Shown here: one piece after another, positions 1-52,236 of the stretch
How the letters are laid out: each line of letters begins with the position of its first letter
Numbering within the stretch: the first letter of the stretch is position 1
IMG/VR virus record: IMGVR_UViG_3300006921_000023
Coordinates: 1-52,236 of that record
Length of the DNA: 52,236 nucleotides
Source: a virus
Reading direction: 5' to 3' (one strand)
The notes under the pieces: generated by a model
Told to the model about the DNA's origin: nothing
The model's database searches: none
Seen by the model: the letters and a program-made list of their open reading frames with translations, nothing else
Program-made: the position numbers and the translations under genes

Positions 1-3000
1 GCAGTACCTACACTCAAGTCAATCAATGAACCTGCATCATTGTTGTTCCAGTTATTAGATTGTATTTTTCCAGTTCTTACTTTATCACCTGATATTGATG
101 TTGTTCCTCTGTATGTAGATTGTTGTGAAGTTCTATATCCTACTACCATGTACTCATCACCATCTTCAGTTGTTGACATTAAGGCAAATGGTGCGGTTCC
201 TTCAAATAACATTCCTGAATTGTGGATACCAGATCCTCCAGTTGTGGATGATCCCACATCTATAGATAATGGTATAACTTTACTTGCCGCTGATAAATCA
301 TAAGTTGCATATAATTCAGTTTGACCGTTTCCTTGCAGTTTGAATGCTTTGATTGTATTCGGTTCAATACTTAATATTTGGAAACCATTTACATCGTGCG
401 GAACAATATATCTATCACCTAACATTTCAACTGGGATTGCATATCTTCCAGCTGCGCCGGCTCCATCACCATCTTCAATAATTTGGAATGGAGTATTCGA
501 AATGTAATAGTCTCCGTACGATCCACCAGTTTGGCCAGTTGGTACTATTTTTTCATATTCGTCACCTAGACTGAATCCATCTACTGGTAGCAATATTGTT
601 TCACCTTTACCTGCTATGACTTGTTTACTTGGTGGGAATACTCCCATCAAATCAGTAGTAGATGATGCCCCATATCGATGATATGCTAATATTGGTTGAT
701 CTGATTCAATTTTTACATACTTTCCAAAATTTTGAGTGTTCTCAAGTGATGATGTTACGCCAGGATCAGCTCCAAAGAAGTTGAAATCATCGGCAAATAA
801 TCCATCATTTACATCTGAATGCGACATTGTTACAGATGCTGATGCGTATGGAGAGAATATGTTAATTTTAGCTGAAGTAGTAGAATCATCACGACGTGAT
901 TTTATATAGAATTCTTTTGATAGCATTGTGAAAGGCAATATTGCATTACCCGTATCATCAGTTACTATCTGTATTGGTTTATCTGCATCAATTATATAAC
1001 CACTTTGTAAATCTTGATATCCCCATTCTCCTACAAAATATTGTTCTGGTTGTACTGATGCTGATATTATTTCACCAGATGCAGATGTTATTGTTATTTG
1101 TGTATTTGGTTCATAAGTTGCATAGAAGATTCTATTTGTAGAATCCATAGTATCCATAACTACCCATTTAGAATTTGCTGAATCATATGCATCTGGTTGT
1201 AGTCCTGATTGGCCACTTACTCTCAATTCTGCATTGTTGATTTGTATATTACCAAATTTATCAAATTCAATAGCTCCACCCGCTAATTGTCCTGCTCCAC
1301 TACCACTTAAAATTATTTCTTTGTTTGGTCCGATTGATATTTCTTCATTGGATGAACTTAAAGCGATGTTGTCTGATGCAAATCGTCCGTCTGTTAAACT
1401 CCATCCTGCAATATCACCTTGACTTGCTGATATCGATCCACTGAAGATTGCACTACCAGATGCTTGTAGATGGAAGTTGGAAGATGATATTTCTATGTTA
1501 CCACCCGAACCAGATACGAATGCACCTTCTTGAGTTGCAGCATCTGCTGGTGTTCCAATTCCAAAGAAGAATGAAGATCCACTAAACTCTAAAGATGAAC
1601 CTGAAATTTGTACTCCTTGTGGGTTGATCATTAAATGTGCTGCGTTACTTGCTGATAAGACATTAAGAGCTATACTGGCTGTTGTTTGTTCAATACTAGT
1701 GACGTCTCCTTGCAACGTTTCAACAGTTGATGTTATATTCGTTGCAGTAACTGAAAGACTTGCGCTTGATTGTACAGCAGAAGTCACATCTATAATAGTG
1801 AAACCATCTATCTGCATTGCAGTGTCATCTTGATGATGATTGACTATCATCATTGGTCTTACATACTTGGTTCCTGTCTTGAATACGTTATAAGGATCCC
1901 CTCCATGTTGGTTATCAGCTGCATTGTTGTCAATTGCTGCAGCTATTGTTGGCCAAGAGCCATCTGCAGATTTTGCATGAGTTGCAACACCAGTTGAAGA
2001 TGTGCTTTCTCCCGTGATTGATCCACTAAAATCATACCATCTGTGGGGATCAGTTTGAGGATTGATAGCTTTTGAAGCTATGAAATATCTATGTGTGCCT
2101 GGATCTTCACTTATATGGTTACCATATTCATCTAAACATATAAATCCTGCATAGAAGTTTGTTGAAGTATGGCCGGCAGATCCTTTATGAGAAACTCTAA
2201 ACTTAACCCGTCCTTGATAAACTCTTGAAGTATCAACTGGAAAGGCTTCAGATCCTACTATTTTAGCGTAATTACTTGAAGTTGCTGTAGATCTGAACTC
2301 CATTGCTTTACCAAATCTTGATCCGGTTAAATCTGATCCAGACGCAAGGTGTGCAAATTTCATTGTAGCTTTTTTAACCGATACATCATCTATATATGCT
2401 ATATCGTCATGATGTACCATATAACTTAAATGAGTGGTAGTATCTTTTGCTACGAAATAAGCTACTCTTTCTACTGCTAGAGCATTACCTGCAGCTGCAT
2501 AAACATGTAAGTATTCACCAGATGGAGTACCATGTGGATTTGCTGTAGCTCCATGAGATGTTCTAAGATAGGCTGGTTGTGCGTTGGTTGTTCCCGTTCC
2601 ATATTGTGGTGTTAGGTGCGCCACTACTTCGTAAGTAGCTCCTACTTCTGTTGAGAACGATTGATAGATTCCCTGCCAACCATATGAACCACCACCACCC
2701 GTTATTTTTAATCTACCAGCATCATGTGATATGGTTGCTCCTGGATAGGCAGCTATAACAGCCCAACCATTGGTATTACTAGCGAATGTTGGATTTGTAA
2801 GAAGTTCAGACTGAGCTGATCCTAACGTACCTGATGTATAGGCTATTCCAGCAAGATGAGTAGCTCCATCAGAAATAAAAAGTTCATCTAAATTTGATCC
2901 AATCGAATCAAGGCCAGCGTAATTACCACTTCCCGCGCCATCCGAACGGTAATGGTCTTTATTCCATCCCGCATATCCTTGTGACCAATCTTGATTGAAG

Positions 3001-6000
3001 AACTGTGATCCAGTTGTAAGTCCTTGTATATTTTGTACTGATAAGTTAATTGATCCAGTCGCAAGTTCTAATGCTGATACTGAACCTTCTAATGTACCTG
3101 ATACTGTGTTCAGTGCTGATACAGATGCATTGATTGATCCAGTTGTTATCTCAAGTTGTGATAAACTTGCTGATTGATCTGTATTAGTTGCAACTGTTAG
3201 ACCGATACTGTAAGCATTCTGATTGATTGATGAGTTTGAAGCTGAGATAGAAGATGAAATCGTTGAAACGAAACTTCCCGAATCTATTTCTAGTTGTGCT
3301 ATACTTGCTGATGCATCTCCTGCTGTTAAAGATAGAGATCCAGTTATTTGTAATGTTGATCCATCCCAAGCTAACTTATCACCTAGACTAAATATACCTT
3401 CTTGGTTTACAGACAGTTGAGGCCAAGTTCCCACCGTACCCGAAGATCCTATATTGAATGCATAGATATATGCAGTTGTTTGATGGGCTGTGAATGAAAT
3501 TTTTCCTGCATTGTAGCCGGTATTACTAGTATCAGACTTTGTAACTCCATTTACTCCAGCATTATATGTTGTAGTGTCTGATATGTAGAATGACCAAGTT
3601 CCTGTGGAAGATGGAATGATCCAATTGAAGTCATATTTAAGTCCGACTACTAAATTAGTGATCGCTTGATAACCATATCCATTTGTAATTAAATTTGTTA
3701 CTTCAGGGGCATTTGTAGTAGTTAAATGACCACCACCTATTGTCCAACCGGTTGTTCCATCTGTTAATGATCCGTTTGTTAAGAAATCGGATCCAGAATC
3801 TCTAGCTACGAACGGAGTATTACTACCTTTCCAATCTCCCGTTCCAAGGAATAATTTTTTATTTGTACCATCCAACGTCACACCTTCACCTGCAGTACCT
3901 ACTGTGAGTTTATTTGAGATGTATCCATCTGCTCCTGCTATATTTGGTGAGTAGATTGATGTGCTTGTTATGAATGTACTTGATCCAGAATATTGACCGG
4001 TTGCGATTGCAGTACCTATATCAATAAATGAACTTATATCTGTTGTTGCTTGTGTGACTTTTTTAACTGCTGGTTTTGCCCAAAGTACGTATGGTGTATC
4101 GTCATCTGCACCGTATGCATCCACATTGTGGAAAGTTCGTATAGAACACCATTTGGATCCTGAACCCCAGATGTAGTCAGTAGTCTGTTTAACCTTTCTA
4201 CCAGTTACAGTATCATACATCCCACCTTTATAGGTGCCATCATAGAAAGATGAAGAACCGTGTATATATGCTACAACTAGATACCAACGATCTTGTTGTC
4301 CTCCTCTACCTCCATCTGCAATGGATTGTGTGAAGTTTCCTTTTGAAGATACTCCATCTCCTGAGAGCGAGAGGAAGTATGGATTCCAGTTAGCTGTATT
4401 TGGAGTGGCAGAGTGATATCGCATTCCTCCCATAGCAGCTCCCGCTGCATATGCATTCCCTGAAGATGCATACTCAGCAAGGTCATAAAGTATCCCATTT
4501 GGTCCCCAAGAACCTACTGAAAGAAATTGTGGCCAATTTTTATGTGCAGCATCACCTGGATTTGTATGTGAACCAGATGCACCTTGGAATACATTATCAT
4601 CTCCAGAACGTGCTCCAATGTACCAAGAACCAGTCATTCTAGATTCACCTGGGAAGTTTACATACATAGAAACTTGGTATGTTTGCATGTGATCTACCTC
4701 AAACCAATCCGTGTAAAAACCACCACCGTCTGTATCTGAATCTGGTGATGCTACCCAAACTTTTTCGTTGAGTCCATGTGGTCCGACTGACATTGATATT
4801 TCATTGTCTGTTGTTTCACCAATTTTATAATAATTTGGTGTTGCTGATTGAACCCATGGATCTGTTATAGATAAATTAGAAAAATCATTTAATATATTTT
4901 CGCCTGGTAGCATTGTACTACCAAATGATAAGTTAACTGCTGGTCCTAATCTTACGCCATCTGTTTCATCATATTGTATGAAACTTCCAGTTGGATTTCC
5001 ATCACCGATATATGCTCTTGGTGCACCCGAGTTATTTTCTAATTGTATTCCAGTTCCACTAAATTTAGATGAGCTTAATGATAATTTTCCTGCTGCATCT
5101 AATCTAGCATCATTCTTGAATATTGATCCGGAATCAACTGTCCATCCACCGATCAATGCTTCGGATGCTGTTACATCTCCTTCGATAAGTCCAGCACTTG
5201 CTGAGAATGCTCCATCCTGATCAACTTGGAAATGAGATGATGATATCATGTAAGTACCATTTGGTTCTAATTTAATCTTATTACCGCCATCTGTGAATTT
5301 ATCTGATTCTATTTTCCATCCAGCTATATTACCTGCAGATGCTGATACCGTACCTTCAATCGTTAAATTTGTTCCATCAAAATATAATTTTGCAGTATCT
5401 GCTAATCCACCTAGATGTAGTTTACCTCCATCAAGGTCAATCATTGAACCTGCATTATTGTTATTCCAATTATTTGATTGTACTTGTCCAGTTTTAATTT
5501 GATCACCTGATATAGTTGTACCAGTGCTAGTTCCAGCTGGATTCAGATAAAGAGCTCTTACTTGTCTTTCTGATAAACTTCCGGTGTATATTCTTATCTC
5601 ATCTATTGATCCATTCCATCCATGTCCGTAATTTACTGCATATTCACTACTGGCTAGATCTGCACCTCCTCCAATTCGTGTGAAACTAAAACCTGCTTGA
5701 CTAGTTCCAGTTGCTGTCCATGCATCCGTACCTTCCAGTACTCCATCAATATATAATTCGTTCAGTTGATATTTGGATACTAGTACATAGTGGTGCCATT
5801 CTGTGTCAGCTACTACGTTTGAAGTCCAGCTGGAATGATTACCTCCAGTGTTATCTGTTCCTTCATGATTCCATCTAAACTTACCTCCCGATACACCGAT
5901 GTCAATGAAATTATTAAATGGAGATCCATATAATATTCTTTGGTATTTAGTGTTGGTGGAGCCATCTGTTATAGAGTTTCGTCTGGCCCAGAATGAGATT

Positions 6001-8375
6001 GCAAATGCATTATCAGTACCATAGGAATCAACAGCTGTTGTTGGTATATCAACATATTGACCTGACCCAGAGTTAGGTACTGTAATAGCTGTGAAGCTTA
6101 ATGCTTTACCAGAAATCGATCCTGATATTCCAGAACCTGATATCCAAGTCGGCAGTCCGTTTGGTGTGCCTGTGGAAACAGTTAGCGTTCCATGTGCTGC
6201 TTCTCCTGATTGATCTAATGCCGTGCTTCCCGTTCCTTGGTTAAATGAATAATGTCGAATTAAGTTTTGATCTGATGGAAGTTGTGGAAGAGATCCTACT
6301 GATAACTGACCACCTACAGTTACTGAGCTTCCTATTTCAACCGAACCAGTTATTACACCCGAACCTTTGAATAAGAAATCTGATGCTGTTATCTGTCCTG
6401 TAGATTTTAATACTAAATTATCATTTGAACTTGAGATGGTTGCTGTGTCAATGCTGAATCCACCTATGTCGCCTGATAGAGCTGATATTTTTCCAGTCAG
6501 ATAAACATTCTCTGAATATAATCCATAGCCACTCAATGCACCGAATGTTGGATCTGTTATTCCTGTTAAGTTTCCTAACCGTGCTTTTATTTTATCTGAT
6601 GTATTAAATGCAGCGTGACTATCTACTCCATCTATAACATCTATATATGGTGAGTTTGTATCTTGAGCTGTTAAGTATATTGCAGCATCTCTATCAGTAT
6701 CAACTGTGCTACCTATTCTCACATAATCAAAACTTGATGATGGTGGAGTTGTTCCCCCGTCTACCACTGCAATTACAGATCCACTATCACTTCGTGAAAC
6801 CACAATCATGTTGGACTGATATACATTTGCACCGTCGAATTTCTGAGCTCTGATTAAATCACCTCTGACAAATCCATGGTCTAATGCATCACTTCCAGTT
6901 TCAAAATATAATGAGTGTGATACGCCACCAGCTATATATCCACCAATATGAGATGATGATATTATTTTTCCTGCGTTGGATATCCATAAAGATCCATTAG
7001 TAGCTCTTACTTGATTTGCAACTAATTCATATACTTGGAATTCACCACGAACGGATAATCTATCGAATTCTGCAAATGTTCCATTCGATCCAGATCCTAT
7101 TCTAAATCCAGATCCCGCGAATCCACTGAAGTAGGAAGGAGAGCTGATAATATTTGTAGATCCATCTCCTACAATCATATCACCATATACTTGTAATTTA
7201 GCAACTGGATTACCTGACGTTAATCCTATAGCGGTATCTCCACTATCTACATCTATAGTGAATAAATTATTTGTAGAACCACCTTTTCGAATTGTAAGAT
7301 GGTTATCATTACCATCATATACAAAACCTGCTCCACCATAATGAGGTGATGCACCTGTAGAATTATCTGCAAACCATAGAGATGCTTGTGATGTAGAATC
7401 TTCATCTCCAAATAGAGTCATAACTACATTTGCAGTTCCGTCACCAATCTGCAGATCTGCTGTAGAAGCTGCCGTATTGATTCCTACATAACCACTCGTA
7501 TTGATCATGAAATTAGGAGTAGTTGTATCTCCAAACCAAATATAATCCTCACCGCCAGTACGTGTTTCCGTATCTACCCTAAGACCTATTCCTGATCCGT
7601 TAAGTCTCGTGTTAACATCTAATCGGGCTGCAGGACTTGATTGTGCAATACCGACATTTCCCTTCATATCAATTCTAAACGTTTCAGCTAATCCATCTGG
7701 AACACCATCTGCTGCAATATCTCTTTCTTGTTCAATCACAAAGTCTGCTGCACCCCCTGCTGTTCTTTGAGCTCCTAGTTTTACACCATATCGATCTAAA
7801 GTAGTATTGGGACTTGTCTTAAAGAATATAGCTGTTCCTGCACCAGCTGTATATGAGTCTTGTTGAAGAACTTGATATGTTGTGAAAGTATTTGCTGATG
7901 ACTGACTTAGTTCTAGCAGTGCGTGAGGATTAGCTGTTCCTATACCAACATTACCACCTTGTGGAATTTGTATGATTGGATTACCTGCTGTTCCAATTTC
8001 TAAATTATTGCTCGATTTCCAGTCAATTTTTCCATGGCCTCCATTTATAGAGAAGGAGAATGTATGATTGTTTCCTGAGGGATTTGGTAGTCCGAATTCG
8101 TAGTTGTAACTTCTTTCAGTCATCTTCAATAATGGACGATCTGAATATGCACCAGTTTGAGTTGTTCCATCGGATGTTTTATTTATATGTAAGTGGCCTG
8201 TGGGAGAAGTAGTTCCAATACCTATCATTGGGCCATAACCCTTAGTACCAGAAACTGATGGGATAGTGCTACCAGCTGTTGAGTGTGATACGTATAAGGC
8301 TGTGGATTCTGATACTTGTATATCGTATCCAGCGCTTGAACTTATATGTCCGTCATATATAAAAATATCTGCCAT
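1..8375 (-). CDS. Giant fibre-like structural protein (C-terminus outside window)
   Basis: One reading frame stays open from an ATG at 8375 to the left edge, giving at least 2790 residues; its stop is outside the window. The start follows the upstream gene's TAA by one base. The N-terminal half carries VGIGT-type repeats typical of phage fibre shafts. A LamG/ConA-like domain lies at about residues 700-945 (starting LIRHYSFNQGTG, with WHHYVLV and SIDEIRIY). Alanine/serine-rich helical repeats (about 1680-1790) and two jelly-roll-like segments starting FLTNGSLTDG (about 1526) and LLTNPTFASN (about 1855) follow. Modules of the GGW/AGWxI type recur. LamG and jelly-roll folds often bind sugars, so a receptor-binding tail fibre is the likely role; that is inference. 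No S74 chaperone domain is visible, but the C-terminus is missing. Confidence 0.8.
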   Translation of the reverse strand, partial: MADIFIYDGHISSSAGYDIQVSESTALYVSHSTAGSTIPSVSGTKGYGPMIGIGTTSPTGHLHINKTSDGTTQTGAYSDRPLLKMTERSYNYEFGLPNPSGNNHTFSFSINGGHGKIDWKSSNNLEIGTAGNPIIQIPQGGNVGIGTANPHALLELSQSSANTFTTYQVLQQDSYTAGAGTAIFFKTSPNTTLDRYGVKLGAQRTAGGAADFVIEQERDIAADGVPDGLAETFRIDMKGNVGIAQSSPAARLDVNTRLNGSGIGLRVDTETRTGGEDYIWFGDTTTPNFMINTSGYVGINTAASTADLQIGDGTANVVMTLFGDEDSTSQASLWFADNSTGASPHYGGAGFVYDGNDNHLTIRKGGSTNNLFTIDVDSGDTAIGLTSGNPVAKLQVYGDMIVGDGSTNIISSPSYFSGFAGSGFRIGSGSNGTFAEFDRLSVRGEFQVYELVANQVRATNGSLWISNAGKIISSSHIGGYIAGGVSHSLYFETGSDALDHGFVRGDLIRAQKFDGANVYQSNMIVVSRSDSGSVIAVVDGGTTPPSSSFDYVRIGSTVDTDRDAAIYLTAQDTNSPYIDVIDGVDSHAAFNTSDKIKARLGNLTGITDPTFGALSGYGLYSENVYLTGKISALSGDIGGFSIDTATISSSNDNLVLKSTGQITASDFLFKGSGVITGSVEIGSSVTVGGQLSVGSLPQLPSDQNLIRHYSFNQGTGSTALDQSGEAAHGTLTVSTGTPNGLPTWISGSGISGSISGKALSFTAITVPNSGSGQYVDIPTTAVDSYGTDNAFAISFWARRNSITDGSTNTKYQRILYGSPFNNFIDIGVSGGKFRWNHEGTDNTGGNHSSWTSNVVADTEWHHYVLVSKYQLNELYIDGVLEGTDAWTATGTSQAGFSFTRIGGGADLASSEYAVNYGHGWNGSIDEIRIYTGSLSERQVRALYLNPAGTSTGTTISGDQIKTGQVQSNNWNNNNAGSMIDLDGGKLHLGGLADTAKLYFDGTNLTIEGTVSASAGNIAGWKIESDKFTDGGNKIKLEPNGTYMISSSHFQVDQDGAFSASAGLIEGDVTASEALIGGWTVDSGSIFKNDARLDAAGKLSLSSSKFSGTGIQLENNSGAPRAYIGDGNPTGSFIQYDETDGVRLGPAVNLSFGSTMLPGENILNDFSNLSITDPWVQSATPNYYKIGETTDNEISMSVGPHGLNEKVWVASPDSDTDGGGFYTDWFEVDHMQTYQVSMYVNFPGESRMTGSWYIGARSGDDNVFQGASGSHTNPGDAAHKNWPQFLSVGSWGPNGILYDLAEYASSGNAYAAGAAMGGMRYHSATPNTANWNPYFLSLSGDGVSSKGNFTQSIADGGRGGQQDRWYLVVAYIHGSSSFYDGTYKGGMYDTVTGRKVKQTTDYIWGSGSKWCSIRTFHNVDAYGADDDTPYVLWAKPAVKKVTQATTDISSFIDIGTAIATGQYSGSSTFITSTSIYSPNIAGADGYISNKLTVGTAGEGVTLDGTNKKLFLGTGDWKGSNTPFVARDSGSDFLTNGSLTDGTTGWTIGGGHLTTTNAPEVTNLITNGYGYQAITNLVVGLKYDFNWIIPSSTGTWSFYISDTTTYNAGVNGVTKSDTSNTGYNAGKISFTAHQTTAYIYAFNIGSSGTVGTWPQLSVNQEGIFSLGDKLAWDGSTLQITGSLSLTAGDASASIAQLEIDSGSFVSTISSSISASNSSINQNAYSIGLTVATNTDQSASLSQLEITTGSINASVSALNTVSGTLEGSVSALELATGSINLSVQNIQGLTTGSQFFNQDWSQGYAGWNKDHYRSDGAGSGNYAGLDSIGSNLDELFISDGATHLAGIAYTSGTLGSAQSELLTNPTFASNTNGWAVIAAYPGATISHDAGRLKITGGGGSYGWQGIYQSFSTEVGATYEVVAHLTPQYGTGTTNAQPAYLRTSHGATANPHGTPSGEYLHVYAAAGNALAVERVAYFVAKDTTTHLSYMVHHDDIAYIDDVSVKKATMKFAHLASGSDLTGSRFGKAMEFRSTATSSNYAKIVGSEAFPVDTSRVYQGRVKFRVSHKGSAGHTSTNFYAGFICLDEYGNHISEDPGTHRYFIASKAINPQTDPHRWYDFSGSITGESTSSTGVATHAKSADGSWPTIAAAIDNNAADNQHGGDPYNVFKTGTKYVRPMMIVNHHQDDTAMQIDGFTIIDVTSAVQSSASLSVTATNITSTVETLQGDVTSIEQTTASIALNVLSASNAAHLMINPQGVQISGSSLEFSGSSFFFGIGTPADAATQEGAFVSGSGGNIEISSSNFHLQASGSAIFSGSISASQGDIAGWSLTDGRFASDNIALSSSNEEISIGPNKEIILSGSGAGQLAGGAIEFDKFGNIQINNAELRVSGQSGLQPDAYDSANSKWVVMDTMDSTNRIFYATYEPNTQITITSASGEIISASVQPEQYFVGEWGYQDLQSGYIIDADKPIQIVTDDTGNAILPFTMLSKEFYIKSRRDDSTTSAKINIFSPYASASVTMSHSDVNDGLFADDFNFFGADPGVTSSLENTQNFGKYVKIESDQPILAYHRYGASSTTDLMGVFPPSKQVIAGKGETILLPVDGFSLGDEYEKIVPTGQTGGSYGDYYISNTPFQIIEDGDGAGAAGRYAIPVEMLGDRYIVPHDVNGFQILSIEPNTIKAFKLQGNGQTELYATYDLSAASKVIPLSIDVGSSTTGGSGIHNSGMLFEGTAPFALMSTTEDGDEYMVVGYRTSQQSTYRGTTSISGDKVRTGKIQSNNWNNNDAGSLIDLSVGT
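18..101. repeat. Direct repeat in giant fibre gene, copy A
   Basis: About 84 bases here resemble 5436-5519 at roughly four bases in five by eye. On the minus strand it encodes TGKIQSNNWNNNDAGSLIDL; the other copy encodes TGQVQSNNWNNNNAGSMIDL. The repeat marks a duplicated module. Confidence 0.8.
5436..5519. repeat. Direct repeat in giant fibre gene, copy B
   Basis: Second copy of the module seen at 18-101, same frame and orientation, about 5.4 kb apart. Confidence 0.8.
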
Positions 8376-8376
8376 G

Positions 8377-11300
8377 TTATAGTTTTCTAATCATACCTTT
8401 TATTAGGTTGGATTCACCGTTCGATGATTCTAATGCTTGTGCTATTACTGTTCCTGTCCTTAATAAATATTCGTCTGGTTGAGCTTTCGCGTGTCCTATT
8501 TTGTCGGATGTTGTCAAGAAATCCCCTTCTTTCACTTCACCAGTTACTAGAATTGGTTCCGCTCCCAATATGATTGGTTCATCTTTCCCTTCTTGCGTCA
8601 CACCCATTACCATTTTATCTTGTTCTTTATATGATGCTACTAATTTACCGTTTTTCCAAACAACTATTGTACCAGTTTCTAGTTCTCCGATACCCTCAGT
8701 TGCAAGTCCAGTCTCAAAGATCGCTCCTACCGTCGTTTGTACTGCAAACACATCACTAAATCTTACTGCTTTAGTTCCTAATGCATGTTCATTATCACCA
8801 AACGTCCCAATCGCTCCAGATACTTGTAATGCAAATCCATTTGCATGTGGCGTTGCAACTCCAATACCTATTCCACCCGCTCCATCTGCTACCCATTCCT
8901 TTCTATCATCAGTTTCGTTATATAGTTGGAATGCATCTCCATCGTTTCTTAAATGATACTCATCACTAGATCCAATTTTTGTTTTTATAAATGCTGCTGG
9001 GCCATTTTCTAGTATTATATCTACCGATCCACTTACATGTACACCATCTAAACTTGCAGTAATATTTGTAAAAGATCCAGATCCATTAGCTAAGATTGAT
9101 CCAGTAATTATCATATCATCAACTATATCTATTTTAGTAGCTGAACCACTTGATTCGAAACGTGCAGCATATATTGTTCCACTAGCACTTATATCACCAA
9201 GTATAGATAATGTTGATTCTGGATTGTTTAATCCGATACCAACTCGTTGTGTTGAGTCGTCTACAAATATTGCGTTATCGTAATTAGTAGATCTGATTTC
9301 TACGTCTTGGCCGCTTGCATTACCTCGCAGATATAGAATTTCATTACTTGCTCCAACATAACCATTATATGTTCCATCCGTATCCTTGAAGTATAATGTT
9401 GGATCGCTTGATTCTATTATTATATCGTTACTCGTACTTATAATACCAGTCGATGTAATGTGGGTATGTTCTGTTCCATTAGTTCTGAAGAACATATTGT
9501 CAGTGGTGTGGTCGTATTTTATCATTCCTATACTACCGTTTCCACTATCTCCAAATGTAACTCTACTTGAATGTCCAGTTCCCCCTAATATTTCAATTCC
9601 TGCGATTGCCGAGTTTTCTACTGTTAGTTGATATCCAACGTCTGGTGTTTGTCCTGAGTCTCCATCTTTAACGTGTAGTGTGTTTTCTGGATCAATTGTT
9701 CCTATACCAACTCTTCTATATACATCTACATCTTGATCAGTCATATCATATGCAGTACATGATGCTAAATACCATACTGTTGCAGGACCAGCTTCATCTA
9801 AGTATACATGTCCTGCAGAGCTAAAAGAATGTCCCTCGAGCTCGTAAGAACCAACGTGGTTGACTCTAGCATACCATTCCCATTTACCAGTTCCCATAGT
9901 GTTAGTTAACCAGTAACTATCTTTATCTCTTCCTTGGCTATTTTCAGCTAGAGTTAAATATCTTCCTTCTGGTATGAGTGCTTGGAATACTTGGACAACC
10001 GTTTTACCCTCTCCAGTATAGACTTGATAGAATCCACCATCTCCAGGAACAGCTGCTCCTCCGTCATATGTAATTTGGATAACATTTCCAGATCCGTTTG
10101 GTGCCACACTACCTGTGAGTGAAGCACCATTTGGTGAGAATCCAAAGAAGTCATCTGCTAATTGTTGAGACCAAGGTTGCCAAGAGTGAGATACATATCC
10201 AGATCCTGCATTGTTGTATACTTGGACATCATTTTTACCATCTGCAAACTCTTTATCTAAAAATAAACATTTTCCTGATTTTTGAATAGCTCCTACTATT
10301 GGATTGAATGGTCCTCTCGTTTCTGTTTCTCCACCCATATATAAAATTCTACGAGTCCCAATGCTTGGAGTTTCCGACATTGCCAATCCTCCATAAATAT
10401 CCAACGATTCAGAAGTAATACCTGTCGGTGTATTTCCTAAAGCTATTTTAGTTGGAACGTAAAAAGCATCATTTGCTCCTGAGTAATAAATCGCATTATC
10501 GTCGGAATTATCCTTGAATGATATACCAGTTAATCCATCTGAGGATTCAACTCTAAAAGGAGTATCATCTGAAGATATTACATGTAGTGGTTTATCTGGT
10601 GCTGTTGTATTTATACCAACTCGTTTCTGTGTTGGCCACACAGTGAAGTTTTCATAATCTGTAGATCCTGTTCCAATGTGGAATTTTGCATCTTTTGAGA
10701 TTAGCGAGAATGCAGTGTCATCGTCTTCAATAATAATCAATGCTTTATCATTAGTACTTTTGAATCGGGCTACTGAGTTAATACCATTTCGTCCTTCGAC
10801 ATCTAGTGTATATATTGGAGATATAGTTCCTATACCAACTGCCGAATGCAATCCAAATATACCACCTCCGGAGAATGATCCAGTTCCACTTCCACTTATA
10901 TCTGCAGAAGCTGTTATGTTTCCATCTACAGTTAATCCAGAGCTATCTGCTAGAAGCCAATTTTCTTCATTGAAAGGAGCGGTTGCACTATCAGCTACTG
11001 GTGAGGCCGTTTCAACATTTGTTTTTCCAATTGCAAACAAATCATCTCCTATCATCATTACACCATGTCCAGAAGTACTATTACCAGCAGCTTTGAAAGA
11101 CATATAGTCTCCAGTATTAGCCAGCCAACCGGTATAAATAATATCGTGGTTAGGAGCATTTGTCCAACCCGGTGTATATTTTCTTAGTATAGTAGAATTG
11201 TCTACTACGAGTCCTCCTTCAATAATTATATTACCTGATGCTGATATGTGGCCACTTGCACTTATAATACCATCAGCTGAAATACTTAACTTTTCTACAT

Positions 11301-12726
11301 TATTTGTAGTAAAAGTCATATCATTAGTTGTGACTCCAATCCGGTTGTAATTAGTACCAGAATTTGAATCTGCTATAACGATACCACTTCCTGCGTCCGT
11401 ACTTTCAAACCTTGCTACATAATCTAGAGCTGTGGAGAAAACAGCTGCTGGGTGTCCTGTGTCTACGCTTACTTCAAGTCCTGCTTCTCCTGTTGTTACT
11501 ATATCTAATTTAGACGAAGGAGATGTTGTTCCTATACCAATTCGTTGATTTATAGCATCTCCATAAAGATATGTGGCTTCTTGTACTCCCCAAAAACTAC
11601 CACTTATAAACCTAATATTTCTCGATCCATCTATCCTGAAGCCTATTGCATTATTGTGTCGAAATATTGCAGATTCATCGTGATCATAATATGTTTGAGA
11701 TCCTGATTTGAATATTCTTGAGCCTCCGTGATTAGAAGTTCTCATTGTGTGGAAGTTTATACCAGCGCTTTTGGTGTTATCATCAGTACCTACATTTATG
11801 AATGCATGGGCTCCTGATGCAGATACTTGTATATATGTATCGCTTGCATGACCAGCTCCTGATTGAGATGTCGCTGCTTCTCCTATAAACAGTCTATCTG
11901 ATAGTTGTACACGACCAGTGAATTCTCCCGCTTCAAATGAGCCGGTTCCTCCAGCTTTTAGTCCTAACGATGCGGATAGTGCACTCATCGATACCATTCC
12001 ATGAAAATAACTATCATCATCTGTGACAGTCAAATTACCAGATACTTCTATACTTCCAGTAAATTTATGAACATCAGTCGATTCATCACCAAATTCAGAA
12101 TTACCAGTTGAGTATTGTACAGATGTAGATACAATTGTTGTATGAAATTCATCAGCTGTAACGATTCCTTCACAAAAGATATCTCCTCCTGCGTATATAT
12201 CAGCACTTGATGATATTGTTCCTATAACTTCTAATGCTTCTCCTGGTGTTGCTGTGTTAATACCGATTTTATTATCATATGATGCATCTCCACCAATAAA
12301 AAGCGTTGCTGTTCCTGATCCAATTGCACCTGGCATGAATGATAGATTTGAGTTAACTAAACCTAATTGCCTTGATGCAACTAAATTACCGTCAGATGTA
12401 AATATATTACCAGATGAACTATCTACAGTACCAGAACCTATTACTCCCAGCTGCATTGTTCCATCCTCTTGGACGTATACGGTTTTGACATTTCCTGTTG
12501 ATGGATATGTTCCTCCAAGACCTGTGAGTCTAACTGCATTGGATGCAGATATTGGACCATCAAATATTGCCGATCCTGATATGATTTCTAGATTACCGTG
12601 AGATTGTAATCCTCCAGACGCAATCGTTAATCCTAATGGATTATCTGTTCCTTCCTTGAATTGTAAATTACTTCCCGATGAAGTAAATTTATATTTATGT
12701 CCTGCGCCTAATTTTATTATTGCCAT
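8377..12726 (-). CDS. Long fibre-like structural protein with VGIGT repeats
   Basis: This 1449-residue protein has at least five copies of a short repeat of the form R-V-G-I-G-T-x-x-P-x-x-x-L-x-V, for example VGIGTTSPSSKLDI and VGIGTIDPENTLHV, joined by SASG-rich beta segments. Such repeats occur in shafts of phage tail fibres and spikes. The C-terminal 130 residues change character: a compact beta-rich region with GTIVVWKNGKLV, VTGEVKEGDFLTTSD and GTVIAQALE. It resembles a domain seen at the ends of many bacterial and phage repeat proteins, perhaps a trimerisation or capping domain. No enzyme motif is visible. It is the middle of three consecutive fibre-like genes, with one base to the next start. 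The fibre role is inferred from composition and context. Confidence 0.8.
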   Translation of the reverse strand: MAIIKLGAGHKYKFTSSGSNLQFKEGTDNPLGLTIASGGLQSHGNLEIISGSAIFDGPISASNAVRLTGLGGTYPSTGNVKTVYVQEDGTMQLGVIGSGTVDSSSGNIFTSDGNLVASRQLGLVNSNLSFMPGAIGSGTATLFIGGDASYDNKIGINTATPGEALEVIGTISSSADIYAGGDIFCEGIVTADEFHTTIVSTSVQYSTGNSEFGDESTDVHKFTGSIEVSGNLTVTDDDSYFHGMVSMSALSASLGLKAGGTGSFEAGEFTGRVQLSDRLFIGEAATSQSGAGHASDTYIQVSASGAHAFINVGTDDNTKSAGINFHTMRTSNHGGSRIFKSGSQTYYDHDESAIFRHNNAIGFRIDGSRNIRFISGSFWGVQEATYLYGDAINQRIGIGTTSPSSKLDIVTTGEAGLEVSVDTGHPAAVFSTALDYVARFESTDAGSGIVIADSNSGTNYNRIGVTTNDMTFTTNNVEKLSISADGIISASGHISASGNIIIEGGLVVDNSTILRKYTPGWTNAPNHDIIYTGWLANTGDYMSFKAAGNSTSGHGVMMIGDDLFAIGKTNVETASPVADSATAPFNEENWLLADSSGLTVDGNITASADISGSGTGSFSGGGIFGLHSAVGIGTISPIYTLDVEGRNGINSVARFKSTNDKALIIIEDDDTAFSLISKDAKFHIGTGSTDYENFTVWPTQKRVGINTTAPDKPLHVISSDDTPFRVESSDGLTGISFKDNSDDNAIYYSGANDAFYVPTKIALGNTPTGITSESLDIYGGLAMSETPSIGTRRILYMGGETETRGPFNPIVGAIQKSGKCLFLDKEFADGKNDVQVYNNAGSGYVSHSWQPWSQQLADDFFGFSPNGASLTGSVAPNGSGNVIQITYDGGAAVPGDGGFYQVYTGEGKTVVQVFQALIPEGRYLTLAENSQGRDKDSYWLTNTMGTGKWEWYARVNHVGSYELEGHSFSSAGHVYLDEAGPATVWYLASCTAYDMTDQDVDVYRRVGIGTIDPENTLHVKDGDSGQTPDVGYQLTVENSAIAGIEILGGTGHSSRVTFGDSGNGSIGMIKYDHTTDNMFFRTNGTEHTHITSTGIISTSNDIIIESSDPTLYFKDTDGTYNGYVGASNEILYLRGNASGQDVEIRSTNYDNAIFVDDSTQRVGIGLNNPESTLSILGDISASGTIYAARFESSGSATKIDIVDDMIITGSILANGSGSFTNITASLDGVHVSGSVDIILENGPAAFIKTKIGSSDEYHLRNDGDAFQLYNETDDRKEWVADGAGGIGIGVATPHANGFALQVSGAIGTFGDNEHALGTKAVRFSDVFAVQTTVGAIFETGLATEGIGELETGTIVVWKNGKLVASYKEQDKMVMGVTQEGKDEPIILGAEPILVTGEVKEGDFLTTSDKIGHAKAQPDEYLLRTGTVIAQALESSNGESNLIKGMIRKL

Positions 12727-12727
12727 A

Positions 12728-15700
12728 TTATAATCCCGCTGAGCTCTCGTTTACTATCGCAACATTATATTGAATTGCATTTGAAATACTTGCATTCCAA
12801 AATTTATTTGCATTAACTGCCATAGTGGCTCCTGCTACTCCACCTGAATCTGGATCGATGGATATTGCAGCTGTCACTTCTTCCCCTACTTCAATGTTAA
12901 CATCTACGTTTGTTGCATTTGTAACATCTGGTGCTAGTATCCCTTTTATCACTAACGGATCAACTGAATTAGTTTCTGTTATTATTACGTTAAGTGCTTG
13001 CTTTCCTCCTGCCGATCCATCTAGCACTAATGTATATCCACCGGCAGAGGTAGAAGCTGATAGATATTGAGTAAAGTTACTATTTTTAACCTCTACCACT
13101 TGTCCTGATAATACTGATGCTTCCAGTTTACCGGTTAAGAATACATTTTCTCCAAACAATCCATGACCAGGATTTGTTCCTACTTTAGATTCATTTAATC
13201 CAGATAAATCTCCCAGTCTAACTTTTGTTTCTAAATCATAATGTCCACTACCAGTTCTTTCTACTATATCAATAAATGGAGTATCAGAACCGGAAGTTGC
13301 ATTCATAAATATAAATCCTTGATCCTCGGATGCATATGAAACTATTACTTGTGCAGCTGACATTGTTGGAATTGTATGGCCGTTCAAACTTCTCGATACG
13401 TGAAGCGTTGTAGGGTTTGTTGAACTACTATAAACTTGCATAAGTTCTAATGTAAATCCTGTGTCTTCTACTGACTTACAAATTGCATATTCTCCAGCTG
13501 TCCATCCACCTACACTTTCTACTTCAAATGACGCTGATGGAACTCCGTGTACGTTTCCATTCATACTTCCTGATAAATAATCACTACCAGTAGTTACTGT
13601 AGCATTTGCAATTATTACTGCTCCTCCTACCGCACTAATTGTATCTTTTTCAAATACAGCTGTTCTTAGTGTACCTCTAATTTTTGCATTTTCAAATTCA
13701 GCCGTTCCATCACTATCTATCTTCCATCCTTTACCTACACCAGCTCCAAGTAAAGAAGATTCAAAGTTTGCCGTTTGCATTGTTCCTGATGAGCTCAATA
13801 TTATATTACTCGAGCTAAGGAATGTATCACCTATCGCCCATCCACCAATCGTACCTCCAGCTTCTGCTGTTATCTGACCTTGCATTATAACATTACCTTC
13901 TGAGTCTAAATGGAATCCGGAAGAAGATATTTCTATGTTTCCTAAAGCTCCTGAGATAAATTGTGATGTCTCACTTCCGACAAAGAATTTTTGAGCTCGT
14001 ATGTCTAATTCGGATGGATCGGTTCGGAATCTAAAATAGCTACTACTATCCAATACCATCTCCATTCCAATACCTTTATAATCATCTCCTGAGCCATCAT
14101 ATATTGTGGATCCAATCGATCCTGACCACATTAGGATTCCAGATCCCGAACCAACTGATGATGAATGGAATCCTGGATATACTGGGTTTACCGTTCGTAG
14201 ATATGCAGATGCATTACCACCGATTACAAAACCTGAAGCTGCTAGATCAGGTCCTATATCCATTGTACCTGCAAGGAGTCCATTACTAATGTAGGTATTT
14301 CCTCCTACAAAATCTACTTGGGTATATTGGAGATCAACCTCCGACTTAACATTATGCGGATTGTATAATTCAAATTTGAAATCTAATAGATCATCATTAT
14401 GTGTAGTTGGGACGTGTGATACTATCTGAAACTGTTCTGGTGTAAATCCATTACTAGTTTCTGCTTTTAGGGATATGTCTGCAAAATGAATTTCGTAGCC
14501 AGCTTCTACTTTGAATACTGGTTTACCCATTCCATCACGAGATGCTGCGAAGTGATATTCTGAGGTGAATTCTTCTCTTGATGAAGCACTTGATTCCATG
14601 CTTCCTACAAACAATCCAATATCAGGATCGGGGTCTTGAACTGATCCATAGAATCCCGATCCTGATAAGAACACTTTGACACTCAACGGATCGTAGCCAG
14701 ATGTAATTGATGAGTCTGGTGTTCTTTTTAGGATTGATTTATATGATAATCGATACAGAGTTCCTTTTTCAAACTCTACATAATCTTTTGTTGTTACTAA
14801 TACGTAATCATCACCTGATATATTTCCTGACATTGATACTAATAAAGCATTAGCAAATTCTGAATCGTCTCGCGAGAGTGATGGTATCAATGCACCATTG
14901 CCAGCTTCAGCTTGCCAATATGTAGACGGAGTCGTATTAGATTCCATTACTCCCCACGGTGCCTTCATAGTAGTACTTCCTGTATCTACCATAAGCTCTG
15001 ATGCTTCTAGTACATGGTCTCCAATTATTTGATATTCATCTACAGTCCCATTACTTTTTATTTTAGTAACAATTCTATGAACATCTCCTGCTACCGGTAT
15101 TAGATTCTTAAAATCACATACTGCATACGAGTGCGAATTTTCCGTATCTGTATATGTTGGTGGATTGGAATGCGTTATTTGCATTGCACTTGTATTAAAT
15201 CCTTCTACAACATTAGACGTTAATACTGATGTTGGGAGTGGAGTAGGTCCTCCTTTTGTAGCATTTGGGACTACTGTAGATACCGTTATTACTTCAAACG
15301 GAGTACTTAATCGAACTTGAGTTGAATTTATCACGGAATGAATTGTACTTGTATAATTAAGCGTTTCACCAGGATAAAGATCGTTTGAGTTTATTGATGG
15401 ATAAAGACCTTGAATTAAATCCGCCTTAAATTTAACAACTGCTCCTTCCATTGATGCTGAGAAATATGGAGATGCAACATTGAGTCGTGGCAACGATACC
15501 TGCCCACCTTTTGAATTTATTTCATCTGCAGATGGATTAACTGGCATTATTCCAGCTGGATGGCTGTATGATGCAGATTGGATGGATGATGTGACTCTAG
15601 TGCCTATATACGATGAAGAGAAATAAGTTCTTATCTTTTCAGCTACTCTTACCTTTGGCATGTGAGAGAATACTATAGGATCGGTGTTAGGTGCAAATGG

Positions 15701-16189
15701 ATCACATAATAATTGTTTTTGCCATCTAATGTTTGGTCGTACAATCTCAGCATTTGGATTGATGGAGGACTTTCCGTTATAAAAAGGTTCTCCAGTATCC
15801 GGAAAATTTCCTATAATTTTTTTTCCATCTAGATCTACTTTGGCTGTTGCTAGTAGAGTTAGAGTAACTTGTTTGGATGGATAATCATCATACACCCACG
15901 CTGTAACGAGTGAATCTTGGCCTTCCTTTAATCCAGTTATCTCTGTATATATTGCATTTCCAAACTGATCAGCTATTTCTACAAATACTTCAGTTCCTAT
16001 CTGTAGAGTGTTTTCGGTTGGATTGATTTTGAATAGATTTTTCCCTCCGGTTAAAGTGTCCTTTAATCCGGTTACGTTAAAGTATGGGGAGAATGGGGTT
16101 ATACTATCCGTTATATAACACGGATATCGGTCTTGTTCCTGATACCCTAGGTATAAAGCCCTTCTTTTCCACTCATAAGTAAATGCCAT
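12728..16189 (-). CDS. Fibre/tail-attached structural protein
   Basis: This 1153-residue protein has a distinct N-terminal part (about residues 1-200, starting MAFTYEWKRRALYLGYQ) unlike the rest; it may attach to the baseplate or tail. The C-terminal half has serine/glycine-rich beta repeats such as GGWAIGDTFLSSSNIILSSS. These match the GGW/AGW modules of the giant protein encoded two genes downstream, so the two are probably built from shared parts. A GGAG Shine-Dalgarno lies seven bases before the ATG. An ATATTTATTA motif is about 33 bases upstream in the short gap after the Mre11-Rad50 gene, a candidate late promoter for the fibre block. No enzymatic motif is seen. Confidence 0.78.
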   Translation of the reverse strand: MAFTYEWKRRALYLGYQEQDRYPCYITDSITPFSPYFNVTGLKDTLTGGKNLFKINPTENTLQIGTEVFVEIADQFGNAIYTEITGLKEGQDSLVTAWVYDDYPSKQVTLTLLATAKVDLDGKKIIGNFPDTGEPFYNGKSSINPNAEIVRPNIRWQKQLLCDPFAPNTDPIVFSHMPKVRVAEKIRTYFSSSYIGTRVTSSIQSASYSHPAGIMPVNPSADEINSKGGQVSLPRLNVASPYFSASMEGAVVKFKADLIQGLYPSINSNDLYPGETLNYTSTIHSVINSTQVRLSTPFEVITVSTVVPNATKGGPTPLPTSVLTSNVVEGFNTSAMQITHSNPPTYTDTENSHSYAVCDFKNLIPVAGDVHRIVTKIKSNGTVDEYQIIGDHVLEASELMVDTGSTTMKAPWGVMESNTTPSTYWQAEAGNGALIPSLSRDDSEFANALLVSMSGNISGDDYVLVTTKDYVEFEKGTLYRLSYKSILKRTPDSSITSGYDPLSVKVFLSGSGFYGSVQDPDPDIGLFVGSMESSASSREEFTSEYHFAASRDGMGKPVFKVEAGYEIHFADISLKAETSNGFTPEQFQIVSHVPTTHNDDLLDFKFELYNPHNVKSEVDLQYTQVDFVGGNTYISNGLLAGTMDIGPDLAASGFVIGGNASAYLRTVNPVYPGFHSSSVGSGSGILMWSGSIGSTIYDGSGDDYKGIGMEMVLDSSSYFRFRTDPSELDIRAQKFFVGSETSQFISGALGNIEISSSGFHLDSEGNVIMQGQITAEAGGTIGGWAIGDTFLSSSNIILSSSGTMQTANFESSLLGAGVGKGWKIDSDGTAEFENAKIRGTLRTAVFEKDTISAVGGAVIIANATVTTGSDYLSGSMNGNVHGVPSASFEVESVGGWTAGEYAICKSVEDTGFTLELMQVYSSSTNPTTLHVSRSLNGHTIPTMSAAQVIVSYASEDQGFIFMNATSGSDTPFIDIVERTGSGHYDLETKVRLGDLSGLNESKVGTNPGHGLFGENVFLTGKLEASVLSGQVVEVKNSNFTQYLSASTSAGGYTLVLDGSAGGKQALNVIITETNSVDPLVIKGILAPDVTNATNVDVNIEVGEEVTAAISIDPDSGGVAGATMAVNANKFWNASISNAIQYNVAIVNESSAGL

Positions 16190-16221
16190 GCATAATCTCC
16201 AGCTACGTTAGATATTCTATA

Positions 16222-16229
16222 ATAAATAT
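16222..16229 (-). promoter_or_regulatory. Candidate late promoter before the fibre genes
   Basis: The minus strand reads GCATATTTATTATAG in the 41-base gap between the Mre11-Rad50 stop and the 1153-aa fibre gene. Confidence 0.45.
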
Positions 16230-16230
16230 G

Positions 16231-19200
16231 CTAGTACTGAATTTTACTGTAGTTGTTTACTTTCTTAATATCGATTAGATTGTCTACAACATCCCTAACC
16301 GCCTCTAAATGCGATATAATTAGCAGAAAATCGAACTGAGTCTTCAGATAATCGAATAACATAAACATCGAATTAAGATTTTCCGAGTCTAGATTACCTA
16401 ATCCTTCATCAATTGCAAGGAAGTTTGGTTTTGGTAGATTCGATACACTAACCAATGCTGATCTGATTGCGAGTGATGATATAAATTTTTCCATTCCTGA
16501 AGTTAGTTCTAGTGGCCATGATTTATCATCATATACAATGTGTGTGTTTATATTTTTGCCATCTACATGGAATAATATGTTAAATTCAACTATCTGACCT
16601 AGTATATTATTTACCTCATCTTCTATTAGTGGGATAACTTTTGAGATAAGTTCATATGGAACTCCATCTCTTTGAATTGCATCAAGATAATATTCATACG
16701 CTTTATACTTTTCTTCCATTTCATCTGCTTGCTGCATTTTATCCGTGATGCTTTGTTTCGTAGATTCTGCGACTCTTACCGCACTGTGGATATCCATCAA
16801 TTCATCCGAGTGGATCGTGATCATATTAGATACGTGTAATTTATCATCTTCTGCTACCGTTATTCGCTCCGTGACTTTCTCATTGTATATAATGTCTTTT
16901 TTCGCAGTATGATACTCTGATATTTTTGAGTTTACTTGTTCCAATAAAGATTGCTTAGCTTCTAATTTTTCTTTAGCTTCATAATATAAAACTCTACCGG
17001 TAGCTTTTTCTTGTTGGGCTTTTGATAAAACAGTTTGTTGTAGTATCATAAACTCAAATTTCTCTTTTGCTTTGTCGAGGGTCTTTATAAGATTGTCTTG
17101 ATCTGATATCTTATCTAGTAGTCTACGAACTATCACCTTATCCTTTTCTAATTCTTTTGTCGTCTCTTGTGCATCTTTAACAAAAGAATTATTCATACAG
17201 AAATTGCAGTTAGGATCATATTCATGCTTTTCTAAATGACGTAATTTCTCTAGTTTATGTCTTACAACTATTTTTAATTTTTCTAACTCGTGAGATTTAT
17301 CCGAGCGAGTAGATGTGGTTTTTTGTAATAGTTCATAGTCTCCATTTACAGTGTCTTCATTGATACTCTTTAATATACTCATAGTATCATCTATAAGTTT
17401 ATTATTAGCCACTGCTTCTTTTTCATCATTTTTTAATCTAACTTCTATCGCTTGGATATCTTGCGTTAGGAATTCTTGTTTGCGCTTTAAGCTATCAATA
17501 TCACCAGTATCAGGTATTTGCTTATACTTTTGGTTTTCCTTTCTAATCTTAGATTCGAGAGCTGTTTGCCTTTTTACTAATACATTTTTTTCTTTAGTGA
17601 TACTTTTGAATAATTTAGTATTTTCATCAAAACTTTTTACTGCTTGTGATAGTTGGTCATCATAATCTTGTTTTTTGAAATCCTTGAGAAGAATTTGGAC
17701 TTCTTTAATATCTTGTATCGCTAAATCATATAATTCTTCAAATACAGTTACATCTAAAAATTGAGCTAGTAGGTCTTTACGTTGCGATTGTGATAAATCA
17801 ATAAATCCAGTGTTATTATTTTGTACTGATATTGATGTTAGAATAAAATCTTCATATTTTCCTAAATAACTTTGGATAGCTTTGTTGGTGTCTCTACGCT
17901 GTTCTCCATTTAATGATATCTGTTCTTCATTTTCATCATACGTCCAAAAATTTGTAGTTACACTTATTCTACCTTTTAGATATCCCTTTGTAGTTCTTCT
18001 AGCCTTTCGTTCGATTACGAATGTCTGACCTGACACTTCTAATTCTGCTTTGCAGTAGAAATCATTTTTTGTATTATTCATTACCCCTTTGGCATCTGAT
18101 GCTCGACTACATCTATCAAACAAACAATAACACAAAGAGTCTAATAGAGCTGATTTACCAGATGCGTTTGCAGCAAATATTCCATACGTCCCCTTAAAAT
18201 CGTTAAAGTCTACTACATTGTTAGCTCCATAACTAAACATGTTTGAAAATTCAAACTTTTTTATTTGCCAATCTATGTCGCGTGTAACTTCCAGTTGAGA
18301 TAGTTGAGAATTAAGATCTTTATTTATTTTACGTATATGTTTTACAATATCATCGTCGACGTTAAAGTTTCTATCTAAATATTCTTTAATGAGTGAATTT
18401 TGATAATTAACATCCCTAACATTACCAATTGCATTATGTCTTGATTCTCTATCGTTTGCTTTTTGGTCTCGTAGAGAGTCTGTTCTTATGACAGTTACAT
18501 CTGAGATTCTTCTATCTTTTTTTAATGTAGCTAATACTTTTTTAATGTCGGCTTGTGAGGAGTTTGCTGCTTTGATTCTTAATCTTGGTTGCTTTGGCAT
18601 ACCTTCATAATTTTCAGCTACTCCTCCATTTACTAATAGTGTATAGTAAGCGTTATCATTCTCGATATATCTAAACTCACTATTCTTTGTTTCCAGATCC
18701 CATAAGATCCATCCATGGTTAGTCGGATGTTCCCCAAAGTTTTGACATACTAACGAGCTTGCGTAAGCTATCGTTTTCTTTTTATCAAGGTATTGATGTT
18801 TATGAATATCACCTAACATTGCATAGTCAAATCCTTCAAAATCATCTACTGATAAATCACCTTGTAATTCATATCCTACATCAGTTCTTGCACTAGTAAC
18901 TGGTCCGTGATATAATACTATTTTAGTCTTATCATCTGGTACTTGATCTGCTTTAATATATTTTTCTGGATTGTCGAATACCGATTCTACTACAAAATAA
19001 CAATCTGCTATTTCGTATATGTCAGTATCGTATAGGTAATAGAAATTATCTAACTGTAGAGAATTAACTATGGGTGTCAATGCATCTAGTCTATGTTTAT
19101 TATTTAGATTACAATCATGATTACCTGCTATAAGAATTGTAGGAGCTATTTTACTCAATTTAGTAAAGAGTTCACTAGTCATTGAAATAAGCTCTGGACT

Positions 19201-19398
19201 CATCTCCGTTTTTGCGTGAACGATATCTCCCGCTAGATATATCAATCCACCTTCTTTCGGCAAGGTAGCTTTTAGATCCTTGTATAATTTTGTAAATACT
19301 TTTTTATATTCTTTATGACGTTTTACATTTCTGATATGAATGTCAGCTATGTGAGCTATTTTTGTGATTTTGTCAAATCCTACTGCGATCTGTTTCAT
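16231..19398 (-). CDS. Fused Mre11-Rad50 (SbcD-SbcC, gp47-gp46) recombination nuclease
   Basis: One 1055-residue chain joins two proteins that are separate in T4 (gp47 and gp46) and in bacteria (SbcD and SbcC). Residues 1 to about 300 are a calcineurin-type phosphoesterase with metal-ligand motifs ADIH (D19, H21), GD (D58), GNHD (93-95), YHGP and GDIHKH. From about 380 comes the ABC-type ATPase: Walker A AANASGKS (about 410), a long coiled coil split by a zinc-hook CNFC (about 731), a signature-like TSGMEKF, and Walker B FLAIDEGLGNLD (about 1000). The family resects DNA ends for recombination-dependent replication and packaging. The gene shares one base with the primase stop (TAATG). No frameshift or second start is needed, so this is a true fusion. 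Confidence 0.95.
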   Translation of the reverse strand: MKQIAVGFDKITKIAHIADIHIRNVKRHKEYKKVFTKLYKDLKATLPKEGGLIYLAGDIVHAKTEMSPELISMTSELFTKLSKIAPTILIAGNHDCNLNNKHRLDALTPIVNSLQLDNFYYLYDTDIYEIADCYFVVESVFDNPEKYIKADQVPDDKTKIVLYHGPVTSARTDVGYELQGDLSVDDFEGFDYAMLGDIHKHQYLDKKKTIAYASSLVCQNFGEHPTNHGWILWDLETKNSEFRYIENDNAYYTLLVNGGVAENYEGMPKQPRLRIKAANSSQADIKKVLATLKKDRRISDVTVIRTDSLRDQKANDRESRHNAIGNVRDVNYQNSLIKEYLDRNFNVDDDIVKHIRKINKDLNSQLSQLEVTRDIDWQIKKFEFSNMFSYGANNVVDFNDFKGTYGIFAANASGKSALLDSLCYCLFDRCSRASDAKGVMNNTKNDFYCKAELEVSGQTFVIERKARRTTKGYLKGRISVTTNFWTYDENEEQISLNGEQRRDTNKAIQSYLGKYEDFILTSISVQNNNTGFIDLSQSQRKDLLAQFLDVTVFEELYDLAIQDIKEVQILLKDFKKQDYDDQLSQAVKSFDENTKLFKSITKEKNVLVKRQTALESKIRKENQKYKQIPDTGDIDSLKRKQEFLTQDIQAIEVRLKNDEKEAVANNKLIDDTMSILKSINEDTVNGDYELLQKTTSTRSDKSHELEKLKIVVRHKLEKLRHLEKHEYDPNCNFCMNNSFVKDAQETTKELEKDKVIVRRLLDKISDQDNLIKTLDKAKEKFEFMILQQTVLSKAQQEKATGRVLYYEAKEKLEAKQSLLEQVNSKISEYHTAKKDIIYNEKVTERITVAEDDKLHVSNMITIHSDELMDIHSAVRVAESTKQSITDKMQQADEMEEKYKAYEYYLDAIQRDGVPYELISKVIPLIEDEVNNILGQIVEFNILFHVDGKNINTHIVYDDKSWPLELTSGMEKFISSLAIRSALVSVSNLPKPNFLAIDEGLGNLDSENLNSMFMLFDYLKTQFDFLLIISHLEAVRDVVDNLIDIKKVNNYSKIQY

Positions 19399-20315
19399 TA
19401 TCTAAACCTCCCGATTATCTTTTTCTGCATTAGTGAACTTGCCGTCAGTGGTGGTGATGTATTGATATACTGGGTGACTGTGGTGAATCCCAACTCGCTT
19501 GGATCCTTATCCTCCATCTCTACCAATCTTACTTCAACACCATTTGAAATAAGATACTCACACATTTCCAATGCATCATTTACAGCATCAGTGTCTAGTG
19601 CTATATTTATTTGTTTTATTTGTGAGTTAATTATCTTTGACTTTAACGTGTCCATCATCATCTTTCCGAATAATGGAATTGCATTACGTTTAATCGCGAT
19701 TGCATCAAACGCTCCTTCTACGATTGTTATTGGTTCGTTCCAATTTATATATAGATCAAATCCAATAATATCTTTTGACACTTTCGGATTCTTGTGTTTG
19801 AATGAACTATCATTATAATACGTTCTTCCTGTGAAGAAGTTTAGTTGACCGTTAGAATCATAAGATGGAATTATTATCATACCTGCATATAATCCTTTGT
19901 CACAGTATCCTATATTATATTTTAATATATCATATTTTGTAATCCCGCGGTGTTTTGTTAGATAATGAAATGCATTTATAAAATCTGGGTCTTTGGGATT
20001 ACCATTCATAAATGGTATAAATTCTGGTGGTAGTGATAGTACATCATAAGCCTTTTCGATTACCGATCGTTTTGGCTTACCTACTAGATTTTCAACTGCT
20101 TTAAGAATACGCTCTTCAGCTCCAGTCTTTTTTACTAATGCATATATACTTCTACCTTTAGCACCACAAACCCAACATTGCCATTTCTGACTTTCAGTGT
20201 TGACTTGAAGTTTTTTCTTGTGGTGGTGACAGAATGGACAGTTAAATGCTATCTCATTGTTAGACATAGTTCGACCTTGTCCTATTACACCTTGTAAAAC
20301 GGTTTTAATATTCAT
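19398..20315 (-). CDS. DNA primase (DnaG-type, zinc finger plus TOPRIM)
   Basis: The 305-residue protein begins with a CHC2-type zinc-binding region (C26, C29, C47, C50; NCPFC then WQCWVCG). A TOPRIM domain follows, with glutamate in ITIVEGAFDAIAI (about 199) and the DxD in IALDTD (about 242). These are the hallmarks of primases that lay down RNA primers for lagging-strand synthesis; T4 gp61 is similar in size (342 aa). The helicase partner is not in this window. No Shine-Dalgarno is visible before the ATG, and the short gap to the upstream endonuclease gene suggests co-transcription. It overlaps the Mre11-Rad50 start by one base. A DnaG-family primase is near certain; equivalence to gp61 is by analogy. 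Confidence 0.92.
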   Translation of the reverse strand: MNIKTVLQGVIGQGRTMSNNEIAFNCPFCHHHKKKLQVNTESQKWQCWVCGAKGRSIYALVKKTGAEERILKAVENLVGKPKRSVIEKAYDVLSLPPEFIPFMNGNPKDPDFINAFHYLTKHRGITKYDILKYNIGYCDKGLYAGMIIIPSYDSNGQLNFFTGRTYYNDSSFKHKNPKVSKDIIGFDLYINWNEPITIVEGAFDAIAIKRNAIPLFGKMMMDTLKSKIINSQIKQINIALDTDAVNDALEMCEYLISNGVEVRLVEMEDKDPSELGFTTVTQYINTSPPLTASSLMQKKIIGRFR

Positions 20316-20352
20316 TACACTTAATATAGGGAATTTATTTTGATTCTACAAC

Positions 20353-20751
20353 TTATTTGTCTGATTTTAACCACTCGTTTGGTATTACTTTATCTGCCCA
20401 AAGTATACCGTTTTTATCGCAAAAATCTGCGTATGTCGTTTTGCTGCCTTTCCGAATTTTCCCCTTAGAGTTCATAAATACAAATCTAATATCTAATTCT
20501 GGGTGTTGGTCTCGAATAAGCATATGTTTCTTTCTATCCTCTAATACCCATCTGCCCTTTGCTTCAATTAAAATTCCATTTGGTAATGCAAAGTCAACTG
20601 TGTATGTATGACGTGTTTCTGGCTTTATGTAGTCAATTACATGCGTTTCGTAAATTTTCTTAGGATTTATTTTATGTTCTGATAGTTGAGTTCCTATAGA
20701 ATTCTCAAACTTAGATCTGTAACCGTTTATTTTTTTGATACGTCTTGCCAT
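20353..20751 (-). CDS. T7-type endonuclease I (Holliday-junction resolvase)
   Basis: This 132-residue protein matches phage T7 gp3 along most of its length. Shared stretches include HTYTxDF, LPNGI, DRKKHxLIR and QHPELDIR, and the ending ADKxIPxEWxK. The four catalytic residues of the family (in T7 E20, D55, E65, K67) fit E16, D53, E63 and K65 here. T7 endonuclease I acts as a dimer and cuts branched DNA, resolving junctions before packaging. T4 itself uses an unrelated enzyme, gp49 (endonuclease VII), for this. The ATG directly abuts the stop of the upstream structural gene. It heads a three-gene recombination/replication set with the primase and the Mre11-Rad50 fusion. Confidence 0.94.
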   Translation of the reverse strand: MARRIKKINGYRSKFENSIGTQLSEHKINPKKIYETHVIDYIKPETRHTYTVDFALPNGILIEAKGRWVLEDRKKHMLIRDQHPELDIRFVFMNSKGKIRKGSKTTYADFCDKNGILWADKVIPNEWLKSDK

Positions 20752-21879
20752 CTATGTAATAACTATGGTTCCGTTTTGCAAAACAGTCTTTTTTGTAGGA
20801 TACAGTGGATTAACTTTTCCATTTAGAATAGATGGATAATATGCTCTATATGAATAACTAACATCTACACTGGAGCTAGCAATTGATTGCGATGTTATAT
20901 TTTGTTCCCATTTAGCCGTGTATGTTATTGTGGTAGGTTTATTAAGTTTGATTGAAAACAATGATTCTGTCGTAGCTGTGGATGTTTGTAAAATTTCTCC
21001 ATCCTTCTGGATTTCATTATTTGCTGATATCAGTGATCCGCTACTTAAAGATCCAGTCGTAGTATTATACAACGTATAACTTGATCCGTATTGTGGGACA
21101 CCTAAGTCTATCTGTGCTACATACGATTCTTGTGATTGGGATAGACTTGCAGTTGGCGGTGGACCATAAGATGTGTGAAATGTAAACTTTCCTCTGAATG
21201 GGTTTGGTTTCGGCATTAACTTTGCAACTACTGCTGAGGCTGATACTGTTTTGTCTATCGGTTGTAATTCTGATTCAAAGTTGGTGTCGGCCATCGATCT
21301 GAACATAGATCCAGAAGCTCTTTTTCTAGTTCGAGTCATTAGAAACGCTTGAGAAAATCCTACTTTAGCTACTGCTATGGTTTTGTCTAGATGGTCTGAT
21401 ATTCCCTTATAAAAGCTCTGTCTTTTGAATAAATGTGGTAATATATCACTCTGATTTGCCGATCCAGTATCTCGTTTATATTTATTTAATTCTTCTAAAT
21501 TTTCGTCAGATACTCCCTCGTAAGCTGCGTGGTGTTCTTCCATATCTTTTCCACGAACGTATGGTGTTACTTGTCTTATACCATCTACGATTCCCGCACC
21601 ATCTTCTCCTAACTTGATATCAGCTTCTTCTAAGGATTCAGACTTAATAGTATCAATGCCATACTTAGAATCGTCTTTGTATTCTTCTTTTATTTCTTTA
21701 TCCTGGTGTTTGGGATCTTTAAGGCTGTCATAATATTTACTTACAGCTTCATATACTTGCGGAAATATATAGGATGGAATCTTCTGTATTGCCTCTAATT
21801 GATCTATGGAGTTCGGTGCAAGGTGGATTATTATGTCTACCCAATAATCGATTTCACCTTGAGATCCTATATCAGCCAT
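20752..21879 (-). CDS. Unknown protein in tail-structural cluster (375 aa)
   Basis: I do not recognise this protein. The first 110 residues are acidic and probably helical, with a lysine/glutamate-rich stretch near residues 55-75. The middle has a basic patch (MTRTRKRASG). The last 150 residues are rich in serine, threonine and tyrosine with alternating hydrophobic residues, suggesting beta structure like the neighbouring virion proteins. The start overlaps the stop of the LamG protein gene by one base, so it is translated with the structural operon. A tail- or fibre-associated protein is likely by context only. Confidence 0.7.
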   Translation of the reverse strand: MADIGSQGEIDYWVDIIIHLAPNSIDQLEAIQKIPSYIFPQVYEAVSKYYDSLKDPKHQDKEIKEEYKDDSKYGIDTIKSESLEEADIKLGEDGAGIVDGIRQVTPYVRGKDMEEHHAAYEGVSDENLEELNKYKRDTGSANQSDILPHLFKRQSFYKGISDHLDKTIAVAKVGFSQAFLMTRTRKRASGSMFRSMADTNFESELQPIDKTVSASAVVAKLMPKPNPFRGKFTFHTSYGPPPTASLSQSQESYVAQIDLGVPQYGSSYTLYNTTTGSLSSGSLISANNEIQKDGEILQTSTATTESLFSIKLNKPTTITYTAKWEQNITSQSIASSSVDVSYSYRAYYPSILNGKVNPLYPTKKTVLQNGTIVIT

Positions 21880-23780
21880 TATAATTTATCCATTCGCACT
21901 ATAAACGTTAAATCACTTCCTTGAGGTTTTTTTAATGGTTGTGCTAATTTAGCTATTGCTAGAAGTTCTAATTGGTTGTTATATAATCCTAATGTAGATA
22001 TGTATGGTGAGAAGCTTGAACCCGTTGCGAAATCTTTCATATCAATCTCGTCCGGATCTTCATTCCTTCTTAGGGTGATGTTTTCAGATGCATCAAATTC
22101 ATGAGACTTAACATTTAATGTATATTCTAATTCAGTTAATTGCGTCGATCCATTAAATGCGATTTCTGCGTTGAGATCGTTCATTACATCTTGATATTTT
22201 GCATTTGGATGAGTTATACATGCAAAGCCGTGTCTATAGAACATATTACCAACCTCATTAGTATTATTACTTTCACTCAAAAAAGCAATCTCATTATGGG
22301 TTAGACATTTGTTAAATATTCGAACTTCATCCATCGAACCTGAGAATGGTTGTACTATATTCTTAGGAGAGCTGTTTCCAAACCCACCTTGCTTTGACCA
22401 ATGCCATTTAGTTGAATAAGTTGGTCCATTTCTCTGTAAAGGATCATTTTTTTCTTTTGATGAAGCTGTTACGTATCCTTGAAGAGCTCCTCCGATAACA
22501 GTAGGGACTTTTTGTCTACAATGTCCTTGTGCGCCATCACTTGCAGATGTTTGTTTTATTCCATCTACCCAAAACTCATTACTACCAGTTTGATATTGAT
22601 ATACAATGTGGTGCCACTGTCCATCATTAAGCTGAGCTGATGATGTTAGTTGTGGAGTGCTATCATGTTCACATTGATTTGATTTTCCTCGCTTAAGGAC
22701 TAATTTACCTACATCACCTGAGTCATCAGTATCTACATCACCCCTTCTTTGATTGTAGGTTTCTATCATAAAAGGACTTCTTCGATATTGAGTCATTCCC
22801 TGCCTAGCTATCAATACATTAGTCTCATGATCAAATGTTGTAGAAGCATTAGTTGCTTCTGGAGCTACATTTGATTGTTCTCCTTCGAATCCATAATAAC
22901 TCTGAGTAACTGATTGGGAAGGTGGAATGTTGATCCAAAATGCTACTGCGAAATCGTCGCCGTTTGCAAATTTGAATTTATCCCATCCATCGTGTCTATT
23001 AGAAACTATTATATTTCCAGCTCCTCCTCTATATGGATTTTGTCCATTAACTGGATTTGTTGTTCCACCTAATCCTGTAAATACTGCATGTGTTCCGAAA
23101 GATCCATCGCGTTCCTCAAACCGCATATTGTATGCATATGCTCTTTGTCTCACTACACTTGTATCATCTAATTGAAACTCTGTTATATAATCACGTCTAG
23201 ATCCAGAGATCTTTAATTGATATTCTTTTCTATACCGTCCTTCTGAATTATCCATCAGTCCTGTGAATTCATGACACTCATTAAATGATAGTCTAAAAAG
23301 TTCTGATGCACTTGGAATCATATATGTAGTAGCTAGTCCACCATCGATTAAATTACCTTGTTTATCATCTACTATAGTTACACCATCTTTACCTACTATC
23401 TGGAACGTTCCTGGAGCTATCAATTCCCCATATCTCTCTTGGGATATTGATATTACAGTTGATTTTCTATCTAAGATACGATCTTGATTCTGAGGATGAG
23501 ATCCACCTGGTTGTATTGTTTCTCCAGGATGGTTTGTGTAGTTTCTATAGAACATCGTGTTTATAGAATGATGTACTTGATTTCTATAAAGTCCTTTTGT
23601 AGTTGTTGGATCGGATGATCCTGTGGTCCATGATATCATGGATCCGGTTTGGTATTCTGCTAAATATGTTTCTACTCCAAGACTTGCAGAGTTTGCGCGT
23701 GTTACCCCATACCCTTTATGTATCTTGAATTTAGTACGCGATTGCTCGCCTATCTGTAAAGACTTTACTGTTAGACCCAT
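21879..23780 (-). CDS. LamG-domain virion structural protein
   Basis: The 633-residue protein carries a LamG/ConA-like jelly roll from about residue 270 to 490, seen as DDFAVAFWINIPP, GQWHHIVYQYQTGSNEFWVDG and FSGSMDEVRIFNK. This is the usual pattern of sugar- or protein-binding laminin-G domains on phage structural proteins. The final 45 residues (STLGLYNNQLELLAIAKLAQPLKKP) closely resemble the end of the next upstream gene product (TVGMYDDNDNCLAIAKLSKPLLKS), so both share a C-terminal docking module. A virion decoration or tail role is inferred. Confidence 0.78.
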   Translation of the reverse strand: MGLTVKSLQIGEQSRTKFKIHKGYGVTRANSASLGVETYLAEYQTGSMISWTTGSSDPTTTKGLYRNQVHHSINTMFYRNYTNHPGETIQPGGSHPQNQDRILDRKSTVISISQERYGELIAPGTFQIVGKDGVTIVDDKQGNLIDGGLATTYMIPSASELFRLSFNECHEFTGLMDNSEGRYRKEYQLKISGSRRDYITEFQLDDTSVVRQRAYAYNMRFEERDGSFGTHAVFTGLGGTTNPVNGQNPYRGGAGNIIVSNRHDGWDKFKFANGDDFAVAFWINIPPSQSVTQSYYGFEGEQSNVAPEATNASTTFDHETNVLIARQGMTQYRRSPFMIETYNQRRGDVDTDDSGDVGKLVLKRGKSNQCEHDSTPQLTSSAQLNDGQWHHIVYQYQTGSNEFWVDGIKQTSASDGAQGHCRQKVPTVIGGALQGYVTASSKEKNDPLQRNGPTYSTKWHWSKQGGFGNSSPKNIVQPFSGSMDEVRIFNKCLTHNEIAFLSESNNTNEVGNMFYRHGFACITHPNAKYQDVMNDLNAEIAFNGSTQLTELEYTLNVKSHEFDASENITLRRNEDPDEIDMKDFATGSSFSPYISTLGLYNNQLELLAIAKLAQPLKKPQGSDLTFIVRMDKL

Positions 23781-23810
23781 ATTTTATCATTCCAATGTTC
23801 CCGAATACTA

Positions 23811-24830
23811 CTAGTATTCAAGTTTAACTTTAATTAACGCTTCGCGACTGAATGATTTTAATAATGGTTTGCTTAATTTTGCAATTGCAAGACAATTGTC
23901 ATTATCGTCATACATTCCAACAGTTGTTATGTATGTGTTTGGATTATTCTTAAAGTCCGCGTATCTTAAAGTTGCATCAGAACCAGTTACGAATGTTGGG
24001 TTATCTGAGTAATTATATGCTTGGTTTTTTACTCTAACAAAATAGTGTGTAGATTTTACTTCTTCTTTATTTCTAGCTGTAAATGTTGGAGTTGCTCCAG
24101 CTGCCGATCCTGTTATTGCTTTTAGGAATTTTCCTACATTATCATTGAATGTGTTTGATCCTACAACTCTTGCATATGTTGATTTAGCAGCTACGTCAGT
24201 TGGATCTAGGATAATTACACCTTGATCAACATAAACTTTTCCAAAAATATCACCTGCAGCTGTTCCAATTGGACCGTTTGTTATTGATCCTGATACTACA
24301 TCATATACTCTACCAGCTTCGTTGATTGTCGATGTCGCTGAATCACTTGAATCCACTAGGTGTAATATGTCACTATCATTGTCACCGTTACTGTCTAGGT
24401 TTAATTGCCAGTTTCCTGGATCTAGTTGTTCTTTGAATCTTGCTCTGTTAATATTGATAACAAGAATATCATCTATTTCAGTTCCACCTACTGTAAATTT
24501 ATTAGTTCCGTCAGCTAAAAGCATATTTGCATATTGACCGTAAATAGCTCTTGTAGGAGATACACCTGGTTTAGAGGTATTATCATAATCAACGGATCCA
24601 CTACCCGCGTAATGTCCGTATGCTATAGAAAATTGTGATGTTGCAGTTGCTCCTGTGCCATTGTATATGTCTAAGTAAGAATTTACGTTTGCGCTTCCAC
24701 TTTGAGTTGAAGATGTATAAAAAGCTGTTAGAGTTGCTGTGTTGTCAGACCATATCGGAGCTGTTTGTATTTCCGATACCTCCGTTACTACATCATCAGC
24801 TGTATCAAAGTTTGTATAAATATAAGCCAT
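23811..24830 (-). CDS. Virion structural protein with shared C-terminal module
   Basis: The 339-residue protein has no enzyme motif and is rich in threonine, serine, asparagine and aspartate, as expected for a beta-rich virion protein. It opens with MAYIYTNFDTADDV and ends with a module (TVGMYDDNDNCLAIAKLSKP) also found at the end of the 633-aa LamG protein downstream. From memory, similar proteins occur in uncultured marine T4-like phages, but I cannot check this. A strong AAGGAG lies before the ATG in the 13-base gap to the upstream gene, pointing to high late expression. Confidence 0.75.
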   Translation of the reverse strand: MAYIYTNFDTADDVVTEVSEIQTAPIWSDNTATLTAFYTSSTQSGSANVNSYLDIYNGTGATATSQFSIAYGHYAGSGSVDYDNTSKPGVSPTRAIYGQYANMLLADGTNKFTVGGTEIDDILVININRARFKEQLDPGNWQLNLDSNGDNDSDILHLVDSSDSATSTINEAGRVYDVVSGSITNGPIGTAAGDIFGKVYVDQGVIILDPTDVAAKSTYARVVGSNTFNDNVGKFLKAITGSAAGATPTFTARNKEEVKSTHYFVRVKNQAYNYSDNPTFVTGSDATLRYADFKNNPNTYITTVGMYDDNDNCLAIAKLSKPLLKSFSREALIKVKLEY

Positions 24831-24843
24831 GTTTTAATTCTCC

Positions 24844-25476
24844 TTATGAAGCGAACGTATCGTTATTGATAACATCTTTTGCTACATTGAACGTTAAAGT
24901 TAAGTGACCACCAGAAGCTCTTCCAGTAATAGTCACTGTGGTTGATTTTGCTTCTACTGTTTGTGGAAGTGCTTGGAATTGCATTGATTTAGCAACTCTT
25001 ACATTTCCAGAACCTACCGATGTTCCAGCTACTGGAGTCCAGTTTAGCGGTTGAACTACGTCAGTGTCTCCTATTACGAAAGTAAATCCTTGAGATAAAT
25101 CTAAACTTTGGAAATTGGTTACGGTTGGAGCAATCATCGGTGATGTTGGATTAAGATTACTTAGATCGAATGTTGTCGAACCTCCAACTCCAAGCTTTGG
25201 AAGCTTCAAATTACCTTTCGGTAATGTAATCAATTTATGTCTTAATACGTAATTTTGATCCGGCACCGCCTCTACTACAGGCATCGCCTCAATAGCCTCT
25301 CCATATTTTGCAGTTCCTTCTGTATGTGCTGGCATGTATAAGTTATAATCTACTTCATCATCAGATAAAGCGAATTTTGTAATTTCAAATGCATTACCGC
25401 CTTGTGCTAGTAATTCTCTACCCTTTTTAGTTAGAATTGCATCTACCGTTACTGTTGTGTTGTCTAAATATCCCAT
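24844..25476 (-). CDS. Small virion structural protein (210 aa)
   Basis: The product begins MGYLDNTTVTVDAILTKKGR and continues with a segment (LLAQGGNAFEITKFALSDDE) that I recall from structural proteins of marine T4-like phages, where its exact place in the virion is not settled. It is probably beta-rich after residue 90. Translation signals are strong: AAAGGAG seven bases before the ATG. The 77-base gap upstream holds an ATATTTATATT motif ending about 27 bases before the ATG, the best-placed candidate late promoter of the window. High expression is therefore likely, and it may be a major tail or decoration protein. Confidence 0.78.
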   Translation of the reverse strand: MGYLDNTTVTVDAILTKKGRELLAQGGNAFEITKFALSDDEVDYNLYMPAHTEGTAKYGEAIEAMPVVEAVPDQNYVLRHKLITLPKGNLKLPKLGVGGSTTFDLSNLNPTSPMIAPTVTNFQSLDLSQGFTFVIGDTDVVQPLNWTPVAGTSVGSGNVRVAKSMQFQALPQTVEAKSTTVTITGRASGGHLTLTFNVAKDVINNDTFAS

Positions 25477-25503
25477 GGATTTTTCTCCTTTGTTTACTCT
25501 AAT

Positions 25504-25511
25504 ATAAATAT
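25504..25511 (-). promoter_or_regulatory. Candidate late promoter before the 210-aa structural gene
   Basis: The minus strand reads ACATATTTATATTAG in a 77-base intergenic gap, about 27 bases before the ATG. The gap holds no hairpin terminator. Confidence 0.45.
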
Positions 25512-25553
25512 GTCGTTGTATAGAAAAACTTATATATATACACTCCTATGTTA

Positions 25554-28500
25554 TTATGCATAGCTATTATTATTACTCGGTGCTGCTATATTTGCTGATG
25601 TTGCTTGTATTGCTGATTGATTGACTTGATTTTTTACTGCTACACTATCAGCTTTTAACAAACTTACCACATTACCGAATTTATCTAATGCCTGCCCCTT
25701 TCCTGGGAATTTTTTAATTCCAGGTACTGTTAATGATCCACCATAAACGCTTGGAGATGTTACTATCAATTGATTTGGATTAGAATCGAACAACTCGATT
25801 ACTGGCGTACCATCTGCAGTTTGTGGTGAGTCTTGATTATATCCACCTGCAGACAATTTAGATCCGCCATATCTAGCATTAAAGAATCCTGCAGGTTCTG
25901 TATCTTGTCTTTCGGCTGGAGTTGTTGGTACATCACCTATCACTGGGTATATGTGCGCTTTTCCTCGCTGGCGATCGAATGCACCGTTTTTTACCGATCC
26001 TTTATCAACATTCCATACAGCAGCTTTTGTTTCACTTAATCCATATCCTAGAGTTCCTTGCATTATTCCCCTATCAGAATCCCACGAAGCTGAGAATGAT
26101 GAGCTATATTTGAATACTCTAGTTTCCCATATTGATGATAGACGCGATCCAGTTATCACTGTGTTGAATGGATTACTTGTATGTGTATATGATCCGACTG
26201 TATATGTTCCATCTGCGTTTTTATTTCTGTAATGTTGTGACCATCTATATCTTGACCCGTTATACGAACCGGTTAGATGTCCTATAGCGATTCCGTCTGA
26301 TAAATCTCCGAAGGATGCTGAATTTGCTGAATCTGCTTTTAACTCAAACCAGTTTTCACCACCCGCACATAGTAGACTTGCTGAGTATTCCGACTGATAG
26401 TCAGCTGACATCGATAACGGGAATGTATTTATATCTGGCCTTACATCTAGTACTCCATCATAATGGTGAGCTGATTGAGTCATCTCTGGGAGTCGTTGAA
26501 TTTTATTTCGTTCTAATATATGTGGTTCTACTAACAGCCCTACATATGAGTTTGCTCTTGCAGGTATCATTTTTTTGACCATTTGGAACATACTGACATC
26601 ATAGTAAGTTAACATTCTAGCAAAGTCAGCCATATCTGGTTTATCATATAATTTATTAAAGTAGAAGTTGGATAATTGTTCTAAATCTGGATATCCTGGA
26701 TCACTCTGATGTTTCGGATCGCCTATAAAATCATCTACCCTCATACCTCCAAACTGATATGCAATGTCTCTATTGATCTGATGTTGTAACGAAAGATGTA
26801 CTCCAATATTATGTGTATCTATCGGATGTCTATCATACTCGCTAACCTCCGCTCTTTCAAATGGATTCAATTGTTTTGTTAATCCTGCTTCTTCTACTCG
26901 TAATTTAGTTGATGATATTCCATTAGAAGGATATGACGGTAATGTAGTATAATATGTTTCAGTCATCGGTTCAAAATGTGTACCATTACTTCCTGTTGTC
27001 GCATCTGAGAATGCACTTGCCGTTAAGTGTAGTGCATAAGTTCCTCCAGTCCAATCTAAATCTTGGTTTGGGTGGCTGGAGGATATTATTGTTGGTGAAG
27101 TGTATGTTCCTAACGATCCAGATAGATTTGATTTCTGGAATTCAGTTCCTAATGGGAATCTTGCATAAAGGTGATCATAAGAAGATGAGAAATTATTACC
27201 TACATATGATCTAGGTGATAATGTATGTACTTCTAATACATCTTCTGTGAGTTTTTCTTCACCACCCCAAATTCTAATTTCTTGCATTGATCCACTAAAT
27301 TGCTTTACCGTTCCAGCAGTTGTTGCAACACCTGTGGAATCGTATTTAGTAGCTTGTGATAGAGCTGCCCATCCTCCAAAGCTCCAATAATTAGTAGTGC
27401 CGAAGGTTCTCCATGCAGCGTTGAAACTTGCTGAATAAGATCCAGTGTGGTTGTTAAGAGTTGCAGAACCCGAATGTGTTATTTTTCCATTGGAATGGTC
27501 TTTTGCTGATTTGACAGTCAGATGCCATCTCTGGTCTGTTGTGGTGTTATCACTAGTTCCGTTTAATGATGCCGTTACTTCAGTTTGTAGTGTTACATTC
27601 CACCAATCTCCGTTATACAAAGGAAGATATTCAGTCGATGCTGATATGACAGAAGCTGCGTGATCTGGAATACTTGATCCGGTCATTAAGAATGTTAACC
27701 TACCATATATTCCTTTTTCCGTTCTTGGAGTTTGAGCTATTAGTGGTATGTTGTTGGATGAGAAGTTAGTATCTGAGGTCTGTGTTATCGATCCTGAGTG
27801 GTGGATATTCACACACCATGTTGTTCCATTCTTTTCCAACAGAACCATATCTTCTTTTTGAGTTGTCTTGAATCTGAATTGGAATGCTTGTGGTGTACGA
27901 GAGTGGGTAGAATTCTTTGCCGCTTTAAGTCTCAACGTTTCACCCCTATCCAATTGAAGTGCGTAGGTTGCTCTTTCCTCTTGCATGAATTGACGCTCGT
28001 TGTCATTTATACCTTTCGGTCCCCCATATTCTCTTACTTGTATTATAGTATCTGGTACACCGTAGCAAGCTAATACCGCTTTTAATCCTCGAGTCGTTCC
28101 TTTAGTTGATAAGAAATATGGAAGATTGTTTATCAATCTACTCCATATAGACTTAGTAACATCCTCTGAGCTCATTTGTGGTAATGATCCAGATTCAAAT
28201 CCTGTGCCTGATGATGCTAGGCTACCAGAAACATCTGTTCCTAACGACCACTTCCACAAGTCTTCAGATCCATTTCCATTTGGCAAATCTATTCCCAACG
28301 ATGTTCCTACATGCCATAATAGATTCTTTGCTATACCACTAGTCAATTCTTCATCACGGCTAGTTACATCTGTTAGTCCTTTTGTATATGTCCACACTAC
28401 ATCATAGTGCTGTCCGATCATATCCGTTAATGTTATTATAGTAGAATTATTTATATCTTCCAAAACGTATTCTGGTAGAGCCTTTGATAACATATCGTCA

Positions 28501-29720
28501 TTCATTCTATCATAATAAGATGCAGATTGTATTGCGCCAGTTAACCATGTCTGAGCCTCTGATGATGTTGTTGCGTATATTTTATGTGGAGCTATTGAGG
28601 TGTTCTTAGGCCATGAATTTGACCACCATTCTCCTAACGATCCTGATATAGCTGATGAAGAGTTGTTGTACATATATTCTTCAAATTTATCAAACGATCC
28701 AATAACATTATCTTGCTTCTCTACGATGTTAGCTCTGTCAGCAACGACTGTTGGCAAAGCTCCTGTGAGTGTGTCTGAGGCAGATATTTCCGTTGCATAT
28801 TTTTCGATTAGCTGGATCTTGTATTTGAAGTTTAGCAATCTTTCTTCATATGATGAGAAATGGATAAATTCTTCTGGCTTTTGGTAGTTTATATTTACCT
28901 CTGTATCTCCATAACTCGAGCTTAGGTAGTTATTTATTATCTTATCCTTTGTACTCTTAACCGTTCCAGTCAAATCATCAATTGTTTTGAATTCTGTGTT
29001 GATCGGTGTTCCGCCTCGTACTTTCATATCAAAATTTGGATGAAGGAATGGATATTGTATACTATCACTTGCAACTTCCCATTGAACCAACGCGATTGTT
29101 GGATCCGTGATGTCCATGTATAGTGGATAAGTACCTCCTTGGAATGTATCCATTGGAGCTGGTGAACCTAACTTTGCTATTAAGTCGCCACCCTCTATCG
29201 TCCAGTTAATCAACGATACGGATCTACCCATACCCACATCAAGTTTATGATTCCCTAATACTTCAGGTAATGCATTTTCACCAAAATTTATATCAGTATT
29301 GTCACTAGATGCAGGGATACCTCCAAACCGTATTTCCGTTCGATCCTGTGCTATTTGTTTTATATAAGCTCCAGAGTCGATCATAGCGATCTGATTTGTT
29401 ACTATACGATATACTCCTTGAGGAAGTCTAATACTGTTCAGCAATTCTTGTAAGTTTATCTGAATACCAGATGTTTTTCGAACATCTGCAATTTTTAGAT
29501 CTGAGTATTCTTGCCAGTATTGAACGTAGTTTGGGTCTGATGCATCGCCGACTCCGTTAGTTTGATTAGTAGTAAACGATTGTACAAAATCACCAGATGC
29601 ATTATACACTAATACATTTAATAAAGTCTCAACAGTCGAGCTTAGCTTGTATAAGCCAGTATTATTACGAACCGTTCCAGTTCCCAATCCCATCAAATCT
29701 TCTGTTCCAAATTCACCCAT
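25554..29720 (-). CDS. Large tail/baseplate structural protein (1388 aa) with ConA-like region
   Basis: The protein has an N-terminal region of about 580 residues, including the phrase GVPDTIIQVREYGGP that I associate with large tail proteins of uncultured marine phages. A ConA/LamG-like jelly roll follows at about 590-850, with WWNVTLQTEV and FSGSMQEIRIWGG. The C-terminal part contains tyrosine- and serine-rich segments (YNGSRYRWSQHY) and a proline/glycine-rich end. No catalytic motif is evident. An AGAGG sequence precedes the ATG, and the gap to the upstream 1118-aa gene is 12 bases. A baseplate-peripheral or fibre-connecting protein is the best guess. Confidence 0.75.
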   Translation of the reverse strand: MGEFGTEDLMGLGTGTVRNNTGLYKLSSTVETLLNVLVYNASGDFVQSFTTNQTNGVGDASDPNYVQYWQEYSDLKIADVRKTSGIQINLQELLNSIRLPQGVYRIVTNQIAMIDSGAYIKQIAQDRTEIRFGGIPASSDNTDINFGENALPEVLGNHKLDVGMGRSVSLINWTIEGGDLIAKLGSPAPMDTFQGGTYPLYMDITDPTIALVQWEVASDSIQYPFLHPNFDMKVRGGTPINTEFKTIDDLTGTVKSTKDKIINNYLSSSYGDTEVNINYQKPEEFIHFSSYEERLLNFKYKIQLIEKYATEISASDTLTGALPTVVADRANIVEKQDNVIGSFDKFEEYMYNNSSSAISGSLGEWWSNSWPKNTSIAPHKIYATTSSEAQTWLTGAIQSASYYDRMNDDMLSKALPEYVLEDINNSTIITLTDMIGQHYDVVWTYTKGLTDVTSRDEELTSGIAKNLLWHVGTSLGIDLPNGNGSEDLWKWSLGTDVSGSLASSGTGFESGSLPQMSSEDVTKSIWSRLINNLPYFLSTKGTTRGLKAVLACYGVPDTIIQVREYGGPKGINDNERQFMQEERATYALQLDRGETLRLKAAKNSTHSRTPQAFQFRFKTTQKEDMVLLEKNGTTWCVNIHHSGSITQTSDTNFSSNNIPLIAQTPRTEKGIYGRLTFLMTGSSIPDHAASVISASTEYLPLYNGDWWNVTLQTEVTASLNGTSDNTTTDQRWHLTVKSAKDHSNGKITHSGSATLNNHTGSYSASFNAAWRTFGTTNYWSFGGWAALSQATKYDSTGVATTAGTVKQFSGSMQEIRIWGGEEKLTEDVLEVHTLSPRSYVGNNFSSSYDHLYARFPLGTEFQKSNLSGSLGTYTSPTIISSSHPNQDLDWTGGTYALHLTASAFSDATTGSNGTHFEPMTETYYTTLPSYPSNGISSTKLRVEEAGLTKQLNPFERAEVSEYDRHPIDTHNIGVHLSLQHQINRDIAYQFGGMRVDDFIGDPKHQSDPGYPDLEQLSNFYFNKLYDKPDMADFARMLTYYDVSMFQMVKKMIPARANSYVGLLVEPHILERNKIQRLPEMTQSAHHYDGVLDVRPDINTFPLSMSADYQSEYSASLLCAGGENWFELKADSANSASFGDLSDGIAIGHLTGSYNGSRYRWSQHYRNKNADGTYTVGSYTHTSNPFNTVITGSRLSSIWETRVFKYSSSFSASWDSDRGIMQGTLGYGLSETKAAVWNVDKGSVKNGAFDRQRGKAHIYPVIGDVPTTPAERQDTEPAGFFNARYGGSKLSAGGYNQDSPQTADGTPVIELFDSNPNQLIVTSPSVYGGSLTVPGIKKFPGKGQALDKFGNVVSLLKADSVAVKNQVNQSAIQATSANIAAPSNNNSYA

Positions 29721-29732
29721 TCTTATCTACCT

Positions 29733-32700
29733 CTAATCATCTTGAGTTGCTGTATTTGTTTGATCATATCCATATTCATCACCTTGAGTGTCAACCCAAT
29801 CTAATGCTTCTTGGAGTTGTTCATTCAAATATTTTATTCGCAGCGTCAATAAATATCTTCTTGCAAAAGCCATCGCATATGTTCTCAGTAATTTATCAGT
29901 TCTCGCTGATGAATTTGCACTTGTGTTTCCTAAATTATTATTTTTGTTTATCGAAAACGATGTAAGTCCGTCTTCATTATCATACTTTGTTAAGCACTTA
30001 GTTGGATTCGCTCCTTGGTATCTAAATGGAGCATCTTGTGGCATGCCATCCGTTGCTCCTGATAATACTGACCCTTTGTAGAATTCTGGCACACTTAATC
30101 CTTTGTGGTTTTCAAAATGGGATGATCCTAACTCTGCAAATGTATCTCCATTACGAGCATGTCCTTCTGTATCTAGTTCTAAGGTATCCTGCATTTGCTT
30201 GTAGTGAGAATAATATCCATGCCATGTATTTTGTCTATCCGCTTCATTATATCCAAAGTTCCCAGTCACTTCTCCTTCAAACGGAGCTGATCTCATTGAT
30301 ATATCTTCATGAAAAATAATTGGCTTTCTAGTACATTCAAAGAAATTCTTCAATCCTGGAATTTCATCTATCTTTTCTACCATCTCATCAAGAGTGAAAT
30401 CCATCACAGTATATCGATTCATATCGTACATAATGTCTCTGTGCTTGTACCATTTTGTTCCAGATCTTAATGGCCAAACTATTTTAGCTACACCATCATC
30501 TATAGGTCGATATATAGCACTATTACCACCAGTATATAAACTCACAGGATTATTATCCATAATTTCACAAGGGTAGTGGTATCCTATTTTATAATTTCCT
30601 TGATTGATCATACTATAGGTGAAATTACCTTGCTTCGATTCACTTATATCTTCAAGACGGTCTATGAGATGTGTTTCCTCGTTTGGATCCGGATCCATAG
30701 TTGACCATGTGTCTTCATCATCTGGATTTGGTTTGACCCAACGCTTTACGCCAAGTGAGCATGGTGGAGTGTACATCCTAACAGAATCTTTATAAATCTT
30801 ATGAGAAAAATCTGGATCGTATACACTGTCCCATATTTCTCGTACACTCATTTGGATGGTTTTATCATATATTCTACTTTCTCCAAAATCATCTAATTTT
30901 GACATGAATTCAGCTAGATACGATCTACTTATCCAATGTACGTGGGCGTAGCTTCCTTTATTATACACACACCAATTAGGTCCATCATCGGTTTTAGTCT
31001 TAAATACATTATCCCAAGTTAGCCAATAATTATGCCAATGACAAGTATAGTTATTAAACCCATACGCATTGTAATTATTTGGATAACTAAAGAAACTATG
31101 TAGTCCTTTTCCAGGTCTATAGAATAATGATTTGAATACTCCTGGGACGGTGAAAGAGTCAGATGCCATTGTTCCCGTGTCATACGTTGCTAATGCAAAT
31201 GCTATTAAAACGCGTGTAGGCATTTGATGAGTCCAACAAGATCCATCGTACGTTTCTCCCATGATACATGAAACGAGTGCTTTAGTTTGTGAATACCATC
31301 TTAGCTCTCCTCCTCCTGCATACGAATCTTGATCTGCGTGGTATTTTTCAACTATTTGCTTCCATCTTATCTCCCACCACGGAAGTACTCCTGGATTTTT
31401 TTCTTTCCAGGTGGTTTCTATCATGGATATTATATCATCTCTATGATAAAAATAATTTATCTGCGATAGGAAGTTCATTGCATTTGCTGCTTCATTTGGT
31501 CTGAAGTAAGGTATGCCTTTCCCGATGATGTGGACACTCTTTCTAATAATCGACATAGATGGTGCATTCATTTTATGTAGATAGTCAAACAACATAGAGG
31601 TTCCATTCATATTGTTTATATGACCAGAATTAGGTCTTTTCGATCCAGCTGAAACATTTGTTACTCTTCCTATGTTGGAGTAAACACTTCCGTCCTTTCC
31701 TGGAAACGGTCTTGGCGCGTAAGTGCTCAGAATACGTGCTCGGTGTAGTTCGTGTCGGCACCATTGTGCAAGGTGTACTAATCCTTTATACCTTACACCG
31801 GTTTGTGATGGATGTTTATAAGTTGATGTAATTTTATTTTTTATTTCAATATTTCCCACATCTTCTATAAGATCATTACATCTTCGACGTTCCTTCTCCG
31901 CTTTATATATTTGATCTTCTAACCAATCATCATAGCTTGAATCGATTATATCGTCTGGATTAAATTTTGTTGATGGAAATTTTAATCCATCTTTGTTTAT
32001 GAACAATCTAAGATTGACTGCGTGAATACCACAAAGATACTGTTTCGCAAATGTACCTGTTCTTCTACTAGTCCATTCCCATTCTCTCTGAGCTCTTCTG
32101 AACATCATATGTACTCTAACCCGTCTAGTTCCCGGTGGTATTGATATAGATCTATATCCAATAACCGCCGCATTAGACCGCTGCGTTGGTCTAAAACTAT
32201 CCATTTCAAAATCCTTTACCAGCTCATCGTTAATATCATAGAACTCATATCTAATTTTAGATTCGTCGTGAACATCACGTTTAGTCTCTACATAATCATT
32301 ATCATCCCCATTGAGTTTATAATCGTTTTCAGATCTAAATCCTCCCGAGTAATGACCATCTTTGAACCAGACTTTTGTAGATCTACATTGTGCTAACCAT
32401 GCAAAACATTTTGCTTCAACATCAAATACTCCTTCAATCTTTCTATCTATAATATCTATAGTATCTGGCTCTGTTATGAATACATCCTGATAGGCGGTTG
32501 TTAACACTCCACCTGGATTAGGTTCTATAATAGTGATTTGTTTATTATCTCCTCGGCCGGACATCATTCGATATGCATAATCCTCAGCTGTGAAAAATGC
32601 TAAACCATCTCTTTGCCTATACATAGGATCTATTCTTCCTCCAGCTGGGAATCGTGATCCCGCTCCAAGCCATGATCTATCTCCAGACTTAGCCCAAAAC

Positions 32701-33089
32701 TTTTCTAGCCTAAGAGTTCCTATTTGAGATGACCAACTAGATAATCCATTTTCTCCCATTGCATTTTGTACTAGATTTATTCCAAACTGATCTTCTCCTG
32801 GTGTTACTATTTCAATATCTACATTCTGACTGGTAGTACTACCAAACTCGTTCGTTGCAACAAAATAATAAGTTCCAGAATCATCAGATGTCGGTTTCTC
32901 TACCGTGTATGATAATCCAGTAGATAATGATGATCCATCTTTGTACCAAGTAACTATAATTTCACCACCTTCTGGGTTGATATTATTTTCCCCTATAACT
33001 CCACAATCTATAGTGAATGGGTACCCAGCCAATACTCTTCGAGTATCCTGTTGTATAACTGCAGTATTGCTATTGTCTGTATTAGCCAT
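29733..33089 (-). CDS. Large structural protein with N-terminal Ig-like domain (1118 aa)
   Basis: Residues 10-95 form an I-set-like immunoglobulin domain: a first-strand cysteine (TIDCGV), the core tryptophan in IVTWYKDG, and the diagnostic DSGTYYFVATN. The second cysteine of a normal Ig disulfide is phenylalanine here. The other 1000 residues, unusually rich in tryptophan, tyrosine and histidine, have no motif I recognise. Ig-like domains are common on phage tail and capsid proteins and are thought to give weak binding to surface carbohydrates. The last 60 residues look helical (RRYLLTLRIKYLNEQLQEAL). It lies between a 269-aa unknown and the 1388-aa structural protein in one operon. Confidence 0.78.
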   Translation of the reverse strand: MANTDNSNTAVIQQDTRRVLAGYPFTIDCGVIGENNINPEGGEIIVTWYKDGSSLSTGLSYTVEKPTSDDSGTYYFVATNEFGSTTSQNVDIEIVTPGEDQFGINLVQNAMGENGLSSWSSQIGTLRLEKFWAKSGDRSWLGAGSRFPAGGRIDPMYRQRDGLAFFTAEDYAYRMMSGRGDNKQITIIEPNPGGVLTTAYQDVFITEPDTIDIIDRKIEGVFDVEAKCFAWLAQCRSTKVWFKDGHYSGGFRSENDYKLNGDDNDYVETKRDVHDESKIRYEFYDINDELVKDFEMDSFRPTQRSNAAVIGYRSISIPPGTRRVRVHMMFRRAQREWEWTSRRTGTFAKQYLCGIHAVNLRLFINKDGLKFPSTKFNPDDIIDSSYDDWLEDQIYKAEKERRRCNDLIEDVGNIEIKNKITSTYKHPSQTGVRYKGLVHLAQWCRHELHRARILSTYAPRPFPGKDGSVYSNIGRVTNVSAGSKRPNSGHINNMNGTSMLFDYLHKMNAPSMSIIRKSVHIIGKGIPYFRPNEAANAMNFLSQINYFYHRDDIISMIETTWKEKNPGVLPWWEIRWKQIVEKYHADQDSYAGGGELRWYSQTKALVSCIMGETYDGSCWTHQMPTRVLIAFALATYDTGTMASDSFTVPGVFKSLFYRPGKGLHSFFSYPNNYNAYGFNNYTCHWHNYWLTWDNVFKTKTDDGPNWCVYNKGSYAHVHWISRSYLAEFMSKLDDFGESRIYDKTIQMSVREIWDSVYDPDFSHKIYKDSVRMYTPPCSLGVKRWVKPNPDDEDTWSTMDPDPNEETHLIDRLEDISESKQGNFTYSMINQGNYKIGYHYPCEIMDNNPVSLYTGGNSAIYRPIDDGVAKIVWPLRSGTKWYKHRDIMYDMNRYTVMDFTLDEMVEKIDEIPGLKNFFECTRKPIIFHEDISMRSAPFEGEVTGNFGYNEADRQNTWHGYYSHYKQMQDTLELDTEGHARNGDTFAELGSSHFENHKGLSVPEFYKGSVLSGATDGMPQDAPFRYQGANPTKCLTKYDNEDGLTSFSINKNNNLGNTSANSSARTDKLLRTYAMAFARRYLLTLRIKYLNEQLQEALDWVDTQGDEYGYDQTNTATQDD

Positions 33090-33094
33090 GTAAA

Positions 33095-33904
33095 TTAGTC
33101 CTCGAAATCAATTTTTGCGTTCGGTTGGTTTGTTATAACTGGAGCTCTCCCCTTCATGCCAAATCGCTTTGAAGTTGGAGCTAGTTGTCTCATATTTGAA
33201 TTTGGATCTGATAAAACGGTTTTAGCTAAGTTCATAGAAACTAAATCTGTAATGTGAATATATTTTTTATCACCAGTATCTTTTAATACGACTGCTTCTG
33301 GCAGCGTTTCAGATAGGTCGGCTACTTGTGCTAGAAATATTCCCTGCTCCTCTGCTTGTTCCCTTTCATATCTATTCTTTGGAATAGGAGCTATGCTAGG
33401 ATCTGGCTCTGATGTGTCTAGGAATGTTGGTCCTCTTAAATCAGCTCTCAGTATTTCCTTTAGAGGTTCTAATATTTTATTCGGTCGCAATCCTTTATTT
33501 TTTGGTCTGCCACGTTGAGTTCTACCGTAAAACGATTGTCCTATCACTACATCGTTTAATCTACCAAATTGCTGTTTACGTTTTTGACTGTAGTCAGGTT
33601 CTCTTACCCATCTGAAGTATGGTCCTACATAGGTTTGTGATACGTCTGTTGGTTGTAGATCATCATTCCTCTTTATGAAGAATTCTCCTCCTTCGGTATG
33701 AAATACATTTATATATCCCTCCGTGAACCATGGATCTGTTTCTGAGACTGGTTTATATTTATAATCTTCTTCTGGTTCGTAGTCGTTCCATCCCCAACTT
33801 GCATTATTAGATGTTGAGTTAGAATAAGCTTTAACCATGGATACTTGAGATCCAAAGCTATCTTTACCCTCTACTACAGCATTATCATTTCCATATTTTG
33901 GCAT
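33095..33904 (-). CDS. Unknown structural-cluster protein (269 aa)
   Basis: I do not recognise this protein. It has an aromatic-rich N-terminal half (ASWGWNDYEPEED, DPWFTEGYINVFHTEGGEFF), a basic central stretch (QRGRPKNKGLRPNK) and no membrane segment or enzyme motif. It sits four bases downstream of the 386-aa protein's stop and five bases ahead of the Ig-domain protein, within the tail operon. A small tail or baseplate connector is plausible from the context alone. Confidence 0.7.
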   Translation of the reverse strand: MPKYGNDNAVVEGKDSFGSQVSMVKAYSNSTSNNASWGWNDYEPEEDYKYKPVSETDPWFTEGYINVFHTEGGEFFIKRNDDLQPTDVSQTYVGPYFRWVREPDYSQKRKQQFGRLNDVVIGQSFYGRTQRGRPKNKGLRPNKILEPLKEILRADLRGPTFLDTSEPDPSIAPIPKNRYEREQAEEQGIFLAQVADLSETLPEAVVLKDTGDKKYIHITDLVSMNLAKTVLSDPNSNMRQLAPTSKRFGMKGRAPVITNQPNAKIDFED

Positions 33905-33908
33905 ATTA

Positions 33909-35069
33909 TTATCTCACTATCTTAAACGCAAAGTCTTCATCGAAGTATTGTTTTCTAGTTCCTCTATCGATTCTGAATACAAATTTGTAATATCTTTCTG
34001 GTTGTAGTCCATCCATCCAAAAATCGAAATAATTTCCAGTCGAATCACAACTAATTTTAGTATATGTTGTATCAAAATCTATAACATACTCCTCCGTGTG
34101 CATGTCTTTTATTCCCCAATATGATGTAGTTGGTAAATATTTAGTTGTAGAATAATCAGATGATGTCGCATATGTTTTAGTTGGATATCGTTCTCTACCC
34201 GAAACTCGAATACGCTCTCTCGAATCTTTCTTATACTCCCCTCTATTATTCTTTGGATATACTAAGATGTCATCATCTGTTAATTCTGTTAGCGTTCCTG
34301 GAGTATGAATAGAGTCGTCCCATTTTACTTCTAACTTTGGAGCGTATATAGTGTGGGTATCTAAACTAAAGTATTTATGAGACCCAAACCTGCCACTATT
34401 CGTTTCATTCGTATCAGTTCTTTTTGTGATCCACCCATCATTAAGTATTGTACCGTCTAAATGAGCTCCTACTCCATTAGTAATATTTAAGGAGAGATCT
34501 CCAGATGTAGTTGAAAGGTCTTGCGATCCTAAATAAGCTGAGTTTGAATGCCATGTACCACCACCTGAATTAGTTGCCCAATTGTTAGTATGCGTACCAT
34601 CTTTCAATGTACCCCACGTTTGACTGGTTGCTAGATTTGAGTGCGTCCACGACGCACCTTGCTCTGCTATTGCTACTCCCGCTTCATTTAGATTTTTATC
34701 TCTACCCAATCCTTCTGTCCAAGACCTTCCTCCACTCATACTTAGTGGAAGCATATTTACCGTTTCCGTATCGGTTATTGCATTTTCTTGAGATACATGA
34801 AATTTCATAAAAGCGGAAGCTGAGGTAGCAGATCCTGTGTTGAATGTCGGAATTGTTCCATCTACTATCGAAGCTGATAGATCTGTGTAATTGAATTCGG
34901 TTAAAATTCTAGTATTAAATGTCTGACTAAAGATAGCTCCGGAATCGTCACGTCTCGTAGATCCAGATGTAATTTTAGTAAGCTCAATTATCTCATCCTT
35001 ACCAGTATTCTTACTAGTGTTCTCTTCATATATAGTAGTATCCTTTATTGGAAAGTAAAAGTAAATCAT
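33909..35069 (-). CDS. DNRLRE-like virion protein (386 aa)
   Basis: The opening (MIYFYFPIKDTTIYEE, then NTGKDEIIEL) and the later FGSHKYFSLDTHTIYAPKLEVKW resemble DNRLRE/CBM96-type beta-sandwich modules, which start with a D-T-x-I-Y phrase and end with a strand before a conserved P-x-L-x-V-x-W. The match is by eye and only moderate. Such modules in other proteins are structural or carbohydrate-binding. The rest is serine/threonine/asparagine-rich. AGGAGA precedes the ATG. It follows the gp6-like gene by 12 bases, so it may bind the baseplate rim. Confidence 0.7.
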   Translation of the reverse strand: MIYFYFPIKDTTIYEENTSKNTGKDEIIELTKITSGSTRRDDSGAIFSQTFNTRILTEFNYTDLSASIVDGTIPTFNTGSATSASAFMKFHVSQENAITDTETVNMLPLSMSGGRSWTEGLGRDKNLNEAGVAIAEQGASWTHSNLATSQTWGTLKDGTHTNNWATNSGGGTWHSNSAYLGSQDLSTTSGDLSLNITNGVGAHLDGTILNDGWITKRTDTNETNSGRFGSHKYFSLDTHTIYAPKLEVKWDDSIHTPGTLTELTDDDILVYPKNNRGEYKKDSRERIRVSGRERYPTKTYATSSDYSTTKYLPTTSYWGIKDMHTEEYVIDFDTTYTKISCDSTGNYFDFWMDGLQPERYYKFVFRIDRGTRKQYFDEDFAFKIVR

Positions 35070-35081
35070 TTTATATATCTC

Positions 35082-36959
35082 CTAGTAAGTCGCTAGTCTA
35101 CCCACGATATCTTGATCTGGATATTTGATTTCAAATACAGATGGATCCATTGATGGGTATATTACTTTGTTTATAGTTGCTCCTTCGATATCATAAGCGT
35201 GACCAGAGTAATCTCCACCCACCTTATTTACAATACCAACATTTGTAACGGATTGGACACCTTCAATGGCAGATAATACGGAGTATACTTCACTCACTAA
35301 TATTGGCTCATTGAACTGTACTCTATCAGTTGCATATTTTTCCTTCAATGCTGATATTCCTTTTAGTAGCATCTCATTAGCATTGTAGCTTGGAATTACT
35401 ATTATTTCAAAGTTTATTCCAAAGTTTATCACGTAACCATCTTTTATATTTATTGCATCCGTCATCAATCTATATTGAGATAGATACTGTTTTATGTTTT
35501 GTTTAGTAGCTTCTCCGGTTGCAACTAATTTTTTACTCTTATCATAACTTAATGTATATAAGTTCAATGCTAAAGGATTCGATTCCTCTTCACTTGTATA
35601 AGCATTAAGTTGATAGTCTTGAACTATGTAAGCTTTTGCAATACTACCATATCTAGGTGGCATTGAGTATAGCCTTCCTATATAGTCTTCACGTGTAACC
35701 GCTCTATTCTGAGATCCGTAATTAGCTAATGCGTTTTGTCTGATTTCTTCTGTGGTTTCAAACGATCGTCCTCCTTGTCCTGGATCTGGATTATTAACTG
35801 CAACTGAATTTTTTGCAGATGTTATTGCTGTTGAGGATAGGTCTTGCATTGCAACCGCATTCTCGTTGTAAGATATTGCTTGGAGTTTTGTTATTTCATT
35901 TGCTGAAACATTCGCTTGTATTCCATCTCCTACTATATATGTTATTGTCAGTGATGTGTTCGCGGGAGCTTCTCCATATGCTTTAGTGTACATAAAATTG
36001 CTAGGATCAAATCCTGCGTCGAGTGATGTTCTACCATCCTTAGTTTGTAAACCTATATTGTCAGGATTTGGTATTAACTCTTCATCTGCCTGAGTTGATA
36101 TCCCTGCTCCGAATTGGAGTTCGATTAGATTACCTGAAGTTATTTTTGTTGTGAATCGTTTTGGTACTCTTTTTAATTTTAGCAGATATGGAGATTCATC
36201 ACTATATTGTTTCAATCGATCATCGTTAGATGCATCGTTTCTAATATCTTCGAATACTACATCTTGTGCAAGATATGGAACTTCCGTCCATTCATATCCG
36301 TTAGAGTCAACTACTTTAGTTATCCTTACCACATTATTATCCGGTAATCTGACCTTGAAGAATTGAGTGGGACTTCCTACAGTCGTTGTATAACTTTTTT
36401 GCTTACCTGATGTTGCAAACACTTTCTTCTTGAGTAGATATTGAGTTGGTTTGTTTGTAGACTCGTCTGTAGTATATACAGAGACTTCCGTCGGATTCAG
36501 CGAACTTGATGCTGCAAAATCAACTTGATCGTTAGAGCTAAATTCTATAGATCCAGCTTTTGATTTAGCAACGAATCCTTCTTTTATATTCAACGCATAT
36601 CTGAAGTCAGGCTCTGAGTCGGATCCTCTTGCTGGGACTAGTTGGAATACTGTTAACTCTGTGACAGCTGGTACGGATGGTTTAGGTTTATAACCTAATG
36701 CTTGTGCCATCGCAACTACGTTATTTCTTTGAGTTGCGTGTGATAACATTGTTTCCTTTATCTGATCATCCATGTAGTATGATAGTACATCACCAACATA
36801 AGCCGACATTTCTATTAACATCATACCCAATGAAGCATCACTAAAGTCATTATAAGTTGATGGGAAATATGTCTTAGCGTGTTGAACTAAAGCATCTCTA
36901 AAGCCCGCAAAGTCTTTACTTAAATATCGTATTTCCCTTTTTACATTTGTTGTTGGCAT
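35082..36959 (-). CDS. Baseplate wedge protein, gp6/gpJ-like
   Basis: This 625-residue protein shows the pattern of T4 gp6 and phage P2 gpJ. Its N-terminal helix region has DFSDASLGMMLIEMSAYVGD and ends LSYYMDDQ. The C-terminal third has the phrase VTREDYIGRLYSMPPRYGSI, which resembles the baseplate J-like core, and later VYSVLSAIEGVQSVTNVGI. T4 gp6 has 660 residues, so the length fits. gp6 dimers form the inner ring of the contractile baseplate and bind gp25 and gp53. The gene directly follows the gp25-like gene, an order seen in many contractile systems, and shares one base with its stop. GAGGAGG lies before the ATG. Confidence 0.93.
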   Translation of the reverse strand: MPTTNVKREIRYLSKDFAGFRDALVQHAKTYFPSTYNDFSDASLGMMLIEMSAYVGDVLSYYMDDQIKETMLSHATQRNNVVAMAQALGYKPKPSVPAVTELTVFQLVPARGSDSEPDFRYALNIKEGFVAKSKAGSIEFSSNDQVDFAASSSLNPTEVSVYTTDESTNKPTQYLLKKKVFATSGKQKSYTTTVGSPTQFFKVRLPDNNVVRITKVVDSNGYEWTEVPYLAQDVVFEDIRNDASNDDRLKQYSDESPYLLKLKRVPKRFTTKITSGNLIELQFGAGISTQADEELIPNPDNIGLQTKDGRTSLDAGFDPSNFMYTKAYGEAPANTSLTITYIVGDGIQANVSANEITKLQAISYNENAVAMQDLSSTAITSAKNSVAVNNPDPGQGGRSFETTEEIRQNALANYGSQNRAVTREDYIGRLYSMPPRYGSIAKAYIVQDYQLNAYTSEEESNPLALNLYTLSYDKSKKLVATGEATKQNIKQYLSQYRLMTDAINIKDGYVINFGINFEIIVIPSYNANEMLLKGISALKEKYATDRVQFNEPILVSEVYSVLSAIEGVQSVTNVGIVNKVGGDYSGHAYDIEGATINKVIYPSMDPSVFEIKYPDQDIVGRLATY

Positions 36960-37555
36960 TAGTATCCTCCTCCTCTAGCAGTTAGATCATTAGCTGCGAG
37001 ATCCATATTTTGTTGTGCAGTTCCTCCACCACCACCTTGGAAGTCTGCTATTGTTAGTGGTATTCCTATTGCAGTTTGATCCGCTCCATTGTTTATGGAG
37101 AAAGCTACTGTCACTGCAACATTAGCTGAGGTGGTGTTGCCTCCATTGTAACGGTCTACCTCTATGTCTAGTATTTTTACGTATGGCATAAATTCAGCTA
37201 CCGCGTCATTTATTGCATCTTGTATTTTTAATATTATCTGTTCATCATTTTGTTCGAATAATATAAACTTTAACATCGATCCGAAATTAGGATTAGACAA
37301 TCTTTCTCCCTTACTAGTGAGTAGTAAGTTTATCATATTATTTCGTACCGCTTCGATTGTTGTATAACTTGCATTAAAACTTGGGCCAGTTTGAGTGGTT
37401 CCAAATGGTAATGTAAATCCAATAGATATATTTGGATCCAAATCAATAGGAGCTATGAATTTGGGAATAAACCCAGCTGCATAGTTAGCTAGTCCAGCTT
37501 GCTCTTGATTTGCTTGCAGCTCTGCTGCCGTTAATGGATCCAAATAATTTGGCAT
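36959..37555 (-). CDS. Baseplate wedge protein, gp25-like
   Basis: The 198-residue protein matches the gp25/GPW family: a leading IGFTLPFG, then TIEAVRNNMINLLLTSKGER, followed by NFGSMLKFILFE and a last strand VKILDIEV. The EAVRNNMxxLLxTxxGER pattern is the family signature. gp25 (132 aa in T4) sits at the sheath-baseplate junction and starts sheath polymerisation. This one carries extra residues at both ends, including a glycine-rich tail. Despite old family naming as a lysozyme, no catalytic activity should be assumed. A TAGGAG sits before the ATG. Confidence 0.93.
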   Translation of the reverse strand: MPNYLDPLTAAELQANQEQAGLANYAAGFIPKFIAPIDLDPNISIGFTLPFGTTQTGPSFNASYTTIEAVRNNMINLLLTSKGERLSNPNFGSMLKFILFEQNDEQIILKIQDAINDAVAEFMPYVKILDIEVDRYNGGNTTSANVAVTVAFSINNGADQTAIGIPLTIADFQGGGGGTAQQNMDLAANDLTARGGGY

Positions 37556-37566
37556 TTATTATACTC

Positions 37567-38079
37567 CTACTTTGCTCGTTTGTTAAATGAAGGTGATTTT
37601 ACCAGCGCTGAATAATCTTTTGTTAACGCGTTAGCTAATGCATCTGGTATATCTCTACCTCTACGATCGTCCGGTATCATTTGTTGTGCTGTTGGCTTAC
37701 CACTTCCAAATGCATCCATTGGATTTGCTGCTCTGAAGTTCTTAGCCATGTCTGATGTATATTCACCCGCACCCATCTGTTTATACTCCTGAGCTTGTTG
37801 AGCTGTTTCATTCAACATATCATTCAACATATCATTTCCTTTTATGAATGTTTGTTTAGTATAACCATCATTAGCCCTAATTTCATTAGGATCTGGTGCA
37901 GACTTTTCATTCATCAAACTAGTTAAAGATGTAGTAGTTTTTTCAACTGCAGGTTTTGAAGATTTTCTGTTCTCCTTAATAATCTGTGCAGCTGCAAGAT
38001 TCACTCGCTTCTTTACGATTTTTTCAATCTCAGGAATTAGTGCTTCCTTTATTGCTTGAATTAGTTCTGATTTTTTCAT
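37567..38079 (-). CDS. Unknown tail-cluster protein (170 aa)
   Basis: I do not recognise this protein. It is helical and lysine-rich at the start (MKKSELIQAIKEALIPEIEK), then low in structure. A 12-bp tandem DNA repeat (37809-37832) gives the repeated NDMLNDMLNE. The C-terminal half (DRRGRDIPDALANALTKDYS) is polar. An ATATTTATAT motif lies about 18 bases upstream of the ATG, with ACAGGAG between, so it may head its own late transcript. It is co-directional with gp25 and gp6 and is probably a virion or assembly protein. Confidence 0.72.
   Translation of the reverse strand: MKKSELIQAIKEALIPEIEKIVKKRVNLAAAQIIKENRKSSKPAVEKTTTSLTSLMNEKSAPDPNEIRANDGYTKQTFIKGNDMLNDMLNETAQQAQEYKQMGAGEYTSDMAKNFRAANPMDAFGSGKPTAQQMIPDDRRGRDIPDALANALTKDYSALVKSPSFNKRAK
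37809..37832. repeat. 12-bp tandem repeat, two copies
   Basis: Two tandem copies of CATTCAACATAT, with a partial third, encode the repeated NDML in the 170-aa gene. In-frame slippage (12 bases) could change length without a frameshift. Confidence 0.75.
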
Positions 38080-38096
38080 ATAGTCTCTCCTGTTAT

Positions 38097-38104
38097 ATAA
38101 ATAT
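38097..38104 (-). promoter_or_regulatory. Candidate late promoter before the 170-aa gene
   Basis: The minus strand reads ATATATTTATATAAC about 18 bases before the ATG, with ACAGGAG between. The leader would be very short. Confidence 0.4.
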
Positions 38105-38120
38105 ATGTTACATTAAGTTT

Positions 38121-39806
38121 CTAGCTTGGTACACTGCCTAAGTCTCCCGCTGAATTAGCTAAGTCCGATGCTGCGTCCATTCCAGCTGCTGTGGCATCTG
38201 CTACTATGTTTGCCGGATCTGAATAATATGCTATCGCGGCTTGTTGTTCTGCTGCCCAATCTGCATACTCTTGTATCAGTTTCATATATTCTTCTATTTT
38301 CTTTTGATATTCTTTTAATTTTTCTATATGTGCTTCTATTTTTTCCTTTTCCTTTAATATGGGTTTTACTATTTTTTCTTCTAGTTCTTCCTGCTTCTTC
38401 TTTACTAACTTTACTGCTCGTTCTATAGGTTTGATAGGAATTTGATAGGCCATTGCAATCAAGATATCCTTTATAGCATCTAGATCAGCTACCATCGTCA
38501 TAGATTTTATTTTTTGAGCTACGCCTGATGTAAATGGTATCGGAATTGAAGGTGCATTTGGAAATCCCGTTTTTATAGCTCTGTCATAATTGTCAGCTAA
38601 TAAATTTCCTAAACTATCTTGACCGTTCTTTAACCCCATTGCGACTGGTTGAACAAACAAAGATTCCCATTCAATGGTAGCTCCATATCCTGCCCACGGT
38701 ATAGGTGAGAATGGTGGAGTTCCTGTCGGCATTAACCATAGCCCAGTTATTGTTGCTAAATGAGCTTTTATCATAGGAATCAATTGCCTGATGGGTTCAG
38801 CTGGATCAGTTCCCTGCGTTTTGAAATCAAAGAGTGGATTAAAAGTCATTATAGGTGTCCCTGGACTTAGTACCATTATTCCATTGGGAGCTCCAGGACC
38901 CGGATTGATTATTGCCCCAACCCAATATATCGTTACTCCTGCGCTGAACATTTGGTATTTCAACGCTCCTTTAGGATCTGGTATTCCTGCTGCTATATCG
39001 GCTATCTTCTTTTTGACTTTAGCCATCTTTTCTTCTAGTTTCTTTTTCTTTGGCTCAATCTTTTCTTCTAACTGCTTCTTCTTTTTTTCTAAGATAGGTT
39101 TTGTTTTTTCAACAACATACTTCATTGCCTCCTCCTCGGCGTGCTCGATCAGATATTGGATTCTTGCAATTAACTCTTGGATTTCTTCTATCCTTTTCTT
39201 TATATCCTCATACTCCTTTTTAATATTTTCTATTTTTTTCTTCTGAGCTTCTATCTTTTCCTTTTTCTTTTCTATCTCCAACTTTGCTATTAACTTTTCC
39301 TTTTCAGCTTTTAGTTTCTCCTTGGCCTTAGCCTTCATTGCATCAATTTCCTTTTGGAGTTTTTCGGTAAGTTTATCTATCTCAATCTGGAGTAGCCTCA
39401 TTGCCTCTGCATAAAGTATTTCATCTAAATTTTTATACTTCTCATACAAGTCTTTTAACTTTTGAATCTTAGCTTCGATCTTCTCCTTCTTTTCTTTGAT
39501 CTTTTCTATCTTTGCTTTAATCTTTGCAATCTTGCGTTTTAATGGAGGGATTTTTTCTTCGGCTTTGGTTTTCAGAATACCCATAGCACTACGTATAGCA
39601 TCTTGAATTGCCTGCTTTGCTTTAGCTATAAGCTCTTGTTTCTTTTTTTCAATTCCAGCTAATATCTGAGCTTTTTTGATTGCGAGTTTGATTGTTAACT
39701 CTTTGAGCTTTGCCATTGGATTTTCTACCGGTGGTATTGGTGGTCCTGGTAGTCTTGGTGGGGGTCTGAATTGAGGCTTGCCTCCCTCTTTATAGGATAA
39801 TGCCAT
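38121..39806 (-). CDS. Long coiled-coil protein of the baseplate cluster (561 aa)
   Basis: The protein starts with a proline-rich stretch (PPPRLPGPPIPP), followed by about 240 residues of nearly pure lysine/glutamate/isoleucine coiled coil (KIKAKIEKIKEKKEKIEAK). A central globular part of about 150 residues (YWVGAIINPGPGAPNG onward) follows, then a second coiled coil and an alanine-rich tail. No enzyme motif is seen. Its place between the gp5-like hub and the gp25-like wedge gene suggests a baseplate or tail-assembly role. A tape-measure role is unlikely: it is short and lacks hydrophobic helices, though that cannot be fully excluded. Confidence 0.8.
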   Translation of the reverse strand: MALSYKEGGKPQFRPPPRLPGPPIPPVENPMAKLKELTIKLAIKKAQILAGIEKKKQELIAKAKQAIQDAIRSAMGILKTKAEEKIPPLKRKIAKIKAKIEKIKEKKEKIEAKIQKLKDLYEKYKNLDEILYAEAMRLLQIEIDKLTEKLQKEIDAMKAKAKEKLKAEKEKLIAKLEIEKKKEKIEAQKKKIENIKKEYEDIKKRIEEIQELIARIQYLIEHAEEEAMKYVVEKTKPILEKKKKQLEEKIEPKKKKLEEKMAKVKKKIADIAAGIPDPKGALKYQMFSAGVTIYWVGAIINPGPGAPNGIMVLSPGTPIMTFNPLFDFKTQGTDPAEPIRQLIPMIKAHLATITGLWLMPTGTPPFSPIPWAGYGATIEWESLFVQPVAMGLKNGQDSLGNLLADNYDRAIKTGFPNAPSIPIPFTSGVAQKIKSMTMVADLDAIKDILIAMAYQIPIKPIERAVKLVKKKQEELEEKIVKPILKEKEKIEAHIEKLKEYQKKIEEYMKLIQEYADWAAEQQAAIAYYSDPANIVADATAAGMDAASDLANSAGDLGSVPS

Positions 39807-39809
39807 GTC

Positions 39810-41141
39810 TTACTCCAAGAATACTTTCTTACTTAGAAGTCCGTTGTTTTCCGCATCTATAATTTCACCCTCCATCTTAGCTAGGCCAGCTGGTGGGACT
39901 AGTACGCCAGTTATACCACCTACTAAAACCGTAGATGCATCAAACGCATCTATGATTTCTAATAGAATGTCTCTTAATTTTTCACCTCTTACAGCAGGTT
40001 CAACAGCTTGATCAATTGAATTATCACCTACTCCAGATCCTAAATATATTATATCCGATTCTATTATGCATTGTGGTCCAGCATCTATTGTTATGGATCC
40101 TTTACTAGCTAATGATATTCCTTTTTCACTCCACTGATATATTTCACCTCTCGAGATTGTCATAACTCTATCGGCTCGAATAATACATTGGCTTATATCC
40201 GTTCCCAATGTTCCATGTTCAAACAATTCTCCCATATCCATAGCTGAAGATCTCGGTTCACCCTTTTCATTTAATGGAAATGGTTTTAATTCTTTTAACT
40301 CTGGTATGTATTGACCGTTTGTTAGATATATTGCTGTTGGATCTGTTATCAAGTTATCTACATACCTGTCACTTGTATCTTCTGGTAGGCCATTACGGAT
40401 GATTGTTATTGGTTTTTGATATGGAGGATCTGATTCTAGGTCTGGGACACCTCTCCACGTTTCATTAGCTCCTTCAGATAGGGTTGCTGATAATCGAATC
40501 GTTTGACCGAATCTACCACTCAACATTACATCTCCTTCATGCATGTTCGGAGACATCACCAACGTCTCTTCATTATTATCGTCGTTTAGAATCGCATTTG
40601 GCCGGAAGTCGTTTCCTAATATATTTCTATTTTCTTCATCTTCTGGGGGAGGAGTATCTGTGTTGGCTTCATATTCTGCTGCATCTCCTTTTGTCGCTTG
40701 AACTGTTATAAATTTTTTATTCCAAACATTACTACTAGCATTATGATTGATATCTCCTCTAATTGATAGTGGAGTCATATAAAAGTATTGTAATACTTCC
40801 TTCTCGTCTTGGTCTGGGCGTGTACTTGCTGCAGCTGGTCCTCTGACTATCAAAACATATTCATTCAATGTAGGTATGCTTACGAATAATGTATTTAATG
40901 GCCTAGCATACGATAACATGCTAAGTGGGGTATCAGATGGCTGTCCTGTTATTGGATCTAGTAATCTAAATTGGATTGTGCCAGCTTGATGTTCTTTATT
41001 TGGAGTAGTTATTACTTTACTTACTAACGCTAATTGCAATGCTCCTGACTTACCTCCTGCTCTGTCTTTAGCTGATCTAAAGTCTACCCCATTGACTGAT
41101 GCTGCATCGTTGCTTTCAAATTGACCATAATATCCACTCAT
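39810..41141 (-). CDS. Baseplate hub protein, gp5-like OB-fold
   Basis: The 443-residue protein resembles the gp5 hub of marine T4-like phages. An OB-fold-like first half (FRLLDPITGQPSD, then LNEYVLIVRGP) leads to the phrase EGDVMLSGRFGQTIRLSAT, typical of gp5 and VgrG-type hubs just before the beta-helical needle. The part after residue 320 (DRVMTISRGEIYQWSEKGISL) could form the start of a needle-like repeat. No lysozyme domain is seen, unlike T4 gp5, so peptidoglycan cutting must come from elsewhere. It leads the baseplate genes and lies three bases from the upstream gene's start. Confidence 0.85.
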   Translation of the reverse strand: MSGYYGQFESNDAASVNGVDFRSAKDRAGGKSGALQLALVSKVITTPNKEHQAGTIQFRLLDPITGQPSDTPLSMLSYARPLNTLFVSIPTLNEYVLIVRGPAAASTRPDQDEKEVLQYFYMTPLSIRGDINHNASSNVWNKKFITVQATKGDAAEYEANTDTPPPEDEENRNILGNDFRPNAILNDDNNEETLVMSPNMHEGDVMLSGRFGQTIRLSATLSEGANETWRGVPDLESDPPYQKPITIIRNGLPEDTSDRYVDNLITDPTAIYLTNGQYIPELKELKPFPLNEKGEPRSSAMDMGELFEHGTLGTDISQCIIRADRVMTISRGEIYQWSEKGISLASKGSITIDAGPQCIIESDIIYLGSGVGDNSIDQAVEPAVRGEKLRDILLEIIDAFDASTVLVGGITGVLVPPAGLAKMEGEIIDAENNGLLSKKVFLE

Positions 41142-41144
41142 AGT

Positions 41145-41519
41145 CTAACTCGCTTTCGTCTTGATAGAATCTACAGCATCTGCTGCTGCGTCTTCCATTT
41201 CATTCATTGTATCTAATAATTGCTGCTTTTCACTATCGGTTAGTATAAGATCACCTCCTGCACTATCTACTCTGGACATTGCTCTTTGAACTACTGCAGC
41301 CATTTTTACTAGATGCTCATCGTTCTTAACTCCCACCTCTAAATATTCTTTAATTAGTGGTACAATAATAGTTGCATCTCCAATATTCTTAACCAACGGC
41401 TTTAACTCGCTGATTAGTATATTGATCTGCTTTTCTTTATTCTTTGTTGTCGTGTATATATCTTTTAGTAAAGATGAAAACGACTTTCCTTTGAATAGTT
41501 CTTGATCTTCAAAATTCAT
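41145..41519 (-). CDS. Small helical protein (124 aa)
   Basis: I do not recognise this protein. It appears all-helical, with lysine/glutamate-rich segments (TTKNKEKQINILISEL) and an acidic C-terminal helix (MNEMEDAAADAV), and has no cysteine or membrane segment. It is the first gene after the late sigma factor, preceded by ATATTTATTAT about 26 bases upstream, a candidate late promoter. It ends three bases before the gp5-like hub gene, so a tail-assembly or chaperone role is possible. Confidence 0.7.
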   Translation of the reverse strand: MNFEDQELFKGKSFSSLLKDIYTTTKNKEKQINILISELKPLVKNIGDATIIVPLIKEYLEVGVKNDEHLVKMAAVVQRAMSRVDSAGGDLILTDSEKQQLLDTMNEMEDAAADAVDSIKTKAS

Positions 41520-41542
41520 GTTGTATACTCCGATTCTTGATA

Positions 41543-41550
41543 ATAAATAT
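41543..41550 (-). promoter_or_regulatory. Candidate late promoter before the baseplate genes
   Basis: The minus strand reads CATATTTATTATC here, 24 bases before the ATG of the 124-aa gene and just after the late sigma gene. See the late-motif finding for the other copies. Confidence 0.4.
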
Positions 41551-41563
41551 GGAGCTGGTTAGA

Positions 41564-42421
41564 TTATTTGAACTTTGAATGAGGTATCCTGGTTAACGAT
41601 CCGTATTCTGTGTATAGTGGATATAGATGTTGATAACTTCTTTTGATGGTATTCACTACCTTGGTTATATATAATGTTTTAACTCCCGTCATCTCTCTAA
41701 TCATTATATACAATGCTTTTTTATTAAAGTTTTCTATATTCTCTCTAATTCTAAACAGTTCTAGTAAAGCATCAGCTATCTGTCTATCTCGAGTCTTGGA
41801 AAACTTCTTAAACAAATATACTTCCCAATATTCTATAAACTCATCAAAGAAATCTTTTATTTCCGTAACGCGGTTTTCTCTGAATATCTCATTTGTAACA
41901 TTTCTATCCGTGTCAATTTTAATAACCGCAGCTTTTTGCTTCATGCGTGCATATTGTTTATTATTATTTATGATTAGATAGTTTTTAGCTACTATTGAGA
42001 AATAAGAAAACGCCTTTCCTTTTCCCTTCGTGAACTTGGGCATCTTCTCTATTAAGAATGCAACTACTTCGTGCTTAACGTCACTATGCTTTCCATCCAT
42101 ATAATAAAACTTAAATGTGTGTATTATATTTTCAGCTAGTTTATCAAAAGCCTTATATATAAATTCCTTATATACTCTATCTCTGAGAGATTGATTTTCT
42201 TCTGCCGTATATGCTATAATAGCATCTTCTACATTCTGATCGAAGTAGTATTTTTTAGTTCTCGGTCTACCACGTTTCTTTTTTAACTCTTTACGCTCTT
42301 TAGGAGTCAATGATGCTAACCAAGCTTTATGCTCTTCTTCTTTTCGAACCTTTTCTTTATAGTCAATATAGAATTGTTGTACTGGGCTAGTTGCTTGAAT
42401 CATTTGAATCATCTTTCTCAT
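41564..42421 (-). CDS. Late-transcription sigma factor, gp55-like
   Basis: The 285-residue protein is basic. The segment VAFLIEKMPKFTKGKGKAFS followed by YFSIVAKNYLI resembles sigma region 2 of T4 gp55-type late sigma factors: a helix that binds RNA polymerase, then aromatic residues that melt the -10 element. The N-terminal part has KKKRGRPRTKKYYF, an AT-hook-like GRPR phrase. The region 215-265 may act as a region-4-like helix pair. T4 gp55 (185 aa) replaces sigma-70 at TATAAATA promoters and needs gp33 and the gp45 clamp, which are not in this window. The start overlaps the preceding gene by 35 bases; ATGs at residues 4 and 7 are alternatives. Confidence 0.85.
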   Translation of the reverse strand: MRKMIQMIQATSPVQQFYIDYKEKVRKEEEHKAWLASLTPKERKELKKKRGRPRTKKYYFDQNVEDAIIAYTAEENQSLRDRVYKEFIYKAFDKLAENIIHTFKFYYMDGKHSDVKHEVVAFLIEKMPKFTKGKGKAFSYFSIVAKNYLIINNNKQYARMKQKAAVIKIDTDRNVTNEIFRENRVTEIKDFFDEFIEYWEVYLFKKFSKTRDRQIADALLELFRIRENIENFNKKALYIMIREMTGVKTLYITKVVNTIKRSYQHLYPLYTEYGSLTRIPHSKFK

Positions 42422-42689
42422 CTTTTACTATTATACCTTCCAACTCTCGTACAAGCTGGTTGATTTGTTTATATATACTTCCTACATAATCATCTGATTT
42501 GAACATTCCTTTCTCATCAATGACATCTATCTCTGCAATGATCTTAGTAACGATCTGATTTAATCCATCTACCCACTTAGATAACTGATTTGAAAAGTCT
42601 TCATGTCGTTCCACCTTACGAAGTAAATTCCATATAATAAAAATACTTACGACGAGCAATACAGATAGTATTATTATTGTAACGATCAT
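42387..42689 (-). CDS. Small single-pass membrane protein (100 aa)
   Basis: The N-terminal 24 residues (VTIIILSVLLVVSIFIIW) form one membrane helix. It is followed by an amphipathic helical tail with an acidic end. The start overlaps the upstream HD-domain gene stop by four bases (ATGA), and its end overlaps the sigma-factor start by 35 bases, which argues for coupled translation. Its function is unknown. A lysis accessory or a membrane anchor are both possible, given the transglycosylase two genes upstream. Confidence 0.7.
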   Translation of the reverse strand: MIVTIIILSVLLVVSIFIIWNLLRKVERHEDFSNQLSKWVDGLNQIVTKIIAEIDVIDEKGMFKSDDYVGSIYKQINQLVRELEGIIVKDEKDDSNDSSN

Positions 42690-43441
42690 GAATCGTCTCC
42701 GAATAAACTTTTGAATGCATCTTTGGCGGAGGCAGCCGCGTCAGTCGAGAGCGCGCGATTTTTTGTAGCGCGAGTTGAGGTAGCGGGTTTTGAAACCTGT
42801 CCTCCATCAATAGCCCATTTCTCGTATTCGATTCTGGAAGCCATATGATCTGCATGATGTAATAGTATTGGCATGTGTGAAGTCATCTTTGAATCTTTCA
42901 TGCTTGCTTTGAAGTATGGTTTATTCGAATCATCAAATACTCCATCGTGTAGTTTAATACCCATATACTCATTGTGGGACATTTTAATTCCCCAATCTTG
43001 TAATAAGAATATTGTTCTATCTGGAACCATCATGAAAGGTATCTCTGGATTGTTTGTATAAATCTTTCCTTGATTCTTTCTATGCCATTCACTAGGATTA
43101 GGTAAGTACTGTGCTCCTTCGCTCGTACCTATCTTTCCCAAGTCGTGATTGATTGCTGCGAATACTAATTCTTCTCTCGTGTAGTCTGTTGAGTTAGCAC
43201 CCATACGATTCCACACTTCATATAATTCTATTGCACATTCCACTACTCTCAATACGTGATCCACATAACCACCTGGAAAGCAATTATGGAAATGTTCAAA
43301 GCTTGATGCTGGCATCATACTTATTCTATCCTCATAGTGAGTGTAGAATTCCGTTAATTGTTTTTTACGTTCTCCGCTTATCTCTGTATCAATACATTCT
43401 AGTAAGCGTTCCCAATTTTGTTTAATTTCTTCTGCTGTCAT
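42686..43441 (-). CDS. HD-domain phosphohydrolase
   Basis: The 251-residue protein carries an HD-type metal site: H62 (GGYVDHVLRV), H99-D100 (AAINHDLGKIG), H155 and H165 (SHNEYM, LHDG), and HHADH at 195-199. The spacing fits HD-superfamily hydrolases acting on nucleotides or nucleotide second messengers. The GGYVDHV opening is often found in HD proteins of phages and in YfbR/RelA-like relatives, but the substrate cannot be read from the sequence. The C-terminal 40 residues are low-complexity (ATSTRATKNRALSTDAAA). It shares the operon with a nucleotidase, so nucleotide-pool control is a reasonable guess. Confidence 0.85.
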   Translation of the reverse strand: MTAEEIKQNWERLLECIDTEISGERKKQLTEFYTHYEDRISMMPASSFEHFHNCFPGGYVDHVLRVVECAIELYEVWNRMGANSTDYTREELVFAAINHDLGKIGTSEGAQYLPNPSEWHRKNQGKIYTNNPEIPFMMVPDRTIFLLQDWGIKMSHNEYMGIKLHDGVFDDSNKPYFKASMKDSKMTSHMPILLHHADHMASRIEYEKWAIDGGQVSKPATSTRATKNRALSTDAAASAKDAFKSLFGDDS

Positions 43442-43442
43442 A

Positions 43443-44015
43443 TTAACTATCTATTTTTGATTTTACTTTTTTCCAATAACCTGCTGTCATTTCGTTTTGC
43501 ATTCCACGAGGACCACCATTCCAACATCTTGCAATTTCTTCCGCTGTTGTTAATCCATAATGTTTACAATATATGTCAAACATCTTAATTGATTTATTTC
43601 TTAACCATCTATCATCGTATGTAAATCTTACATCCGATTTTTGTCTTCTTAATATTCTATTTACATCATCTACCATAGTTCTTCTGATTTGTAAACAACC
43701 TACTGCATCCTCTCCTGCGTTGTAAGCAGAATCGTTGTTACTACTTTCAACAAATATCAATGCTGATATTAGATGTGTAGTATTATTAGATATATTGAAA
43801 TCCCATATTTGATTTTCCCACTGTAATGTATCTATTTCCAATATCAAACTATCAACTACGTTTGTTAAACTATCAGTTGTGTGATCTAAATCATTTTGTA
43901 GTTCTTCGATTTGATTTTCCATACTCCACGTTGTTGCTAACCATAACATTGCAATACTAATTATCATTAGTATTCCTGCTACTTGATCGTAAGTGTAAGT
44001 GTTTTCTTTTTTCAT
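43443..44015 (-). CDS. Membrane-anchored SLT-type lytic transglycosylase
   Basis: The 190-residue protein has an N-terminal membrane helix (residues 12-30, VAGILMIISIAMLWLATTW) and a short coiled coil (31-70). A transglycosylase-like domain follows, with catalytic glutamate E90 in LIFVESSNN, GCLQI (106-110) and CWNGGP near residue 165. SLT enzymes cut the glycan strand of peptidoglycan, and the uncleaved anchor suggests a signal-arrest-release or membrane-tethered lysin. Without a canonical endolysin or holin in view, this is the best candidate for the lysis enzyme. The gene lies two bases downstream of the ClpP gene's stop. Confidence 0.85.
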   Translation of the reverse strand: MKKENTYTYDQVAGILMIISIAMLWLATTWSMENQIEELQNDLDHTTDSLTNVVDSLILEIDTLQWENQIWDFNISNNTTHLISALIFVESSNNDSAYNAGEDAVGCLQIRRTMVDDVNRILRRQKSDVRFTYDDRWLRNKSIKMFDIYCKHYGLTTAEEIARCWNGGPRGMQNEMTAGYWKKVKSKIDS

Positions 44016-44017
44016 AA

Positions 44018-44629
44018 TTATATTATTTGGTCAATAACTTTTATTTCTAATGCTTTATCAGCTGTTAGCCAGTAATCCGTTCTTTGTATCTGATCCCATT
44101 CCTCAGCTGATAATGTACTTTTCTCACTCAATATTGTATTAGACATTTTGTCTATTTCAGATACATGGTGTATACTTGCTTTAACATCAGCCTGTTTACC
44201 TTGTAGCCAAGTAGATGATTGGTGAAACATAATTGTTGAATGTTTACTAGCATATCTAGCTCCTGTTCCACTAGCCAATATGACTGCAGCTGCTGAGAAA
44301 GCTTTTCCTCTACATATTGTATTTACTGGAACGCTTAGTGATTTCATATAATCTATGATTGCCAACATTTCGTATACACATCCACCTTCCGAGTTAATTA
44401 TCATATTGATCGGTTGATCGATAGTCTCTTCCGTTCTGTTATTTAATATAGTTCGAATACGAGTCATCATATCGAATAGCGTGTACCCATCAATCTCTCC
44501 AACTAAATAAATAACGCTATCCTGTATGTCGAATGCGTATGTTATTTCATTGAACGTTTCTTTATTAGAGTTATCTTGTTTAATATCCTCTTTTCTGATT
44601 GGAGTGGGTTTATCATCGTATATTGACAT
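44018..44629 (-). CDS. ClpP-type serine protease
   Basis: The 203-residue protein is a ClpP family member: S112 in GKAFSAAAVILASG, H136 in STIMFHQSS, D185 in TDYWLTADKALE, and the INSEGG oxyanion motif at about 79-83, all in the expected order and spacing. Length matches bacterial ClpP. In cells ClpP is a tetradecamer fed by ClpX or ClpA, neither of which is encoded here. Phage ClpP-like enzymes often process capsids, but this gene lies with lysis and nucleotide genes, far from any head gene in this window. With the tmRNA and Hsp20 about 4 kb away, a protein-quality role is an alternative. AAAGGGA lies before the ATG. Confidence 0.93.
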   Translation of the reverse strand: MSIYDDKPTPIRKEDIKQDNSNKETFNEITYAFDIQDSVIYLVGEIDGYTLFDMMTRIRTILNNRTEETIDQPINMIINSEGGCVYEMLAIIDYMKSLSVPVNTICRGKAFSAAAVILASGTGARYASKHSTIMFHQSSTWLQGKQADVKASIHHVSEIDKMSNTILSEKSTLSAEEWDQIQRTDYWLTADKALEIKVIDQII

Positions 44630-44632
44630 GCA

Positions 44633-44842
44633 TTATCCCTTTAATATATCTTTCATTTTATCTGTGCTAGACTTTGTCGATCCAAACGCTTCTTTAATAC
44701 TCTCCGCGCTGTATCCAAGAGATGCAGCTAGTCTCCTACACATTGTTTTGAATTCGTGTATATCTAAATCTTCTCTTACTTCTAGAACAACCTTCTGAGC
44801 TTCTTTAGAATATGTACCTCTAGTATATTCAATCTTATCCAT
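44633..44842 (-). CDS. Small protein (69 aa)
   Basis: I do not recognise this protein. It is charged and probably a three-helix bundle (VREDLDIHEFKTMCRRLAAS, then YSAESIKEAFG), which could bind nucleic acid or a partner. It overlaps the nucleotidase gene's end by eight bases and lies three bases before the ClpP gene, so it is translated with them. A regulator or adaptor of ClpP is possible but unsupported. Confidence 0.65.
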   Translation of the reverse strand: MDKIEYTRGTYSKEAQKVVLEVREDLDIHEFKTMCRRLAASLGYSAESIKEAFGSTKSSTDKMKDILKG

Positions 44843-45410
44843 TTGCTATCTCAACCTCATTACCATAATCACCCTTCACTCGTCTTCTAATACTACCATC
44901 GTCTGGGTTACGTTCGTATATGAATTTTTCTCCAAATTGTAGTTCTAATTGATCATCTTTCTTATATAGATAATCCATAACAGCTATCCAATCAAAGAAC
45001 GGAGCTGATCCGAAATGGATCCATTCACCCTCAAACGTAGTCTGACCTCTATCAGATCCACCCATATCATCTATCAGATAATCACCTTTGTTTAGATTTT
45101 TATGATGTGATAGAATAAGTCTTTTACAAGCATTCTCGCCTAACCATTTTTCTACCCACAACCTCTTATCCATCCATGCAGATGGGTTATCCCATGGTGC
45201 GGTTGATAAAATATAAACATCGAAATCTTGGCATAATTTATTAAATGATTCTACTGCTCCTGGTAGTGGTTTTAACATCTCAAACATTCCAGGTATAAGA
45301 TCCGGACTTCCCTTATACTCTTCATTCTTTCTTAGTGGGTGTAAAGCTGCTGCACCGCAGAAATCAGCTAGTACTCCATCCATATCAATATACATTATCT
45401 TTTTAGCCAT
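44835..45410 (-). CDS. 5'(3')-deoxyribonucleotidase
   Basis: The 191-residue protein is a HAD-type nucleotidase of the NT5C family: nucleophile D9 and acid/base D11 in MYIDMDGVLADF, the ILSTAPWDNPSAW motif, the lysine KRLILSHHKN, and DYLIDD near the end. These enzymes strip phosphate from deoxynucleoside monophosphates and help balance nucleotide pools during phage replication. It is upstream of the ClpP gene, beside the HD phosphohydrolase two genes further on. A TTGCAT-(N17)-TATATT promoter and a TATAAATA sequence lie in the 61-base gap before it. Confidence 0.9.
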   Translation of the reverse strand: MAKKIMYIDMDGVLADFCGAAALHPLRKNEEYKGSPDLIPGMFEMLKPLPGAVESFNKLCQDFDVYILSTAPWDNPSAWMDKRLWVEKWLGENACKRLILSHHKNLNKGDYLIDDMGGSDRGQTTFEGEWIHFGSAPFFDWIAVMDYLYKKDDQLELQFGEKFIYERNPDDGSIRRRVKGDYGNEVEIANG

Positions 45411-45438
45411 AAGTCTTCCATTTTTATATTTATACTTA

Positions 45439-45467
45439 AATATACAAAATTATTTTGGATTATGCAA
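45439..45467 (-). promoter_or_regulatory. Sigma-70-like promoter of the nucleotidase gene
   Basis: TTGCAT (45462-45467) and TATATT (45439-45444) with a 17-base spacer, 29 bases before the nucleotidase ATG. Five bases downstream of the -10 box is TATAAATA (45427-45434), identical to the T4 late promoter core, so this gene may be read both early and late. Confidence 0.55.
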
Positions 45468-45471
45468 CTAA

Positions 45472-45945
45472 TTACTTGATTATTTTTTCCAGCTTGCGAA
45501 TTTCTCTTTGTATCTCTCTAGCGGCTTTTTTAGTCTTAGCTCTATTTAGAGACTTCTTCAATTTATGATATGTAATCATAGCTTGTCGTTTGAGATTAGC
45601 TTTTTGAATCTTTGAGAGTTTTGGTTTGTTTGATTTCGGTTTCGGCGGTGTCGGTTTAAGCGTTCCTTTTAATTCTGGTTGCTCTTTGCCTTTATGAAAT
45701 ACATTACCATCTTTATCAACGAATTCCTTCATGAAAGCCCACCCTCTAGGCTTTCCAGATCCTTTATAACTTTTCAGTGGAGTAAAGGGAAAGTCCTTTT
45801 CATAATTTTCTCTGACGCACTCATGGCATGTAGTAGCTGTTGTTCCTTCCGTTGATGGAACATATTGTCCACAATCTCTACATTCCATATGTCTAACACC
45901 ATCTATATGTTGCACGTCGTATTTTATGTCTTCTGTTTTCTTCAT
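45472..45945 (-). CDS. Zinc-ribbon protein with basic helical tail (157 aa)
   Basis: Two CxxC pairs at C22/C25 (CRDC) and C40/C43 (CHEC) form a small treble-clef or zinc-ribbon near the N-terminus. A proline-rich linker (LKPTPPKPKSNKPKLSK) and a very basic helical tail (KKSLNRAKTKKAAREIQREI) suggest nucleic-acid binding. I do not recognise a named family. The gene is preceded by a TTGGTT-(N17)-TATATT promoter about 25 bases upstream and probably starts an early or middle transcript running into the nucleotidase gene. No Shine-Dalgarno is evident. Confidence 0.72.
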   Translation of the reverse strand: MKKTEDIKYDVQHIDGVRHMECRDCGQYVPSTEGTTATTCHECVRENYEKDFPFTPLKSYKGSGKPRGWAFMKEFVDKDGNVFHKGKEQPELKGTLKPTPPKPKSNKPKLSKIQKANLKRQAMITYHKLKKSLNRAKTKKAAREIQREIRKLEKIIK

Positions 45946-45960
45946 CTGTAACTTTTATTA

Positions 45961-45989
45961 AATATACATAATTTTTTTCAAACAACCAA
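45961..45989 (-). promoter_or_regulatory. Sigma-70-like promoter of the zinc-ribbon gene
   Basis: TTGGTT (45984-45989) and TATATT (45961-45966) with a 17-base spacer, about 16 bases before the ATG. The very short leader means the message may start only a few bases from the gene. Confidence 0.5.
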
Positions 45990-45997
45990 CTTTTCAA

Positions 45998-47131
45998 TTA
46001 CAAATTTGTAGATGGATGTTGCTTTCCATCTGGATCTCGCCAATTTCCACTAGGATATTTATACCATCCAGCTTTATGCCTAGCTGAAGATGTTGCTCTA
46101 TCACCGTATAAATTATCCTCTTGCTCCTCATAGTGAAGTCCATCATTACCATTTTGTCCTATTACATTCATGCGCTCTTCTGCTTTTTCCTCATCATCTT
46201 TTACATAATGCTTTTCGACAAAATCTGGATATGTTAGATCTTCAATTACATCCTCCTCTTCTAGTGGAATTGGATATGGTTTATTAAATTCCATTCCTTC
46301 TGGTATAGACATTACTACTTCTGGATCCTTTCTTTTTATTTGAGCGAATGCCATATTGGATGCAACTACTAATGCTATAGCTAGAGGATCGAATACAAAT
46401 ATAATCATTAGCAAGAACCAATTAACAACCGTGTTCATATCCTTACCAGTCGTTTCAGCTAGATACTTTAATGGTCCCAATTCTCGCTCATCTTCATTAG
46501 ATATTTCCTTTTCTAATAAAGCCATGTCCGTTGTTGAAATGGAATCTAATACCGCTTCTAGTTTTAGATTGATGTCATCTCTATCTGCTACTGTATTTTT
46601 TAGTTCAGCTTGCAATGCTCTTCTTGTGGAGCTAGATGTAGTTGTAATTACTTGTTCAGCTTCTTTATCATAGTATGATACTGAACCAGGATTTGATAAC
46701 GATATTCTTAATTCTGATATTGATTTGTTAAGTTGAGTCTTTTCAATATTGAGGTCTTCTTTCGTTTCTTGAAATCTAATTTGCTTTTGATTTAGTATAG
46801 CTAACGACTTATCTAACAACTCAGACTTTGTTGCTGTTGATTGATATGCTCCAGATAAGAATCCATAAATACCTCCGGAGGTAATTAACATCAATACTAA
46901 CACTGCTATTGACAGATATGCTCGTAGAGCTTTATTTATAGTGTCCCAATATTGATACAATAGCGATGCTGTGACGAGTTTGGCAAACTCCAAAGAGCCG
47001 GCCATTATAATAACTTGTGTACTCGCACCAGCAAATAACTTACTCAATCCAAAGACTGAGTAGAATGCTGCTGAGCCAGATACAGCTAGTGCAGAAATTC
47101 CTATCAGAATCGGAAGAAGGTGCTTTTTCAT
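45998..47131 (-). CDS. Four-helix membrane protein with coiled coil and GWY-type tail (377 aa)
   Basis: Three hydrophobic helices lie at about 5-27, 38-58 and 70-92, a coiled coil at about 105-220, and a fourth membrane helix at about 235-262 (FLLMIIFVFDPLAIALVV). The last 20 residues carry AGWYKYPSGNWRDPDGKQHP, resembling the short DUF2510 motif (GWYxDP...W.DG). The layout resembles DUF4407-type membrane proteins, though I give that as a resemblance only. Its role is unknown; phages use such proteins for superinfection exclusion or to reshape the envelope. It starts seven bases after the stop of the 58-aa gene. Confidence 0.78.
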   Translation of the reverse strand: MKKHLLPILIGISALAVSGSAAFYSVFGLSKLFAGASTQVIIMAGSLEFAKLVTASLLYQYWDTINKALRAYLSIAVLVLMLITSGGIYGFLSGAYQSTATKSELLDKSLAILNQKQIRFQETKEDLNIEKTQLNKSISELRISLSNPGSVSYYDKEAEQVITTTSSSTRRALQAELKNTVADRDDINLKLEAVLDSISTTDMALLEKEISNEDERELGPLKYLAETTGKDMNTVVNWFLLMIIFVFDPLAIALVVASNMAFAQIKRKDPEVVMSIPEGMEFNKPYPIPLEEEDVIEDLTYPDFVEKHYVKDDEEKAEERMNVIGQNGNDGLHYEEQEDNLYGDRATSSARHKAGWYKYPSGNWRDPDGKQHPSTNL

Positions 47132-47138
47132 AATTGAT

Positions 47139-47315
47139 TTAGCCTTGGTTTAATTGAACCCTAGCTTCGCATTCTTTTACCAATTGTCTTGTTTGTCTTA
47201 ATTTATCGACAGTTAATTCAACGGTAATTTTTTTATCACGTAGTCCTTCTAGGATAGTGAATAATAATTGATCTGCTTGGTTCAGTTTTTCTTGTACTTC
47301 TTGCTTGTAGTTCAT
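47139..47315 (-). CDS. Small helical protein (58 aa)
   Basis: A 58-codon gene starts at 47315 with a strong AAAGGAG five bases before the ATG, and ends seven bases before the four-helix membrane protein gene. The product (MNYKQEVQEKLNQADQLLF to VQLNQG) is entirely helical and charged, with no cysteine pair or membrane segment. A clean ribosome site and its position between a terminator and the membrane protein gene make it convincing. Its function is unknown. Confidence 0.75.
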   Translation of the reverse strand: MNYKQEVQEKLNQADQLLFTILEGLRDKKITVELTVDKLRQTRQLVKECEARVQLNQG

Positions 47316-47346
47316 AGTTTTTCTCCTTTATAACTTTTATTCATAT

Positions 47347-47352
47347 AATATA
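47347..47352 (-). promoter_or_regulatory. Possible -10 box before the 58-aa gene
   Basis: TATATT within GTATATT lies about 32 bases before the 58-aa gene, just after a terminator. No TTG is found at the -35 position, so support is weak and rests on the position after a terminator. Confidence 0.3.
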
Positions 47353-47368
47353 CATATGTATGTTTATG

Positions 47369-47398
47369 AAAAAAGAATAGAGCATTTCTGCTCCATTC
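47369..47398 (-). terminator. Rho-independent terminator after the DUF2061 gene
   Basis: A 10-bp hairpin with a GAAA tetraloop, GAATGGAGCA and TGCTCTATTC with one G-T pair, is followed by six T on the minus strand. It lies 29 bases after the DUF2061 stop and separates the Hsp20 transcript from the next unit. Confidence 0.85.
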
Positions 47399-47426
47399 CG
47401 TATAACTCCAGTAGGTTGGATGTCAT

Positions 47427-47636
47427 TTACTTGTCTTTAGTACCAAATTTACACTTTAACCAAATACGTTCATGGAAGTAATATAGAATAAATTTAGTAA
47501 ATAATTCTAATGCTCCAATCTTTAAGCCTACTGTTGCACTACCAGTTATGATCCATCCTAGAGCCATTGTGTCCAATGTTCCTACGATTCGCCAGCTGAT
47601 TGTCTTTAGTAGACTTCTTAATTTAGTTACGTTCAT
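47427..47636 (-). CDS. DUF2061 small membrane protein (69 aa)
   Basis: The protein has the DUF2061 pattern: SLLKTISWRIVGTLDTMALG at the start, a central membrane-like helix with GWIITGSATVGLKI, and the ending YYFHERIWLK. Family members are short inner-membrane proteins of unknown function found in bacteria and phages. An AAAGGAAGG lies before the ATG and a rho-independent terminator lies about 30 bases after the stop, so it ends a transcript that starts at or before the Hsp20 gene 13 bases upstream. Confidence 0.85.
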   Translation of the reverse strand: MNVTKLRSLLKTISWRIVGTLDTMALGWIITGSATVGLKIGALELFTKFILYYFHERIWLKCKFGTKDK

Positions 47637-47649
47637 TCGATACCTTCCT

Positions 47650-48081
47650 TTATTTAATTGTAACCGCCTTTGGCTTACTTTCCTCTGAAAGTGGTACTCT
47701 TACTTTCAACAATCCATTAGCCATCGTTGCTTTTATTTTGGTAAGATCGAATTTCGGACTTACCTTCCATCCCATATCAAAGCTTCTCCTAGCTATACCT
47801 TTATGAATATAGTCAGGTGCTTCAACATCTGATGGGTTTGATTCTACACTTGGTTTTTTATAAGCAACCTTCAAAGTATTGCTTTCTATTGTGATATCTA
47901 TATCACTTTTTTCCAACCCGACGCATGCAATGTCAAAACATAGTTCGTCCTCTTGTAGAAATACATCTACTGGGTAACTAGGTTTCTGTTCCTGCAATCC
48001 GCGGAACGATGCTTCGCCGTCAAAAAAATTTCTGAATAATAGGTCCGTTGGAAAGAACCTCTCTTGAAAGAGTGTTGTCAT
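47650..48081 (-). CDS. Hsp20 small heat-shock chaperone
   Basis: The 143-residue protein has an alpha-crystallin domain at about residues 38-140, with YPVDVFLQEDELCFDIACVG, GLEKSDIDITIE, the helical IARRSFDMGWKV and the signature MANGLLKVRVP near the C-terminus. The tail K-A-V-T-I fits the IxI/V assembly motif. Such proteins bind unfolding proteins without ATP. Hsp20 genes are known in cyanophages of the T4 group. The gene has a strong AAGGAG before the ATG and an ATATTTATTA motif about 65 bases upstream, so it is probably well expressed. It lies next to the permuted tmRNA, separated by one unknown gene. Confidence 0.94.
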   Translation of the reverse strand: MTTLFQERFFPTDLLFRNFFDGEASFRGLQEQKPSYPVDVFLQEDELCFDIACVGLEKSDIDITIESNTLKVAYKKPSVESNPSDVEAPDYIHKGIARRSFDMGWKVSPKFDLTKIKATMANGLLKVRVPLSEESKPKAVTIK

Positions 48082-48129
48082 ATTTAATCTCCTTAAATGA
48101 TTTTATGTTAAGACACCCAACCTACTGTA

Positions 48130-48567
48130 TTAGTTGCCTTCAATAATAAATATGTACGTATGTACTTTTTCCTGTTTTTTATTTAATCTAAATCTATACT
48201 CAACGAATTTGTTTCCATGGCTCTCCATTAGATCTTTCATCTCCTTGAGCTTTGGCAGATTTTTAGCTGATAGCGCTACCATGTTGTTTACCATAGTAAC
48301 GTTAATCATATCTGATTCGATCATTCCCTTTAATCGTTTAGTATCCTTCACAGGGATTTTTTCTATAGGCGCTTGAAAGTCTGGTATTATATTATCTTTC
48401 AATTTTATATCACCAGACTCAATCCACTCCTCTATATTTTTGAATGCTTTATCTTGGCGCTTCTGAGGTAGACGATCTAACCATTCCCAGATTTCTTCTT
48501 CTGAGAACATCCAGAATTCTGAGTCTGGATTTAGTACATCTTCGATAGTCCATTTGTCTTTTGCCAT
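48130..48567 (-). CDS. Unknown acidic protein (145 aa)
   Basis: I do not recognise this protein. It is acidic and tryptophan-containing in the first 50 residues (FSEEEIWEWLDRLPQKRQDK), with mixed helix and strand later and a beta-like end (VEYRFRLNKKQEKVHTYIFI). I chose the ATG at 48567 because an AGGA sits eight bases upstream; an in-frame ATG at 48576 is three codons longer but has no spacing for a ribosome site. The gene immediately follows the tmRNA in transcription order, so the tmRNA 3' trailer and this leader may be the same RNA. Confidence 0.7.
   Translation of the reverse strand: MAKDKWTIEDVLNPDSEFWMFSEEEIWEWLDRLPQKRQDKAFKNIEEWIESGDIKLKDNIIPDFQAPIEKIPVKDTKRLKGMIESDMINVTMVNNMVALSAKNLPKLKEMKDLMESHGNKFVEYRFRLNKKQEKVHTYIFIIEGN
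48146..48153 (-). promoter_or_regulatory. Candidate late promoter before Hsp20
   Basis: The minus strand reads ACATATTTATTATTG inside the last codons of the 145-aa gene, about 65 bases before the Hsp20 ATG. Confidence 0.35.
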
Positions 48568-48603
48568 GTTTAACATCCTATTTTAATATTACCAACCTCC
48601 ACC

Positions 48604-48636
48604 GGGCTTTAACGACTTGCCCTATTAAATGCCGTT
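48604..48636 (-). other. H-type pseudoknot after the tag
   Basis: Stem 1 pairs AACGGC (48631-48636) with GUCGUU (48611-48616), six pairs including one G-U. Stem 2 pairs GGGC (48619-48622) with GCCC (48604-48607). The order a-b-a'-b' with loops of 8, 2 and 3 bases is an H-type pseudoknot, as found after the tag in many tmRNAs. The 3-base loop across stem 1 is short, so the fold may be tight. A separate perfect 7-bp pairing, CAGGGUG (48713-48719) with CACCCUG (48641-48647), can enclose the tag. Confidence 0.6.
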
Positions 48637-48648
48637 GGGTCAGGGTGC

Positions 48649-48681
48649 CTAAGCCGCCATTGCCATTTCAACTTGTTCGCC
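48649..48681 (-). other. tmRNA tag reading frame (GEQVEMAMAA)
   Basis: Ten codons and a TAG give GEQVEMAMAA. The ending AMAA matches the degradation tails of bacterial tags (ALAA, AMAA, VAA) that ClpXP and other proteases recognise. The first codon is placed at GGC because the bases at -5 and -4 are UA, as in Escherichia coli (U85, A86). A tag starting G-E recalls those of Bacteroidota from memory. The frame lacks its own start codon or ribosome site, as expected for a resume codon. Confidence 0.85.
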
Positions 48682-48807
48682 AGTTACGCGTTGACCTTCC
48701 TCTTATCCTTATCACCCTGTCAAATCCAGTCACCCCCATATCATTGTTCTATTTAGTGGAGGTGGAGGGTATCGAACCCTCGTCCAAAAGTGCAGCTAAT
48801 AAAAGTA

Positions 48808-49185
48808 CTAGCGGTCATTATCATCTTCAATATCCCAATTGGGATCAAAATCCATAAGATCTGCAGGCAACCAATTAGATAATGCTTTCTGTATGGATTT
48901 GAGTCCACTTTTAGATTTCTTTATCTTAACTAGTTCTGCACATCTCTCATACATTTCTATGTCAGGTGCTGAATAATATTCAATGAGTGTTTCTATTAAC
49001 TCATTCATATCAGTATCATCATCCATTGGATTGATGATCATAAGCACCCTACCTTTCCTTACTGATATAGAATCGTAAGTATCTTGTTTAGTGATCAATC
49101 TATACATATTGTCCATAGCTTCTTCGTCGATCAAATCGACGTTTGCAGGATCGTTTATGTCATAGTTATGTTTCATCTTCTGCAT
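48808..49185 (-). CDS. Acidic unknown protein (125 aa)
   Basis: I do not recognise this protein. It is strongly acidic (NPMDDDTDMNELIETL and a DPNWDIEDDNDR end) and probably helical, with no membrane segment. Its stop TAG at 48808-48810 lies at the edge of the tmRNA acceptor piece, so transcription through this gene must run into the tmRNA and the mature RNA would be cut out of the message. Start options are the ATG at 49185 or at 49176. An ATATTTATAT motif abuts the first ATG. Confidence 0.72.
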   Translation of the reverse strand: MQKMKHNYDINDPANVDLIDEEAMDNMYRLITKQDTYDSISVRKGRVLMIINPMDDDTDMNELIETLIEYYSAPDIEMYERCAELVKIKKSKSGLKSIQKALSNWLPADLMDFDPNWDIEDDNDR

Positions 49186-49206
49186 ATAAATATCTATTAG
49201 TAAGTG

Positions 49207-49641
49207 TTAACTTTGTTCTTTTATTAACTTTTGCAATTTAGAATGCTTGTGATATAATTCATTCATTTCCTTTAGTTGATCTGGATTGATTATCTTAATA
49301 CTTTCAATTCTGAATATGATATCTTGCACATCCATTAAATCGCACTGCATTTTATCAGCATCAAAATTAGCAGATCCTTTAGAGTCTTTTATATTATCTT
49401 TAATTAAAGATAGTAATAATTTGCCCTTCTCTAGGACCTGCTTAATTTTATTTCTAGTGAATGCATTGGATGGATCCATTTCACTGAACATATTATTCAA
49501 TGCATTCTTTAACGACTCTACGTCTTTTGTTTCGCCGAGCTTTTCTAATGCTGTATTACTTGATGCTTGGTTTAGCAACTTTGTTCCCATTTGTTCTAGC
49601 TTTTTGTGAACGCTTGTTTTTATAATATTTTCTTTTGCCAT
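49207..49641 (-). CDS. Helical unknown protein (144 aa)
   Basis: I do not recognise this protein. It is helical and charged throughout (EKLGETKDVESLKNALNNMF, later ELYHKHSKLQKLIKEQ), with no membrane segment and one cysteine. Its first 86 bases overlap the end of the 82-aa membrane protein gene in another frame, an unusually long overlap for this window. An ATATTTATTA motif about 100 bases upstream, inside that neighbour, could drive it. Structural or assembly roles are possible, but nothing supports a specific one. Confidence 0.68.
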   Translation of the reverse strand: MAKENIIKTSVHKKLEQMGTKLLNQASSNTALEKLGETKDVESLKNALNNMFSEMDPSNAFTRNKIKQVLEKGKLLLSLIKDNIKDSKGSANFDADKMQCDLMDVQDIIFRIESIKIINPDQLKEMNELYHKHSKLQKLIKEQS

Positions 49642-49804
49642 TACTCGGTTTATTTGATTTATTCAAATACTCTTTTAGAAATTTATTTACCAACTGCTGG
49701 TCATATAACATTCCTTTAATGTCAGTTGCTGACCTCATTGTTAATAAATATGTAGCAGCTGCACCAATTAGTGCACCTACTACAAGTGTTAATATTGTTT
49801 CCAT
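49556..49804 (-). CDS. Small single-pass membrane protein with basic tail (82 aa)
   Basis: Residues 4-22 form a membrane helix (ILTLVVGALIGAAATYLLT). It is followed by a short helix and a lysine/asparagine-rich basic tail (KRKYYKNKRSQKARTNGNK). The ATG overlaps the upstream gene's stop by one base (TAATG). The last 28 codons overlap the start of the 144-aa gene. Unknown function; a membrane-bound nucleic-acid or envelope protein fits the charge pattern. Confidence 0.65.
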   Translation of the reverse strand: METILTLVVGALIGAAATYLLTMRSATDIKGMLYDQQLVNKFLKEYLNKSNKPSNGKRKYYKNKRSQKARTNGNKVAKPSIK

Positions 49805-50139
49805 TAGCTCATTCTCCTTGATTCTAGACCTTTATTTGCAGCCATTGGAGTTTCTACTCCTCCCAGTCGTTGGCTAATACGAGCCGCATGCTGAGCATCT
49901 TGACACGTCTCAATAATTCTAGACATTTCTGTATACGTCAGGTCAATGTGTCCACACTTACCTAAGAATAGAGTAGCAATCAGAGGCATCTTAGATCCGT
50001 CAGGAAAGAATGCATCTCCTTTCTTTAATTCATACCTGATGTGATCCCAGGTCGGTCCATACTTCTTTCTATTGAAAGGTTTGTTTTGATTGTGGATAGT
50101 TGGTTTACTTCTCGAAAATTGTTTTCTTTTCTTCGCCAT
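49804..50139 (-). CDS. Unknown basic protein (111 aa)
   Basis: I do not recognise this protein. The first 30 residues are very basic (KKRKQFSRSKPTIHNQNKPF) and could bind nucleic acid. The middle (YTEMSRIIETCQDAQHAARI) looks helical. A histidine and cysteines (KCGHIDL, ETCQD) are present but not arranged as a clear zinc site. No Shine-Dalgarno precedes the ATG; the leader is A-rich. It is part of the early-type operon led by the 117-aa gene. Confidence 0.68.
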   Translation of the reverse strand: MAKKRKQFSRSKPTIHNQNKPFNRKKYGPTWDHIRYELKKGDAFFPDGSKMPLIATLFLGKCGHIDLTYTEMSRIIETCQDAQHAARISQRLGGVETPMAANKGLESRRMS

Positions 50140-50183
50140 TTTAATTTAGTACGTAGGGTGTACAAGCCGGTCTTAGTTAAAAA

Positions 50184-50537
50184 TTAGTTATTAAATATAT
50201 CGTCCTCATGGACGGTTTCATCACCAAAGAAGTTTTCCATTGCTGCGGTCAACTCCATTGCTTTTTTGTTTGCTTTGAATGCCTTACCATTACCAGATAT
50301 AACTTTATCTGCATGTACGCAGACTGCAGCTTGTTCCCAAGCTTGAAATACTGAAGTAGCTGGAGGCATTAGATGTTCTTCACGGATTACAGATTTATTA
50401 TTTCTATCTAATACAGTATATGTACCATTTGAGTTCGAATGGGATTTAGCCTTAGGACTAATTCTTCTTACTTTCTTTTGAAGTTTCTTGAACTTTAATT
50501 GTTTAGCTGAATAATCTATTGGTTGCTTATAAGCCAT
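50184..50537 (-). CDS. Unknown basic protein (117 aa)
   Basis: I do not recognise this protein. A lysine/arginine-rich start (KQLKFKKLQKKVRRISPKAK) is followed by a region with alternating hydrophobic residues (GTYTVLDRNNKSVI) and an acidic end (DETVHEDDIFNN). The gene has the best sigma-70-like promoter in the window 51 bases upstream and an 8-bp inverted repeat between promoter and start. The A-rich leader has no Shine-Dalgarno. It is probably expressed early. Confidence 0.7.
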   Translation of the reverse strand: MAYKQPIDYSAKQLKFKKLQKKVRRISPKAKSHSNSNGTYTVLDRNNKSVIREEHLMPPATSVFQAWEQAAVCVHADKVISGNGKAFKANKKAMELTAAMENFFGDETVHEDDIFNN

Positions 50538-50559
50538 GTTGTTTGTTTTTGTTATTACT

Positions 50560-50579
50560 ACTTTAGTGTTTACTAAAGT
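50560..50579 (-). promoter_or_regulatory. 8-bp inverted repeat near the transcription start
   Basis: ACTTTAGT and ACTAAAGT form a perfect 8-bp palindrome with a 4-base loop, about 10 bases downstream of the -10 box of the promoter before the 117-aa gene. It could be an operator or a 5' hairpin that protects the message. No T-tract follows, so it is not a terminator. Confidence 0.5.
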
Positions 50580-50587
50580 TTATCTTT

Positions 50588-50616
50588 AATATACTAAATA
50601 TTTTCCAGAAAGTCAA
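50588..50616 (-). promoter_or_regulatory. Sigma-70-like promoter, likely early
   Basis: TTGACT (50611-50616) and TATATT (50588-50593) are spaced by exactly 17 bases and lie 51 bases before the 117-aa gene start. It shares GTATATT with the promoters before 45945 and 45410. Confidence 0.65.
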
Positions 50617-50634
50617 CAGTTAGTATGTTTTATT

Positions 50635-50790
50635 TTAAGATTTTTTCTTATTGAATTTTCTTAGATTTTCTTCCAGCTTATTGTTTGGGCTATAAGCTTC
50701 TGCTATATAGTTTAATATAGTCCATGCTAAACATATTACTATAATTCCTACAAATGTCATTCCGAATATCACTGCGATTGTATCCATCAT
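50635..50790 (-). CDS. Small membrane protein (51 aa)
   Basis: A 51-codon gene starts at ATG-ATG (50790). It encodes one long membrane helix (TIAVIFGMTFVGIIVICLAW) and a basic, helical tail (ENLRKFNKKKS). Its start lies five bases after the stop of the 42-aa gene, which supports co-translation with the ligase gene. No clear Shine-Dalgarno is seen. Small phage membrane proteins of this type are often early host-takeover factors; that is inference. Confidence 0.6.
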   Translation of the reverse strand: MMDTIAVIFGMTFVGIIVICLAWTILNYIAEAYSPNNKLEENLRKFNKKKS

Positions 50791-50795
50791 CTTAT

Positions 50796-50924
50796 TTATT
50801 TTTTGAATTTACTTTTAATTTTATACATTACATATCCTACTACGGGTGTGCCATACAATAAGGTTAGCAAACTAGGATGTGGCTCACCACACGCTCCTGT
50901 TAAATGTTTTAGAAACTCTATCAT
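50796..50924 (-). CDS. Small membrane-associated protein (42 aa)
   Basis: A 42-codon gene begins with an ATGA overlap: its ATG at 50924 shares bases with the ligase stop TGA. The product has a hydrophobic middle (SLLTLLYGTPVVGYVMY) and a basic end (KIKSKFKK). The tight overlap with the ligase gene makes translation coupling likely and is the main support for it. Function is unknown. Confidence 0.55.
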   Translation of the reverse strand: MIEFLKHLTGACGEPHPSLLTLLYGTPVVGYVMYKIKSKFKK

Positions 50925-52236
50925 ACTGTTCTTCCGTTTTCGTACACAAACTTTACAGTTGGAAATCTTAAAGAATGTTCTCCATCCTTATTAGTAGTTT
51001 CCTCAAAGTATTGTACTGTTATTGTTTTACCTAATAGGTCTTCAGGATTGTAGAAGTACTTTATTCTCTGTTCTTGAGACCATCCCGATCCTACCTTTAC
51101 TATATTACCTTTGTGCTCTATCTCTACAGCAGCAAGCATTTCTCTTTCCGTTTCTAATCCAGTGACACTATCTATAACTCTATGCCTCTCTATTATTAGA
51201 TTGTTAACTGTATACTCTGCATCATGGAACTTCTTCACTTTTAATAGGCTGTTAGTTCTCTTACCTTCATATCCAACATCCTCTCTAATCATAAGACCTT
51301 CCCAACCTTGTTTAGAAGCTGTTGTGCATAATGATTGGAAATGTGCATCAGTTGTAATTGGCCATTGCTCTAATATACTAACATGATCCAAGTTCGATAT
51401 ACCAATCGTATTGTTGTAGTACTTAACACAAGCGGCTATTCTATCTTGCAAAGGAACAATACTACATTGACTGAAAAAGTCTTCAGCTGTAATCATATCA
51501 AATATCTTAAACATTGGATTATCTATCTGATGATCTTTTCTCTTAATCTGTTTCATAATACCTTGGAAGTCTTCATTACCATCTTCATCCATTAGACAGA
51601 TCTCTCCATCAAACACCACACCGTGAAGATCATTTGTTTCACAGAAGTGTTGAATATCATCTTGAATCTTTTGTAATGTTTCAAACTCATTACCTTGTCT
51701 AGAATATAACTTTACATTACAATCTTCATCTACTAGAGCTAAACATCTTACACCATCTAACTTCCTAGATGCAAACCAATGTTGTGTTTCGAAATCAACC
51801 TTCTTAGCTTGCTTGTCATACGGTTGCGCTAATGCAACTTTGAACTCAGGAATCAATCCTGGTATAGCTTTATTGATACTAGAGTCTGTTCTAGTTTTAA
51901 GATTCTTATCTATGATACACCAAAACAATTCTTTGTAAGGATTGTTATGAACTTCCTCTCCAAAATCTAAACCATCTGCATAAGCATTGCAAGCTGCAAT
52001 AGCATCATGACCAGTGAGCTCTCTGTTAGCTAACTTATCAAGTAAAATGAATAAACTAGCATAAGCTATATCAGCTTTTAAGTCTGAATTCTTTTTACAG
52101 TTCTTACTTGTTACATTGAACTTCATAAAAGGATTGTAAGTGTAGTGTAATACGTTCTTGATAAACTCATTATCTTTATACGATTTGATTATATCAATCT
52201 TTTCGTTCTTTGAGTTTGTATTGTTTAACTCTGAGA
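50921..52236 (-). CDS. ATP-dependent DNA ligase, gp30-like (N-terminus outside window)
   Basis: The frame is open to the right edge, giving at least 438 residues. The nucleotidyltransferase motifs are clear: motif I KLDG with the AMP-accepting lysine, motif III FDGEICL, IIIa FKIFDMI, IV EGLMIRED and V LLKVKKF. An OB-fold follows. The ATG at 52126 is probably not the start: the upstream residues (KSYKDNEFIKNVLHYTYNP) align with residues near the N-terminus of T4 gp30 (LEKNKDNELLKRVYRLTYS), so the true start is beyond the window. The enzyme seals nicks in phage replication and recombination. It ends in an ATGA overlap with a 42-aa gene. Confidence 0.95.
   Translation of the reverse strand, partial: SELNNTNSKNEKIDIIKSYKDNEFIKNVLHYTYNPFMKFNVTSKNCKKNSDLKADIAYASLFILLDKLANRELTGHDAIAACNAYADGLDFGEEVHNNPYKELFWCIIDKNLKTRTDSSINKAIPGLIPEFKVALAQPYDKQAKKVDFETQHWFASRKLDGVRCLALVDEDCNVKLYSRQGNEFETLQKIQDDIQHFCETNDLHGVVFDGEICLMDEDGNEDFQGIMKQIKRKDHQIDNPMFKIFDMITAEDFFSQCSIVPLQDRIAACVKYYNNTIGISNLDHVSILEQWPITTDAHFQSLCTTASKQGWEGLMIREDVGYEGKRTNSLLKVKKFHDAEYTVNNLIIERHRVIDSVTGLETEREMLAAVEIEHKGNIVKVGSGWSQEQRIKYFYNPEDLLGKTITVQYFEETTNKDGEHSLRFPTVKFVYENGRTV

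Follow-up and report, generated by a model that had tools for sequence, protein, structure and literature searches.

The 52,236-base stretch of marine phage DNA analyzed here (IMG/VR record IMGVR_UViG_3300006921_000023, hereafter the window) carries genes for a ClpP-type protease, an Hsp20 small heat-shock protein and a tmRNA on its minus strand, all within less than 5 kb. This arrangement raises the question of whether the three act together. The first-pass annotation had read the locus as one protein-quality module, and the closeness on which it relied (about 5 kb) is confirmed by ORF and Pfam evidence for the two proteins and by ARAGORN and Rfam evidence for the RNA (Table 1). We conclude that ClpP, tmRNA and Hsp20 are probably not one machine. 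The reading that we consider probable is that the phage owns a two-piece rescue RNA that relies on SmpB and proteases of the host, and that a divergent ClpP with a separate job and Hsp20 as separate cargo are encoded nearby. The three separate phage genes would then merely share one gene-rich, variable stretch.

Table 1. Features of the locus, in window coordinates.
Feature	Position	Strand	Evidence and remarks
HD-domain protein	42686..43441	-	ORF, Pfam, PHROG; anchor of a linkage sample independent of ClpP and tmRNA
ClpP-fold serine protease, 203 aa	44018..44629	-	ORF, Pfam, alignment, fold match; triad S112/H136/D185; pocket residues I77, S97, R107, S128
Hsp20 small heat-shock protein, 143 aa	47650..48081	-	ORF, Pfam, PHROG
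g148, protein without assigned function, directly 3' of the tmRNA	48130..48567	-	ORF
tmRNA, whole call, tag GEQVEMAMAA	48558-48848	-	ARAGORN
tmRNA coding piece: 5' acceptor strand GGGGGUG, D-loop-like CUGGAUUUGAC, P2 strand, P3 strand, tag ORF, one pseudoknot	48605..48737	-	
Pseudoknot stem of coding piece	GGGC 48620-48623 with GCCC 48605-48608	-	
Tag reading frame GEQVEMAMAA and stop TAG	48649..48681	-	ARAGORN
P3 strand GGUC in coding piece	48693-48696	-	
Intervening sequence between the two tmRNA pieces, 19 bases	48738..48756	-	
tmRNA acceptor piece: 3' half of tRNA-like domain (T arm, 3' acceptor strand, discriminator A48757)	48757..48816	-	ends inferred
Short hairpin and P3 strand GACC, ahead of the tRNA-like half within the acceptor piece	48813-48816 (P3 strand)	-	pairing in relatives

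The ClpP ORF matches the Pfam family CLP_protease (E = 1.3e-31), and the best fold match of its product is Thermus ClpP (E = 2.9e-18). The catalytic triad had been described as intact, and S112, H136 and D185 are indeed invariant in all 21 aligned proteins. With both the fold and the Ser-His-Asp triad present, the window protein belongs to the ClpP (S14) family. It has these features in common with bacterial ClpP from E. coli, Thermus and Staphylococcus, but it is only 25% identical to the E. coli protein and carries neither the docking pocket nor the N-terminal RGERSFDIYSRL signature. Using pocket residues taken from excerpts of PMC6853987 and PMC8182300, we found no hydrophobic IGF-docking pocket with a gate tyrosine among the 21 aligned proteins. 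The gate position is Tyr in none of the 21, being Ile, Met or Val instead; position 92 has changed from Met to Arg and position 82 is Ser, Asn, Thr or Gly in every protein, and position 114 is Ser in 20. Ser114 alone is not telling, since it is common to the ClpP of jumbo phage PA5oct and two head proteases.

The PA5oct protein resembles that of the window in being phage-borne, and none of the 12 features around its gene is a capsid or portal gene, but it differs in being 48% identical to E. coli ClpP and in retaining the N-terminal signature along with the gate tyrosine. Another counterpart is the ClpP of Microcystis phage Mel-JY01, which is 40% identical to the window protein and shows the same replacements in the pocket (Leu at position 62, Arg at 92 and Ser at 114), although no tmRNA was found in the 190,001-base record of that phage.

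Because the docking pocket is lost, pairing of the phage ClpP with host ClpX appears unlikely. A ClpP that has neither the hydrophobic pocket nor the gate tyrosine is probably no plain spare for host ClpXP. We infer that it is a divergent core, predicted to be catalytically intact, that occupies a constant place upstream of HD and probably has a separate job not driven by ClpX. In bacterial ClpP, loss of the gate tyrosine opens the pore. Because the pore tyrosine is replaced in every aligned protein and no docking pocket for the ATPase is left, we tentatively raise the possibility that the phage protein is a naturally gate-open, ATPase-independent barrel that degrades unfolded proteins alone; separately, the tmRNA degron may route tagged proteins as the phage chooses. 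If the gate-open reading is true, the phage ClpP would be a built-in version of the effect of the antibiotic ADEP on host ClpP. The same data bear on a rather unlikely alternative, in which the protein enters host ClpP rings and, for want of docking pockets, impairs ClpXP or ClpCP of the host. Such a role would fit a fold and catalytic residues that are kept while the pocket is erased in 21/21 proteins, but it would not need an intact triad, and mixed rings are doubtful at so low an identity to E. coli ClpP.

The HD gene served as the starting point for one of the linkage samples. This HD-first sample retained 80 of 588 relatives, and 55 of the 80 were dropped for short flanks, leaving 25 loci that form a small sample drawn from those most like the query. 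ClpP is present in eight of these loci, tmRNA in five and both in two (Fisher p = 1), where tmRNAs were found by pattern, divergent ones can be missed, and locus L232, which has a tmRNA-like core at a distance of 9.3 kb but lacks such a tag, was not scored as tmRNA-bearing. When loci were drawn by their tmRNA, 17 of 50 distinct ones had ClpP between tmRNA and HD, and the full set of three genes was present in 6 of 33. When they were drawn by ClpP, the 24 of 52 loci whose upstream flank was shorter than 6.4 kb were left out of the tmRNA count, and all three genes were found in 11 of the 28 loci with at least 6.4 kb. In one contig (G003), tmRNA and ClpP are 26 kb apart. ClpP and tmRNA are inherited independently. 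The position of ClpP relative to HD is steady: it is upstream of HD, at most 1.2 kb start to start, in 52/52 ClpP-first loci (with an SLT gene in between in L001-L005), and its middle is within 0.3-0.4 kb of HD in all eight ClpP-bearing full-flank HD-first loci.

The Hsp20 ORF has the alpha-crystallin domain (Pfam HSP20, E = 7.7e-12), and the gene is found on either side of tmRNA among relatives. It accompanies ClpP in 21 of the 28 ClpP-first loci that offer 6.4 kb or more of upstream sequence. In the HD-first sample it is present in 4/8 loci with ClpP versus 3/17 without (p = 0.16), and in 3/5 loci with tmRNA versus 4/20 without (p = 0.11). Hsp20 is probably separate mobile cargo, although it may be weakly linked to ClpP or tmRNA.

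These distributions weigh on the proposal of a single pathway, wherein the phage tmRNA tags stalled proteins for degradation by phage ClpP together with host ClpX and Hsp20 holds unfolded ones, the genes being together because they act together. We consider this quite unlikely. The proposal draws on the tight spacing in the window, the intact triad and the 11 ClpP-first loci with all three genes, but ClpP and tmRNA are not associated among the HD-first loci, ClpP is found in only about a third of tmRNA loci, all three genes co-occur in few of them, the gap in G003 is wide, and the docking pocket is lost. The conserved neighborhood that the first-pass annotation proposed to look for is therefore largely contradicted as to ClpP and tmRNA.

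The annotation had also named a function as prohead protease as grounds for abandoning the module, and this did not materialize. PHROGs rank phrog_94 (head maturation protease, E = 2.5e-37) first for ClpP, and ClpP-type prohead proteases adjoining portal and capsid genes do exist, but this ClpP does not fit the picture of a sole head protease beside portal and capsid genes: a T4 gp21-type S77 protease is present in 10 of 35 related records, five of which also carry ClpP (40-137 kb away in each) and five of which do not, and the isolate immuto has S77 adjoining its capsid genes and no ClpP. Mel-JY01 likewise carries S77. The label that PHROGs would give is thus very unlikely to describe the function of this ClpP, and a prohead role is largely refuted by these sequence comparisons.

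The tmRNA is a stronger find than ClpP. The window sequence scores 68.4 bits against the Rfam permuted tmRNA model (RF04321, tmRNA_permuted; gathering cut-off 47), and is below the gathering scores of the alphaproteobacterial (RF01849, 32.4 versus 50 bits) and cyanobacterial (RF01851, 44.2 versus 70 bits) subtypes. The RNA is circularly permuted, with the 3' acceptor piece encoded ahead of the 5' coding piece, and the intervening sequence measures 16-22, 68-70 or 90 bases in relatives. Plain folding of the window RNA does no better than shuffled sequences (z -0.14), so the case for the RNA rests on covariation. Of 114 tag-bearing loci, 109 were parsed (the other five are cut by contig ends), giving 68 distinct sequences and 53 at 90% identity. 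The search patterns prescribe six of the seven P1 pairs as well as the final P2 pair, and they restrict the pseudoknot stem strands to purine/pyrimidine, which leaves P1 pair 5, pairs 1-4 of P2 and the pairs of the T arm as the only ones free to vary. Acceptor pair 5 is paired in all 53 sequences (GC/AT/CG/GT, 33/17/2/1). The T arm is 100% paired (83% in shuffled sequences), and P2, which joins both pieces, is 96% paired versus 64%, or about 95% versus 55% minus the pattern-fixed last pair. P3 is 97% paired versus 88%; its acceptor strand was located with a pattern favoring words that begin with GA, and L069, L093, L111 and L147 are read one base out. The pseudoknot stem is 98% paired versus 83% in the 45 of 53 sequences in which it was parsed. 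All 53 have G3:U70 in the acceptor stem.

The tag, whose frame closes with a protease-type tail and a stop codon, belongs to a family, GE(Q/H)VE(M/L)AMAA, in which changes are synonymous or exchange Q/H and M/L. A scan of 84,980 species, blind to tags ending in TGA, returned one phage-like contig as its sole match. Although ssrA fragments are known in prophages, according to excerpts of PMC9004378, it is most improbable that this tmRNA is a passenger or a decaying host copy such as an integration-site remnant, as its helices covary and an intact tag is kept across 53 divergent sequences, and the tag was not found in the bacterial species scanned.

The RNA therefore looks functional. We infer that host tRNA enzymes would trim one transcript into acceptor and coding pieces that P1, P2 and P3 keep together; after charging with alanine via G3:U70 and loading with host SmpB, the RNA would free stalled ribosomes and append A-GEQVEMAMAA, a tail that host tail-recognizing proteases could degrade. 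The suggestion that the phage keeps ribosomes working thus holds up for the tmRNA, with its covarying helices, kept tag and presumed use of host SmpB, but not for a joint action of three genes.

SmpB and the Clp unfoldase had been reported as absent. The window record is probably a fragment, so absence from it says little, and we also searched related records of up to 170,801 bases and those of two isolates (160,410 and 190,001 bases). SmpB was found neither in the window record nor in any of the 35 related records, and no Clp unfoldase was found in the window record. AAA_2 matches occur in 9/35 related records, and AAA_2 proteins of about 390-410 aa in 8/33 viral contigs, in some immediately ahead of the tmRNA region; we rejected these as ClpX, given that the three scanned with Pfam best match AAA_5 (MoxR/CbbQ type). 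The g148 family is within 900 bases 3' of the tmRNA in 60/87 tmRNA loci. The window protein has no Pfam or PHROG family and no match below E 0.066 among PDB sequences, and a role as an SmpB substitute is unsupported (model pLDDT 74; nothing at E <= 0.001 with Foldseek).

Two-piece phage tmRNAs and phage ClpPs are already known, whereas the window tag and the pocket loss look new. Excerpts of PMC9004378 report that 53 of 133 unique phage tmRNAs are two-piece by ARAGORN, 50 of the 53 being marine or aquatic. The Methylophilales phage Melnitz described there is also a large T4-like marine phage with a permuted tmRNA, but that RNA groups with Alphaproteobacteria, in contrast to the subthreshold scores of the window RNA. 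The excerpted text notes hsp20 in Melnitz and mentions neither ClpP nor the window tag. The Bacteroidota phages Maribacter Panino, Chryseobacterium MA9V-3 and crAss-like cr10_1 likewise have the acceptor before the coding piece, G3:U70 and a Gly-first tag, but their tags differ from that of the window. A Bacteroidota host, suggested by the Gly-first tag, was not upheld: Shine-Dalgarno-like sites precede 14/37 window ORFs versus 2/31 and 1/44 in immuto, a phage isolate of Flavobacterium, and thus the host may not be Bacteroidota.

The negative result on linkage matters, in that the closeness of three proteostasis genes in one phage did not mean a module. A ClpP with an active site but no ATPase docking pocket offers a test of whether ClpP serves unfoldase-free in nature. 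Furthermore, a tmRNA family with its own tag lets one ask directly what purpose tmRNA has in phages, be it rescue alone or a degron of the phage's choosing.

The window carries ClpP, Hsp20 and a tmRNA at the positions assigned by the first-pass annotation, which proposed that they form a single-pathway module. This proposal is not supported by the arrangement of these genes in relatives, which was assessed in samples anchored on ClpP, on the tmRNA, or on the gene for an HD-domain protein. In 28 of the 52 ClpP-first loci (several are near-identical), the sequence upstream of ClpP extends for 6.4 kb or more, and it includes the tmRNA in 15, Hsp20 in 21 and both in 11. ClpP lies directly upstream of the HD gene in every ClpP-first locus, with at most an SLT gene between them, and it occupies this slot with or without a tmRNA. 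The tmRNA-first sample comprises 50 distinct loci in which the HD gene follows downstream, and ClpP is found in 17 of the 50. For the 33 of the 50 that also have at least 1.2 kb upstream, Hsp20 is present in 12 (four upstream of the tmRNA, eight downstream) and all three genes in 6. In the HD-first sample (25 of 80 loci with 6.5 kb upstream), ClpP is present in eight loci, the tmRNA in five and both in two (Fisher p=1), with p=0.11 for Hsp20 with the tmRNA and p=0.16 for Hsp20 with ClpP. The 35 larger related records include 22 with ClpP, 23 with the tmRNA and 11 with both; in G003 (loci L009 and L096) they lie on one contig, separated by 26 kb. A DUF2061 membrane protein (Pfam, E 1.7e-22) adjoins Hsp20 in the window and accompanies it in many relatives, though not all.

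The partners listed as missing by the first-pass annotation are indeed not evident. SmpB was found in none of the 35 records by a search that was positive in 10 of 14 control genomes; the records are for the most part fragmentary, and those of the two isolates measure 160,410 and 190,001 bases. AAA_2 matches, sought as evidence of a Clp ATPase such as ClpX, occur in nine of these mostly fragmentary records, and the three scanned are AAA_5-type.

The window, an entire virus record of 52,236 bases (G+C 0.365) whose right-hand genes lie on the minus strand, also encodes baseplate wedge proteins, a primase and an ATP-dependent ligase, among others. In the 625-amino-acid baseplate wedge protein, Microcystis phage Mel-JY01 is the closest isolate (47.6%), followed by Flavobacterium phage immuto (42.5%). 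Shine-Dalgarno-like sites precede 14 of 37 window ORFs versus 3 of 75 in immuto, suggesting that their hosts probably differ in translation start usage.

Both ARAGORN and Rfam call the window tmRNA permuted. Its minimum-energy fold is no better than shuffles, and it falls under the cut-offs of the alphaproteobacterial and cyanobacterial subtype models. A tag scan of IMG/VR, independent of ClpP, yielded 96 stretches; with other loci there are 114, of which 109 were parsed (68 distinct, 53 at 90% identity). The tags are GEQVEMAMAA (42), GEQVELAMAA (42), GEHVEMAMAA (23) and GEHVELAMAA (2), using a pattern that itself requires most tag letters, and codon changes within them are synonymous or exchange Q/H and M/L. 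Four loci found without this pattern carry GAQVEMAMAA (L029, L041, L189) or GEQVELAMAA with a TGA stop (L174). All 53 representatives have G3:U70 in the acceptor stem, whose fifth pair shows compensating changes, and P2, P3, the T arm and the pseudoknot stem pair above the shuffled-partner level, with some pairs fixed by the pattern.

A scan of an 84,980-species collection for E(Q/H)VExAMAA matched a single contig, filed in an archaeal Nitrosopelagicus MAG. This contig is probably mis-binned phage, since both g125 and the SLT gene of the phages (E 8.7e-81) are present on it. The available part of a tmRNA survey (PMC11915505) lists 79 phage sequences among 97,179, describes three main clades of permuted tmRNA, and singles out as unique a permuted tmRNA, nominally from an archaeon, whose intervening sequence contains a tRNA-Ala. 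By analogy with our tRNA-Ala-bearing locus L061, whose tag is GEQVEMAMAA, that RNA may likewise come from a phage in a mis-binned MAG. The intervening sequences of three other loci (L014, L065, L113) are 68-69 bases long with repeated AT-rich hairpin-like elements.

Features located in the window and in related loci
Feature	Location	Strand
DUF2061 membrane protein	window 47427-47636	
g148	window 48130-48567	minus
Phage tmRNA on the Nitrosopelagicus-MAG contig	L149:4220-4511	
Permuted tmRNA with complete tRNA-Ala (anticodon TGC) inside its 90-base intervening sequence	L061:3480-3844	minus

The sequence TATTTAT occurs at a near-fixed distance just upstream of the P3 strand in 40 of the 53 representative loci (2.7 expected). 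Read on the opposite strand, it corresponds to the core of T4 late promoters, and it is possibly a promoter or antisense promoter. The window tmRNA does not have this motif, and g125 overlaps its start. Among the proteins, g148 has the closest association with the tmRNA, following directly after it, by no more than 900 bases, in 60 of 87 tmRNA loci; g148 and its orthologues are fast-evolving and matched no known family.

Permuted tmRNAs with Gly-first tags are also carried by phages of Maribacter and Chryseobacterium and by a crAss-like phage (L153, L155, L156), whereas in Cellulophaga phage Calle_1 (L154) the parts of the tmRNA are arranged in the standard order. Two-piece phage tmRNAs have been described (PMC9004378, in the part available). 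In the accessible portions of open-licence literature on phage permuted or two-piece tmRNA, phage ClpP and Bacteroidota-phage tmRNA, neither the window tag nor the tmRNA-ClpP-Hsp20 trio was found. The present tmRNA, with its private tag, stands as a new form of an already known type.

The predicted ClpP structure (pLDDT 86.5) best matches bacterial ClpP in the PDB (Thermus ClpP, E 2.9e-18), and the triad S112, H136 and D185, correctly numbered at first pass, is invariant in all 21 aligned proteins. A role as the prohead protease had been considered. However, a T4 gp21-type (S77) prohead protease is present in 10 of the 35 records, five of which also carry ClpP, and in immuto it adjoins the capsid genes while ClpP is absent. 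Gene content therefore indicates that ClpP is dispensable for phage heads.

The docking pocket, placed on the alignment as in the available text of PMC6853987, is largely replaced. In all 21 proteins Tyr62 is Ile, Met or Val, Phe82 is Ser, Asn, Thr or Gly, and Met92 is Arg; Leu114 is Ser in 20 and Ala in one, Leu48 is mostly small or polar, and Ile90 is kept. We consider this ClpP, whose docking pocket is erased as read from the alignment, to be a new form of an already known type of phage protein. Mutation of Tyr63, the equivalent of Tyr62, to Ala is reported to open the ClpP entry pore (PMC8182300). Taken with the erased pocket, this suggests that the phage ClpP would serve as an ATPase-independent barrel, engage a different partner, or act as a spoiler of host ClpP.

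Follow-up and report, generated by a model that had tools for sequence, protein, structure and literature searches.

The locus described here raises two questions: whether this virus carries a circularly permuted tmRNA gene that is intact and maintained, and from which lineage such a gene came. The stretch analysed, hereafter the window, is a linear marine virus record of 52,236 bases, a metagenomic contig. Permuted tmRNA is known from three bacterial groups, and the phage copies have been viewed as relatives of these (PMC9004378). An earlier sequence-only reading had proposed a permuted tmRNA gene in the window and had taken most known phage tmRNAs to be one-piece. That premise is outdated: in a 2022 survey of phage tmRNAs, which also described phage Melnitz, 53 of 133 distinct structures were two-piece (PMC9004378), and about a hundred more are present in viral contigs, where a broad pattern scan recovered at least 119 permuted stretches. 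The Rfam model RF04321 (tmRNA_permuted) was built in a study with 79 phage tmRNA sequences (PMC11915505). Permuted tmRNAs are already known from phages, so that finding one here is neither new in itself nor a cause for surprise.

ARAGORN called a permuted tmRNA in the window, with the tag GEQVEMAMAA*. In a cmscan search of the 52-kb window, RF04321 matched at 48816-48640 over the full model length with 68.4 bits and an E-value of 4e-11, above the gathering cut-off of 47 bits for this model. Covariance models and a permuted ARAGORN search were the checks that had been suggested from the sequence, and the gene passed both. The one-piece model RF00023 had no match in the window in the Rfam covariance-model search, and the alphaproteobacterial model RF01849 had none at its gathering cut-off; the match of the betaproteobacterial model RF01850 to the gene, at 49.9 bits, fell short of the 84-bit cut-off. 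The Rfam search found no riboswitch beside the gene, and a blastn search of the gene against named phages returned nothing at 1e-5. The minimum free energy of the gene folded as a single strand has a z-score of -0.34, which is uninformative, as expected for an RNA that is two-piece and pseudoknotted. The RF04321 E-value, the independent ARAGORN call, and covariation that is lost on sliding (see below) place the identification far above chance.

The locus spans 48816-48600 on the minus strand and is flanked by ORFs of 125 and 148 amino acids. The sequence-only reading had placed it at 48600-48812; the locus was right, but its 5' end lies about 4 nt further out, at 48816. The upstream 125-aa ORF (48808-49185, minus strand) ends in the codons GAC CGC TAG, which extend into the 5' end of the acceptor piece. 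This piece (48757-48816, minus strand) is encoded first and contains the P2 3' strands, the T-arm GAGGG UUCGAUA CCCUC (48765-48781), the acceptor-stem 3' strand CACCUCC (48758-48764), and the discriminator A73 at 48757. An intervening spacer of 19 nt (48738-48756) starts with CUA and has no encoded CCA; in the clade of related genes, the spacer ranges from 16 to 22 nt. The coding piece (48600-48737, with an approximate 3' end) opens at G1, position 48737, with GGGGGUGACUGG. The piece ends at 48757 and 48737 and the gap of 19 bases, as read from the sequence, are exact. The acceptor-stem 5' strand GGGGGUG (48731-48737) pairs with CACCUCC in the 7-bp stem that had been proposed, with G3 (48735) opposite U70. 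The P2 5' strands (48693-48718) form three helices with the acceptor piece: 48718-48713 with 48792-48787, 48706-48700 with 48805-48799, and 48696-48693 with 48816-48813.

Both elements that had been read downstream, a tag frame and a pseudoknot, are present. The tag frame, 48681-48649, reads GGC GAA CAA GTT GAA ATG GCA ATG GCG GCT TAG, and GGC is the resume codon. The H-type pseudoknot 3' of the tag (48604-48636) consists of S1, AACGGC/GUCGUU (48636-48631/48616-48611), and S2, GGGC/GCCC (48622-48619/48607-48604). Only 11 nt lie between P2 and the resume codon, without room for PK1, and the whole RNA measures about 200 nt, which makes it a compact design that can be tested directly. This anatomy fits a two-piece product.

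A pattern scan of viral contigs found 38 stretches of the same arrangement, and a broader scan added nine of this type. For covariation, we aligned 39 distinct viral sequences over the acceptor stem, the T-stem, and the three P2 helices in the permuted order. Standard pairs occupy 96.8% of the cells, compared with 46-53% after a shift of the 3' partners by 1-3 columns. Because the structure was derived from the window itself, the unslid pairing has an advantage in this percentage, but such a derivation does not create two-sided changes. Two-sided changes occur in 11 pairs, and none of 500 shuffles reached the covariation score. In the acceptor stem, six of the seven pairs are invariant and the seventh changes compensatorily; the G3-U70 alanine identity pair is UG in 39/39 sequences, and the T-stem is 100% paired. 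The P2 helices provide examples of compensatory change at columns 6/135 (CG in 18 sequences, UA in 9, AU in 8) and 29/116 (AU in 18, UA in 18). The S2 stem of the pseudoknot also covaries (GAAGC/GCTTC, GGGC/GCCC, GAGGT/ACCTC, GAGAC/GTCTC, GGGAT/ATCCC), though the automatic search settled on other pairings in a handful of rows. The tag frame has 11 codons in all 39 sequences, with G first and AMAA-stop last; positions G1, V4, A7, M8, A9, and A10 are fixed, while the third bases of the alanine codons vary. The permuted tmRNA gene of the window virus is intact and maintained. Since the record is linear and comes from a metagenome, one might suspect an assembly artefact, or a remnant, for instance a piece of an att site, with no more than the look of a permuted gene. 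The same order recurs across many samples in about 47 viral contigs, however, and the two halves change compensatorily with each other; we find this reading hardly credible.

Two further observations concern the relatives. Three of them (L025, L042, and L052) have a tag frame that is apparently about 34-36 codons long (GTQIKSVKAG..FA.LAAIRLLATE...AMAA), in which the beginning is similar and the AMAA end is kept; ARAGORN misplaces the tag in these sequences. A conserved non-coding element of about 85 nt (GAGGGTATTAGGAACTCTCACCCTC...GCGTCTGAGACGTCGCGGATAGCTAAAAGAGTTCAGCTGGG) lies between the tmRNA and the next ORF at loci L014, L016, L022, L024, L027, L030, L038 (for example, 845-930), L041, L044, L046, and L047, and is absent from the window. 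It contains a hairpin and a possible loop-loop contact, with apparent covariation by eye; Rfam had no match to it at the gathering cut-offs, nor in a relaxed search with one copy.

The gene shares much with the known two-piece tmRNAs (alphaproteobacterial RF01849, betaproteobacterial RF01850, and cyanobacterial RF01851): the order acceptor piece, spacer, coding piece; the acceptor stem with G3-U70; P2 linking the pieces; and a tag ending in -AA. It differs from them in having UUUGAC instead of UUCGAC, a GGC resume codon, a tag starting with GE, no encoded CCA, a very short distance from P2 to the tag, and a score below the RF01850 cut-off. Members of the window clade have UUUGAC and a GGC resume codon, nearly all are missing an encoded CCA, and their tag usually begins with GE; in most permuted viral genes the motif is UUCGAC, CCA is encoded, and the tag starts with A. 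The clade resembles eight one-piece genes, which we take to be of Bacteroidota type from their GENNYALAA-type tag. In this reference set, which consists of eight tag-selected viral or prophage contigs only, UUUGAC, the missing CCA, and a GGC-GA resume site are each found in 8/8 genes, and most of the clade has the same resume site. Shared with the window are GACUGGxUUUGACAG, UUUGGACG before the T-arm, the GGC-GAA resume site, and the lack of an encoded CCA; the one-piece genes, however, have the normal order, measure about 395 nt, and score 130-153 bits with RF00023, whereas the window gene is permuted and about 200 nt long. None of 17 Burkholderiales genes (7 permuted, 10 one-piece) has UUUGAC; UUCGAC occurs throughout, CCA is encoded in 16, and a GCN resume codon is present in all 17.

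Measured by identity in the tRNA-like domain, it is mostly the Bacteroidota one-piece genes that come closest to the clade among non-members (0.83-0.76). Phylogenies join the clade and these genes with support of 97/96 on 74 columns, and of 99/99 on the 90 columns obtained when the columns at the resume codon are included; in the best trees overall, the bootstrap support for this grouping is 97-100%, within a reference set without Cyanobacteria and most phyla. In AU tests constraining the clade to group with each of five other permuted sets, p ranged from 0.049 to 0.37 on 74 columns and from 0.0015 to 0.19 on 90 columns; three of the ten rival groupings were rejected, one marginally. The tRNA-like domain of the clade thus appears to group with the Bacteroidota one-piece genes, a placement supported on 74-90 columns with most rival groupings unrejected. 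When the crass-like phage sequences described below are added, the tree is blurred, and it does not resolve a permutation event shared with the clade.

It could be argued that the gene was taken from a known permuted lineage (betaproteobacterial, alphaproteobacterial, or cyanobacterial) and converged on Bacteroidota-like letters. Consistent with this are the match to RF01850, subthreshold as it is, the AU tests in which most groupings with permuted viral or Burkholderiales sets went unrejected, a reference set without cyanobacterial genes, and several window proteins whose nearest relatives, among named phages, are in a Microcystis phage. Yet UUUGAC, the GGC-GAA resume site, the absent CCA, and the overall identity are all Bacteroidota-like, the best trees place the clade with Bacteroidota, and the alphaproteobacterial genes examined differ from the clade in T-loop and D-region; we consider such an origin unlikely. 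The likely alternative is a permutation apart from the alphaproteobacterial, betaproteobacterial, and cyanobacterial ones, in a lineage borne by phages; it is consistent with the trees but not forced by them. Phages that differ in host would since then have carried the gene. The sequence-only reading had suggested that, if the host belongs to Bacteroidota, the phage lineage either gave rise to the permutation or acquired it. The window phage speaks against an ordinary Bacteroidota host (see below). The Bacteroidota character of the RNA itself nevertheless lends support to an origin of the permutation among phages. The more specific scenario, a further independent permutation in a virus-carried Bacteroidota-type gene, absent from cellular genomes, that then spread among phages differing in host translation signals, is in our estimate evenly balanced between true and false. 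If it is true, Bacteroidota letters in permuted order would mean that tmRNA can split again within viruses, and the one-piece genes of hosts and of Cellulophaga phage phi38:1 would form, with the permuted genes of phages, a natural series for studying splitting.

Named phages provide further comparisons. Melnitz and the Pelagibacter phage Mosig are likewise marine phages with a permuted tmRNA. The Mosig gene also passes RF04321 (93.6 bits), as well as the alphaproteobacterial RF01849, and encodes CCA; the window tmRNA, compared with it, is Bacteroidota-like. The GenBank crass-like phages cr10_1, cr50_1, cr60_1, and cr125_1 and the Chryseobacterium phage MA9V-3 have a permuted tmRNA annotated as SsrA. 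These five share with the window gene the permuted order (ARAGORN), tags beginning with G, and the lack of an encoded CCA; three of the five exceed the RF04321 cut-off, and most have UUUGAC. Unlike the window gene, they have spacers of 60-214 nt and tags of the form GNxx..., and they belong to other phage families. The tmRNA of Cellulophaga phage phi38:1 is one-piece and of Bacteroidota type. No discussion of permuted tmRNA in Bacteroidota phages was found in the literature searched, whose coverage is incomplete, and the window clade is apparently a distinct, undiscussed lineage of Bacteroidota-like phage tmRNAs. The crass-like tmRNAs L204, L206, L208, and L209 are situated near RAGATH RNAs (RF03146, RF03098, RF03048), and in cr125_1 a RAGATH-9 match overlaps the annotated start of the tmRNA. 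Another permuted viral group (L149, L155, L159, L174, L113, L186, and L193) also has tags beginning with G (for example, GAYNAPLALAA and GTYNAPLALAA) and no encoded CCA, yet has UUCGAC.

A Bacteroidota host had been considered for the window phage. We found Shine-Dalgarno sites before 18 of 35 window genes, with 7.8 expected (17 of 31, with 7.2 expected, under another length cut-off), in contrast to 2/29 in the Flavobacterium phage immuto and 4/37 in Bacteroidota prophages. The window phage does not fit a typical Bacteroidota phage, whose genes are without Shine-Dalgarno sites, and its use of these signals argues against an ordinary Bacteroidota host at present. Nine loci of the clade (L013, L025, L028, L032, L035, L042, L045, L050, and L052) have no Shine-Dalgarno site at all. 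The baseplate protein of L028 is closest to that of immuto (45%), and that of the window is closest to that of the Microcystis phage Mel-JY01 (47.6%). Because both Shine-Dalgarno use and baseplate affinities differ, one tmRNA lineage apparently occupies phages of different hosts.

Over 84,980 species, a genome-wide pattern, which recognises only part of the Bacteroidota-type sequences, found the related permuted arrangement in cellular genomes only in four Burkholderiales and in one contig of a Pelagibacter MAG. This contig (L052, 6443 bp), binned in a Candidatus Pelagibacter MAG, has ORFs in common with the phage contig L025 and looks misbinned. A SAR11 host inferred from this MAG was rejected: L052 carries the L025 ORFs, its genes are devoid of Shine-Dalgarno sites, and the MAG possesses a tmRNA of its own that is different.

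If the gene works as its anatomy suggests, a single precursor would be transcribed, acceptor half first. Host tRNA enzymes would remove the spacer, with RNase P cleaving at 48738/48737 and 3' trimming proceeding to A73 at 48757, and CCA would be added afterwards, since CUA and not CCA is encoded. Pairing in P2 and in the 7-bp acceptor stem would hold the two pieces together, the host AlaRS would charge the RNA via G3-U70, and the host SmpB would deliver it to stalled ribosomes; an SmpB gene is absent from the window record and four relatives. Translation would resume at GGC and add GEQVEMAMAA, a putative ClpXP-type degradation tag that would direct the products to a host protease. A reasonable guess for why a phage has its own tmRNA is extra rescue capacity under heavy translation. 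A degenerate tRNA-like decoy that titrates SmpB or the host tmRNA without full trans-translation would agree with the missing phage SmpB gene and with the short stretch that leaves no room for PK1, and a decoy has been proposed for phage DS6A (PMC11915505, PMC4131195). However, a decoy would need no conserved tag, and here the tag frame is intact throughout the alignment with synonymous-type drift and is followed by a covarying pseudoknot; we regard a decoy as very unlikely. The account as a whole, an intact permuted gene for a two-piece rescue RNA of a phage-borne Bacteroidota-type lineage with a separate permutation, seems to us quite probable.

Most relatives have an element resembling ATATTTAT immediately before the acceptor half (ATTTAT in 30/38), but the window does not. 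On the gene strand of the window, six of 12 copies of ATATTTAT (49193, 48153, 41550, 38104, 25511, and 16229) are located at most 80 nt upstream of ORF starts, and the element is a candidate phage promoter. The downstream 148-aa ORF (48130-48576, minus strand) is of unknown function, with homologues, many of them weak, at part of the clade loci. The strand of the tmRNA also encodes a ClpP-family protease (44018-44629), a DUF2061 membrane protein (47427-47636), and an Hsp20 (47650-48081). The idea that the ClpP-like protein partners the tag was set aside; PHROGs identifies this protein as a head maturation protease, which is its likely role. A quality-control module of the tmRNA and an Hsp20 immediately downstream was rejected, as this Hsp20 occurs at only 4 of the 32 distinct loci in the part of the clade that uses Shine-Dalgarno sites. 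Alternative genetic codes are unneeded for positions 1-8375, where an ordinary frame of 2791 aa extends beyond the left end of the record.
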